Shown here: positions 1 through 64,000 of the stretch, one piece after another | Position numbering within the stretch: the first letter of the stretch is position 1 | Layout: each line of letters starts with the position of its first letter | NCBI GenBank assembly: GCA_035236585.1 | Contig: CP141139.1 | Location: 39,317,217 to 39,381,216, forward strand | Length of the DNA: 64,000 bases | From: Warburgia ugandensis | Taxonomy: Eukaryota; Streptophyta; Magnoliopsida; Canellales; Canellaceae | Direction of reading: 5' to 3' | Notes under the pieces: model-generated | Seen by the model: only the letters and a program-made list of their open reading frames with translations | Database searches by the model: none | Told to the model about the DNA's origin: nothing | Translations under genes and position numbers: made by a program

Positions 1-458
1 TATAAAAGGAAACATTTTGTATACAGCCTTTTTCATAAGCTTTCAGTGCATTCATTTCAAAGGCATGAGAAACTTTTGAAGTTCATAGCTATAACTAATT
101 ATGAAGCATGGCTTTTAGGAGGTTTCAAAATTCATCTATTAATCACTAAGTAATGCACTAGGTTACCATGAAGCATATATTCATTGATCATTTCAAAGAT
201 ATCCTACACTTAACAATTCCATACATCACATGCAATTCATAACAAGTAATTCTCTATTAAGAGCATGCGAACCTTCTAATGCTTTCAACCATCCAAACAA
301 GATACCGAAATCAGAGATCATGTGAGATAGATCTTCAATAAGACATAAGAATACTAATAAGTGATTTATAACATTTTTTATCACAATAGTTCATAATAGA
401 GTCAATGGTTACATTCCTTATTAATCAGTAGTGTACATGCTTCTTTTCTAAGTCATAA
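1..458. other. AT-rich DNA, no gene recognised
   Basis: No coding region, RNA gene or repeat that I recognise. It is the left flank of the LTR-type fossil that begins at about 459. Confidence 0.5.
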
Positions 459-919
459 TGTAACATCCTTAATTTTTAAGTCTCAATTTAAGTAAATTTT
501 GAGTTATATTAAATCCAGATGAAAAGAGAATATTAAATTTCCTATTTTTGGATTTTTAGAAAATAAAAATTTTATAGACATCAAATTAGGTGTCGAAACG
601 TCAATATTTGAATTATACTAAAAAAAATGATTCTAATGACACTAAGAGATGTTGGAAACTCATCATGAATGGCATTCTCACTTTGTAAATGTAATTATGA
701 TGTCCAAAAACAAGAAAAACATCATGATTGCACCTTTTAGATTAATTAAATAGAAAATAAATTAAAAACTTAAAGGAGGGGGCCAGTTTGATATTGGTAC
801 CCCTTCTCCACTTAAATGAAATTGGGAAACTAGACTACTTGGTCTATTACTCGGACTTAACAGAGAGAAAAAGGAGGAGACGAAGAAGAAGAAGAAAAAG
901 AAGGAAGAAGGAAGAAGGA

Positions 920-975
<56 letters not shown>

Positions 976-3635
976 CACCACCCGATTTTCATCATTAATG
1001 CCGGTAAGGGAGAAAACAAAGACACACTACGGATTTGACAAACAAAAAAAGACAACTCAAGGTAGGGAAACGTTGAAGAGATTGGAAGATGCAATCCATT
1101 CATCATCTCCACCACGACAAAATGGTCCAAAGCCCTTAGTACAGTCATCATTCATCATCTTCCTTGAGGTGTAAGGAGTAAACCCTTTAGAAAATTTGAT
1201 GACTAATGAAGTTTTGGCTAAAATCTTGCCAGAACAGTAATGCGCAATGATCGTACATTGTTAGACAATGACGATCGGAATAATCTGATGCTACATCTAT
1301 GTTAGGAAAGCAGGTGTGAGGTGAGATCTATTACTAATCACCCGTGGATTTCAATTTTTATACCATACATGTAGGAATTGTTGGAATTTCACTTAGATCT
1401 AGGATTAATGCAATGATCTATGCTGAAGACCACCTCAATCTAGATGTTTATTAATAATCCTAATGTGAAAATAATAAATTAAAGTAAGGATGATGCAATT
1501 CAACTGCTATTAACTATTGGATGGCTCGATTCATGATAGAAACTACAAATTTGTAACATCTGAGACTAATGACTTGAAATCCAACCATTGGATCATTGAT
1601 AAATTGGAAATCTGACCACTATTCAGCCATGAAACACATGGACCATGGATCTGATCTCATGAATAACATATCAAATTATTGGTTAGCTATCAATAGACCT
1701 AATACACTACAATTCAGCTATCTAAACCCAAATATGATGGTTAATTGTGTAAGACTTGATGATTCATGAGATTAAATTCTTTAGAATGAGATCTAATGGT
1801 TGGATCGCGGTCAGATATGTGACATTGAATTTTGTAATACAATCTACACAAAATTAAATTAGATCTCACCCTTGGATCTCTATCATACATATGTATTAGA
1901 AGGTTGTACTACTATTTTACCAAATAGGATAAGATCTGCATTGCAAGTGTAAAGAAATCTAATGGTTTGATGATTTGAAACATTAGATCATAATTAGATT
2001 TAAAATTTAAGTATATGTACATGTGAGTTAGAAATATCACATTTATGTGCTATACAGATTTTAGATGAGGTTGGACTAACTTGGAATTGAATCTACGACC
2101 AAAGCTAAGGGAGAAGCTTGTGAGAACAGATGAACTCACCACATGAGGTAGGTTGTTCTGACATCTTTAATTTATCATATTTAGATTGTGATTAGATTAT
2201 TACTCTAGTCAAATTAACATGTATCTAATCAAATACATGTTAAAGATAGATTTTGATAAATAGTTAAATGACATGGCTACATATTAGAAATGTCTTACTC
2301 TTTATGGACGAAATGAGTGATGTATATATTGATAATGACAATGATGATATAGACAATTACTTTAGTATGTGGATATGACAGAGATATGGAGTATCCAAGA
2401 TTATTGGTTTACAATTATTAATATTTGTATTTCATTATGCATTTCTTAGATTTGATCTCTCATTTCAATTTGATACACGACTGTGTTTTGACTAATGATT
2501 TGTATTTCATTTCGTTTTTATCTTCTTACATATGATCAAAGTTTGATTCACAATTTACACTTATGGGTAACTGATGAGGGTAGTCTAAGAGGGAGGCCGA
2601 TGATGACAAGTGCGAGAGGCACTAACAGGCTTCTAGGTGCTTATGGTATGGTCATGGGTTGGGCTAAGATGAATTGTGAGATTGTCTTTACATGCATGAT
2701 TTGATTTGAGATTTAGTTTTTAGCATGGATTTGCAAATAGTGAGCCGATATGCTTAGATATATATTTGGCATGGATTTGCCTATGGTGAGCTAATATGTT
2801 GTGATATTGATTTGGCATAGATTTGCCTATGGTGAGCTTATATTCTTTAGTTTCATATGGCATGGATTTGCTTGATATTGAATTGAAAAGAGATTCAAAT
2901 ATTTTATTATTTTATCACTGATTTATGCATATTGACATCATGGATTATCCTTTACATAGATATCTTGTGATTTTACATGTACTAATGTTGTACATGGATA
3001 AGATTCTGTTATGCTAATTGCGATACATGTGATCATGATTTGGTTTGACTTGACTTGGGATTAATTTTTTCTACTTAGTGATCTAATATATTATTAGATG
3101 GATTGACATAAATTTATCTATATTATGAGTTAATATATGATAAGATGCTGCGATATGAGGTTTTTTCAAATGATATTGAGATATTGGTGATAGGAATGTT
3201 ATTGTATGAGTGAGACTACATGACCATATACTATGCTTTATAATAAATTTATGAATGACCTAGAATCTCATTTGTATTTGGCCTTATGTATATTGTCAAA
3301 CTTGATATTCCAAACACCTACCAAGCACAGGCTTGTTGAGACATTGTAATTTGTTTACAATGTCTCAGGTTTGAAGAAATTGACTTGAAGGAAAAACAAT
3401 TCAAGATAGATGGAACCTTGGATGAGGACAATGATAGCATGAGACTATGCTACCAATGTAAGTATGTGACTTATATTTTATCTTCTAGGACATGTATGTA
3501 TATATAAAATTATACAGTTAGACTATGAGCTGTGATTAGATAGTATCCTGGAAAATGTAAAACATAAACTATTAGTTTTCAGAACCTCTAAAATATATAA
3601 TTTGTTAGTAGTGTTAATACTCAGGTTTTGTTATA
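459..3635 (+). mobile_element. LTR fossil, copy 1 (solo-LTR-like, about 3.2 kb)
   Basis: It starts with TGTAACATCC, a start typical of long plant LTRs. Its organisation is shared in order with three other copies (24012 on, 26855-31848 reversed, and about 51.35-54.88 kb reversed). Shared landmarks are a leader with a conserved stretch at 770-800, a GA-rich tract at 880-973, 'gatc...ccaaccattgga'-like motifs in the middle, and a 3' block around 3317-3345. No gag or pol sequence was found, so a solo LTR or a non-coding LTR derivative is most likely. Family: probably Gypsy because of the long LTR, but this is inference. The right boundary is approximate. The copy is clearly old and diverged. Confidence 0.5.
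922..973. repeat. (GA)n microsatellite
   Basis: A pure AG/GA run of about 50 bases at the end of a longer purine-rich tract (from about 865), inside LTR copy 1. Long low-complexity open frames on both strands here are by-products of the repeat. Confidence 0.95.
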
Positions 3636-6053
3636 AAAATTTTTTTATAAAAAATATTAAAATATCACCTGCTGTTTGCATTTGAAAATTAACGAAACTG
3701 TATTATAAAAACCTAGTGCATCACTCATAACATGTTGAAATATTTAGCATATTTCTTCCTAACATTAAGTGCATATCTTAAGATTTAGCTTGAGCATTTC
3801 TTATAAGCATAAAGGAGTTTAAACCATTCAAAATTAGTAGCTAAACGCTTTTAAAGACATGCTAAAATAGTGTTGTCCATCTCTATTACAATGTTACTAA
3901 TAAAGTGAAAAACTCCTATCTTTCCTATATCAAAACCTTAAGTTCCTTCAATTGTTTTTATCATGATTACAGTTATAAAAAAACATCTTATTGAGCTTAT
4001 TTTACCTTGAAAGTAGTTGCAAAGCCCCTTCCAAAACAGTAGTTAGCATGTGTTAAACATGACAATCATTATGCACTTATTGTAGTTCAAAACCTATAGA
4101 AAATAGTACTCGTTAAACATTTCTTTTTGTGATGCTACAAGCTAGTAAAACACTTGGAATTCAAGGTCATGCTCACTCATTATATACATGATCCAATGGT
4201 GTATAAGGTATTATAAGATGGAAGCAACATTCCCTTGTTTAAGCATTAGTTTTGTGCAAACATCTAGAGCTAGATGCATATTTCATGCCTTAGGATTTCA
4301 ATGAAAACAAGCTAGATTCATATGGTATTTGGAAGTAATTTCTATTATAGATGTTAGAGTAATACTTTGTAGCCATGGTCCATTCAAACCCCACTAATAA
4401 AGCAACCATTAGGTAACATACATTTCATTTGGAAATAGACATTACCCTGCAGAAATCTGCAGTGAATAATGCTCATTCCATACAACATTAGCTCTTGAAA
4501 TAAGTGATCAACTACTAATAAATAGGTGTAATTTATACACAAGCATATAAGGTAATGTTTAGTCATGCTAATAGAGAAATTTTACCACACTTTGATATCA
4601 ATTTACAACAAAATGTAGGGAGGAAATGGACATAATTTTTTTTTTTGAAATAGCAAAAAATTGATGACATTTCCTTGCTTTAAAAAGCTAACAAGACATG
4701 TTCATTTTCACACTCATTTCAATCCCATTCTAGTACTAACGGTGGTTCATTGTTTTATTAACCAATCATGCCAAAATCCCATCAAAATTTAAGAAAATAC
4801 AGGGAACACTCTCACCTGGAAAAATCACCCCTTAACGTTACATGTTATAGAAATTTCGTTAGGAACTTAGTCACCTGCAAGGATGATATCAATCATCAGT
4901 TCCATTCAATTTTGGCACAACAACACTTCATTCACTGAAATATAGAAAGGTATATCATGCATGGAGATCTAAAATAAAAATCACAAAATTTGAAGCTCAA
5001 CAATCATCAAATAAACTAGGCACATGGTATGATTTGTAGCTTGTAAATTATTTTTTTCAAAAATCTCATTTTGCTCTAGATTTTTGGGAAAAAAAAAATT
5101 CATGGAACATATTAATAATCTTCTTATGGCCCCTACCTGAGAAGAAGCTCTCCAAAATTCCAAAATTTTGAGGTAATCCAAGCTCCAAAAATTTGAAATG
5201 CAATTCCCAACTTGGACGCCTCTTTTCTCCCTTCAATTCCTTATTCTTCTTCCACTTAACTCCCCTTCTATTTCCTTATTTCAGATCTGAATTTTCTCAT
5301 CTTAGCTGGTTGTGTGAAGCATGAAAATGAGGGGATCAGTCACCCTTTGTTTTATATCTCAACATGCTTAGTTACACAAGCAAACTCCATGCATTAGGCC
5401 AGCTACTTATCACTCATTCTTTTCACGTGATGGGCCTAATGTTTGCATGGATGGGTGAGCTGTCCCCATACCAGCCATCCACCCATGCATTTATCTTATT
5501 AAATAATTACTTTATCATGCAATTTAAGTTCTTATACCATTTATACTCTATAATTAATAATTTTCTCACCTAAGTTCCATTAGCACTCACTTTAGTTTCC
5601 TTAGCTAATCACTCTTGTTATCTTATATTTATCCATCCTATGCTTCACCCATCCTTTAACTATCAAATCATGCATTCCTCACCTAAGTTCCTTTTAGCCA
5701 TTTACTTATATAGTTATTCATAACTCTTATCCCACTAAGCTACATTTTCAATTTTTAAGCACCTTATGAGTTTTTCAAGTCAACTCATTTTGTTTATTCC
5801 TCAGTTTCTTTTCAATTCAATTCACTTAAATGTATAAATGTAAATGCTGCAATAGTATACTATCAATGATTGCATAGTGAAAAAAAAAAAAATCCATTTT
5901 TTCTGGATAAAATTCAGGAATTACATTCTTTACAAGTGCCTTTTATATGTGCATGAAGAGAGCCTACCTTTGGATGTTTAGAGCCATATATTCATCTTCT
6001 TTCTCAGGCCTTTGGATATATTTTTCTGTAAAAAATTGAATTAAGAAGGTATG
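3636..6053. other. AT-rich intergenic DNA, nothing recognised
   Basis: About 2.4 kb without a plausible gene. Short open frames on both strands lack family resemblance and supporting codon bias. A T-run at 4637-4648 and an A-run at 5880-5892 are the only low-complexity marks. Confidence 0.45.
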
Positions 6054-6065
6054 ATACAATGAGGT

Positions 6066-6225
6066 GTCTTGTTGTAGTGGTAGAGTTGTCGTTATGTGAC
6101 CTAAAGGTCAAGGGTTCAAGGCATGGAAATAGCCTCTTGCAAAAATGAAAGCTAAGGCTACACACTAATGGTCCTTTATGGTCCCCTCTTCCCCGAACCC
6201 CTTTGTGCACCAAGCTGCCCTTTTT
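6066..6225 (+). mobile_element. Au-like SINE, plus orientation, with 12-bp target duplications
   Basis: A tRNA-related short interspersed element of the plant Au family. An A-box-like stretch lies at about 6075-6085 and a B-box-like stretch (GGTCAAGGGTTCAAG) at 6106-6120. These are followed by the family's 'AGCCTCTTGCAAAAATG'-type middle and a T-rich 3' end. It is flanked by a perfect 12-bp direct repeat, ATACAATGAGGT, at 6054-6065 and 6226-6237, which is the signature of LINE-assisted insertion. Length (160 bp) is slightly shorter than usual for Au, with a shortened 5' end. The perfect target duplication suggests a fairly recent insertion despite the diverged body. Confidence 0.85.
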
Positions 6226-6237
6226 ATACAATGAGGT

Positions 6238-6899
6238 CACCTTACAAAGATTCAGGATAAGCAAATCTTGGATAAGAAGTAAGCCAAAATTGGATCAAGA
6301 AAACTAAATGAATTACTAGAAGGAACCTAAATAAAAATCAGCAGAATCCTGGAGAACCAAAAAAATCAGGCCTTTGAAAATTAGTAGCTTAAAAAAGCGT
6401 ACATATTTAATAACTCTAGCCTCTCAAAATTGTACTTTTTCATCCAAAGAAAGGAATATTTATATATACATTAGATAAATGAGTCCTTCTAGGAGTACAC
6501 GCTACTTTTTTTGTAAGATGTAAGCTAATCATCATGCTCAACATACTAAAATTGGATAACCTATGAGAAATCAATGAATTTGAATGATCCTAATCAATAA
6601 AAATAAAAAATCATTATTTTTAACATAGAGAAACATAGGCTAAAAGTGTCAATTGTTATAAAATCTTGTACTTAGCTTAAGTCATTTCAAACATGATGAA
6701 TGTCTCAAAGCTATAAAAACATATTGCTACATAAGGAAAAAGTGGTATTACTCCTTTCAAACTTTTGAAGAGTGGACTCCTACAAGGACTCGTGATAAAT
6801 AATGGCCTAAATTCAACTTTTAAAAGCATAATTTTGGATGTTATGATCATTAAGATATTGAAGGTTTGAGAAATGAGATGAATAAGTCCAGTCATTGTG
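6238..6899. other. AT-rich DNA, nothing recognised
   Basis: No gene or mobile element recognised between the SINE and the L1 remnant. Short open frames only. Confidence 0.45.
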
Positions 6900-7624
6900 C
6901 AAACAACCTAACCCATGGAACATATTATAGCCCAAGGTGGTGAAGAGCTGAATCAAGGTGTCAAACCTTCTGTCAATGTGAACTCCTGGGGGAGATTAGC
7001 TTACTATCCCTATTAAGCAATGGCTCAACACTAGAATGAGATTGAATACTTAAACATTATGGGCTAGTGAAATGTGATTTAGTTAAAAGTTTCTTAAGAA
7101 CTATTAAAGTTCAATGGATTCGACTTGTTGTAGGTGTGATAAAATTGTACTCTGATGGTGCTTCTCAAGGTAATCAAGAGCCTGCTAGCATTGGAGAATT
7201 TTTTAGGGATTGGCAAGTTGTAGCATATAGTTGTTTTATACATGATTGAACTAACTATGTTGTAGAACGTTAGGCACCATTCTATGAATTACACTTAGCT
7301 AAAAATTTAATTTTTCTTACTCTATGGATAAATGGATATTCAGAAGCAATGATTAAGATTATAAATACATTCCAATACCAAAGGAAAAACTCAAGTTGGA
7401 TGAAAGGACCTTAACTTCATGTGTCATATATTATTACCTCTCTAGATTCTTGGAGCATGTGCACATACACAGAGGAACAAGGTCCTAGATGCCTTTGCTA
7501 AGAAGGCAGTAGGCCAAAGACTTTAAATAAGTAGATTTCCAATCCATCTAGTTTTATTTTACAAATTGTTTTTGAAGGATACTTTTGGACCTCCTAACAA
7601 GAGAGTTGTGTGATTTTTATTTTG

Positions 7625-7665
<41 letters not shown>
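6900..7665 (+). mobile_element. 5'-truncated L1-type LINE 3' end with RNase H remnant and poly(A)
   Basis: The frame at 7067-7249 reads a segment with DGASQGN, the first conserved block of the RVT_3-type RNase H domain that sits at the C-terminus of many plant L1 LINEs (family pattern: DGASKGNPG...GGVLRD). Further weak matches continue to about 7510, including a 'LDSWSMC' stretch. The body ends in a 39-base poly(A) run at 7627-7665, as expected for an L1 3' end. The reading frame is broken by stops after 7249, and no reverse transcriptase is present upstream, so this is a dead 5'-truncated copy. The left edge is approximate, and no clear target-site duplication was found. Confidence 0.65.
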
Positions 7666-7667
<2 letters not shown>

Positions 7668-8897
7668 AAAAAAGATCATATTAATGTGTAGACTCAATTT
7701 TTTCTAAAATGTTTTGAAGTGTGTACTATATATTACTAATTGAAAATCCACCATTCAAACCCAATTTCAAAAAAAAAAAAAAAAAAAGAACTTCACATAT
7801 AATAACAGTATGAAAGTATATGCACTAATAGGAACTACTGGTCACAGTCGAAGCAACTAAAATAAACCATGATCCATATAATGAAGGTTTTTTGTTTTAT
7901 TACAAAAGAGTTGATAATTGTTCAAATGACAACTAAGACAAAAATGCTAGAAAACTACTTTAATCATCATCTTACTTTTTTGATCCACTCTTTCCTAGTC
8001 TACTCTATTCAAATACCATCTATTTCTTTGAAGCTTCACCTAAAAATGTTGGTGAGGACGAGTACAACCACTCAATAGGAAAATGTCTACTCTAACTGTT
8101 TGTAAACTTATGTGATCATAAATGTATGAAGCAAGCAATGTAAATGATCAAACATTAATTATCAGAATCATATATTTGCAAACCATTATAGAAATCCTAG
8201 AAAGTGTAAATGTGTAAGGACATATGGTAATTCTATCATAACGTATCATATCTAAACATCACTTGTCATATGACAGGGTGACATCATCATGCTACATGCC
8301 TCAGTATGTAGTGATCAATATCCTAAAGGTAACCAACATGTTTGTCCATGTCCTATAATTACATTTGTCAACTATGCACATAAAGGACTGACACCCTAGT
8401 ATGCTTGATCGATGATACCATGCAGGCTCCACCAGTCCTCATGGGAGCATTAGATCTTTTCAAGAGTAGTCTCCCCATGATACATACTCTCATCTAAAGG
8501 CCTCTTGGCATAGGTTTCTATATCTGAAGCCAATGGTCAACTAATGTTCCTAGCATAGCAACTAAAATGGGTCTTACTAATCACCCCAAGCTAAATTCAA
8601 CTTTCATATCACATATTTTTAGGCTAGGCAAAACTCTCCTGAGTTGCTTGTTTTTTCTTTTGGTAAAATGTTCCACATTACTCATGCATATTTACAAAGA
8701 GTCATGGGTTTACACCGTACAATACATTATCCTATTTCGTTTGCAAAACTTTCATTTCACATGCCTTATTTCAAATAGCATAAATTATCAACTACTTATT
8801 CTCGTCTTAGCACATGTACTTTTATATCCATGGATCAACATTTCCAAAATCAAATATTTGTACCCTACTATGCAGCAAGCAAAAAGCAATTTATTTG
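7666..8897. other. AT-rich DNA, nothing recognised
   Basis: No convincing gene. A second A-run lies at 7770-7788. The open frame at 8567-8935 has no recognisable domain and runs into the transposon end at 8901. Confidence 0.45.
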
Positions 8898-8979
8898 TTT
8901 CAATACTACACATGAGGCTTTTAAAGTTGGTATAAACAAGTCGTTATTTTGACTACAGACTTCATAAATATTTTACAAT

Positions 8980-9625
8980 TTGTTTACAAAAAAATGAATT
9001 TAAAAGTATAGACATAAGAAGTCATTTAATCAAAGTGAAAATTTTTGCGGGAAAGGAATTTTAAAGTTGTTTGACACAAACTACTTTAAAAGCCTAAACT
9101 TTTAAGTTGTTTATTTCTAAATGACTATAAAAGTGATTGAATTATGAAGTCATTTAGTTTGTAATGATTTTAAAAGTATACACTTGAAGTTGTTTGAGGC
9201 AAAAAACTTCAAAAGTATACACTTTGTTTTGGCAAAAAGAGAAATTTTATGCTGGAAAGGACTTTTAAAGTTGTTTAATTCAAATGACTTGAAAAGTCAT
9301 TGAATTTTAAAGTTGTTTATGACTAAGCGACTTCGAAAGTCATAAACTGACTTTCAAGTTGTTTAGTCCTAAACAACTTTAAAAGGTGATGACTTATCAA
9401 GTTGTTTGAATCAAACAACTTTAAAAGTCCTTTCTTGTGTAAAATTCCTCTTCATGCCAAACTAAAGTATAAACAACTTCAAAAGTATCTACTTTGGAAG
9501 TCGTTTAGTCATAAATTACTTTAAAGTTCTACTTCTCACAAGTGGCATAATGACTTCAAAAGTGTCTACTTTTAAAGTCATATATGACTAAACAACTTCA
9601 AAAGTCCATGTTAGTCTATAAAATG
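8980..9625. repeat. CACTA A 5' subterminal palindromic repeats
   Basis: More than a dozen variants of a short palindromic motif (acttTAAAGTcgTTTaa / aacgACTTcAAAAGT) alternate in both orientations. Arrays of this kind are transposase-binding sites in CACTA elements. Here the function is inferred from position next to the terminal inverted repeat. Confidence 0.75.
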
Positions 9626-9965
9626 CTGAAGTCATCTCATTTTTTCTTCTATTCCGTACTAATGTTATACTTCTAACAAGTGGCATAACAATCTCCTCCA
9701 CTAGTCCTTGTGTCTTTCTCTATCTTTTTTCCCTTCTTGCTTTGCATTTGGATATTTTAATTGTTTATGGCATGAAAAACACTGTAAGTAAACCATAACC
9801 TCTTTTATCATGTATTCCTTTTTTATTACTAACTCTCTATATTTGCATTTTGTAGATCAAGTGGGTTTTATCACTATATATGATGGGGTTAAGAAGTGTG
9901 TTAGATCATCGTGATTCCTATAAAAATTGTATGATTTCATTACAAATAACAACTTCTATCTTCTC
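9610..9965 (+). promoter_or_regulatory. Leader block conserved between CACTA A and B
   Basis: This block aligns along its length with 22240-22580 in element B: a T/C-rich start, a short ATG-led segment, an intron-like stretch ending in TTTTGTAG, then a conserved 'ATCAAGTGGGTTTT' exon-like start. The shared splice-acceptor-like site suggests a transcribed 5' leader of the ancestral element. Both copies are too degenerate to give a protein. Confidence 0.5.
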
Positions 9966-10519
9966 TCTCTAACCCTCACTATTGGAGAAAGGGAGAACTT
10001 TATGATTTCTGGTTCTCATCCAAAATTAGGGTTTGATGAAGAGAAATACTACCATCATGTTGGCTGAGGAAGTTGCAACTTAAAGATTTACCCTCCCACC
10101 TCATAGAATGGTGTTAGCTGAATACAAGGGGTCAGACTTTGATGAAATCAATTTTTATTAGCTCTTTGATCATGATATTTTATTAAGAATATCTAATAAT
10201 ATGTAACATTTGATATATGTAATAAAAGGATGATAAATGAGGAGTTACTCCAAAAAATACTTTGATTTCATTGTTCACGTGTTGGTTGATATATATGTCT
10301 GTGTGCATGTGTGTGGGCAAAGAATGCATGAATCAATAATGACGATCATAATAAATTGGTTTCATTTTGTATTTATGTAAGATATTGTAAAGTACTAGCT
10401 CTAAACAACTTTAAAAGTAGTTACATTTAAAGTCGTTTATAGTAAATGACTTTAAATTTACTACTCTCCCAATTAGTGAATGGATGAAAAGAATAGACCT
10501 AGGTCTTTTCTCAAACCCA

Positions 10520-11100
10520 ATAGCAGGGCCAGAGAGAAGAAAGGAGAGAGAGGAGAGGAAGAGAGAGGAGGAGGAAGAAGAAGGGGGAGAAGGAGAAGGA
10601 GAAGGAGAGGAAGAGAAAGGAGGAGAAAGGTGGGGAGCCAAGCCACTGACAATGTTCCATGCTAACGACACCCAAACCAGCAGGAGAGAGAAAGCTCAAT
10701 GAGGAGATGAAGGGGGAGAATAAAGAAAAGAGGAAAAAGAAGAAAGGGGACAAGGAGAGGAAGAGAAAGGAGGACAAATAGGGGGGAGCCAGGCTATTCA
10801 TGCCAATGACCCTCAAACCTATAGGAGAGAGAAAACCCGATAGGGAGAGCAGTAGGGGATGAAGAAAGAGCAAAAAAAAGAGGAAGAAGAAGAAGGGGGA
10901 GAAGGAGAGGAAGAGAAAGGAGGAGAAAGAGAGGGGAGCTAGGTAGGAGGCAATGATCCACGCTAACGATGCCTAAACTTGTAGGAGAGAGAAAACTCGA
11001 TGGGGAGAGAAGAAAGAGGAGAAAAAAAGTGGAAGAAGAAGAAGGGGGAGAAGGAGAAGGAGAAGGAGAGGAAGAGAAAGGAGGCGAAAGAGGGGGGTAG
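10520..11100. repeat. Purine-rich minisatellite, about 4 degenerate units of roughly 150 bp
   Basis: Four tandem units each hold a GGAGAAGGAGAGGAAGAGAA-type purine block, then a GGGGAGC..AGGC-like linker, then an 'AACGAcrCCyAAAC' stretch and 'AGGAGAGAGAAAActCrAT'. Overlapping open frames on both strands here are compositional artefacts. The array is internal to CACTA A and has no counterpart that I could see in element B. Confidence 0.75.
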
Positions 11101-13059
11101 ATAAGTCACCAACTGCCGAAGTTGTAGCCCCATTGTCGAAGATAGTGCCAACTTGGATCACTGATCCTAGCTCGTCATCTCATCCAATGATAAGCATGAA
11201 TCAAAATTCCAAGGTATTGGACCAATTTGTACCCTTCTCGACTACAAATAGAAGAGGAAATCAATGCACAAACATGGAAATACACCCCAGAACTAAGTTC
11301 TACAAAATCATGTTCTTGATTTGAGAGTGTATGACTTTGTTGAAAAATACTTGTCATGATGGCTGTGATTTCATCATTATTATTGATGACTTATATGCTA
11401 TTAAGCTATTTTTTTAGATTAATGGTTAATTTGTGTAAAGTTAAATCTATTAAGTATGGATGATTATTTTGGTAATACACATCCCTACTATGTTAATTGT
11501 GATGGAGATGTATTCTAATTTATCTTTAGAAATCTAATTATTCGTTTTTGTTTATGATGATGTGCATGAGTTACCAGTGAATGTGATTAATAGGCCAAAG
11601 GCCTAATGAGAAATAAATAGGAATTAAAGGCCTAAAACAAGTTAAGTAGGAGAAAAAAGTGAAGAACTAACTAAGAAAGAAACAACTAAGCAAAGAAATT
11701 AGAAAGTAAACTTTAAATTAGAAAGGAAATAATTTAAGAAACTAAGCACTATCTAAATAACAAAGAAGGAAATAAAATAAGAAAACTTTCTAACAATATG
11801 TTAGAATGATAATTGTACTATTTAACTATTCTTACACACGTTATCTAAGCAAATTTAGTTCTTTAATGAAAAGACACAATTATACGACTTATAAGAATTT
11901 GTATCTCGTCACATCCTTGTCTCTAGTAACCGTCAACTACAATTTTTTAAAGTGAAATTTACCTTTAGCTATCACTCACAAGCCGTATTTGTAACATACA
12001 GAGATTGTTAGAATCTTAGGAAAACAGTTAATCTTTTGTGTCCACTACAAATTAGAATGTTTATATGTAATTGAACCTTTAATCAACTAATGGATCTTAC
12101 CTCCGAGTGACGACAAGAACTTGAAACAAGAAACGTGAAGTCATTATAGAAAACATTTAGATAACTTAGAAAGAAAATATAATAAAAACGTGTCTTTAGA
12201 CCCTTAGGATAAAAGGCATTACATGCTAAAGAAAATGAGTGAAGCATTAATAAACATAAGGCAATATAAACCCAAATAGAAGGCATGTTATACTTGGACT
12301 AGAGTAGAGTAGAAGCATCAGCCAATCTACTTAAAAGTCCCAAAACTAATCAATGAGTGGTCCTGATACACACATGGTCACGTTGACAAGAATGACTTAT
12401 AACGTGTTTCCTAAAATGGGCATGCGCAAGATGCAATAAGACATAGAAACAAGTATACTAGTGAATGCTTTAAGATGTATCTCTTGATTGTCGAATGCTA
12501 GTAGTTGTTTACATAAAGCTAAATTATTCTAGTTATGTTTATATGAGTGTAAATGAATGTATATATACATGTGCTATATTTATATAAAGCATTACTTATA
12601 TTTGTTCTTTTATTTTTCAATATTTTTTTGAAATATATATATTAAACAATGAATGAGTGGACTGTGGGAGTAAATGAGTATGGATAAAGTAAATTTGGAG
12701 CTTGCAGTAATTGCATGTGTTATGGTTACTTTTATGAAATATTTTTAAATAGATGTGGATCGATAATGATAATTTTGGATGTTTTGTACCCAAATGTGGA
12801 AGTGAATGTGGATATTGTAGTAAATACATGCATTGTGGTTTCTTTTATGGAGTATTTTCAAGGTAGACATGGATAGACAATGATGAATTTGAATATTTTG
12901 TGCTCAATGAGGAAGTGAATGTATGTTTGTTTTTCATTTTTATAAAGATTGTAAGAAATGTGCCATATTGAATGTAATAGGTGGTAGTGATATTGAATGT
13001 ATACAGGAAATGTTATATGTATACATGTATTAGTAATCGAAATGTGGAAAGTGAAAAAA

Positions 13060-13262
13060 AGGGGCACTTTTGAAGTCATTTAGACTAAAGGACTTCAAAA
13101 GTTCATGACTTTTGAAGTCGTTTATACTTGAACAACTTCAAGAATGGGCACTTTTGAAGTTGTTTACAACTAAACAACTTCAAAATTCATAAATTTTCAA
13201 AGTCGAATCGATAGAAGTGGTTTTTTAAGCAACTTCTATTAGCATTTCTTACCAACTCTAAA
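13060..13262. repeat. CACTA A 3' subterminal palindromic repeats
   Basis: Inverted counterparts of the 5' subterminal motifs (acttTTGAAGTcgTTTA and reverse) run up to the right terminal inverted repeat. They match the 37465-37620 block of element B. Confidence 0.75.
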
Positions 13263-13284
13263 AGCCTCTTGTGTAGCAGTGTTT

Positions 13285-13543
13285 CAATTGTTACAAGCAT
13301 CAATTAACAATTTATCTTAATCACAAATCATATTTACTATAAGTCAAAGACCACGCACGCATGTAAATATATATTCATAAATCGAAACCTCCAAAATCAC
13401 ACGATGCTAAACTAATCAAAACTCGATATGGCTATACATGTAGTGCATCCTATAATATGCATTTGTGACGAACAACAAGAGCAATGCATACTTTGCCTGT
13501 GATTTGTGAGCAGCGTGCAAGGGTAATGCTCACGTGCTGGCTG
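13285..13543. other. Right flank of CACTA A, nothing recognised
   Basis: AT-rich sequence with no recognised gene. Confidence 0.4.
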
Positions 13544-13690
13544 CCAAACGTGCCACCCAAGTGCTGGGTGCCATGCAAGTTGCCCATGCGCTCGGTGCCA
13601 AGCATGATGCCGAAAGTGCTAGGCGCCATGCTTGCTATCCAAGCACTAGGAGATGTGTACTCAACTCACGCGCTAGGTGGGGTGCGCCGC
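13544..13690. repeat. GC-rich 27-28 bp tandem repeat, about 5 units
   Basis: Units start at about 13544, 13571, 13598, 13626 and 13654 and follow the pattern CCAwGC..G..rCCcAagyGCTrGGtG. They stand out as a GC-rich island in AT-rich surroundings. The repeat creates an open frame at 13484-13693 that I do not consider a gene. Such repeats often lie in plant LTRs, but no element boundary could be assigned. Confidence 0.7.
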
Positions 13691-15045
13691 TAAATCCAAA
13701 ATAAAAAATGGAAAACCACATGCTTAAATCTATACAAAACTAAACTTTAATTGTCACAACATCATGAGCACCTACCTAGCTATGATGTAAAAATAACAAA
13801 TTCCAATTTATAACCCACTAATACTACCTTGTGCATGTAGCTAGTGCGAAGTATGACCCAGACGATATCTTTTTTCTTTTCTTTTTTTCTGGATCATGCA
13901 TGTCAATCATGTAACTAAACACCCAAAATATTTTAGTTAAAAAATGCTGAGCTCCCACAAATCTATCATGCACATATTAGCCTATAGCAATAGCATAAAA
14001 GAAAAAAACTAAACCATGAAAATAAAATTTTCATAGTGTCATGCGTGTGACTCAAACAAGATGTACTAGCCAACTATGAAATCAGTACAATCCACTCATG
14101 TGAAGTTATGCTTCAGTCCCAATTAAAATGATCTTCAAAATGCTTATATTTTTAGAAAAAATGAGACTGAGGCATATTACACAAGATGTGTGAATATCAT
14201 GAGCCAAATATTCCAATCCAAGCCATATAAAATTCTCAAACAACTACATGATAATCACTATTTCTTGTCATGAGCCTATATCAAAAAACAAATCATTCCT
14301 CTCTCTCAAGTTTGGCCTCCCTACCAATTTGTTTCATCTTTGATTTTCTCCTATGCTTTTCTTTCCTATCTTACATTTTTCTAGGTTCTAATCTCATTCT
14401 ATCTATTATTCACTCTCCTAATCCTCAGGATCCTAACCCTTCATCTTGATCCTCTAGACCTTAATCTTCTTCTATTATATGTTGACTTTCTTGGGTGTGT
14501 GTGGACCAAAATCCTTTAAAAGGGACTATTTATTTGCTAATATAGAGACTTAAACTATAGAGCAAGGCCATTGATATCTATTATGTAACCAATTAAGCTA
14601 ACTTGCTTCTATTATCAATTCCTTGTAAAAATAAATATTTGTATTATAAAAATTCAAGTTGTTACAATTAATTATGTTGATCATTAGATTCCATCTTTGC
14701 GAAAAAAGCAAATGTTACAAATTAAAAATGACTAAAGCAAAGACTCCCCACAAAATTTTACACAAAGCCATGAGAATTTCCAAGAACCATATGGGCTTTA
14801 TGCTTTACTGAGGTCCCTCATTCATGAGTGCCATTGTTAGGAATTATGTTATCGGAACTTTGACCTAGCGATTTAAAAATGAAAAAATAAAAATAAAAAA
14901 ATGCTTCAACCTATAGTTCCTTAAAGAAGAAACACAAGGAATTATAAAGGACCAAGATCTTTTTAAATGGCTAGTACAAACAATGCAATGGATATCCACA
15001 AGAATTTTCTTCTTCTTATTATGAAGTGTTAAAAGCATCAAAAGA

Positions 15046-15081
<36 letters not shown>

Positions 15082-15119
15082 ACACATGAATCAACTAAAA
15101 GAAATAATTAAAAATCCAC
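13691..15119. other. AT-rich DNA with (TA)n, nothing recognised
   Basis: No gene recognised. A (TA)n microsatellite lies at 15048-15078. Confidence 0.45.
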
Positions 15120-15480
15120 AAAGATTTTGGACTTGAATTGCCCATAATGTATTCAAGAAAGTAACTTTGGAGAATGGAGTTTTTTGTCTCTTGGTTTGCA
15201 CATTAATAAATTTTAAAAATACTATTAAATTTGATGATTGAAGTACCCTTACAATTAAAAGAAAGAAAAGAGATTATTTTCCATCTATCTCCAACTTCCT
15301 TCTTATCATTTCTATCAAACCCTCTTTCTCTTAAAACTATCTTTCACGGAAACTACCATGGTAATTACATTCTAACTATAGCAGCTGGAACTCCAATTTT
15401 GTATGGCAATTGGTTTTATTTGACCGAGACTACTTTAGAGCTTTAGAAATCTACTTTAGAGCCTTACAATAGCTATGTTC
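15120..15480. repeat. Direct repeat, left copy
   Basis: This stretch is clearly related to 17205-17480 in the same orientation. Shared blocks include 'GAATTGCCCATAA', 'CTATCAAACCCTCT', 'AACTCCAATTT' and 'CTACTTTAGAGCTTTA'. The copies are about 2 kb apart and well diverged. They could be the ends of an old element or a segmental duplication. Confidence 0.65.
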
Positions 15481-17204
15481 ATATTTAGTGTAACATATCT
15501 ATTAGGAAATTGAATTAGAGCATCTCCTTCGAGAGTTTCTATTTTATTTTCAATTTTTTTATAGCAATTAGTTGAGAGGGAACTTCTTGAATTAATTTCC
15601 ATGATTCTAAAATGATTCTAGAAAATTAACTTCATCCTCTTTTATTACTCTATTGATTGCTATATTACAGGCCAAAATATTTGTTTCAATTAAAAATTAT
15701 TTATGTTGAACTCCTTTTCATTTTGACTTAGGAATTAAAGTTAGAAAACTTTGAAATGAATTTAGAAAATTATAGCAATTGTCTTCTAATCATGGTAAAA
15801 AATTATAACCATGAGTTTTTATTTTCAAACTTAACATTTTGAGTATATTAAAATCAGCAAGAAAAATACTTAAATATGGATAAAATTCAAGTAGGCAGGA
15901 CCATGACCAAGGCTAGTCTCGACGTTCATATAAATGAAATGCTCCATTTTAAATCTCTCTCATCTCTTAGAATAGCTATTATTGAGGCCTTATAATTTGG
16001 AAGGGTTGAAGATTTAAATCCTATTTGGATTAGCCCTACATGAAGCCAATTATATATATACATATATAAACACATTGTTTTAAATTATTTTCTTTAAAAA
16101 TATCTATTAGCTCTTTTTCTTGATAGAGACATTGATTATTCCATCTTTTTAATTACTTGATTAGAACTAAAATCAAAGGTTTCAATATGGTAAATTTCAT
16201 GAGGCTTACCATCTAGAATAGTTCATTTGTTAAGTAATTCAACATTAGTAAGGTATTCTATCATATAAGTATTTTTTATTTTTCTCTAAAAGATAACATT
16301 TTTCATTAGAGTGAGAACTAAAGTTTGTAGTATTTTTTCTTTAGTTTAAAGGAGTATATCTTTCTTTTATAAAGATTAAAATGAGAGTGAGAATTAATCT
16401 TTAGGTATCTTGTAAGCTTAAGAGAGTAGAATTTTAGTTTATAATGATTAAATATTTCATTATTATAGTCTTTGTTTACTTGATAGTATGATATACAGAG
16501 CTATCGTTCAAAGATTTAATTATCATCTATATTTACTCAATTGTCAACAATACTAAATGGTCAATCACTCACAGCACTCCTTGCCTTCACAGACTTAAGT
16601 TTATCATGACTTCTGATGTTGATCCATACACATATCAAGTAATAATCCTTGTGGCACTCCTTGCCTTTATGGACCTTAGTTCATTGCGACTTAGTTCCAT
16701 AAATATTACAGACCTTAGTTCATTGCAACTTAGTTCCATAAATAGAAAAAGTAATAAAAATTTTAATATTTATCAAGCAAAATTCTATTTGGATAGAGTA
16801 TGATAGAGTACTCAACAAACTTAAAACCTCATTTACATTTAATTATTAAGCAAAAATCTAATCATGTAAATTAGAACAACATCTTTGACAAAAATTAATT
16901 CTTATGATCTCCTAAGAATCTCATATCTTCTTGTAATCCTTCTTTCTCTCATTATTTACATTGTATTAGAAAATAATCATTAATTTAGATAGCTTAATTT
17001 ATATTTTAGGCAGGTAGTATAATATTTAGCTAGCATTTGTAATTTTATGTTTTATACAGCTAATTACTTTTGGGCAGCTTATTTAATTTCTCTTTAGACA
17101 GCCATTATAGCATTAGCCTGCTTTATTTTCTGCCTCTCTCTTGCTTCCGCTACTCTGGTCACCCCATATACATAGCATTATCGAGAAGAAATAATTATCA
17201 ACTC
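15481..17204. other. AT-rich DNA between the direct repeats
   Basis: No protein family recognised. A local tandem duplication of about 35 bp ('GACCTTAGTTCATTGC..CTTAGTTCC') lies at 16672-16743. Confidence 0.45.
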
Positions 17205-17480
17205 AGCAAAGTTTTTGAACTTAATTGCCCATAACAAATGCAAAAAAATAATTTTAGAGAATGCACATTTTTCTTCATTTGGCTTGCACATAATTCTCCC
17301 ACCTTCCTCCTAGTTACATCTATCAAACCCTCTCTCTTAAAATTCCTAGCTACTGCCACGATAATTGCATTCTGACTGTAGCAACTTGGACTCCAATTTC
17401 TTCTGCTATGACGATTAGTTTTTATCCGAATGTGGCTACTTTAGAGCTTTAAAATAACAAAGTTCCTTCCCTCCATGAAA
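17205..17480. repeat. Direct repeat, right copy
   Basis: Counterpart of 15120-15480, shorter by an internal gap. Same orientation. Confidence 0.65.
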
Positions 17481-17807
17481 ACCCACTTTAGAGCATGCAA
17501 AAATTGATTAAAAAAAAGCCATTTGAAAACATCAAGTATCTATTGCTCCTTAAATTCTCTTTCTTTGTTTCTTTTTATGAAACCGAAGGAAAAAAATAGA
17601 ATTGAATCATATAATCAAATTCCAAAGTTTTTAGACATAAATCCTCTCATAATTTAATCTTTTACTAAAACCCAGAAGGAAAAACATCTAATTTGATGCA
17701 ATTTTCATCTCAACATGCAAGATCAGCCATGTTTCAATATCTCAAACCTGTTGGAAAATAAACTTGATTAGGCCCATTCTTGATAATGGGCTAGAAGGAT
17801 GAATTTG

Positions 17808-18105
17808 TTAGTGGTCTTAACATTTGTTACTACTCCCTCATACTTATCTTTAATTATGTCTATATACCCTCATGAAACCCCTTTCTCACCCAACACCCTC
17901 CATTTTAACTCTCTAAGGACCCTATTATAAGCTTTCTCTAAGTCAATAAAGACCATGTGGAGGTCCATCCTCCTCTCCCTATATTTCTCTATGAATTGTC
18001 TTTGTAAGAAAATAGCTTCCATGGTAGACCTCCCAGGCATGAAACTAAGCTAGTTCTCTAATACACTTGTCTCATGTCGTAGCCGCTTCTCAATTAACCA
18101 TTTTA
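17808..18105 (-). mobile_element. RTE-clade LINE fragment (reverse transcriptase core)
   Basis: Read on the minus strand, this gives an RT stretch with FMPGRST, then [20 protein letters not shown], the same block that appears at 50080-50200 in the other RTE copy. It contains RT motif A (VFIDLEKAY). About 300 bp survive, broken by stops and truncated at both ends. The RTE clade is assigned from the FMPGRST and [10 protein letters not shown] wording and from the C-terminal part in the longer copy. Confidence 0.8.
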
Positions 18106-21100
18106 CCCCTGAAAGGACAATTTCACATTCCAAGCTATATCATGGATCCATACAAATGAATCATAAAGTTAAGGAGTTCAAAATAATCATTGGATATCAA
18201 AATCAAAGTCAAAGCAATTAAAAAACCTAAATGGAACATAAATCCTTATCCATTCAAAATAAGGTAGTATGAAAAGCAAGCAATAGAACTTCCAAAGGAA
18301 GCATTCAATCCAACCACCACCTTTGGGAGTTTCTAAAGGAATCCCAAATCACATACAATGAGATCATATATAGCAAGTGCTTCTAAGACAAAATAAGATG
18401 GAAGACCTGGGCCTATAAGAGACTTATTCCTTAATTTCTCTCTCCTGCTCAATCAAAGGAATGGAACATTAAAGGGGAAGCACAAAATTTACATGAAAAA
18501 AGGTGATTCATAATAAATTATAATTGAAAATTATTAATAAATAAAGCTAATTGGTGGAGAAAAACAAGGAGGAGAAGCAAGGAAGAGAATTTATGGGAAA
18601 TCTACGATTGAAATCCATCTTACTTTTCAAGCACTTAAATGTCAAGATCTACACATTTAGGTGCATATCCTAAATAGCCAATGAAGATATATTCAAGTAA
18701 GAATGAACCAACCAACAAAAGGCTAAATTACAATGAAGACCAAATTGGAAATCTATTGGTGGAGAATTTTGAGGAGAGCTATCTACCTAAATTTAAGGAA
18801 GGTAGATCCCTACAAATAAGGAAAAAAAGGTCCCAAATATGTGAAATACTACTGGCTAGAGAAAAATATGAGAAAATCTAGAGTGGATAAGGAAATTTAT
18901 CAGAAATCTAGGCCATTTACTCTAAGGTAATTCAATCTAATGGTAAAGACTGAAGAAGCATTAAATGAAGATCTTTTACATGCGATTACTCTAACCAAAT
19001 CTCAGTCATTTAAGAGAGGATGATGATTATCTAAGTGCCAAGAATGAAGCATGGAAAAGATGAAAATCATAGACACTAAGCCCTAGTTGAAAATTCAAAT
19101 CAAATCCTAAAGTAAAAGAGATCTCTACCCTTCCTTAGCATCCAATGGTCCACATTCAATTCAAAATTACAAAATCCACTTATGCTCCTATGGTTTACAT
19201 GCCTTCCACCTTATTTGGCCTTTAAATCCAAACCAAATCACACCTAACTCCTAGATTATTTCCTAATCTTCCCCCTTGCTTCCCTCCTAAGCTATCAACT
19301 TTCCAATCATAACAAAACCTTCTTTCCTACTCAACCAATCTCCTTTCCTATACCAAATTATCCCCACACTCAATTCCAAGTCAAATACCACCCTCCACTT
19401 CTATTCCATGCCTCACTGTCTCTCTCTTCCGCTTCTCATCATCCCAAACATCTCAGCCTTCCATCCTTTCTTTCTTTAAATCCTAACCTTCAATCCCTAA
19501 GTTTTCAACTCTTAGAACTTTATAAATATGAAGCAATGGAGTGTGAAAACCTATCTTCTACCTATCCTTAGAGTTCAAGATGCAAAACAAGGAGAAAAGG
19601 AAAGAGGAAGATCCCTTAAACCCAAGCACCCTTCAAGCATCAATGTTCAAATCCCTTTGAGCAAAGGTAAAGGTCCTTAACTCAATCCAAATTCCCTTCT
19701 ATTTCCTTCACTCTTCTTCTATTTTCCCTTTTTTTCTTTTCTTTTCTTCTTCCTTCTTCAATCTCCATACCTACATCCAATCTCCATGCATCACCCATGT
19801 AGTTTCCCATGCATGTGTTCCATGCATTCTTCTTTATGTTGTCCGCACCACATATAGTTGCATGTAGATATCTTTGATTTTCTTTTTCTTTGTTCTAGTT
19901 TTGTAATGATGAAGCATATGCATCATAAGAATCATCTTAGTTCATGTAATTTTCATGCTTTCATATCCATACTTCTATCTTGCATTCATGAGTTCATGTT
20001 TAAATTCCATGCACACTCCTTAGCACCTTCTTAGATTATATGCATAAGCATTTCCTTTCTAGAATTCACATGCTTAAGTCTTACTTTGTTGATTGCATGC
20101 ATCTTAGATTATTTAGTGCTACAGTCGACCTTTGAGTTCCATCTTAGGATTCTCATTATAGTTGCATACATCATGCTTTAGGATGATTTTCATGCATCAT
20201 AATTGTACGTTTTAGCTTACATAGGTTGTACACACATCCACTAGCATACTTTAATTCCACACATCTTCATCCTCCTCCCTTCCATGCTCTTATCTCTCAA
20301 CCACACCACCTTGCACAATTCACACACACTTTCCTTGTGTGTTCATTTAAAACATGCATAGGATTGCACCCACTCACACCTTCAATTAAGAGCATAAAAC
20401 CTCCACCAACCTTCTTTTTTACATGCACACACACTTCTTAGCCACATGCATGCTTCACTCTTCCATGCTTTTCTTTAGTTCTTCTATTTTTGTTTTCTTA
20501 TGAGATTTGGAATTAAAGGAAAAGGAAAGATATCTTGTACCATTATATGGCAGAAAGGAGTCTTTCCTATCCTAGTATACGCGGTTAAGAGAAAACAAGT
20601 CTTATCATCAAGCAACTCCAATTCCTATGTAAAGGCTTAATGTTGAAGGGTACGATTACACCATATACCTATTCCTTCGTCACCTAAGGCTGGAATTTGA
20701 TAAGTCCTAAGCCAAGGTCCACTTTCATCATGTTTATTTCCCTTTATTATATTTCATGCTTAAGGTAGGACACCTCCTCTGTGGCTGCCCTAACTTAAGA
20801 ATAATTGACTTCTAATCCACTCCTTACCTCTCCTTAAGAGCTACCCTCTTCCTTAAGTGTTTCTAGCTATGAGATGCAACAAATTGTTTTGCAGTTCCAT
20901 TCCATACATTCTTCTCTTTCTTTTAGTTGGTGGGATCTTTTAGTAAAGGTGTAAGGCACTTCTTCTCTTGGTTGCCTTATCAATTCATTCCTAAGGGTTT
21001 TTGGATAAGATTTGACTTTATAGGTCATAACATGTTAGGTTAATAAGAAGTAAAAAAGCTTGGTGGTAACTTTAGTGTATTATGGGTTGAAGAGAATTGT

Positions 21101-21346
21101 ACAAGCTCCTGTTGAATGACACAACATTAGGGCCCTACAGTAGAATTCAAGCCTAACAGGAAGAAGTTTCAATTGCTTTCCTTTACTTTGCTCATGTAAA
21201 AAGCCTTGTAATCAATTTAATTAATGAGAATTTTTTTCTTTCTTTAGTTAATCCCTCGTTTCCTTAGTTAGTTTCTTTTTCTTTTTTCTTTTAATTGCTT
21301 TCTCAGTTAATTATATTTAGCTTTAGATTCTATTTTAATTTCCTTT
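18106..21346. other. AT- and CT-rich DNA, no gene recognised
   Basis: Open frames are short, and the CT-rich stretches (19.2-20.5 kb) account for most of them. No domain, RNA gene or element boundary was recognised. It may be old LTR or UTR-like retrotransposon sequence, but I cannot show that. Confidence 0.4.
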
Positions 21347-21429
21347 CACTGCTACACATGAGGCTTTTAAGTTGGTATAAAGAAGTCATTATTTCAACTA
21401 CCAACTTAGTAAGTATTTTACAAGTGATT

Positions 21430-22260
21430 TAGAAAAAAAATGACATTAAAAGCCTACACTTAAGAAGTAGTTTAATAAAAAAATATGACTTCTTTAGTAT
21501 GGTGCAAAGAGAAAATTTTACATGGTAAAGACTTGTAAAGTTGTTTGGTTCAAATGACTTTAAAAGTCTCCACTTTTGAATTTGTTTAGAACAAAATGAC
21601 TTTAAAAGTCTTTTCTTACATAAAATTTTCTCTTTGCATCAGACTAAAGAAGTCATTTTTCTATTAAATGACTTTTTAAGTTTAAACTTTTAAAGTTGTT
21701 TGAATCAAATGAATTTAAAAGTGAAGTCATTTAAAGTCATTTTTTTTAAATGACTTTAAAAGTTTATAGTTATAAAAGTAATACTTTGTTTTAATAAATT
21801 TTCATGGACTTTTGGTTTTTTTTTTTTTTTTTTTTTTTACTATCTTCATGTATATACAAACTAAAACTCATATATATATATATATATATATAGGTTGATT
21901 TTCATTGTGGGTGGATGAAATCCCAACTATGAATTGGAATGTATCTATATATTCTTAATCAGTATTGATTTTTGAGTCTTGGTAAGTCTCTTTTATTTGT
22001 CTCATATATATATATATATATATATGTTTGAAGAATTTTTTGCATGGTACTTAGGTCTTTTGCATATTCTTCTTACATAACTCAACATTGATTTGTGAGA
22101 AATATTATTTGTCATCCCATTAATTAGTGAATTTAAAGTCATGAAAAAATGAGTCTAAGAAAGATTTTAAGTCATTTTTTAAGAAATGACTTCAAAAGTT
22201 TCAACTTTTAAAGTTGTTTTTTGAAAACAAATTTAAAAGTCCATCATCTATAAATAGCCA
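21430..22260. repeat. CACTA B 5' subterminal palindromic repeats
   Basis: The same AAAGTcrTTTaa/ttAAAyGACTTyAAAAGT motifs as in element A, interrupted by a T-run (21812-21838) and two (TA)n runs (about 21870-21891 and 22002-22024). Confidence 0.7.
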
Positions 22261-22600
22261 AAGTAATCTCATTTTTTCCTGCATCCCCTGTTCTTGTTCT
22301 TCATCTCATGGGTGGCATGACGACCTCCTCCTCTGGTCCTTATGTCTCTCTTTGTCCTTTTTCCCTTCTTGCTTTCCATTTTGGATATTTTAATTATTTG
22401 TGCCATGAAAAACACTATAAGTAAAGTAAAATCGCTTTTTATTATGCATGATTTTATTGTTACCAACTCTCTATGTTTGTATTTTGTAGATCAAGTGGGT
22501 TTTGTCACTATAGTGATGGAGTTAAGAAGTGTGTTAGATCATCGTGATTTTGACAAAAATCATATGAATTCATTGTAAACAATGAATTCTCTCTCTAATC
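22240..22600 (+). promoter_or_regulatory. Leader block of CACTA B
   Basis: Counterpart of 9610-9965 in element A, including the TTTTGTAG acceptor-like site and the downstream 'AAGAAGTGTGTTAGATCATCG' stretch. The open frame at 22342-22578 falls within it and has no recognisable domain. Confidence 0.5.
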
Positions 22601-22963
22601 CTTGTTCATGTATTTGTTTGTGTGTGTGTGTGTGGGGGGGGGGGCAAACAATGCATGAATCAACACTAACTATAATGTAAAATCAATTTCATTGTGTATT
22701 TATGTAAGATATTGTAAAGTACTAATATAAAATATATATTTATATATATTTGAAGTAAAAAATATATTAGTTTTTAAAGTCATTTAAAAAAATTACTTTA
22801 AAAGTAGTGACTTTTTTCAAGTTGTTTTCTGCAAACAACTTTGAAATTGCTACTCTGGATTGTGGCTATCCTCAACCAAATCCCAACTGTGAATTAGAAC
22901 TACATTCATATATTTGCAATTGATATCAAATTTTGAGTGTTGGTTATTATCTCTATTCATCTC

Positions 22964-22967
<4 letters not shown>

Positions 22968-22998
<31 letters not shown>

Positions 22999-23049
22999 TG
23001 TATGTATGTATGTATGTATGTATGTATGTATGTATGTATGTATGTATGT
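22968..23049. repeat. (TATG)n microsatellite
   Basis: About 20 uninterrupted TATG units, within CACTA B. Confidence 0.95.
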
Positions 23050-23459
23050 TTGAAGAATTTCTGCATAGTTATGATTAGAAACTTCCCTTTTTAAAGTCAA
23101 ATTTCTTTTTCAATGTATATGTCATATATTTCTTCTTTTTTTCATTATTAATTGAAAACTTCTACTTATGTGCATACATGTAATTTAGTTATTTTAAATA
23201 CTTATAATTCCTAAGTGTTTGGTAAAATGACTAGTCCAATCTTTTCATGTTGAACAAGTCTCCACACACATATTTGTTTCAATTACTTGAGATAATGGAC
23301 AAATATGCTTGGATGACTACAACAAGCATGCTGGTGATAATCGTAATCGCATGTGTTGTCTACGCTTGAAATGTAGAAACTTGAAAATTGTAACTATAGG
23401 GGTATTGGGAGGGGTGTATAGCCAAATGTTATATTGTAGAGTAAGCAGTGTAGTTTTGC

Positions 23460-23870
23460 ACTAAGTACTTAACAGGAGTGGATGAGATTGGAATCCCAAA
23501 ATAGAAACAATCGATTGCATTTCATGATCCCAAGGTTGGTGAACCTCTATCTAGTGGTCTTGTATCAACCATTGATTATAAAAAATGGGACCAGGTGCAT
23601 CTTTATGTGTCGCGAAATATTGACGATCTCTAATCATAAATTGTGTAAGTTGATTATGCACTTAGGTAAAAATTAATTATTCATAGTTATATTTTCTTTG
23701 ATCTCTCCATTAATATGTGTTTGTATGTAGTGAGCACATGGATGTCCTCATTTTGGGTTTACATGATGTAAGTATGGTGCGCCTTCTTCATGAATAGTGC
23801 TCACCATCCTTATACTTCATGTGCATGGTTCTAAGGAGTTTTGATTGAAGTTGTGGAAGTTCAATAATGT
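23460..23870 (+). pseudogene. Possible remnant of the TNP2-type CACTA transposase C-terminal part
   Basis: In one frame around 23520-23640 the sequence reads VGEPLSS..., then KKWDQVHLYV.RNIDDL. This resembles a recurrent C-terminal segment of TNP2-type CACTA transposases (pattern GxPL...QAHxYVLxNxxExxP). A second piece beginning 'EHMDVL' at about 23733 could continue it after an intron-like gap. The match is short, several stops intervene, and the bulk of a TNP2 transposase is absent, so this is a tentative assignment supported mainly by its position inside a CACTA element. Confidence 0.35.
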
Positions 23871-24011
23871 AATATATGTAAATATTCATTTATAATGAAT
23901 AAACAAATCACAATACAAAAAATAGGATTCTTTTCTTTTCTTTTATTTCCATACTGATATCACAATTCACTCCATACAAATAATCATCAATGTAATAATC
24001 CAACTAAATGT

Positions 24012-25930
24012 TGAGCAACTCCAATTTCTAAATTCCATTTCATGAAAAATTTTAATTTTACTTTGAATGAAATACAAATTTGAAATCCTGCGTTTTGAGT
24101 TATGTGAAATTGACCTTTTGAAAGGCACTTAATTAACCATCAAAACATCAATATTTGACATGTATGCGTCCAGACAATTCAAATGAAACTAAGTATCTTA
24201 TAATTGGAGTTCAAATGGATAAGTTATGATTTTTCTCACAAAGGGCAATTTGTTCTACACTATGTGGGCCCCACTTGTAGAAAGCTAAGTTAGACAGCCA
24301 AGAGGCATTGGGAATTCAATATGAATAACATTCCTTACTTTTGATTATAATTAAGATGAGCAATATGATAAAGAAAACACCATAATTAGATGCTTTGAAT
24401 AAATTAAAAAGAAATGAAATTACACAACTAAAGGAGGGGCCCATTTTGATACTGGCACCCCTCACACTTAAGTAAAACAAGAACAAACCTTTAGGTCTAT
24501 TGCCAAGGAGAAAAGGCACGAGAAAAACCCAAGGAAGAGAGAAAGAAGAAGAAGAGAAAGGGGAGGAGGAGGAAGAGGAAGAAGGAAATGAAGGAAAGGA
24601 AAGAAAGGAAAGAAAAGAGAGAAGAAAAGGAAGAATACCACTCCGGAAACTAGATTAAGCCATAGAGAGAGGGAGATTTGAAGTTTTTATCATCGAGGAA
24701 GATAGAGTTCACTAGCGTCAATGGTAACTCTGATTGGTGATCCGACCATCCATCTCACTTTGAACAAGGAGAGGAGCAAAACCCCTTTGGTTCCACCATA
24801 ATCGAAGGAGGGACAATGTTAGAGCAAAGAAGATAGTATGCATAGGGAACTATGAATAGAAAAATCAACAAATCATGCCTTGTCTAATGATGATTGCAGG
24901 TGAAAACTCACATTAGAGGTAAGATCCGTGAAAACTCAACTTTGGATTTGCTCTTTTTGCTAGATAAAGACAATTTCATGCTAAATTTAGGATTTTGTGA
25001 TGATCCAACCATTGATCTCTTAATCAACCATCCATTTCTTAAACCGTGATTAGAAATAATTAAATACCTACCTGATATAGCTTAAATTGACTAAGATTGT
25101 TGATCTATGCTTGAAACTGATTGGACAATCTCAATTGTCTGATCAGTTATTGTGGAAACAATACTAGTGATACCTAATCGATGGTCAAATGCTACCAGTA
25201 AATTCCTTGACCTAAAATTGATATAGAATGTATCAAAAAATTTTGATCTAGTAATGAAATAGATCAGACAATCTTGGTTGTCCAATCTATCATAGTTAAA
25301 ATGGTAACCTTGTAATGCCTGATCCATGATCTCAATAGTGCATGGTAAGAAAAGTATGGATTTGACCAGCAACAATGATAAACCAACATTACACTAATCA
25401 TAATGATCTGTGGTCTAAAGGTAAGATCTATCCCTAGATCTGTGGACCTTAACACTTAAATGCTTAGATCCTTATGACTTGAAGACTAATCAATAGATTA
25501 GGCGACATTTAACTATTCATTTAGAAATTTAACATATTAATTTAATATAAGGAGCATAATTAATTATTTCAATTATAAGTAAATGATACATTTGTTTAGA
25601 GGTATAGAAGGCAAAAAAAATATAGATCAATGGTAGCATCGAGTATTGATAACTTTTGGAGAATCTGAAGCATTGAATCTAAGTAGGTGGATTAAGATTG
25701 TTATTTTTGAAAACTAAATAATTACTATATTTTTATAAGAATGAATTAATATGAATAATGATTTATATGTACTATCTAAAATTTTAAAGAAAATCAAAGC
25801 ATATGAAACTTAGTTATCATCTTGTGATGTGTTTTACTTCATCAAATTGGAAATCGAATGATTGAACTTACAATTGAAACTGCTATTATTGCCTAATTAT
25901 AGCGCCCAAATAAAAGATCATGTACTACCC
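24012..25930 (+). mobile_element. LTR fossil, copy 2 (partial), inserted in CACTA B
   Basis: It begins TGAGCAACTCCAATTT and follows the same landmark order as the other copies: AT-rich leader, 'AAAGGAGGGGCCC' at about 24430, GA-rich tract at 24530-24640, and 'GATGATCCAACCATTGATC' at about 24999. The 3' third of the family sequence was not recognised here, so this copy looks shortened. The right edge is approximate. No gag or pol was seen. Old and diverged. Confidence 0.5.
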
Positions 25931-26849
25931 TTATTAGACTAAAACTTATATACATATGCCTATATCTAGGGACACCTTTAAAAGTTAAAGTCAATATGTA
26001 AACTTTGGCTACTATTCAACAAAACTACTGATTTAGGCATCAACATTGAACCATACATTAAAAACTTGTAGCACTCTCTCTCAGTTGAGTATTGTAGATA
26101 GGTTAACTGAATTTGTAAATTGGATTAGTGTATTGATAATCTTTTCATGTTATATCATTTTCATCTTTTATTTTTCATTGAATATGTGTTTATACCCTTT
26201 CTTATGAATGTATAGGAAATTCCATTAAATAACTCGAGAATGAAGAACTCCATTTCACCTAGCTATGTTTAAGAATAAAAGATGGGTGTGTGTATGTGCT
26301 TGAGGACTAGTGGTAACTATGTTCTCAAGAACATAGAGGGACTAAAACTGAAGCAAATGCATGCTTGTTTCTACAAAAAACTAATGCACTTTCAAGTATG
26401 AAAAATGAGTAAACAATGATGCATGTGTATACTAGAACATGGAGATTTTAATGCTACTTTCTTTGGGCTTAAATCAACGACATAGTAAGCTATCTTTCAA
26501 AAGGTAAAACACTTGCAAATGTCAACAAAGTGGGGGACTACCTTGGAGCACAAATTCCCCTAAGTAAAATAGGTATTTGATGCTTAGGATCATGCCCCAT
26601 TTGGTTGGTGTTTGGCCATGAGAAAATTGCAAACAATGGTGACCATGACCTAGCTAACTAAGCAACACAAATCCTATGGAAAAGTGACCTAAAGGTAACT
26701 TCATGAGGAGAACTAATAAATGGCTTTACATCCTTAGGCTAAAGGCATTACATGCTAAAGAAAATGAGTGAAGCAATATTGCACCTAAGGGAATATAAAC
26801 CCAAATAAAAGGCATGTTACACTTAGCCTAGAGTAGACTAGAAGCATCA
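25931..26849 (+). other. CACTA B internal sequence between two LTR-type insertions
   Basis: The last part (about 26700-26849) aligns with 12190-12325 of CACTA A, including 'GGCATTACATGCTAAAGAAA' and 'GAAGCATCAGCCAAT'. The rest has no recognised gene. Confidence 0.6.
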
Positions 26850-29049
26850 GCCAATGTGACAACCCGGGTTTTTCAATACTTTTTTTTTTTTTTTAACTTT
26901 TCAAAAGGTGGGGCCCCAATTTTATAAAAACCAAAATAGAAAAAAATAATTTCAATCGAATTTCATTTTTTTGAAAAATCCCGAGGTCAACCATTGACGC
27001 AAACAAGATTTTCTTTTCTTTCTTCTTTTTCCAAGTAAACATGTTTAAAATAGAATTACTATTCTAGGACTCATCCAGTCATCAACCCCATTCCCATAAC
27101 AGTATAATCAAGTCCAATAACATATATATACATACACAATCCATGTGAAACTAGAACATACCTCTCAATGAGACTTCTCGACTACTATTCTTCTAACTCC
27201 TCATATGTCCTGCCTTTCTTTAATATCTGATGCATTGCAACAATAACGCAATACCTCAGCAAGCAATGCTTGGTAGGTATATAGACATTTAATGTATATC
27301 AATGAAACAAAATCGAATAATCATATTGATACAATGAGTAAAGCAATTTTCTACAAGAATATAATTATTTTAAGCAATGCTAATAAAATCTCAAAACATC
27401 ATATACGATAAAACATGCATTTCGTGGATTTAAAACATGATATGATCTCATGTAAATGAGCATACAATAATAACAGGGTACCCCCAAGGTACGTGGGTCC
27501 CACGAGTGTCCCATACACTAGCATCACAGATCATGAGTACTCATATCAAACCTCTAAGTGTCATCACAGCCAGGCATACCATCACATCTCCATACTCATC
27601 ATGCAAGCACATAGAATAAGAGTATGGATCATCATGCCGCAGTGGCAACCCTCCAAGGTCTCAACCACATCTGCTCCCCGTCGATACCATAACGGGAGAC
27701 TTAATGTTCATCCCCTTGGAAAAGCCCGGACCGGTAGTGTGGACTATCCATGTTACCAAACCACTACCAAAAGCCATCTGCAGGTAGGTGTCTATCATAT
27801 CATATCACAAATCTCGAAGGGTGGGTGGCTGGACCTCTCCCTCCTAACATGACATCCACTGGGTGAGAGCACCCATCATAAAACACAAAACAAGGAAATC
27901 ATGTATGTCAAAAAACCAAGAGCACTCGTGGCTCTCAATCCCTAAGGCATGCCCCTCATCCCGGGGTTAACCTCTAAAAGGACCAGCCACCAAGCCTTCA
28001 CTTTCCTTTCTCATGAAAACCCATCAGTTTCAGTGATGCAATAAGGAAGATCATTTCTATTTGTGCATAATTAGGTAATATCAATCTCATGAAACCATCG
28101 GTCATAAATACATTCAATACATAATTGAAATCAAAGAGCGATCATAGCATAAAACTCTAAATCTCACAACATCATCGACTAATAATAAGTGTATTTTAAA
28201 TCACAATCACTCATGATGCTATGATAATGCAAGGTTTTAAAATCAAAACAAAACATTAAATGTCATCACCTACCTCAATGTGAGATCACCCAACTCAAGC
28301 ATATAATCTTCTTAGCTTGTACGTTCAGATGTACCTGTTAGAACCACAATACTATTTTGTGTTATTTATTACATTATAATGAAATCTATGATGATCCAAC
28401 CATTGGATCATCCTCTAAGATCTCTAATTATGATTTGGTTCTTAATTTAGTCTCATCTCATGTCCATTTGTTCGTTTTTGTGTGTATCTAACGTTTATAC
28501 CTTAATCTGATGGTTAGATCATCCTCAGATCAATAATTTCCCAAGATCTAGTTCAGACCAATGGTCTAGATCAATTTCTAGAGTAGTCACGCTAATATAC
28601 CCCTTAGAACCATTATTTATTGTCATACTTTATCTCATTGTTCAAGTCTTGAGGCCTGATCACCCTTTGATCAGTCAGTTCTAAGTTATTAATTAATATT
28701 TTATAATTTAACTAATCTAAAAGTAGTCAAATGTAGGTTTTCAAGCCAAATCTAGGTCTGCGTCGTCAATACGATAGTAACGGATGTTTCCGCTTATGAT
28801 TTGAACCTCTGTAGCTCCTGAAATCAAGCTTTTTGTGAAAAGACTTCATAAATTAATTAGGCCTAGCAATTTGGGTTGGTGGGTCATGTTTGTGTCAACA
28901 CGAACATGACACATTAGAGTTATGGGTTTACATGAATAGGACCCACTTAATAATCATGTCAAGAATTCATGACCCAAACACAGCACAATTATTAAACAAG
29001 TCGACATGACACGACTCATGTAACATGATTAAGTAAATATAAAATAAAT

Positions 29050-29319
29050 AATATAGGACGGTTTCAGAAGAACCGTTCTATATTACTCTTGTAATATAAG
29101 ACAATTCTAGATGAACCATCTTATATTACATTTAGAGTTGTAATATAAGACAGTTCATCTTGAACTGTCCTATTACATTGTAATATAAGACGGTTCTAGA
29201 TGAACTATCCTATATTAGTCCTGTAATATAAGATGGTTCATCTGGAACCGTCTTATATTACATTTACAGTTGTAATATAAGACAGTTCCAGATGAACCGT
29301 CCTATATTACATTTACAGT
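29050..29319. repeat. Array of six 35-bp palindromes (left side of hAT element)
   Basis: Each unit follows AATATAAGACGGTTC, a 4-6 base spacer, then GAACCGTCYTATATT, so each can form a perfect or near-perfect hairpin. Units start near 29050, 29093, 29139, 29181, 29225 and 29274 and are separated by short 'ACATTTACAGTTGT'-type linkers. One or two units have the spacer in the opposite orientation. Confidence 0.85.
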
Positions 29320-29322
29320 TGT

Positions 29323-29574
29323 AATGGCAAAAGAGCTGCCGAAGAGGAGGAGCTGGGTCCTGGTGGGAAGAAAATCCGTCCAGGCATCACGACTGATATT
29401 ATCGCGGAGCTTACATATTGTAATCTTATGCTATAGGGACAGCGTAAAAAATGTCAGATCCCACTAACATTGGCATCTGTTGATGCATTGTAGAGTTATA
29501 CACAGCTTTCTAGTCATCCCCTCCACAAAACCAGTAAGCCAGGCATTTTATTTGCTAATATCCATCCTTCTAAG
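29323..29574 (+). pseudogene. Captured exon of the splicing factor PRP19 (MAC3-like)
   Basis: One frame of 84 codons reads NGKRAAEEEELGPGGKKIRP, then GITTDIIAEL, GQRKKCQIPLTLASVDAL, and SYTQLSSHPLHKTSKPGI, ending in HPSK. This matches the linker between the coiled coil and WD40 propeller of plant PRP19 (MAC3), the U-box E3 ligase of the spliceosomal NineTeen complex. Two in-frame TAG stops (29434-29436 and 29491-29493) interrupt it. The segment ends exactly at a splice-donor-like GTATGA (29575), so genomic DNA including the start of an intron was captured, not cDNA. The left edge abuts the hairpin array at about 29322. No U-box or WD40 parts are present, so it cannot make a functional protein. 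Confidence 0.85.
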
Positions 29575-30535
29575 GTATGAATACTAGAACTTATTGTTAT
29601 CATAATCCTTGAAGTGCATTTGAATGTATGCTTAAAGTGTTTTTAATCGTAGTGTGCAAATCATGCTCATGGAATTGTTACATCATGGATGTAGCTAGTT
29701 TCTCTCTCTATCTCTTCTTTATTTCTTTTTCTTTTTCTTTTTTAGTTTTTAGTTTTTAGTTTTTTTTTTTTGCCTTTTTGACATATCTTGCCGCTTTTTT
29801 ATCCCATTTATTTTTCACCCTATGTTTATTGTCCTTTTGATGTGAGAGGACTTCAACCTAGAATTCAATGTTTGTGAAACAACGGAGAGCTTTAAAGATG
29901 GGTTCTTACTTCCATGGTCATATCAGATTGAGGAGTGGTTCTAGGTAATATCAGGAAGCTAAAAAAGATCATATATCTTATAATGTTGTTATGTAGAGCA
30001 TGCATCTTAGTTTAGGAGGATGTGAGTAAAGTGATAAAAGGTATTGTGCAAGCATTCTAATTGAAACATCAAGAGTTCGTGAACTTCTCAAGTAGAATGA
30101 CACACTTAAGTAAACCTCATGGTGAATGTTGTGATACTAAAAGGTGGGGAGATTGTTGATCTAAGGCAACAACGTGTGGGAGATTTGGTCTACGGTTATC
30201 AAGTTCGATTAATATTGCTCTGTTGCTGATGGATCTGTAAACTAAATCATTGAAAATACAATTGGCAGAAGAAGAAGAAGAAGAAGATGGAATTGAATTT
30301 AGTGAAGGAAAGTGAATACAAGCTGAAGAGAATGAAAGAAAACAACATGATTCCCACTATAGGCCATTCGTACCTTCCTTGATGTATTCGCTTCTGCCCT
30401 CTTCACTTTCTACTCAAAAATTCCTGCTCCCTCTGTTTTCCTTACACTAAAAACATGATTCCCCTAACAAAATTCCTTCACCATCCACTCCTATCCTTAC
30501 ACCTGTCCCCCTTATATATCTGGATTTGATACTAA
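29575..30535 (+). other. Interior of hAT element: captured intron and unassigned DNA
   Basis: It begins with the donor-like GTATGAATAC following the PRP19 exon, then intron-like T-rich DNA (29700-29830). Later stretches (about 29840-30250), more GC-balanced, may be further captured host DNA, but I recognise no product. No second PRP19 exon was found. Confidence 0.5.
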
Positions 30536-30537
30536 AT

Positions 30538-30660
30538 TGTAATATAAGATGGTTCCAGATGAACCATCCTATATTACATTACAGTTGTAATATAAGACGG
30601 CTACAGATGAACCGTCCTATATTTTAATATAAGACGGTTTTTGAAGAACTATCCTATATT
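30538..30660. repeat. Array of three 35-bp palindromes (right side of hAT element)
   Basis: Three further copies of the AATATAAGAYGG...CCRTCCTATATT palindrome, mirroring the left array across the captured cargo. The symmetrical placement suggests they belong to the transposon and not to the cargo. Confidence 0.85.
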
Positions 30661-31853
30661 TTCAACCACATGTTAGATGGGTCAACGTGATGAATAAATA
30701 GGTCGCGTGTCAAACAGGTCGACATGATGGGTCACATTGATTGACCCGAAACACAACACGATTTTTGGCGTGTCATTTTCGGGTTGACTTGAAAATGACA
30801 CGAACACAATAAGACTCGACCCAAACCCGCTAAATTCGTGTCGGGTTTGGGTCGTGTTATCGTGTCATGTCATATTTTGCCACCCCAAAAATTAATATAT
30901 TAATTTATAGGGGTAGGTACGCATGCACCGACTTACACAGGCGGTGCGGTTTACACCGACTTACACCAGCGCACTGGGCGCTCAGGACACCTAGTGCGTT
31001 CTGGACATCCGGGACAACTCGCAAGAGTGTCCTGCACGCGCGTGCGATGGAGCACCCACATGCGCTGTCCCCGTTTGTGTGTCCCAGTGAGCGTCTTGGG
31101 CTTACTGTCTATCGGGGACGATGAACCCAAGCTGTCCACCTTGTTTTGGCTTGATCGGAGCCGCATAAGCTTTGATTTTTTATCTGTTTTCGCTGTTCCT
31201 AGGGTTTTTGGGTCTAAATATCACAATGAACGGCTTAGATTTCTCATTTTAAGTGTCCTTAACATGGCTTGAATCATGCTCCATAGTTTTGAATCCATAG
31301 GCCATCCAATGGCCATTCTGATCAGATCTAGCCCGGATCTGTGAGGGAAAAGTTGAAAAACAAAGTAAATAACAAGTTAAAATGTGTAACTTACCTGATT
31401 AGAGTCGAAGATGGGAGATCAGAGCCCTCTAGTGCGTGCAAACTTAACTTGTTTTCGCGGTGTGCACAGAGAAAAACAAGCGCTCTCCTCTGGTTGTTTG
31501 GCATGGGAATGGAAGGGGAAACTTGTATTTAATAGGCTAAGTCCCGATTTTTTTGAATGGAAGGTAGATCAGTGCCTTCCTCCATTAGAACTCTAATGGA
31601 AGTGGAAAAGGGGTGCATTATCAAAATGACTCCCTTTAATTAACGTCCCTGACAATTTACTAATTTACCCTTACACTTAAAATGGTCATAACTCACTCAT
31701 CTGAACTCCGTTTTTGACGGTTTTTATACCGTTCAATTCCTATCAACATGTACTTTTTTGTTTTTGAGTTTTGAGGACCAATTTCTGTACATAAAATTTT
31801 TATTTTAATTTATTACTAATTTATTATTTAAAATTTGAGGATATTATAGTCAA

Positions 31854-32130
31854 TCTACCTAAAACTCCCAAAAATAATCAATAGGTGGCCCTACTAAACA
31901 ATTGATCACTTTGATAAGAATGACTTATAATGCATTCCTAGATATGGGCATGAACAAGACGCAATAAGGCATACATGCAAGTTTACTAGTGAATGCTTTA
32001 AGATGTATCTCTTGATTGTCGAATGATAGTAGTTGCTTACATAAAGGTAAATTATTTCAGTCATGTCTATATAAGTATAAATGAGTGTATATACATGTTC
32101 TATGTGATAGTTAGAATCATGCAAGTTAAC
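31854..32130 (+). other. CACTA B internal sequence resuming after the LTR insertion
   Basis: Aligns with 12325-12560 of CACTA A, including 'GTGAATGCTTTAAGATGTAT' and 'CTCTTGATTGTCGAATG'. This is the right side of the interrupted segment. Confidence 0.75.
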
Positions 32131-32665
32131 ATTGCTTTACTTATATCTGAGTAAACGGGAATGTGAGGTGAAATTTGGATGATTATTACAATGGGTAGGG
32201 CTCGTTGTAAATTGTGATGATGCTTGTATGAATGGTACTTAAATGATGGTTCTTTTATGTTGTGCTTTGAACTTTGGAATTACTTGAGATTTATCATTTT
32301 CTATGATACATGCATCATGTGCACTCCTCTTAAGTTTTAATTGGATATTTTATTTGTATTGTTAGTCCATATTTTGAGGTTACCCTTCATTGATAAGTTT
32401 AATTGCATGCTATGTTAGGTTTAGATTTCATTACTTAAGGTTGTTGCATCTTCAGAATAGTTTAGTTAGTTTCTAGGTTTAGTTTTGGAAAATTTTAACA
32501 TTAGAAATATCTATATGGAAAGTTTTTATTTTCATGTATGTTTTATCTAATTTGCTCTCAATTTGTTTGCCACCTATGTCATGTCAGTTTATTTTCTTTA
32601 GAAGGATTACGTGGCTTTTTTTACCTCATTATTCTAATATCATTATGTTCTTGTTTATAATAAAG

Positions 32666-33660
32666 ATGGAACAAGAACAATATCAAAATGAAGAATATGG
32701 AAAAAGTGAAGAGCACGAACAAGAGGCCAACATGAACACTACTCAAAAGAGAAAGGGTAGAGGGCGAACAATTCTCAAAATAGTTATCAAGAAAAAGTTG
32801 AATAGAATTAAAAAAAAGGAAAAACTATCTAGCAAATAGTAGGGGGCAAGAGATAGGTGAGAATGTAACCTCTTATAGCAACTTTCTCTACTTCTCATAA
32901 GAAGCATAGTTCCCATCACAATTGATGATTAGATACTTGTTCCATCCTTGACAAAAGATTCAATATTGGAAATGGTGAAGGTAGGCAAACATTAATAAGA
33001 TGTATTATATAATTTATAACATAGCTTAAATATAGTAATTTGTTATGTACTTTGCAGACTGCCTTTGACATACCTAACTAGAAGAAGACACGTGCTTTAC
33101 AAGGAGCTGTTGAGCAATGGAGAAAATGGAAGAACTACCTTGTTGGCAATTACATAGCTCCATATATCAACAATCCATCGAGGTTGTACACAATTCTTTC
33201 CATTTATTATAATGTCATTGACCAGGGCGTGGGGAACGCATTTGTACAAAACTGCATTTATTCCAACATCATTTGTGCAGAAACTATGTTTCATTTAATT
33301 AATTACATGCATCAGATTATTATAGTTGATTATGTATGTACAAATGTGCAAGCAAAGAGTGCAAGAGGAAGAAAGGTGTATGAAACTAATATGCGGAACC
33401 ACCTGTCTAGGTTGGGCTACACTCATTTAGAAGAGTGTAAAGTAAGCATCTGTAATAATTTATTCCTTTCAAATTAATCCTATTATAGTTATATACATTT
33501 TGTTCTCTAACTAGTGTCTTACTTGACAGCAAAAGAAAGCTAGGACTACGAAACCCATTGATCACTCCATCCTTTGGAAGATGGTGCATTCGGTGGGCTA
33601 TATTGACCAAATGTTCTTAGATGAAACTCCTACCCAAATTTCTTCTCGCATTGTAATTCG
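32666..33660 (+). pseudogene. CACTA transposase-like gene remnant (Transposase_24 / Ptta-En-Spm type)
   Basis: From an ATG at 32666 the frame reads MEQEQYQNEEYG..., then a basic GRGRTILKIVIKKK stretch, stopping at 32839. Further on come VPITIDD (32909-32929), WRKWKNYLVGNYIAPYINNP (about 33118-33177), a RNHLSRLGYTHLEE block (about 33390-33434) and a block with SILWKM (about 33570). These follow the order of the plant En/Spm-type Transposase_24 domain, usually encoded next to the main transposase in CACTA elements. The blocks are separated by intron-like gaps, and the gene has several stops and frameshifts, so it is dead. Element A lacks the whole region. Confidence 0.7.
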
Positions 33661-34199
33661 TTTCACCTATCTATCAATTTTATATAATTAATTAGATGAT
33701 AGTATCATGTCTTTCTAATTAAATTTTGTAGGACATTCTTACCTAAGAAAGCACAAGTATAGGAACTCTAAGCAACACTACTATCAACGATGGCATCCTG
33801 TGTAGGGCTATGGGCAAGAAGAAGGACCACCCTATTGAGTTAGGGGCATGGGTCACTGTATTCTTCCTTTTAAATTCTTTGGTAAAAGTTTACCTACAAT
33901 TTAAGATCAGGAGTCATATAATGAGTTGGTTGAGAAAATAAAAGCAGATATATTTAGCTAGTTGCATGAAGGAGGTTTAACACAATGCCCTTGTACCTCC
34001 ATCAAATGCTAGCTACAATTGTCCAACTAAAGAATTTCATGAAGGACAATCGGTGCCCCTCGAAAGAGAAATTTCAACTAAGGAGGTATATATATTGAAA
34101 AAACTGAAAATTTTCATTGTCTTTCTATAATAATTCACTATCTTAACCTCTCTATTGTATATCTAATTTGTAGGTGGGTCAATGCCTATTGGCCTTAGA

Positions 34200-34420
34200 T
34201 TCCTGTCAAAACATCATGGTAGTTGGTTCATGCTATGAGCATTAATCAACCCTTTTGCACGGAATTAGTATTCCTCCACATACTAAGTGAGTGTCCATTA
34301 CTATGGCTTTGGATGTTAATGCCAGCCTACCATTCTCATTAGAAATGGGAAATATTATAACTGTAGGCAGGTAGTTGCATATCACGTCGCTTAGCCGAAG
34401 GCACTAGTCATTCCTATAGA
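34200..34420 (+). pseudogene. Further CACTA gene remnant upstream of the peptidase domain
   Basis: The frame gives a VSITMALDVNASLPF-like stretch followed by NIITVG. It resembles the segment (VxVDV...LPxP....TVGQA) that often precedes the C48 peptidase in plant CACTA proteins. Broken by stops. Assignment rests on order and short motifs. Confidence 0.5.
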
Positions 34421-34709
34421 GTCCATAGTATATATCTTATCATACTACCTTCCTCATCAATATTTTTAGCTAGAGACCTCACTTAATTGTTTGTTAACTT
34501 TATACTATAAATCAAAAATAATATTTGTCATCGAGGTTGCTCGCTGTTGTACCATCACCCATTGTTGCACCAATGGAACATTTACTTGTATATATGTTTA
34601 TTTGTTTTTCATCATAAATTAGGTCCTCTTCGTTGATTAATATTATTTAGTTTTAAAAAATTACATCTTTTAAAACAACAATCTAAGGATTGTGTGGAAG
34701 TCCTACCTG

Positions 34710-35835
34710 ACACGCCTCGATTCCTAAGGTTAATCTATATTCTCATCAATGAAGATAGGAGGGAGTGCTTATCGATTACGTTGTTGAAGTGCCACTTATA
34801 GTAGAGGACCTATTATAAGTTTTCCTATGGGATCAACTCGAGCATCCTCACATTATCTCCCACATGGGATATATGCATACATTTGCTTATAAAATATTTG
34901 ACATTACATGTTATATTTTCATGGTATATGTAATAATTATTTTTGTTATATAGCTTCTTGAATAATGCAACTAGCCTCTTAGAGGTTGAGGGTATACTTT
35001 ACCAATTCCTTGACCCCAGCATCATTCGTAGAGCGGTGGAGCAATAGAGAGGCATGTTGATGATATTTTACCAAACTTCTTATGGTGCTCTAAGGGACAG
35101 AGCTTAATGATTCCTTATAATAGCGGGTAAGTTTTAATTTTCTTGTTTTCTTGCCCACTTATTCTATACTTAGGGAAAGTCAACTTTAATTATAATTCAT
35201 ATGATTAGACATATAGGGCTCATTGGATGCTGCTTATTTTAGATGTGCACAGTGAGCAAGCTTTATTTTTATTATTATTGTGGATTATGTGTAGATAAAT
35301 AATTTGTTATTCATCTATAATGCATTTGAAATTTAAATTTGTAAAGCACGGTTAACATGAGTTAATCTAATTAAGACTATACAACCATTGAAACTCACTT
35401 GGAAGAATGTCAAGGTATAGAAAATATTTAATTACTCTATTTTATCACTAATTAAACTTGCAATATTAGAAATAAATTTACGACTTCTTTTTGGTGTCCT
35501 TGTTGACAAGGCCCTAGACAACAATCTGATTGGAGTGCAGATACTATGTGATGAGATACATGATGACACTAATATTAGATAGTATTGGTGTCTTCTAATT
35601 AAGAAAGGTAAGACATTTTTTACATTTTATAATCTTATATTTTTTTTACAACTTTTATGGATCCAATTAAAAGAATGTGACATGAATTAAATATGTTGTA
35701 TTGAAGACTGCAGTCCTTTCTAAGTGGGCAAACGAGAAGAGTTACTCCAAAGTAAACCTCAATGAAATACAAAACAAATGGGCTAAGTATGTAATGAGTT
35801 TCAATTAGAACACTTGGAGTAACTACATGATTGTA
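34710..35835 (+). pseudogene. C48 (Ulp1-like) cysteine peptidase remnant of CACTA B
   Basis: Ulp1-like peptidases remove SUMO-type modifiers, and their genes are known passengers or parts of plant CACTA and MULE elements. The sequence shows a FLDP-containing segment (about 35010), AHWMLLILD with the catalytic-type His codon at 35221, and ECRYYVMRYM at 35533-35562 with the catalytic-type Cys codon at 35536 (the family usually has ECGYYVMRYM). A C-terminal NEIQNKWAKYV piece at about 35769-35800 fits the family's end. Exons are separated by AT-rich intron-like gaps, and there are several stops and at least one frameshift just before the Cys block. Dead gene; the peptidase family call is fairly firm. 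Confidence 0.7.
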
Positions 35836-35884
35836 AAATACATAATAAGGTATTTTTTATTCACTTATATATATATATATATTT

Positions 35885-36000
35885 AAGTGATGAATTAGTG
35901 AAAACTTGGAGTGTGGGAGTAAATGAATAAGTATGGATGAAGTAAATTTGGAGCTTGTAAATGAGGTAATGGGGGTTGGCTTTCATTATATTTATTGAAT
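35885..36000. repeat. Duplicated CACTA B 3' segment, left copy
   Basis: Near-identical in order to 37039-37157 ('AACTTGGAGTGTGGGAGT', 'AGTATGGATGAAGT', 'TTTGGAGCTTG'). The two copies flank the Copia gag fossil. Element A carries one such copy at about 12645-12700. Confidence 0.75.
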
Positions 36001-36049
36001 ATGAGAAATTACTTACACTTCTGTTCAAATTTTTTTACTATTATATTTC

Positions 36050-36840
36050 TATTATAATTGCTTCTTTCTCTTTTCCTTGGGCCACTTCCTCTTTCATGAC
36101 TACCTTTTCTATATGGTTCTCCATTTTGGGGGTTCTTGAGATGATGGCACATTTATTTTTTAATTAAATTTAGCTTAAATTGAAGAGCACTTTTCAACAA
36201 AAATTTTAGAGTGCCTCAACAACTTTTGCTCATGAGTTTGTATTGATGCCATCAACTCTTGAAAACTCAAATTAGATATTTCTTTTATTTCTTTAATAAC
36301 TGAGACCATGGAATCATATTTTTCTAGAAAACTATCAAAATATTTTTGACAACTTTCTTTCTATTATAACTTCACCATATATCCCCATTTGATTTACTGC
36401 TTCAATATTCTAGAAAAATATTCTTTTAGAGTTTCAGATTCTTTCATCTAGATATTCTCTAACTTGCCTCTAAAAGCTTGTAGTATAGTAGTTCTCACCT
36501 TTGTGCTTACTTGAAGCTACTATTGTATAATGCTCCCTAACCTTTGAAGCTCTCATAATTCTTAAAAGTAAATATTTAAAATTGCTTGATGAATGAAGAA
36601 CAAGGCTTTTGCCTCTTCTTTTTTTACTCCTTCAAAGCTTCCATTGGAATATTTGTAAGAGTTGCTAATTGCTCAGGTTTCACATAGCCAATTTCAACCA
36701 AATCCCATAAATCTTATGATAGAAAGAGACTTTTCATCTTCATACTCCAAAAGTCATAATTTTCTCCAGAGAATATAAGAATAGAAAGCTGTTGAATGCC
36801 CAAACCTTGATTATTCGTTCTAGCCATTGTATTTTGCTAC
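36050..36840 (-). mobile_element. Copia-type gag fossil
   Basis: Minus-strand sequence resembles the gag (UBN2-type) polyprotein start of plant Ty1/Copia elements: an N-terminal block around the start near 36828, then the conserved tryptophan-rich and 'RLQ/LR' regions in order towards 36050. No LTR, integrase or reverse transcriptase is present. It is broken, with several breaks, and sits between duplicated CACTA B segments (35885-36000 and 37039-37157). Old. Confidence 0.7.
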
Positions 36841-36984
36841 TAGGTAATGAAATGTTTTGATCCACCTTCAAGTCTACCCACTAGTGTGATGATTTATTTT
36901 TCCCCAACTACTTTGAACGAACATGCTCTATTCCAATTTGTTAGTTTTTGTAAGGTTTAGAAAACAAATATGAAGAGGGAAAGA

Positions 36985-37633
36985 GTAAATGTGTTCTTTT
37001 ATTTTTCATTATTTTCTTTAAAAAATACATAGTTTTAAGCGATGAATGAGTGGAAACTTGGAGCGTGGGAGTGAATGAGTAAGTATGGATGAAGTGAATT
37101 TGGAGCTTGTAAATAAAGTGAATGTGGGGGTTGGTTTTCATTATATTCATTAAATTATATAACTTTTATGGGATGATGAATGAGGGGAACTTAGAGTGTG
37201 AAAGTAAATGCAAATGTGTATAAAATTACAAATGAAGTGAATGTAGATGTTGTAGTGAATGTGTGGTTTGAGGTCTCTTTTATGAAGTATTTTCAAGATA
37301 GATGTGGATGGATAATGATAAATTTGGATGTTTTGTATCCAATGTGGAAGTGAATATATGTTTGTTTTTCATGTGTATAAAGATTGTAAGAAAATTGTAT
37401 TGGGTGTTACATTGAATGTAGAAATACAGGTAGTAATTGCAATGTGAAAAATAAAAAGAAAAATGAACTTTTGAAGTTGTTTATCTAACAACTTCAAAAG
37501 TATTGACTTTTAAAGTCGTTCAAATGACTTCAAAAGTATCGACTTCTAAAGTCATTTGATAAACGACTTCAAAAATCGTTAACTTTTAAAGTCGTTTACT
37601 CAACCACTTATAAAAGCCTCTTATGTAGTAGTA
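36985..37633. repeat. CACTA B 3' region, subterminal repeats and terminal inverted repeat
   Basis: Aligns with 12600-13281 of element A and ends with four palindromic AAAGTCGTTT motifs (37465-37600) and the terminal AAAGCCTCTTATGTAGTAGT. Confidence 0.75.
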
Positions 37634-37869
37634 AATTTCTTTATTTACATGTTCCTTACTTTATGTCTTAATACTATAGTTCAGTTTATTTATTGCTTTA
37701 GTGCCTAAATTAAAGTTTCTTTAAATTCTTTTGCTTGGCTAGGTTAAAGTAACATAATCTAAGTCTTAATCAACTCCATTTATCAAAGAATCCTCATGGA
37801 GTAGACCAATATATGCTGATTCTATACTCCAATAGAGCCATGCGCTTGTGATAATTAATTAAAACATAT
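37634..37869. other. Short AT-rich spacer
   Basis: Right flank of CACTA B; nothing recognised. Confidence 0.4.
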
Positions 37870-39050
37870 CATTTGTTATTTAGCAATTTTTGAAAGTAGC
37901 TTTTTCGTCTTTGATTGATCTTATCATCTTTGACTATTACCCTTTGATTGTCACTTTTAATGCTCTTAACGTGGTCTAAGTCCTTACTCTTCTGTTCTCT
38001 TATTTTTGCAAGTTCGAACACATTTTTCTCACCTTCTCTTGACCCTAATCTATTATAGAGATCATTATACTCCTTGAATTTAGTCACACTCATTACTTTC
38101 TTAGCAATGTTTTAAGCATTCTTATACTGTTCAAAGTCTTCGTTACTTCTAATCCTTTTTTCTACCTTAAAACACACCTATTTCTCTTTAATAAATGTTT
38201 TGTACTTTTCCACTCCACCCCCAAGTTTCTTTTACTGGTTGCTTTTACCCTTTTATATACTCCTAGAACATCTTTTGCCACTTTCATAATGGGCTCGGCC
38301 ATATCAGTTCACATGGTTTTTACTTCTATTTCATTGTTCTACTTTTCTTCTACCATCAACTTGCTTGTCGGTGATGTTTACTTCTCTCCTTTTAAGTTCC
38401 ACCACTTAGTTTTTGGACACTTATTAAGTTTATTTTTCTTCTTTCATCTTTTAATATAAATAGCCAAAACCATTAACCTATGTTGTGTGGTTAAACTCTC
38501 ATTGGGTATCACCTTACAATCCTTATACATTGATCTCCTGGTATTCCTGAGTAGAAAAAAAGTCTATTTGGCTTTATATCATATCCTCCATGTGCCATAT
38601 CATATCATTCCTTTTCTTTTCCTATATAACCATTTAACTTAGCTCCTATAAATTACACCTCTGTGTTGGGAATTTCTTGCATTACTCTCTCCATCTCTTC
38701 CTGAAATTATCTCTTGATTCTATCTTCTAACCTTACTTGTGAGGCATATGCACTTATAACATTTATGATCTTCTCTCCTAGAATAAAGTTTGTTAGTAAA
38801 ATTCTCACTAGTTCTTCTAACGTCTACAACTTTATCCTTTAATTTTTTTATCCGCCACTATCCCTGCTCTATTTTTTATTACTGTTGTTACCTATATACA
38901 AGAGCTTATAATCATCAATGTCTCTAGTTTTCGCTCCTTTTCACTTGGTTCTTTGGACACAAGCTATGTTGACACTCCTACATATCATCATATTGATTAA
39001 CTTCTTATACCTTACTTCAATATGCCTATATTCTAGGTAGTGATATGACT
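37870..39050 (-). mobile_element. RTE-clade LINE fragment (endonuclease to start of reverse transcriptase)
   Basis: Minus strand. Near 38940 comes a 'QRTKW'-like start of an apurinic endonuclease domain, then NVISAYA at about 38750, and a VIPNESLTTQHRLMVLAIYI block at about 38460-38510, a hallmark linker of plant RTE elements. It ends with an open stretch (37869-38093) reading YNDLYNRLGSREGEKNVFEL. The endonuclease part is broken by several stops. The fragment stops just before the RT core, so it complements the RT-containing fragments at 17.8 kb and 49.7 kb. Confidence 0.8.
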
Positions 39051-39254
39051 CTTATTTTCCTAAGTTAGTCTCTTTATTTGAGCACATTTAGAATGATATG
39101 GGAATCGCAGCCTACTTTCTATTGCATCTGGGATCTAATGCAGGGAATCACTTATAGGGAATTGTCCTAGCAGCCTTTGCCCGTTTTCCATTGCATTTCG
39201 GATTCAATGCAATGTGTAGCTTACAGGCGTACCCTTGTCAACTCATTTGAATAC

Positions 39255-39370
39255 CTGAATTTCTATTTGTCTCTGTCTAGCTACCCATTCCTTTTCTGTA
39301 GCACGTTTGAACTCATCAGTCACCTTCTGCTGCTCCCATCCAGTAACCAAGTTGCTCTGATTCTGAGGCA
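39255..39370 (-). pseudogene. Fragment of the J-domain gene, exon 1 end
   Basis: Reads TDEFKRATEKEWVARQRQIE on the minus strand against TDEFKRAAEEEWAARQRQLK at the end of coding exon 1 of the gene at 41897-47055, with the exon-end CAG and a GT donor conserved at the same point (39255/39254). The open frame that contains it (39243-39464) is otherwise unrelated. It is a relic of a partial gene duplication. Confidence 0.8.
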
Positions 39371-39454
39371 TAGAAGGAAACCATATGAAATGATAACTAT
39401 ATACGTGACAAATAAGAACAAGAGCACCCAGGAAGATGGAAGAAGAAGGGTTTC

Positions 39455-39900
39455 TTTGCTTCATTTCCTCATGAAGGTGTCCTCTGTCTCCACCATATAG
39501 GATAAGTGTGTAGTTTCAGCCTTCCTTTTCTTCTTCAATCGCTGTGCTTCTTCTGCATGCAAATGGAATAGGGGAAGCAAAATTTATGAATGGATGGAGA
39601 CGAATATGAGAATGCCGTTTTCTCTTAATAAAAAGGAACGAAGATACAAACGAAAAAAGAAAAGAAAAAGAACAACCAATAGTTATCTTATATGTGCTAT
39701 TGGGAGCACTACAGTATTTAGGCGTATATAGCCCATATTTTCAGCTGTTTTACCTCTGCTTAAACTATTTTGTGTATGTTTTAGAATTGCCAAGGATAAG
39801 ATAATTCTCCACGGATATGTTTGTTCTTGCATTCTTGCTTCCCGAACAATCAAGTAATGTGCTGCAAATGTGGATGCTAAGCACCGAATCAGAGTGACTT
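39455..39900 (-). pseudogene. Fragment of the J-domain gene, exon 2 and part of intron 1
   Basis: 39510-39557 is nearly identical to coding exon 2 of the gene (44461-44506), including 'CTTCCTTTTCTTCTTCAATC' followed by 'GCTGTGCTTC'. The following sequence to about 39810 matches intron 1 (44.76-44.92 kb: 'TAGCCCAT.TTTT', 'GCCAA....GATAA.ATAATT'). The fragment is in the gene's orientation but lies upstream, in minus-strand terms, of the exon 1 end fragment at 39255, so the order is scrambled. Confidence 0.75.
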
Positions 39901-39924
39901 GATCTCGAAGCGAGAGAAACACAA

Positions 39925-39993
39925 GGAGTCTAACGAGTTCAAACGTGCTTCAGAAAAAGAATGGGGGTTAGGCAGAGACAATTACAGATTCAG
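39925..39993 (+). pseudogene. Inverted fragment of the J-domain gene, exon 1 end
   Basis: The plus strand reads an EFKRASEKEW stretch and matches the last ~70 bp of coding exon 1 in reverse orientation to the gene, ending in CAG|GT like the original donor. Together with 39255-39370 it forms an inverted pair about 0.6 kb apart. Confidence 0.75.
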
Positions 39994-40619
39994 GTTTGGC
40001 ACACGTACCCTTTTTCTCATCGTTAAATCTCATTAAAATGGCAGCAAAAACTTGCGGTTTGGAGTCTCCACTATCCTCATTTTGCTTCTTAGTTTCGCCA
40101 CGTACATAGAGAGTGTATTGCTATTTGTCCATGCTTTTGTATTTTGCAACTATGATTGAAACATAACAAAAATGGGCTGGGAACTGGCAAATTGAATCAG
40201 AACTAGTCCAAGCTAAGTCGATTTGGACGACACATTCGAGTTCTCAAGTTATTAAACTATGTTAGGAGAACATTACTTGAATGGAGGTCGGAGATTGCCA
40301 CTGCAGGTACCGTACAAAACTTCACTATAAGGTGCTCTATTGACAAGAGTATCGGCCATATCGCTAGATCCACAGTGGATATGAGGAAAAGAATAAAGAA
40401 CTGTCTAAAAGCTGAGTAAATTTGTTCATGAAGATGGCAAATTTCGCTCCCGGTGACACGTGCTTCGCCCAGGGAATGAGGTTCGAAAAGCCATTTCAAG
40501 AACTGGGGCACCCTCAAAGAGGCATATATGTAATTTGCTTTCCCTCGGGTGTTTCATACTGCGCCTGGGCGTTGCTCATGGAATGTGGATCCTCTTTGCC
40601 ACGTAAAGAAGTTTTACAT
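39994..40619. other. Unassigned, moderately GC-balanced DNA
   Basis: Overlapping open frames on both strands (40257-40517 minus, 40422-40679 plus) with no recognised domain. The stretch 40430-40620 has more CpG than its surroundings and could be displaced genic or promoter DNA. Confidence 0.35.
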
Positions 40620-40690
40620 GTCACCTTGTTTTTCATCCAGAGGGTTTCCCAGAACTGCTCTCTCGGTCCCAACCAGTAGTAATTGCGTGA
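40620..40690 (-). pseudogene. Possible exon 1 fragment of the J-domain gene
   Basis: Short similarity to 45285-45335 of exon 1 ('GGTTT.CCCAGAACTGC' then 'AATT' spacing). Too short for certainty, but it lies in the cluster of gene fragments. Confidence 0.45.
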
Positions 40691-40806
40691 TTAGCTTTCT
40701 TGGCCTCATTTCTTTTGCATCTTAAACATATGGTACGCATTGAATTTTTTAGTCCATTCAAATGAAAAGCTACGGTAAATGGAGAGTTCTTACGGGTGTA
40801 TGTGTG

Positions 40807-40810
<4 letters not shown>

Positions 40811-40866
<56 letters not shown>
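40811..40866. repeat. (AG)n microsatellite
   Basis: About 27 AG units downstream of the J-domain gene. It produces a spurious serine-leucine-rich open frame on the minus strand. Confidence 0.95.
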
Positions 40867-40869
<3 letters not shown>

Positions 40870-41379
40870 AAATAAGTATAGAAAAAGGCAAGTGCACTGT
40901 CCAGCCAGAGAAGATTTGTTAACAATTTGAAAGAGCATTTGAAATGCTGGAGGAAAATTGCGGATCAAGTGATCATTTGCTGAGAGAGAGAGAGCGATAA
41001 ATGTTTAAATTGTTTGAGAAAAAAGAAGAGCGATAATTGCAATTAGAGCTAAACGAAGACAGACTCGTAGTTAATTAAAAAAAAAAGGAATGCATGGAGA
41101 GAAAGTAGGAACAGACTGAAAAAAATTTCATCTAGAAAACCAAGATGTTTAACGGTTTTGCCAGTAAATCTAGCTGCTCTGATATTATTCCTTGGAAAAC
41201 ACGCACATTTTCCAGCCTGGAGACCTTTTGGATTTACGCCTAACAGAACTGGCATTTCTGAAATGAAAATAAGCGACCTGCAGCATTCATTAAAATCACG
41301 ATTTTTTGAGAACCTAGATTTTCAGATTGATTGGCCCACATCAGCTAATTCTATCAAATATTATATGCAAGGGCCACCT

Positions 41380-41525
41380 TTGGATGATCAGACCCATTCA
41401 TCTGATTCTACAGCCATGGTGTCTCCTAAATGAAAATCCCTGATTCTACAGCTATGGTGTCTCCTACAGCAAGGATTGGATTGGATGAAAATCCCTGATT
41501 CTACAGCAAGGATTGGATGATTCTA
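41380..41525. repeat. Short tandem duplications downstream of the gene
   Basis: 'GATTCTACAGC.ATGGTGTCTC' occurs twice and 'GAAAATCCCTGATTCTACAG' with 'AAGGATTGGAT' recur within 145 bp. This is the presumed 3' flank of the J-domain gene. Confidence 0.75.
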
Positions 41526-41896
41526 GCATGCCAAATTTTTTGAAAAACAGCAGCACCTTGCAAATACTTTTTTGAACAACTACAGGAAAACGAGTGTCCA
41601 AAAGGAACATAAGAAAACTATAAGAAAATCTTTGGGACTACTGGTACAGAAAAGAATGCAATAGTTATGTACAATATTCTGTATTGTTTGTTCTTCGGGT
41701 CAAACCTAGGGTGATATAACCTAGGATTTCTTACATTTACTAGAAAAAAGGATGTGTAACCTGCAATTGTATCTCCAGAGAAAAACTTGAAACCAAAGAG
41801 TGCTGCTGAAAATAGCACCCAGTTCTAACAATTATCCCAACGAATTGATTGCCCAAAACCACGAGAACTAAAATGATTGGTTTTTTGTATCTCCAG

Positions 41897-47055
<5,159 letters not shown>

Positions 47056-49707
47056 TCCTTTCCCTGCTGTATTTCCTTAGTAGAATGTCTTATGTTAAAA
47101 AAAAAATATCACAACAGATTAGTATGAATACTCCTTTACTTTTAATATAATTTTCTCCGGAAGGGTCTCCTTTAGCTGTTAACGAATTTGATTTTCCAGT
47201 GTGACATATTTATTGCACCAAAATCTTCGAGCTGGAGGTTGAATTTTCATTTTGACACCACTATAAGCATACACTGAATAACTTTCACTAAGACAGTTCC
47301 CTCCCTGCAACCTGCCAGAGTATAAAGTAAGAGAAGTCACCAAAACACACAAAATAGAACACTAAGAATGAAGTGAAAAGACAAAGCAACTCCAACATGA
47401 ATCTCAAAAATCTCACTGGAAAACTTTGACATTGAACAAAACAGTGTCAAAGAATGAACACGACAATTCACAGATAACTGCATGCCAGGATGTAACTGCT
47501 GTAGAATATGCAATAGTAACATATAAAAACATCACTTCAGTTCAAAAGTCAAAAACCTCAAAACTTATCACATATAGAATCCAACTAAAACATATAGATA
47601 GTGCCTGTGACAAAATTTTACATAAGGTCAGGAGAAACGACAAAACAATATCTAAGCTAGGAAAATTCCAAAGGAGGTAATCCTCAACATATAATATATG
47701 ACATTTTTTTTCTGTTTTTCTTTTACTATGTGCAGAAACTGCTAGGCTGATGACAGCAATGCACACAAGAAAAAGGGTGCACAAAGTTATTGTAATAACT
47801 TGAATTTTTATCACCATTTTTGTTACTCATGAAATGAGACTTTCTTTCCCAAAAGATGAGAACATGGTTTTGATGGATAGACAAATTGATAAATGGCATT
47901 TTTTAATTTTTATTCGACATTTTCTATTGGTTGAAGGTCCATAGTTGAAATCCATATGGTAAGGACATTTTGAAGCAAAAAGAAGCCTATACATGGTTAG
48001 GAGGTCTATTACTAAAACTTGGATGTGCAACCAAGACAGTCCCATAATAATAAATGGGTTAAGATGTTTTTCTAACAAGGGCACATATACTTAAGCAATG
48101 CCTTGGCACCCATGCAATCTGGCATTTTGGATTAGGAAAGTGAGATGTGAAGAGATAGGAGGCTAGGATGGTTTTAGCAGCTGGGTGGAAGTGGAGATAG
48201 GAGGATTTCTTAGATTAGGAGAGGAGGCTGGCTTGGGCAGCAAGGAAAATCAATTAGAAAGTCTTATGAGTAAAAGATGTCCCCACCTAAACATATTTGG
48301 CTGAAAACCATCCAAGAGAGAAAGAGACAGTGAAGAGAATGTGGAAGAAGAAGAGGAAGAAGAAAAAAGCAGGGAAAAACACTGTGGAATCACACGAGTT
48401 TCTACTGCAAAGTAGGTGATTCTAAAACTACTAAGTTTTCATCAGTTTTTTGAAAAGCTTTTGGAGATATATTGATGATGTTTTCATCAGAAATTGCGTG
48501 CATGATATTGAGAAATTTGGTACAGTTAAATCTTCAACATCCAACTCATGTTTACAGTGATTAAAGATGTTTTCTGTTAACGTCAAATTGTGCATATTTT
48601 ATGCAGTTTTCTTAACCCATGTGCATGTTTTATGTGGTTTTCTTAACCCATGTGCATGATAAGTTAAGAAACGTTAAATCCATACTATGTACTCCTGAAT
48701 TAGATGTTTTCTTATAAGAGTTATACATTGTTAAAACATCATGTTCCATGATACATGTGCTAGTATCTTTGGATGATAAATGGCATCTTTTTCCATCCAC
48801 TGTTGATAATTTTTAGCATGGATAAATGACTGATTGCAGATGCTTATTTAGCATGATTTATTTTATGGCTGTTAGTAACGTGTTATAGCATCAATTCATG
48901 ATTAGTTTAGGTGTTTATCTAGCATAGGAATCATGACTTGATAAAACATCCTGGAGTATGAATTTTGTCAATGAAATTCAAGCTTGATATTTAGCCCATT
49001 CAAGCACTGTTTTAGCAGATTTTTAAGTGTATTCATGTATGTTTTTCCTAGTATATTAACTGTTGTGTTCATGGGTACTGCTTTTACATAAAATTGAGTA
49101 TTTATCCTATGATATTTTTTCTAAAAATAAGCCTCGAAGAGAAGCCTGAGAGAGACGTTTTTCTTAGAATGAATGAGGCACATAAGGTCTGGTTTAAATG
49201 TTGAAAATAATTTACTATTTAAATTTTTTTTTTTTTTTTTTATGGTTCTAAAATGGATTATGATATTACTGTTTTAGCATAAAAATTATGCACCTTTAGA
49301 TTTGATTTTAACTCACTTAAAAATTTAGAAAATTAACGTTTTTATAGTGGAATTTTGATGGTTTTAGTATGTTAATTTCGAAAGATTTGACACCCTCTTA
49401 AGGACTGCTTTTGGACTGAAAATCTCACCATGATAACCACAGTTTTTATGTTGTAGATAATATATGAAAAATCATGTTTTTGAAACTACGAAGTCAAGGT
49501 TTAATAGATTGATTTTCAGCAAGTTGCTAAGCTATAGAAAGACATGGTTTTAAGAACCCAAGACAAGCCAATATTTGAGCATGTTGTTATGCCTAAAAGA
49601 TGGCAAGTTCTAAAACATGAATTGAGGCTATTCTGCGTATAGTTTTGGCACAAAGATGTGCCTAGGTTTTTGAGAATATAAGGATTGAAAATATTGTAAA
49701 CCTAAAT
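47056..49707. other. Upstream region of the J-domain gene, possibly leader intron
   Basis: An acceptor-like AATACAG lies just before 47066 in gene orientation, preceded by TACTAAG, so a non-coding exon boundary 11 bases before the ATG is possible. The rest has no recognised gene. A purine-rich stretch at 48310-48370 and a T-run at 49220-49240 are the only marks. Confidence 0.45.
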
Positions 49708-51245
49708 AACATTGGACATTATAGATATGAATGTAGGATTAGAATACCTAAAGTAAAAGAATTATTGAAAAAGTTGAAATCAGGAAAAGCCATGGGGCCT
49801 AATGATATACCAATAGAGGTTTGGAAGTATATAGTAAATACTAGAGTAGTTTGGTTGACCAAGTTGTTTAACAAGATTATAAAATAAAAGAAAATACGGA
49901 TGAATGGAGGAAAAGCTCTATTGTACCAATTTATAAGAATAAAGGAGAGCTACAGAGCTGAATTAATTATCGAGGGATCAAACTTATGAGCCATACTATG
50001 AAACTTTTTGAAAGAGTGATTAAAAAGAGGCTATAACATGAAACAAGTGTATCGGAGAACCAATTTGGTTTCATGCCTGGCAGGTCTACCATTAAAGCTA
50101 TTTTCTTACTAAGACAATTGATAGAGAAATATAGGGAGAGGAGGAAAGACCTCCACATGGTCTTTATCGACTTAGAAAAAGCTTATGATAGAGTCCCTAA
50201 AGAATAAATATACAGAACATTGTGCGAGAAAGAGGTTTCATGATGGTATCTAGAAATAATTAGAAATATGTATGAGGGAGCGGTAACAAATGTTAAGACC
50301 ACCAGTGGTGAGACCGATGATTTTCTTGCCATTATAGGATTGTATTAAGGATCTGCATTGAGCCCATACCTTTTCACATTGATTATAGATGAGTTAAAAA
50401 AAACATCTACACAAGGAGATTCCATGGTGCATGCTATTTACAGATGATAGTCTTATTTGATGAGATAAAGGAACGCATAAACACAAAGCTAAAGTTATGG
50501 AGAAAAGCATTAAAATCTAAAGGATTTCAAATCAGCCAAACTAAGACAAAATATATGAAATGCAATTTAGCAAGGAGAGGAGTAGGAGTGGAACACTAGT
50601 TAAGATTGATAACCAAGAAGTCCCCATAAAAGACCACCTTTGGTACTTAGGATCAATGATTCATGAGAATGGAGAGATTAAGGAGGTTACCTAGAAAATC
50701 CAAGTGGGTTGGAACAAATGAAGATGTACATCTGGAGTTTTATGTGATCGATGGCGAGTGCCACTCAAACTAAAAGGAAAATTTTGTAGGTTGGCCTGCT
50801 CTATGGATCAGAGTGTTGGGCAGTTAAGGAACATCATGTAAATGTCACATAAATGAGGATGTTGAGATAGATGAGTGGCAAGACAAGAAATGATAGAATT
50901 AGGAATGAAAACATCAAAAGAAACATAGGGGTAGCATAAATAGGTAACAAGATGAGGGAGATTAGACTTAGATGGTTTGAACATGTCCAACGGAGACCAA
51001 AAACAGCACTAGTTAGGAGTGAGGCAATGCAAGTAGAAAGTTCTAAAAGGGCAAGGGAAAGGCCCAAAAGAACGTGGATAGAAGTGGTGAGAATAGCTTT
51101 TAAAACTTTAGAATTAAATAAAGCCATGGTACTTAATAGAGAGGAATGGAGGAATAAGATTCATGCGGCCTACCCTAATTGGGATAAGGTCTTGATGATG
51201 ACGAAGACGACATATACTAATTATCCAATTGGGTTTTCCATCTAG
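49708..51245 (+). mobile_element. RTE-clade LINE, 5'-truncated (reverse transcriptase and C-terminus)
   Basis: It starts inside the RT N-terminal region (IPKVKELLKKLKSGKAMGPN at about 49750). RT motifs follow: FMPGRST (about 50070), [12 protein letters not shown] (about 50163-50198), and the catalytic block read as MLFTDD at about 50431-50448 in place of the usual MLFADD. The C-terminal open stretch at 50952-51245 reads MREIRLRWFEHVQRRPKTAL and ends with NWDKV, the RTE C-terminal pattern. Several stops and frameshifts make it inactive. It lies in the same direction opposite to the gene, within its possible leader intron. Confidence 0.88.
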
Positions 51246-51349
51246 GAACCCTATAAATTCATATTCATTCATCCAAAATCCTCATGTCATACTAGTTTGT
51301 ATTCAAAACTCAGGTGGTTTCTTTTTCCCAAATATTTAGGCTCTTCCTA

Positions 51350-54300
51350 AGCTCTAAATGGAAAGGTTGATAGATCTAATTCTATCCTCATAAACAATTT
51401 ACAATTCAATTTCAGTAACATTCTCCTTATGATTCATCTCTATCACTCTCACTTGTTAGTTGTATATGACTTTTGGAAAATTGTGCATTTAATGCATTCA
51501 ACGCAAATACATGATAAACACAATTTTTCATATTGTTTAAATTTAAACATTCAAAGATAATGTACCTATACAAGACAATATCTTCATTACCCAGGACTTC
51601 CAGTCACAACACCAATTGCATAAGTTATTAGATGCTTACATGTTCATAATACAAATACATACAGTCTTTGTCTTTTTTATTAATTACAGAAATCTCAACA
51701 TAGTCCATATCTTACCTTTCCTTTTCAAAAACATACATAAATACATACATACAACAAATCATAGTTTCTATGTAAGGAAATCTCATAATAATTGTTAACA
51801 ACTTGACTGAAAATAACATAAAGCATTCATTGAATCATGAAGTCATGTCGTAAGTCCATATAGCAATTTCCCATCTAGGTTTTAGTTTCTACATGCCACT
51901 TTGGGGGGAGGGGATAGCCCCGGTGCATGAAGCTCCCGCCTATGTGGGGTCCGGGAAAGGGGCGGACCACAAGGGCCTATAGTACGCATCCTTACCTTGT
52001 ATTTTTACAAGAGGCTGTTTCCACTCCTTGGACCCATGACCTCAAGGTCACATGATGGCAACTTTTACCATTGCACCAAGGCTTCCCTTCTTCTGCATGC
52101 CACTTATAAAACAAAAATCATGCTGTAATCATATCAGTGCATTTTACTTGATTCACAATACATGCCTCATACATATAAATGCGTCCAATTTTCATTCTAA
52201 CATGAAATTCACAAATATGCTGAGATATGCTAGAAATACCATCTATCAGACTATACATATACATAGCCTCTCTCTATCTCAGCGTAGAGGCGTCTTAAAA
52301 TGAGTCACTACAAACACACTCTATAGAGGATCAGTACTAGCTCTTCCAAGTTGCTTGATTTCAACATATCGACAAAATTACAAACTATACACTGGCCAAA
52401 CCAACTCATACAAGCCGTCTGATTTTAACCATATCTATAATCACATAGATCGCAATCTTTAGATGAGGCCAGGACCAACTCTAGTGCGTCACCTGATTTT
52501 TATTCATATCAATAAAATACAGATTATACATGAGCCAGACCAACTCACACAAGTCGTCTAATTTTAATTGTATCTGTGATCACATATATCACAGTCTATA
52601 GATGGGGCCAGGACTAACTCTTGCGAATCACCTGATTTTTCTTATATCAACATATCATAATTCATGGGCCAGGCCAACTCTCTTGAGTCGCCTGAAACAC
52701 ATCATAGTTTGTACATGGGCCAAGCCAACTCTTGCGAGTCACATGATTTTAACCATAACTGTGACTCACCGTATTTAGATTACAGCATTTAAGAATAAAA
52801 TCTCACGGTAAAATTGTTAAAAACAGATTTTCAGAATATATGAATATCATCTGAACAAATTAGCAAAAACATAGACACAATTATGGGTATGTACCTAATT
52901 ACCATCAAACAATATGGTAGATTTCCCTCACGTGCCAAAATGCAAATAACATATTCCATTGCATGAATACTTAAGTTTTCATTCAAAACAAAGCATATGC
53001 ATATTTAACTTCTCTAATAAAACTCATTAAAAAAATCAAAATACAAATATATGGAAAACATAACAATCTTACTTCCACCTACCTCAAATTGACTGTGAAT
53101 AGCTAATCAATTCATGCACTCACTCTCAATCAATCACACGTCTGTAACAAATAAACACACATTTAGATATACAAATCTAAAATTTCTCTTAGCTTCCCCA
53201 TTCTAGAAGTTTTCTCTAAGTTAGTCCTTGGTACTGATCAGCACAGGGCAAAGTGATCGCACTCATCATGGCATTGATTGCATTTCATTAACTATTGATT
53301 AACTACCAATTGAATGCAAAGGTTATTGGATAACCAATCCACACCGTTGGTCCTTGATTGGCTATTCACCTCTCTTCTTAAGTGCCTATAATTTCTAAAA
53401 CACGAGACTGCAAGTTAATTTTGCAGTTTAATGGCCTTAGACTATTGATCCACAACCAGATCCAATCTTGGGGGTCTGACTTAGGTTCCATGCACCACTA
53501 ATAGTCATAACTATCTAAATTTTGGGTCATGCAGTAGATCCAACCGTTGCATGGTGGTTTTACTTTAAGTCCTCAACACATTATACAGTCGGATGTGTTT
53601 TTAAATCTAATTAATATAAAATTATTATGGACAATTCAAATCACCCATCTTTTCTCAGTTTTCCTATATGCCCTTTATTTTCAAGGTTAGTTTTCCAATG
53701 ATCAGTAGTTTGGTCATAACATTTTCAGAATATCTTTGCTAATTGGAAACCAAGGAACACGATGGTGGCGTCTGATCATCAATTAGATGTCACAGGGTCA
53801 CAATTTGAATAGTGACAAATTAGACGACCTAAATCATGTGATCTATTCACTTTTGGATTTTGAAATTTTTGAGTTTTCTATCAATTTGAGAGTTGGGGAA
53901 CTTACTTGTAGCATCTTGATCATCGATCAGACATTAGCAGTTACTATTTACACAGTAACAGATTGGACGACTAAGATTATCCAATAGGTTTTAAGCCTCG
54001 GTAAACAATCTCAATCAAATCCAAGTTATATCATTAGAAAATCAACGGTTTGATGATCCTAAAAAATAGATTTAGCATGAAATAGCATGGATCTAGCAAG
54101 AAAATCCAAATCACAAATAGGGTTTCACCATCTTACCTCCCAAGTGTGTCACCAGGCTTTTCCCTCTTTGAAATGACTTGGATTGACCTTGATTTGTCGT
54201 GAAATACTTCGAGCTTTGTCGTGTGTTGATCTCCCCTTCAATTTGCAATCAAGCAGGGCAAGGATAGTCCCAAAACCGTGGGGTTTTGGTTCGTGCCAGT

Positions 54301-54875
54301 GTGCAAAAGATTTTGATTAACTTGGATCGTTGATCTGAGCCATTGTCCTCTTCGGCAAATGCCTGAACTTCGGCACCCGAAAACCCCAAAAATCTCCTTG
54401 CGTGGTCTAGTTTTCCGGCGTGCAGGCACTTGTTCCCTCTCTTTTCTCTCCCTTCTCCTCTCCTTCTATCCTCCTTCCTTTCTTCTTCCTCTTTTCTTCT
54501 TCCCCTTTTCTTCTTCCTCGTCGAGTTTCTCTACATGTCGGATTGGGAACAAACCATTAGGTCTAATCTAAATCTAATTTAAATGAGAGACGTGCCATTA
54601 TCAAAATGGACCTCCTGTTAACCAAAAAACCCTTCTTTTTTTCACCTTTAAAAGGCCATAACTCCTTCATTCAAACTCTGATTCCAGCATTTTTAGTGTT
54701 GTAGGAATAGTTTTCTTGAGTACAATCCAATTATTGAGGTCTCAACGGTCAATTAGATGTCCTTCAAAACATTAATTCCCTGAAACTCAAAACATGAAAG
54801 TCCAAATTCAAATTTTCTTCAAAAATAAGTAAAAAATTATACAAAAATGCAATTCTAAAAATTGGGGTTGTTGCA
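51350..54875 (-). mobile_element. LTR fossil, copy 4 (reverse orientation), interrupted by a SINE
   Basis: On the minus strand it begins at 54875 with TGCAACAACCCCAATTTT. It shows the same landmarks as the other copies: conserved block at about 54600-54620, purine-rich tract (as CT on plus) at 54430-54540, 'ATCAACGGTTTGATGATCC' at about 54040, and the block shared with copy 3 at about 51590-51625. The left edge is approximate. Without the SINE insertion it is about 3.3 kb and carries no gag or pol. Old, non-coding, solo-LTR-like. Confidence 0.5.
51902..52091 (-). mobile_element. Au-like SINE, minus orientation, with 14-bp target duplications
   Basis: Read on the minus strand it starts GAAGGGAAGCCTTGG-like and has GGTAAAAGTTG (A-box area), GGTCATGGGTCCAAGG (B-box area), GAAACAGCCTCTTG, then the CCCACATAGGCGGGAGC and GTGCACCGGGGC-type end, the full landmark order of the plant Au SINE. 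The flanking 14-bp repeats TCTACATGCCACTT (51888-51901) and TCTGCATGCCACTT (52092-52105) differ at one base. It is inserted into LTR copy 4 and is better preserved than the copy at 6066. Confidence 0.92.
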
Positions 54876-56160
54876 GAAATATGATTTCAAAATCATCTAA
54901 GTGCTTGCATGTTATTATGCGGCAATTTTTTATTTTGTAGTTTTAGTCTTATCTACTGAATATATCCCCATATACTCAACCTACCAAAAACAATGCAGAT
55001 TAGAATGGAAAAGCTAAGAGCATGGACAAAGGAACTCTATGATCAAGAAGCTTAGCATAAAAGTGAGGAGCCAGACTATTTTAGAAATTTACATTTTTTA
55101 TTATTTAAGTTATCAATTATTGATGTATTAAAGCATTAATTGCCAGAGAGTTATAGTTATTTGTATTGTCTCTCACACAATGCCATCTAGAAGAGAAAAT
55201 ATTGCTTTCTAACCATCTTCTTTTCTTCCAAACAGAAAGTGTATCCATTAAGAAGAAGCAAAAGCAAGGAGTATAGACAAGCCTTGCCCAAGCCAGTCAA
55301 CAGCAGAAAAAACAAACAAGAATAACATTCTAAATCAGATAATAATTGATAAATGCTATTGACCAGGAACCAGCATGCACTGCAAAATGCTCAAACAGAG
55401 TACAAGGCCAATAGCTTGATATCCCAATGCAGCAAGCACCTCAGCTTCATTGGAATTAATGATACCAGTGAAAGCAGAATACGCCTCAAATCAGCATGTT
55501 ATACCATACAGTAATGAAAAGTATCAGAAACTGTTTTTCCTTTCATCCATCATGAGGAGTTCGCTCATAAATTCCCAGGACAAATCCACTTCCAGATATA
55601 GCAAGCTCTAACACATTGAGAGTAACAAAACAGAAATAATCAAGACATAAACCTCCCTCCCTCCCTCAATCATGAGCTCCTATTATGCAGAACGTTGCAT
55701 AGTTTTGCATTCAAAAACTGCATGCAGGCTCACTATGCATATTTTTGAAGTGATCTAACTCATTCATCTGATTCAACCTACCCTAAATGGGCATGGTACT
55801 ATGCATCCCCTCTACTTGATACCTATAAGACCTTGTTTCTTGGACCTCTTGTAGTTGAAAATTTGATGATGTAGCATAAAATAAGCTCAAAAAGGCCTAT
55901 TTTAACACAACACAAGATCTAGAAGCAACATCTAATAGCTTTCCAATAGATGAGTGATTTGGTACCTATGCCAACTAAGATAGGCTGAACCAAATGAACA
56001 GCTCGGATCATTGGAAAAATAAGAAAAGTGTGCCCAACATGTATTTTTTAATGCAAAACTATGCAATATTTTGCATGACAGAAATACCCCTCTCTCTAGA
56101 CAGGCACAGACAAAACTTTCATTTAATTCTACCTCTATCACAAGACCTAAGTACTAAAAA
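54876..56160. other. Unassigned DNA, possibly leader intron
   Basis: No gene or element recognised. A few motifs ('CATTCATCTGATTCAACC' at about 55763) recur at 41.39 kb and 56.36 kb, suggesting a dispersed repeat. Confidence 0.4.
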
Positions 56161-56331
56161 CCACATCTAATGGATACCTCTAAGCCTTCTTTATTGGTCT
56201 TCTCATTATAACATAGACGACGTAAAATAGAAGGACATTTTCTAGGCCTCTTGTGTAGAACACCATCTACTTTACAACCACAAAAGACCAAAGAAAGAAG
56301 GCCTCACATGTATCCATTAGATGTGACTTTT
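56161..56331. repeat. Inverted repeat, about 40-bp arms
   Basis: 56162-56200 (CACATCTAATGGATACCTCT then AAGCCTTCTTTATTGGTCT) is the near-exact reverse complement of 56290-56330. The loop is about 90 bp. Possibly the core of a small foldback element. Confidence 0.75.
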
Positions 56332-56559
56332 GGTATGCAAACTATCTGGTTGAGGCCGAATCAGATGAATGGATAGGGTTGCAGAAAAAGTACGAAAAAA
56401 AAAGGGTCCATGCCCCATCATTCTTTCCACTTATTCGGTGTCTTCTGGTACCTGCAGAAGCACTGACTAGCCCCCCTCCCTCTCTCAAAAGTGCCTAAAG
56501 AATTGAACAGACAGTAAAGCTTACCATCACCTATGTACATGAGTCATATCCTTGGCACA

Positions 56560-56720
56560 ACCATACAAGATCTGGAAGGAAGAGCACTGTACCAGATATC
56601 TTGCCAAAACCTCAATCCATCCCCGATTCTCACTCTGTATCTGACATCCTTGTCAAAAGCATTCGGCCAATAAACATATATAACTCGAGGTTGTTTATAT
56701 AGATCAACTCTCCATTCATT
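56560..56720 (-). mobile_element. L1-type LINE fragment
   Basis: The minus-strand frame gives DKDVRYRVRIGDGLRFWQDI, which matches the segment (RIGDG..I.FW.D.W) between reverse transcriptase and the zinc-binding domain of plant L1 LINEs. Only about 50 residues are recognisable; no RT or tail is nearby. Confidence 0.65.
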
Positions 56721-58579
56721 CCCTAAAAAAGACCCTAGTATATATAATTCCAAATGTTGGACCAAGTACCAATTTAGACAGCCACTCAAACTCATCACGT
56801 ATTTTTCAACACTAATACACGCTGATAGCTATAAATAAATAAATCCCAATGACTTCCCTGAAGTACCAACTAATCTAGTTTGACTTCCAAAATATACCAC
56901 CTAGCATCCCAGGAAGCCCATAATGGTTCACAAGTAACTGATGCTTTGACCGATTGCAGCAAGTTCATTCCAGAGATCCCACTATGTCAGGACAAGCAAT
57001 TAAGCCATGGACTACAATCTCCCTGCTTGGTGCATTGGGGATAAAAGAGTTGTCAAGAGTGAGTTTGCCCATGGGTCACAGAAGGCTAATGATGGCTAAC
57101 AAACAACAGAAATAACTACTGCCAAGCCACTTTCTGAAGTCAGTCCACTAGGTCAAAGGCTGAGCAAAGGACAGAATAGGCCAAGTTGATGGAGAAGGTG
57201 TCAACTGAGTCATGGGCCCCGATGAGCTCATCCACCAATGGAGACTGGGGTAATGATGTTCAGAGAATTTGGCAGCAGTGGCAGGTCTGCATCAATTTAG
57301 GATGAGATCACTGTCCAAGGTTGGGACTGCTAATTAGTGAGCAGACTAACTTTTTCCACTTGAATAATTTGGTTAACTGGGACACCTGTAATGGTGGCTC
57401 CTCTTTGGCAAAAGCTTAGCCCTATCCAGTGATGAAGCCAAAGACTGATTTAGGTTCCATCACCCTAACTGTCCACTGAAGTTCAAACAGCTTTAAAATG
57501 TCTCTGGTCCAGATAATACGAGTCCAAACAATGGAGTCCATTTTTTAGGCCTAGCCTAACTTCAAGGAATGGTTAGCTGAGAAGATAGGTAACCCTTGTG
57601 AAAGGAAGAATCAGGCTGGGTGAGGATGCAAGAACCCAGTTTTGCCATGAAAAGGCCATTAGTTATCCTGCAGCTTACTGACACCAGGTCCTACAGAGGC
57701 ATAGGCAGCAATTGTCCCCCTATGACTACTCAAACGGTCAAACCACAGTTTGTCACACAATGTTGCTAAAGAAAGTGCACTAGTAGATGCTTGCAGTTAG
57801 TGGCATACCAGCAAATACAACTTTCACCAAGGTTAGATTACCAGCTCCAGTTAGGAGCTTAGTTTTCGACTCATAAAAATGCCTCTCAGGAATTTGTGAA
57901 GGAGGACCCTGAATTCAACTAAGATGGACAGACGAAGGAAACTCACTGTATAGAAATAAAGATCTGGCCAAGGGACTCAGATAAAAATCCTAATCTAGTT
58001 CCTCTAACCATAGCCAAACAACCCAGAGAACTTGCAGCCTCTTCCCCCTTAATGTCTTTCTGTATTTCTAGTGCCACCAAACTCAACTAATTCGAGCAAC
58101 TCTACAGTTCTACAGTGGCTGACTGGACTGGAAACCACTTCATTACTAATCCTACCATTAATACATATGATCCCGTTCCCACTAGTTCCAGAAAATATGA
58201 ATTTTGTATCAAATTGGACTAGTGACTAATCAAAAATATCATGGAAAATGAGACATAATTGCCACATCACAACTATAAATCTAAAACATGACATGCATCT
58301 CTTTGACGTACATATGGGTTCACCACAAACAATATTTCTCCCAGACACATCTTCAAATGTATAATAAAACCAAAATATGCTCAATATACAGGAAAATGCT
58401 AATTCTAGCAACACCAATTTCCAACTACTTACAAGAAAAACAAAAACAAATATAGATCCCTTATTCATATTCCCTAAGTTACATCACAATAAGAGAAAAC
58501 ATTTCTTAACAGTCAGTAACGAAAATCCCCGTATTCACTTGCTAACTAAAAAAAATCAATTAAAAAACCCTAGAACGGA
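56721..58579. other. Unassigned DNA, possibly leader intron
   Basis: More even base composition than the surroundings but no convincing open frame or family match on either strand. It may be old retroelement sequence. Confidence 0.35.
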
Positions 58580-58844
58580 CGAAAATACCTCCAAATCAAC
58601 AAAACAAGAATTTTAAAAATCAAAAGTCACCATATACCATGACAAATTTCAGCTCCTTGAAGAACAAACAAGAAATTAGACAAAACGAGCAGGAACAGAA
58701 ACACAAACCATAAATTTCAACGAAACTAAACGAAATTAGAACTATTTCTTACGAATTCTAGGTCAGATGAAAATGAACCAAACAGAAATTCGCAGAAGCT
58801 ACTTTCCACAAGAGGTTCGAAGAAATCAGAAGTTAAAAACTGAC

Positions 58845-59110
58845 CTGCGATGAAGAAAACTCTCTTCTTTTCCTCTCTCCGTCTTTCTATACAACTGTTT
58901 CTTTCTTGCGTTTTGAAATTTCTGCAGTTTCGCTCTTGCCACGCCCCTGAACGAAAATTGGACAGGGTCAATTTGCAAACACGTGCTACTGGAACGCTAA
59001 ACCGAAGCGTGATGAAATGCGAACCACTGAAATAACCGGGTCGTGACACTTAGAAAGTTTGGGCCTCGCTCGTTCTTTTAAGTAACGCCGTACGATACCT
59101 ATTTTCTGTT
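58845..59110 (-). promoter_or_regulatory. Candidate promoter and non-coding first exon of the J-domain gene
   Basis: A CpG-rich block in CpG-poor surroundings. In minus orientation it contains GGCCCAAA (59065-59058), the site II/UP1-type motif common in plant housekeeping promoters, followed by a purine-rich leader that ends in ATCGCAG|GTCAGTTT, a consensus splice donor (exon end 58845). The only gene downstream on this strand is the J-domain gene, which has an acceptor-like site just before its ATG, implying a leader intron of about 11.8 kb. This link is inference. A short open frame spans the exon (58726-59049) but crosses the donor and has no family match. Confidence 0.55.
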
Positions 59111-60045
59111 TTGACATCTCCACAGGCATTTTGGTTTGGCTACCTGTCTCCACTGTCGTACCCAAACGCGGTTGATACACTAAAATATGCGCGTGTTTAT
59201 TTGTACTGCTTTTCCAAGAAAACGAGTGGCTGATATTTTCGTGTTCTTGGATAAGAATGCGTCTTATTGCCTCCGTTTATTATTCCATTTTAATTCTGAC
59301 TCCCGGTAGGCTTGCATGCTATTGAGCTTTTTTTTCATAGACGATGATTCTTTTTATAGATTTAAGCAGTTTATTGAGTTCTCTGTACCAAAGTTAGATC
59401 ATCTAGCAGAAATCAATAATTTAAATTATCCTAATTACTTGTTTTTGGCTTTTAAAAATACTTAATAAACATTTGTAGTCACTATTCTTGTATTGTAAAA
59501 AAACATAAACTAAAAGCATCGATGAATATTAACATTTGATCTCCAGCATATCAAATTCTATGTTAGTTAAAGTGGAGGACACGTAATCTATCTAGAGCTT
59601 GCTAGATCTTGAATTGGCCAGATTTTGTAAGATCTAGCAAATGTTAAGCTTAAAATTTAGTTTTTATGAGTTTTAGCAAGATATTTGACAACTAATTTTG
59701 GAAGATGTCTATGTGATTTTGAGCAAAGTCGGAGAGATCAATTTGACCAAAATTTTATATAAATATAATAGAGAAAAATGTTTCTATACCCCTCTACTTT
59801 AGTTTTCATCAGTTCACCCCCCTTCACAATTCTATGATACCATAAGTTCCAAAGATCCATTAGAAAGACCCACTTCATCAAATTTCTATCTAGATGACTA
59901 AAGAAATTGATGCCTGGCCCATGTAATCGTACAAAAAACAAAAGATTCTATTGGCTCATTATTTTCTCTATTAAAAAAAAAAGGAAAGGGTAAAAATGAA
60001 AAAAGACCAACCTTGTTTCCGATTGAATTTGTAAAGGGTGGTAAG

Positions 60046-60048
<3 letters not shown>

Positions 60049-60117
<69 letters not shown>
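60049..60117. repeat. (GA)n microsatellite
   Basis: About 34 GA units inside duplication copy A. The equivalent site in copy B (62068-62081) has only about 6-7 units. Confidence 0.95.
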
Positions 60118-60121
<4 letters not shown>

Positions 60122-60310
60122 CCAATGTTCCAATATTGTGCTCCACCCATTCAAACCATTATTAAAAATCATATTCACTAATATGGCCATTTCTCCAACC
60201 TAAATAACCCACTTATCTCCATCACATTCCCTTTTCTTTCTCTTGATTTGCAAATCCATAACCTTTTATAGTGGCAGAAGAAACAAACACTAATACTTGA
60301 AATAGCCACT

Positions 60311-62240
60311 TGAAAATCCCTCCAAATCAACAAAACACAAAATTTAAAACCAAAAATCACCATATAACATGACAAATTTCAATTCCTTCAAGAACAAACA
60401 AGAAAACATACATAACCATCAAGAACAAAAGCACAAACCATAGAGTTCAATAAAACTAAATGAAATTAGAACCATTTCTTAGTAATTATAGGTTAGAAGA
60501 AAATGAACTAAAATAGCAATTCACCAAAGCTAATTTCAACAAAGAAATCAAAAGAAAATAATGGAAAATACTAACCTACTAGGAAGAAAACTCTCTTCTT
60601 TGCCCCCCCCCCCCCGCCCCCCTCTCTCTCTCTCTTTGGAGAAAATTTTCTTTCTTGCATTTTGAAATTTATGCACTTTCACTCTTTCCCTGCCCCTTGA
60701 ACAAAAATTGAACAGGATCAATTTGAGGACACTTATTAGTGGGATGCCAAATAGGACAGAGCACTAGGAAATGTGAACTAATGGAATAATCAAATTCTAA
60801 CACTTAGGAAGTTTGGGCCTCGGACATTCTTCAAAGTAACATCCTATGGTACCTATTTTCTTTCTTGGCATCTCCTAACCCATTTTGGCCACCTTTCCCT
60901 CTTTTGTCATACCAAAATGCAATTGATATAATAAAATATATGCATGTTTGTTTGTTTTGCTTTTCCAAGAGAATGTGTAAGTTCTTAGAAAAGAATATGC
61001 ATCTTATTGCCTCTGTTTTTCATTTCCTTTTTAATTTTGAGTATCGATGGGTGTGCATGATATTGAGTTTTATATAAATATATAGATGATTATTCATTTC
61101 ATAGATGTAAGCTTTTATTAAGTTCTCTATTATTGCCTCTGTTTTTCATTCCTCTTTAATTTTGAGTCTTGGTAGGTGTGTATGCTATTGAGTTATATAT
61201 ATATATATATATATATGATTATTATTTTTATATATGTAAGCTTTTTATTAAGTTCTCTATACCAAAACTATGTAATCTAGCAGAAATCAAAGATTTGAAT
61301 GATCCTAACTACTTATTTTGGCTTTTGAAAATTTAATAAACATCTATGGTCACTCTTTTCATATTGTAAAAACATAGGCAAAAAGAATTGATGAATGCTA
61401 ACATTTGATCTCTAGCATATTGAACTCTATGTTAGCCAAAGGGGAGGATAAATGATTTATCTAGAGTTTTTTCTTGATCTTAAGTTGACTAGATTTTGCA
61501 AGATCTAGCAAGAGTTAAGCTTAAAATCTAGTTTTTATGAAATTTAGCAAAATATGTGATAACTAATTTTGCAAGATGTCTATGTGATTTTGACCAAAGT
61601 TGAAGAGATTAGTTTGACCAAAATGTTGTATGATATAATAGAGAAAAATGCAAGAGTTAAACTTAAAATCTAGTTTTTATGAGATTTAGCAAAATATGTG
61701 ATAACTAATTTTGCAAGATGTCTAGGTGATTTTGACCAAAGTTGAAGAGATTAGTTTGACCAAAATTTTGTATGATATAATAGAGAAAAATGTTTATACA
61801 CCACCTCCCCTTTTAGTTTCAATCACATTAACCCACTTCACATTAGAAATTACTTATATGGTACCATAACTACCAAAGATATGTCAGAAAGACCCCCTTC
61901 ATCAAATTTTTGTCCAAATGGCTAACAAAATTGATGTTGAGGCCCACATAATCCTACAAAAATGATTCTATTGGATCATTATTTTCTTAGTTAAAAGAAA
62001 AGGAAAAAGAGTAAAAAATGAAAAAAACCAAACTTATCGCCAATAGAATTTGTAGTGGGCAACAAGGTGAGAGAGAGAGAGGTTTCCAATGTTCTTGTGC
62101 TCTCCTCCACCCAATTCAACCATATTTTAAAAACTCCATCCACCAAAATTTGCCATTTCTCCACCCCAAATAACTCACTTATCTCGAGCATAGTCTATTC
62201 TCTTTCTCTTGCTCTGGGACTCCAAAACCTTCTATAGCCA
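60311..62240. repeat. Tandem duplication, copy B (CpG-depleted)
   Basis: Direct copy of 58580-60310. The promoter-equivalent stretch (60535-61060) has only three CpG against 29 in copy A, with TG or CA in many of the lost positions. It has gained a C-run (60602-60619) and internal duplications: a repeat of about 100 bp around 61000-61200, and about 145 bp repeated at 61510-61650 and 61655-61795. The splice-donor-like GT (60574-60575 area) persists, but the leader is disrupted. Confidence 0.9.
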
Positions 62241-62430
62241 GCATCTCCTTCGTGGCTTCCAATGTTCTTGTGCTCTCCTCCACCCAATTCAACCATATTT
62301 TAAAAACTCCATCACTAAAATTTGCCATTTCTCCACCCCAAATAACTCACTTATCTCCAGTATAGTCTATTCTCTTTCTCTTGCTCTGCAACTCCAAAAC
62401 CTTCTATAGCCAGCATCTCCTTCGTCACCG
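62070..62430. repeat. Tandem duplication of about 175 bp
   Basis: 62076-62250 is repeated at 62251-62427 with few differences ('CCAATGTTCTTGTGCTCTCC' through 'CTATAGCCAGCATCTCCTTC'). A more diverged third copy lies at 60120-60275 in duplication copy A. Overlapping open frames here are duplicated by the repeat. Confidence 0.92.
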
Positions 62431-63570
62431 GCTTGCCCCATCACATGCACCCTCCACCTCTCTACCCGATCCCTTGCTCTGGCTCTCTCTCTTTCTTAGA
62501 CTAGCGGTGCTTTGCCCAGCTCCTCCTCACCTCCTATGCTCTCTTCTCCTCTCTTACAATTCTCTACTCCCTACTTCTCTCTCTCTTACTCCTACATCAA
62601 CCCAGGCATTAGCCAGCACCCTTTGTTACACTAGCATCACTAGGCAGCCAATGTGCTTCTCTCCTTCCTAGCTTCTCACCTCTTATAGTCTCCCATGATC
62701 AATAGGAGAAAACACAATCCGGGTTTTCTCCAAATCTTCCCCTCCTCACCTCCTTCCTCTTCTTCTCCCCCTGCATCGTCTCCAGCCAGTAGTTTCCTGT
62801 TTTAATCGAAAATCAATTTTTTTTCCCTTTAATTCCATTTTTGCCCCCAGTCTCTTTTCATAAATTCCTAATCTGTCCTTAGTTTTTATCTTTTTCCTTA
62901 CTTCCAATTTTGCTTTATCTTTGTTTTGTCTATCCAAGAATGGCACAATCCAAGCTGGTTTGATTAAGGCTTAACCTAATCAACGATTTTGCTTTAACAA
63001 AAATGATATCTCTATTTTCTCGTATGTGTCTCATTAGATTTTCAATTAATCTTCCAATTTTGTTCTTAAGATATCTCCTATCTTATTCAACATCTTTGAT
63101 CTTCATTCTGAAATACAAAAATCAATCTAAGTCATCCAAAACCCAAAATCATTAGTTACTTCAGGTCTTTAAAATTTTGGGAAATTTGCCTAATTCAACC
63201 ATTGAATCTTTAACCAAGGGCATGTTAGAGAGATTGATGAAGTCTGATCAACATTGATAATATCATATTTGAAAATTTTGGCTGTGATCAAGCTAGGGAA
63301 GTAGATTTTATGTTTTTTTAGTTAATTTTCTATCTCTTTGAATTTGAAATTATGTAATTTTCATTAGTTAAATAGATCTAGATTTTTATTTCAATGTTAG
63401 TAAAACAAATTATTTTATTTTATTTTTGGATAATTAAATTTTATTTAAACTCCATTTTTTTAAATTGAGTCCCATGGGATCGACCCGTACTTATATCAGC
63501 TACGTTACAATAGCTCATGCACTTGTAGTAAAGTAATCAACAAGTTCTTGGTGCTATTGTAAGGGACTCG
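62431..63570 (+). mobile_element. Gypsy-type LTR end with primer-site-like junction (fossil)
   Basis: CT-rich leader-like sequence (62430-62800) is followed at 63470-63500 by a CCATGGGATCGACC stretch and at 63540-63570 by a segment resembling the 'TTTTTGGCGCCGTTGCCGGGGA' area where many plant Gypsy elements (Athila/Tat type) join LTR and primer-binding site. The pattern GATCGACC...CACTTG...CAACAAGTT before it is also typical of such LTR ends. No coding domain follows before the window ends. Start is approximate; broken and old. Confidence 0.5.
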
Positions 63571-64000
63571 CAATGGAGTTTTCATAAATTTAATAAAAAA
63601 TTCAACAAATAAGAAAAATAATTTTTTTAAGGAATTGCATTGTTTTAGTATTATATTCATTTTTAGGTCTATTTTCAATTTTTCATAGTGTATAATCACT
63701 CTATTTCTTGAATTTGGACTTATTGCTATTTTTATTTTTCAAAAAACTGGAAAGTGGAGAAAATTGGCAAGTGGTGCTTCATCAAATAAATAGAATTTCC
63801 CTCTTTCCTAAATTTGGAATTTTTTTTTAATGAATCTTGTAGTGAGGCCCATTGTGACTTACAATTTTAATTCTAATTTTAAAAGGGCTGTATTAAAACA
63901 GGGCAAGCTTGGGATAAGGTGGCCTATACTTGATCTTCATAAATAAATAAAAACCCCATTGTAAGTTTCCCTTACTCTCTTTATTTTTTTAATATAGTTG
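63571..64000. other. AT-rich right edge of the window
   Basis: No gene recognised; possibly the untranslated leader of the Gypsy fossil. Confidence 0.35.

Follow-up and report, generated by a model that had tools for sequence, protein, structure and literature searches.

The question that this locus raises is how a piece of the host gene PRP19 came to lie inside a DNA transposon, and whether it entered as DNA or by way of RNA. In the window, the whole stretch of 64,000 nucleotides from Warburgia ugandensis that was analysed, a non-autonomous hAT element of 2031 bp (28858-30888) carries the PRP19 fragment between hairpin arrays (Table 1). The hAT-like ends and the perfect 8-bp duplications that the initial annotation had described are present, with AAATTAAT on both sides of the element, and across the family copies the terminal inverted repeats are TAGGCCTGGCAA / TTGCCACCCCTA, short and of hAT type. 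Repeats such as these are typical of the hAT superfamily. The hairpin arrays had also been rightly recognised: folded as DNA, the left array reaches -71.1 kcal/mol against -19.3 +/- 3.3 in shuffles (n=200), none of which was as low, therefore the hairpin units are real. We found no transposase reading in the window element and no known RNA families in the window at gathering score.

Table 1. Parts of the hAT element and of its PRP19 cargo, in window positions.
Feature	Position	Strand	Basis or remark
Left 8-bp target-site duplication AAATTAAT	28850..28857		same letters at 30889-30896
Left terminal and subterminal region (TAGGCCTAGCAA..)	28858..29048	+	also in family copies flanked by 8-bp duplications
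Left array of near-palindromic ~40-bp units (TGTAATATAAGACGGTTCCAGATGAACCGTCCTATATTACA)	29049..29322	+	unit structure and folding
Left cargo junction AGTTGTAAT, candidate insertion-site duplication of 4-9 bp	29317..29325	+	overlaps donor-derived AAT; length ambiguous
End of PRP19 exon A, final 13 nt (AATGGCAAAAGAG)	29323..29335	+	abuts exon B; intron 1 (95 bp in donor) missing
PRP19 exon B, stop TAG 29434	29336..29457	+	abuts exon C; intron 2 (187 bp in donor) missing
PRP19 exon C, stop TAG 29491	29458..29574	+	terminates at GTATGA; donor alignment
PRP19 intron 3, 5' part kept (~650 bp)	29575..30226	+	664 bp ahead of the LTR in donor
LTR part (~300 bp) of the retrotransposon antisense within donor intron 3	30227..30533	+	cargo terminates inside the LTR
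Right cargo junction AATTGTAAT	30535..30543	+	AGTTGTAAT in the other two chimeric copies
Right hairpin array	30536..30662	+	unit structure
Right subterminal and terminal region (..TTTTGCCACCCCAA)	30663..30888	+	common to family copies
Right 8-bp target-site duplication AAATTAAT	30889..30896		perfect pair with 28850-28857

Regarding the identity of the cargo, a reading frame of 84 codons (NGKRAAEEEELGPGG..HPSK) runs from 29323 up to the GTATGA at 29575. The proposed match to PRP19 was borne out, since the 84 residues in their donor version match only PRP19 proteins in PDB (4 distinct sequences with E up to 1, best E 1.2e-14). Pfam matched no family on these residues alone; once the preceding donor exon was added it gave Prp19 (E 1.7e-6), the match lying in residues 1-24, a portion of that exon which is missing from the cargo. 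The segment had been said to stop exactly at GTATGA, and the coding match does end there, but the donor-derived sequence continues through the intron and the LTR to about 30533. The two stops were indeed gained later, both being private to the window copy, and the chimeric copy on contig C2 is free of stops ahead of GTATGA. The initial annotation had also suggested that the segment could be a source of small RNA against PRP19. The PRP19 piece is present once and in a single orientation; it sits between the arrays but outside the inverted repeats, so that a hairpin transcript by itself would leave the PRP19 part not double-stranded.

The initial annotation had proposed looking for a donor in the host genome and for other copies with the PRP19 exon, and both exist. 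The donor, a PRP19 gene, lies on contig C9 of the host assembly. A second PRP19 gene on C5, which has introns 1 and 2 at the same sites, is ruled out as donor because, at sites where the two genes differ, the three chimeric copies agree with C9 at 102 and with C5 at 8. An LTR retrotransposon sits antisense in the long intron 3 of the C9 gene, which measures about 15 kb if exon-free in between (the next recognised exon is at about C9:58,008,205). The 16 kb examined around the donor match the element in the cargo only, and a cargo-free family element matches nothing there. Thus this is a capture, as had been claimed, and not a mere insertion beside a gene copy. The window element belongs to the non-autonomous hATs of Pack type: the gene piece that it carries derives from a host locus elsewhere, with no ends of the family in those 16 kb.

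The alignment of cargo to donor carries the main finding. Introns 1 (GTTTTA..TTGCAG, 95 bp) and 2 (GTAGTA..TTGCCAG, 187 bp) are removed exactly at their splice sites, whereas the start of intron 3 is retained and the sequence continues into the LTR; introns 1 and 2 are missing in all the chimeric copies found (3/3). This exact removal of two introns next to a retained one points to a partly spliced transcript as the source, and we put the probability of an RNA origin of the cargo, followed by transposition of the element, at around 0.9. An intron gain in the donor after the capture is ruled out, because both introns are also in the C5 gene.

The chimeric copies with PRP19 cargo, three in all including the window copy (among the best 40 of 54 candidates scored), have identical cargo junctions and each its own perfect 8-bp duplication (AAATTAAT, GACTCAGG and GTTCATGC, 8/8 in each case). 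Three loci with distinct perfect duplications mean that the element moved together with its cargo and brought the PRP19 piece to at least three chromosomal sites. The K2P distances (0.151 for the donor LTR pair, 0.044-0.058 between cargo and donor, 0.036-0.053 among the chimeras) agree with the order of events that we propose. The LTR retrotransposon entered intron 3 of the C9 gene in antisense, where it now lies. A transcript would then have lost the two short upstream introns by splicing, in keeping with the composition of the cargo, and ended about 970 nt into the ~15-kb intron 3, inside the LTR and ahead of the distal splice acceptor. A 5'-truncated cDNA, made by a putative reverse transcriptase, would have been joined into a spacer between hairpin units at the junctions observed. 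The element, now enlarged, came to occupy at least three sites, each with its 8-bp duplication, presumably through a hAT transposase acting in trans, and the chimeric copies have since decayed. Of the possible routes into the element, we lean towards direct entry of the cDNA, without a separate pseudogene.

The family sample comprised 54 places (the window, L011-L047 and L075-L090), taken as the best matches to the window element (best 40 of 4705 candidates) plus 16 of 158 right-end matches, 9 of them with 0 mismatches and 7 with 1. Complete copies numbered 38; the other 16 were incomplete in the stretch read (L025, L026, L027, L029, L030, L031, L037, L043, L047, L076-L079, L086, L088 and L089). 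The target-site duplication matches at 7 or 8 of 8 positions in 31 of the 38 complete copies, 21 of them perfect, and the other 7 reach 5-7/8 in the best register. The longest complete copy (L018, 4941 bp) gave 4 ORFs of at least 80 aa in a stretch of 5539 bp (93-109 aa, called under bacterial start rules and without intron modelling). L082 and L083, at a distance of 24 kb from each other, have almost identical flanks (TGTGAGTA/TGTGAGTG); they were counted as two and are probably a single insertion later duplicated.

Foreign DNA lies between or within the hairpin arrays in 25 of the 38 complete copies and falls into 12 cargo types, a dUTPase type and that of L019 among them; the count comes from a non-random sample and gives no family-wide rate (L088, with no left end found, was excluded from the typing, and 120 bp left uncovered at one end of L043 stayed outside the clustering). 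The spacer between hairpin units is uninterrupted in 8 of the 13 cargo-free copies. We searched donors for 5 of the 11 other cargo types, and the leading matches were contiguous, none being split at introns as PRP19 is. For the L090 cargo (neurobeachin-like) the match at C6:12.09 Mb runs through introns, as does the match of the L024 cargo at C2:78.87 Mb, and neither locus has family sequence; these two cargoes, the only other types with judgeable introns, came from DNA with introns kept, as judged from the alignments. The matches of the L041, L085 and L032 cargoes may be donors or sister copies alike (one of the six L041 matches spans bases 1-130 only). RNA capture in the family is therefore one event seen alongside two DNA-derived cargoes, which does not imply a habit. 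With one copy per type, 4 of 24 cargo junctions fall in the central 21 of 49 unit positions against 10.3 expected (binomial 0.006); this zone was chosen after the junctions were seen and some array alignments are short, so that a tendency away from the unit centre is a lead only.

Among the other explanations, the one that survives best is ordinary nesting, where LINE-type machinery happened to place a 5'-truncated, tailless retrocopy in the hAT element, with no part played by the hairpin array. Retroposition is a general process, and AGTTG(TAAT) flanks the cargo at both junctions as a candidate duplication, ambiguous at 4-9 bp because it overlaps donor letters and lies within a repetitive array. 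However, a poly(A) tract is absent at the 3' end of the cargo in all three chimeric copies (it ends ..GGATTTGATACT, followed by the array), and the frequent foreign DNA, in a sample that is not random, points to a capture-prone array. We consider this explanation possible but not probable. An LTR integrase is not favoured as inserter, as under the 5-bp duplication reading the insert ends are not TG..CA (by eye).

We regard as rather unlikely a course in two steps, namely an ordinary processed pseudogene made elsewhere from the transcript, an internal piece of which was captured as DNA by the hAT element, the pseudogene having since been lost. This would account for the absence of poly(A) and for the truncated 5' end, and the two other family cargoes were DNA-derived with introns kept. 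Nevertheless, it requires one extra event, the cargo holds PRP19-locus sequence only from junction to junction, and we found no free-standing PRP19 retrocopy: once the two PRP19 genes and the chimeric copies are set aside, the 51 matches listed reach the LTR part only. As 40 of 54 candidates were scored, a lost or unscored retropseudogene would give the same picture. Finally, the origin given in the initial annotation, straight capture of genomic PRP19 DNA, fits the intron 3 and LTR sequence in the cargo and the two other judgeable cargoes, but is ruled out for practical purposes by the exact absence at GT..AG, in 3/3 copies, of two introns that both PRP19 genes possess.

Returning to the RNA origin, the exon-exon junctions of the cargo show that sequence can reach a DNA transposon by way of RNA. 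A bolder and doubtful idea is that breaks in the arrays are patched with any nucleic acid present, including nascent RNA or cDNA of unlinked genes; if so, a family of DNA transposons would repeatedly trap gene pieces, from genomic DNA as well as from RNA, and TIR elements could acquire genes distant from their own site. The question can be put to the test in this family, which offers 12 cargo types between its hairpin arrays and no fewer than three donor genes that can be read in the host genome.

MER20, to begin with known systems, is a hAT element. The human retrogene ARF6 lies within MER20, and the authors who describe it consider recurrent retroposition possible (PMC8277862). In the FoSTeST model of the same paper, stalling of forks at repetitive inverted repeats leads to the capture of a gene through template switching, after which the chimera transposes to several sites. 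Our element shares with those Pack-TIRs / Ssk-FB4 the repetitive inverted repeats, the gene capture and the chimera at several sites, whereas here the cargo is only partly spliced. According to its available text, that pipeline drops intronless captures from multi-exon parents (PMC8277862), and surveys that discard these would overlook RNA-derived cargoes. In the grapevine family Hatvine-6, shared ends enclose a highly variable interior that matches genic (exons and introns) and non-genic host DNA; the reported cargo retains introns and is of genomic origin, and a transposase sequence is common to the elements (PMC2528002, as far as its available text goes). The Warburgia family likewise has common ends and a variable, host-derived interior; unlike Hatvine-6, it showed no transposase, its cargo is flanked by hairpin arrays and in one case lacks the introns at two splice junctions. 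The Pack-TYPE elements of maize and rice, among them Pack-hAT, are described as multicopy, with 8-bp duplications and host-gene pieces, for which the authors propose acquisition as genomic DNA when neighbouring insertions are re-mobilised (PMC8903248), and in the main text of that paper the words 'intron', 'introns', 'retro', 'cDNA' and 'mRNA' each have 0 occurrences. The window element resembles them in being multicopy, in its duplications and in its host-gene piece, and differs in a cargo that would be RNA-derived and not genomic. Among the titles and abstract starts listed from the openly licensed PMC literature, none describes a cargo of RNA origin in plant hATs or in other TIR elements. 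Like processed pseudogenes and retrocopies, the PRP19 cargo is 5' truncated and has lost introns 1 and 2 exactly; unlike them, it lacks poly(A), keeps intron 3 and was found only within a DNA transposon that spread it. Pack-type hATs are thus already known, and the RNA-derived cargo is the unusual part.

The PRP19 cargo of the hAT element was compared base by base with the donor gene on contig C9. In the donor, exon A ends in AATGGCAAAAGAG. Exons B (122 bp) and C (117 bp) come next, preceded by introns of 95 bp (GTTTTA..TTGCAG) and 187 bp (GTAGTA..TTGCCAG) respectively, and intron 3 begins at GTATGA, directly after exon C. The element lacks the first two introns: the final 13 nt of exon A run straight into exon B, and this into exon C, and the PRP19 reading frame traverses both joins. 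The first two matches to L010, the 9-kb donor stretch, are separated by 181 bp in the donor. Intron 3 is retained 3' of exon C as far as the LTR of a retrotransposon, and the cargo ends around 300 bp inside this LTR; a third match falls at the second LTR. The next recognised exon of the gene (..QDVIATGGVDSNAV..) makes intron 3 about 15 kb long, provided that there is no intervening exon. LTRs related to that of the donor intron were seen at many genomic sites.

Coordinates of the element, its donor and other features
Feature	Location	Orientation	Remarks
Window	G000:C14:39317217-39381216		
hAT element	window 28858-30888		start TAGGCCTAGCAA, end TTTTGCCACCCCAA; AAATTAAT on both flanks
Matches to L010	element 477-600 and 595-1672		
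Third match to L010	element 1439-1676		
Retrotransposon in C9 PRP19 intron 3	L010 2923-8285	antisense	orientation by eye, from a primer-binding-like stretch
Donor LTRs	L010 2923-3336 and 7918-8285	antisense retrotransposon	GTTGC (5-bp duplication) at both outer sides
Next recognised C9 PRP19 exon	~C9:58,008,205		
Neurobeachin/BEACH-like piece	L090:782-1515		
RING-finger piece	L085:492-844		
278-bp cargo	L019:612-889 and L075:390-667		
Cargo-bearing pair L082, L083	C13:26.98 and 27.00 Mb		
Open frame, 704 aa	window 44941-47055	-	
Tandem repeats, 219 bp	window 45430-46082		

Regarding the origin of the cargo, the second PRP19 gene, on C5, has both introns at the same positions as the C9 gene, and therefore the introns predate the capture. 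The Prp19 family model gave 4 exon matches, all of them at these two loci (6 of 6 candidates scored). Introns that are older than the capture and exactly absent from the cargo call for an RNA intermediate; at the level of sequence comparison, this demonstrates that the PRP19 cargo is RNA-derived. Thus, the initial annotation, which had the fragment taken from genomic DNA, has to be corrected, although the PRP19 donor gene that it expected in the host genome does exist, at the C9 locus. The sequences identify the C9 gene as the donor: the three chimeric elements agree with C9 against C5 at 102 sites and with C5 against C9 at 8, and in the cargo search the LTR part had a match at the C9 gene but not at the C5 gene (40 of 54 candidates scored). 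By K2P distance, the C9 and C5 genes differ by 0.196 and the two donor LTRs by 0.151; the cargo lies 0.044-0.058 from C9, and the chimeras 0.036-0.053 from one another. These values fit the order gene duplication, LTR insertion, capture and spread.

The chimeras at C2:29.99 Mb and C14:8.14 Mb share the cargo and the junctions of the window copy, each with an 8/8 duplication (GACTCAGG and GTTCATGC respectively), which shows that the element transposed later, carrying its cargo. The two stops reported in the captured exons were found in the window copy; the C14:8.14 Mb copy has a frameshift in the exons, and the C2 copy is stop-free up to GTATGA.

The left junctions of the three chimeras are TTTACAGTTGTAAT|GGC, TTTACAATTGAAAT|GGC and TTTACAGTTGCAAT|GGC, and the right ones GATACT|AAATTGTAATATAAG (once) and GATACT|GAGTTGTAATATAAG (twice), while 8 of the 13 cargo-free copies have the uninterrupted spacer TTTACA[AG]TTGTAATATAAG. 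These junctions are consistent with an insertion that duplicated 4 to 9 bp; we do not claim a target-site duplication, because the AAT occurs in the donor as well and the array consists of repeats. We suggest that a PRP19 transcript, nascent or ended prematurely, may have been reverse transcribed, and that the resulting cDNA would have entered the hairpin array. This could have happened by direct insertion, or a broken array may have been patched in the manner of the FoSTeST model (PMC8277862), in which forks are stalled by repetitive inverted repeats. Capture of a since-lost PRP19 retropseudogene is a third possible route, and the sequence fits all three. None of the three chimeras has poly(A) at the cargo. 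The cargo-only search (at least 51 matches, 40 of 54 candidates scored) returned the chimeras, both PRP19 genes and LTR copies, and no free-standing PRP19 retrocopy was among the 51 matches listed.

The window element contains two arrays of near-palindromic units of ~40 bp, the left one folding far better than its shuffles (z -15.6). Searching the 1.12-Gb genome (14 contigs) with the whole element listed at least 152 matching pieces (40 of 4705 candidates scored). The 40-base right-end pattern of the element, with up to 3 mismatches allowed, has 158 occurrences, against 0 when read backwards. Elsewhere in the window, an open frame overlaps tandem repeats and is possibly an exon of some protein.

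We read 54 places of the family, 38 of them complete copies, a sample biased toward copies resembling the window element. The 8-bp duplication matched at 7 or 8 positions in 31 of the 38 (perfectly in 21). In this biased sample, foreign stretches of at least 60 bp were present in 25 complete copies and absent from 13, and array sequence borders the foreign DNA in 25/25 junction pairs listed. Including incomplete copies, 33 stretches clustered into 13 groups, one of which (L088) was left out. Among the cargoes were a dUTPase piece (Pfam E 5.5e-26), a RING-finger piece (E 7.1e-13), a neurobeachin-like piece (DUF1088, E 5e-4, under the curated cut-off) and, by eye and with no Pfam match, a glycine-rich protein start with upstream sequence (L041) and a coding exon with intron (L024). 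The neurobeachin-like cargo matched C6:12.09 Mb over 734/734 bases (96%) and the L024 cargo C2:78.87 Mb over 540/540 (93%), and the cargo-free element had no match at either locus, 1.5 kb on each side included; therefore, both came from DNA. Judged by their introns, the two other cargoes that allow it are DNA-derived, whereas that of PRP19 is RNA-derived.

The dUTPase piece, antisense to the element and apparently with an intron kept (by eye), was the most copied cargo of the sample, with 8 copies (L018, L076-L079, L086, L087 and L089), of which 6 are not complete within the sequence read. The neurobeachin/BEACH-like piece, which by eye retains two introns, was seen at six places (L090, C6:12.09, C8:16.18, C3:60.1, C7:51.4 and C9:6.56 Mb) and adjoins family right-end matches at three: L090 itself, C7 and C9. 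The RING-finger piece was seen at ten places (88-100% identity), adjoining listed family right ends at two, L085 itself (C3:67.44) and C4:23.31 Mb. The cargo of L019 and L075 has an apparent 5-bp TTACA duplication within the array (by eye) and is a second candidate for an inserted, as against patched-in, cargo. L082 and L083, 24 kb apart with nearly identical flanking letters, are probably a local genomic duplication.

It was fair to remark initially that fewer descriptions of capture exist for hAT elements, but the kind is already known: in the excerpts consulted, Hatvine-6 (PMC2528002) and the Pack-TYPE hATs (PMC8903248) are, like the window element, hATs with host genic cargo. Among the titles and abstract starts listed from the openly licensed PMC literature, we saw none that reports a plant TIR element with cargo derived from RNA. 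The nearest case seen is ARF6 in MER20, for which the authors, in the part consulted (PMC8277862), leave recurrent retroposition possible.
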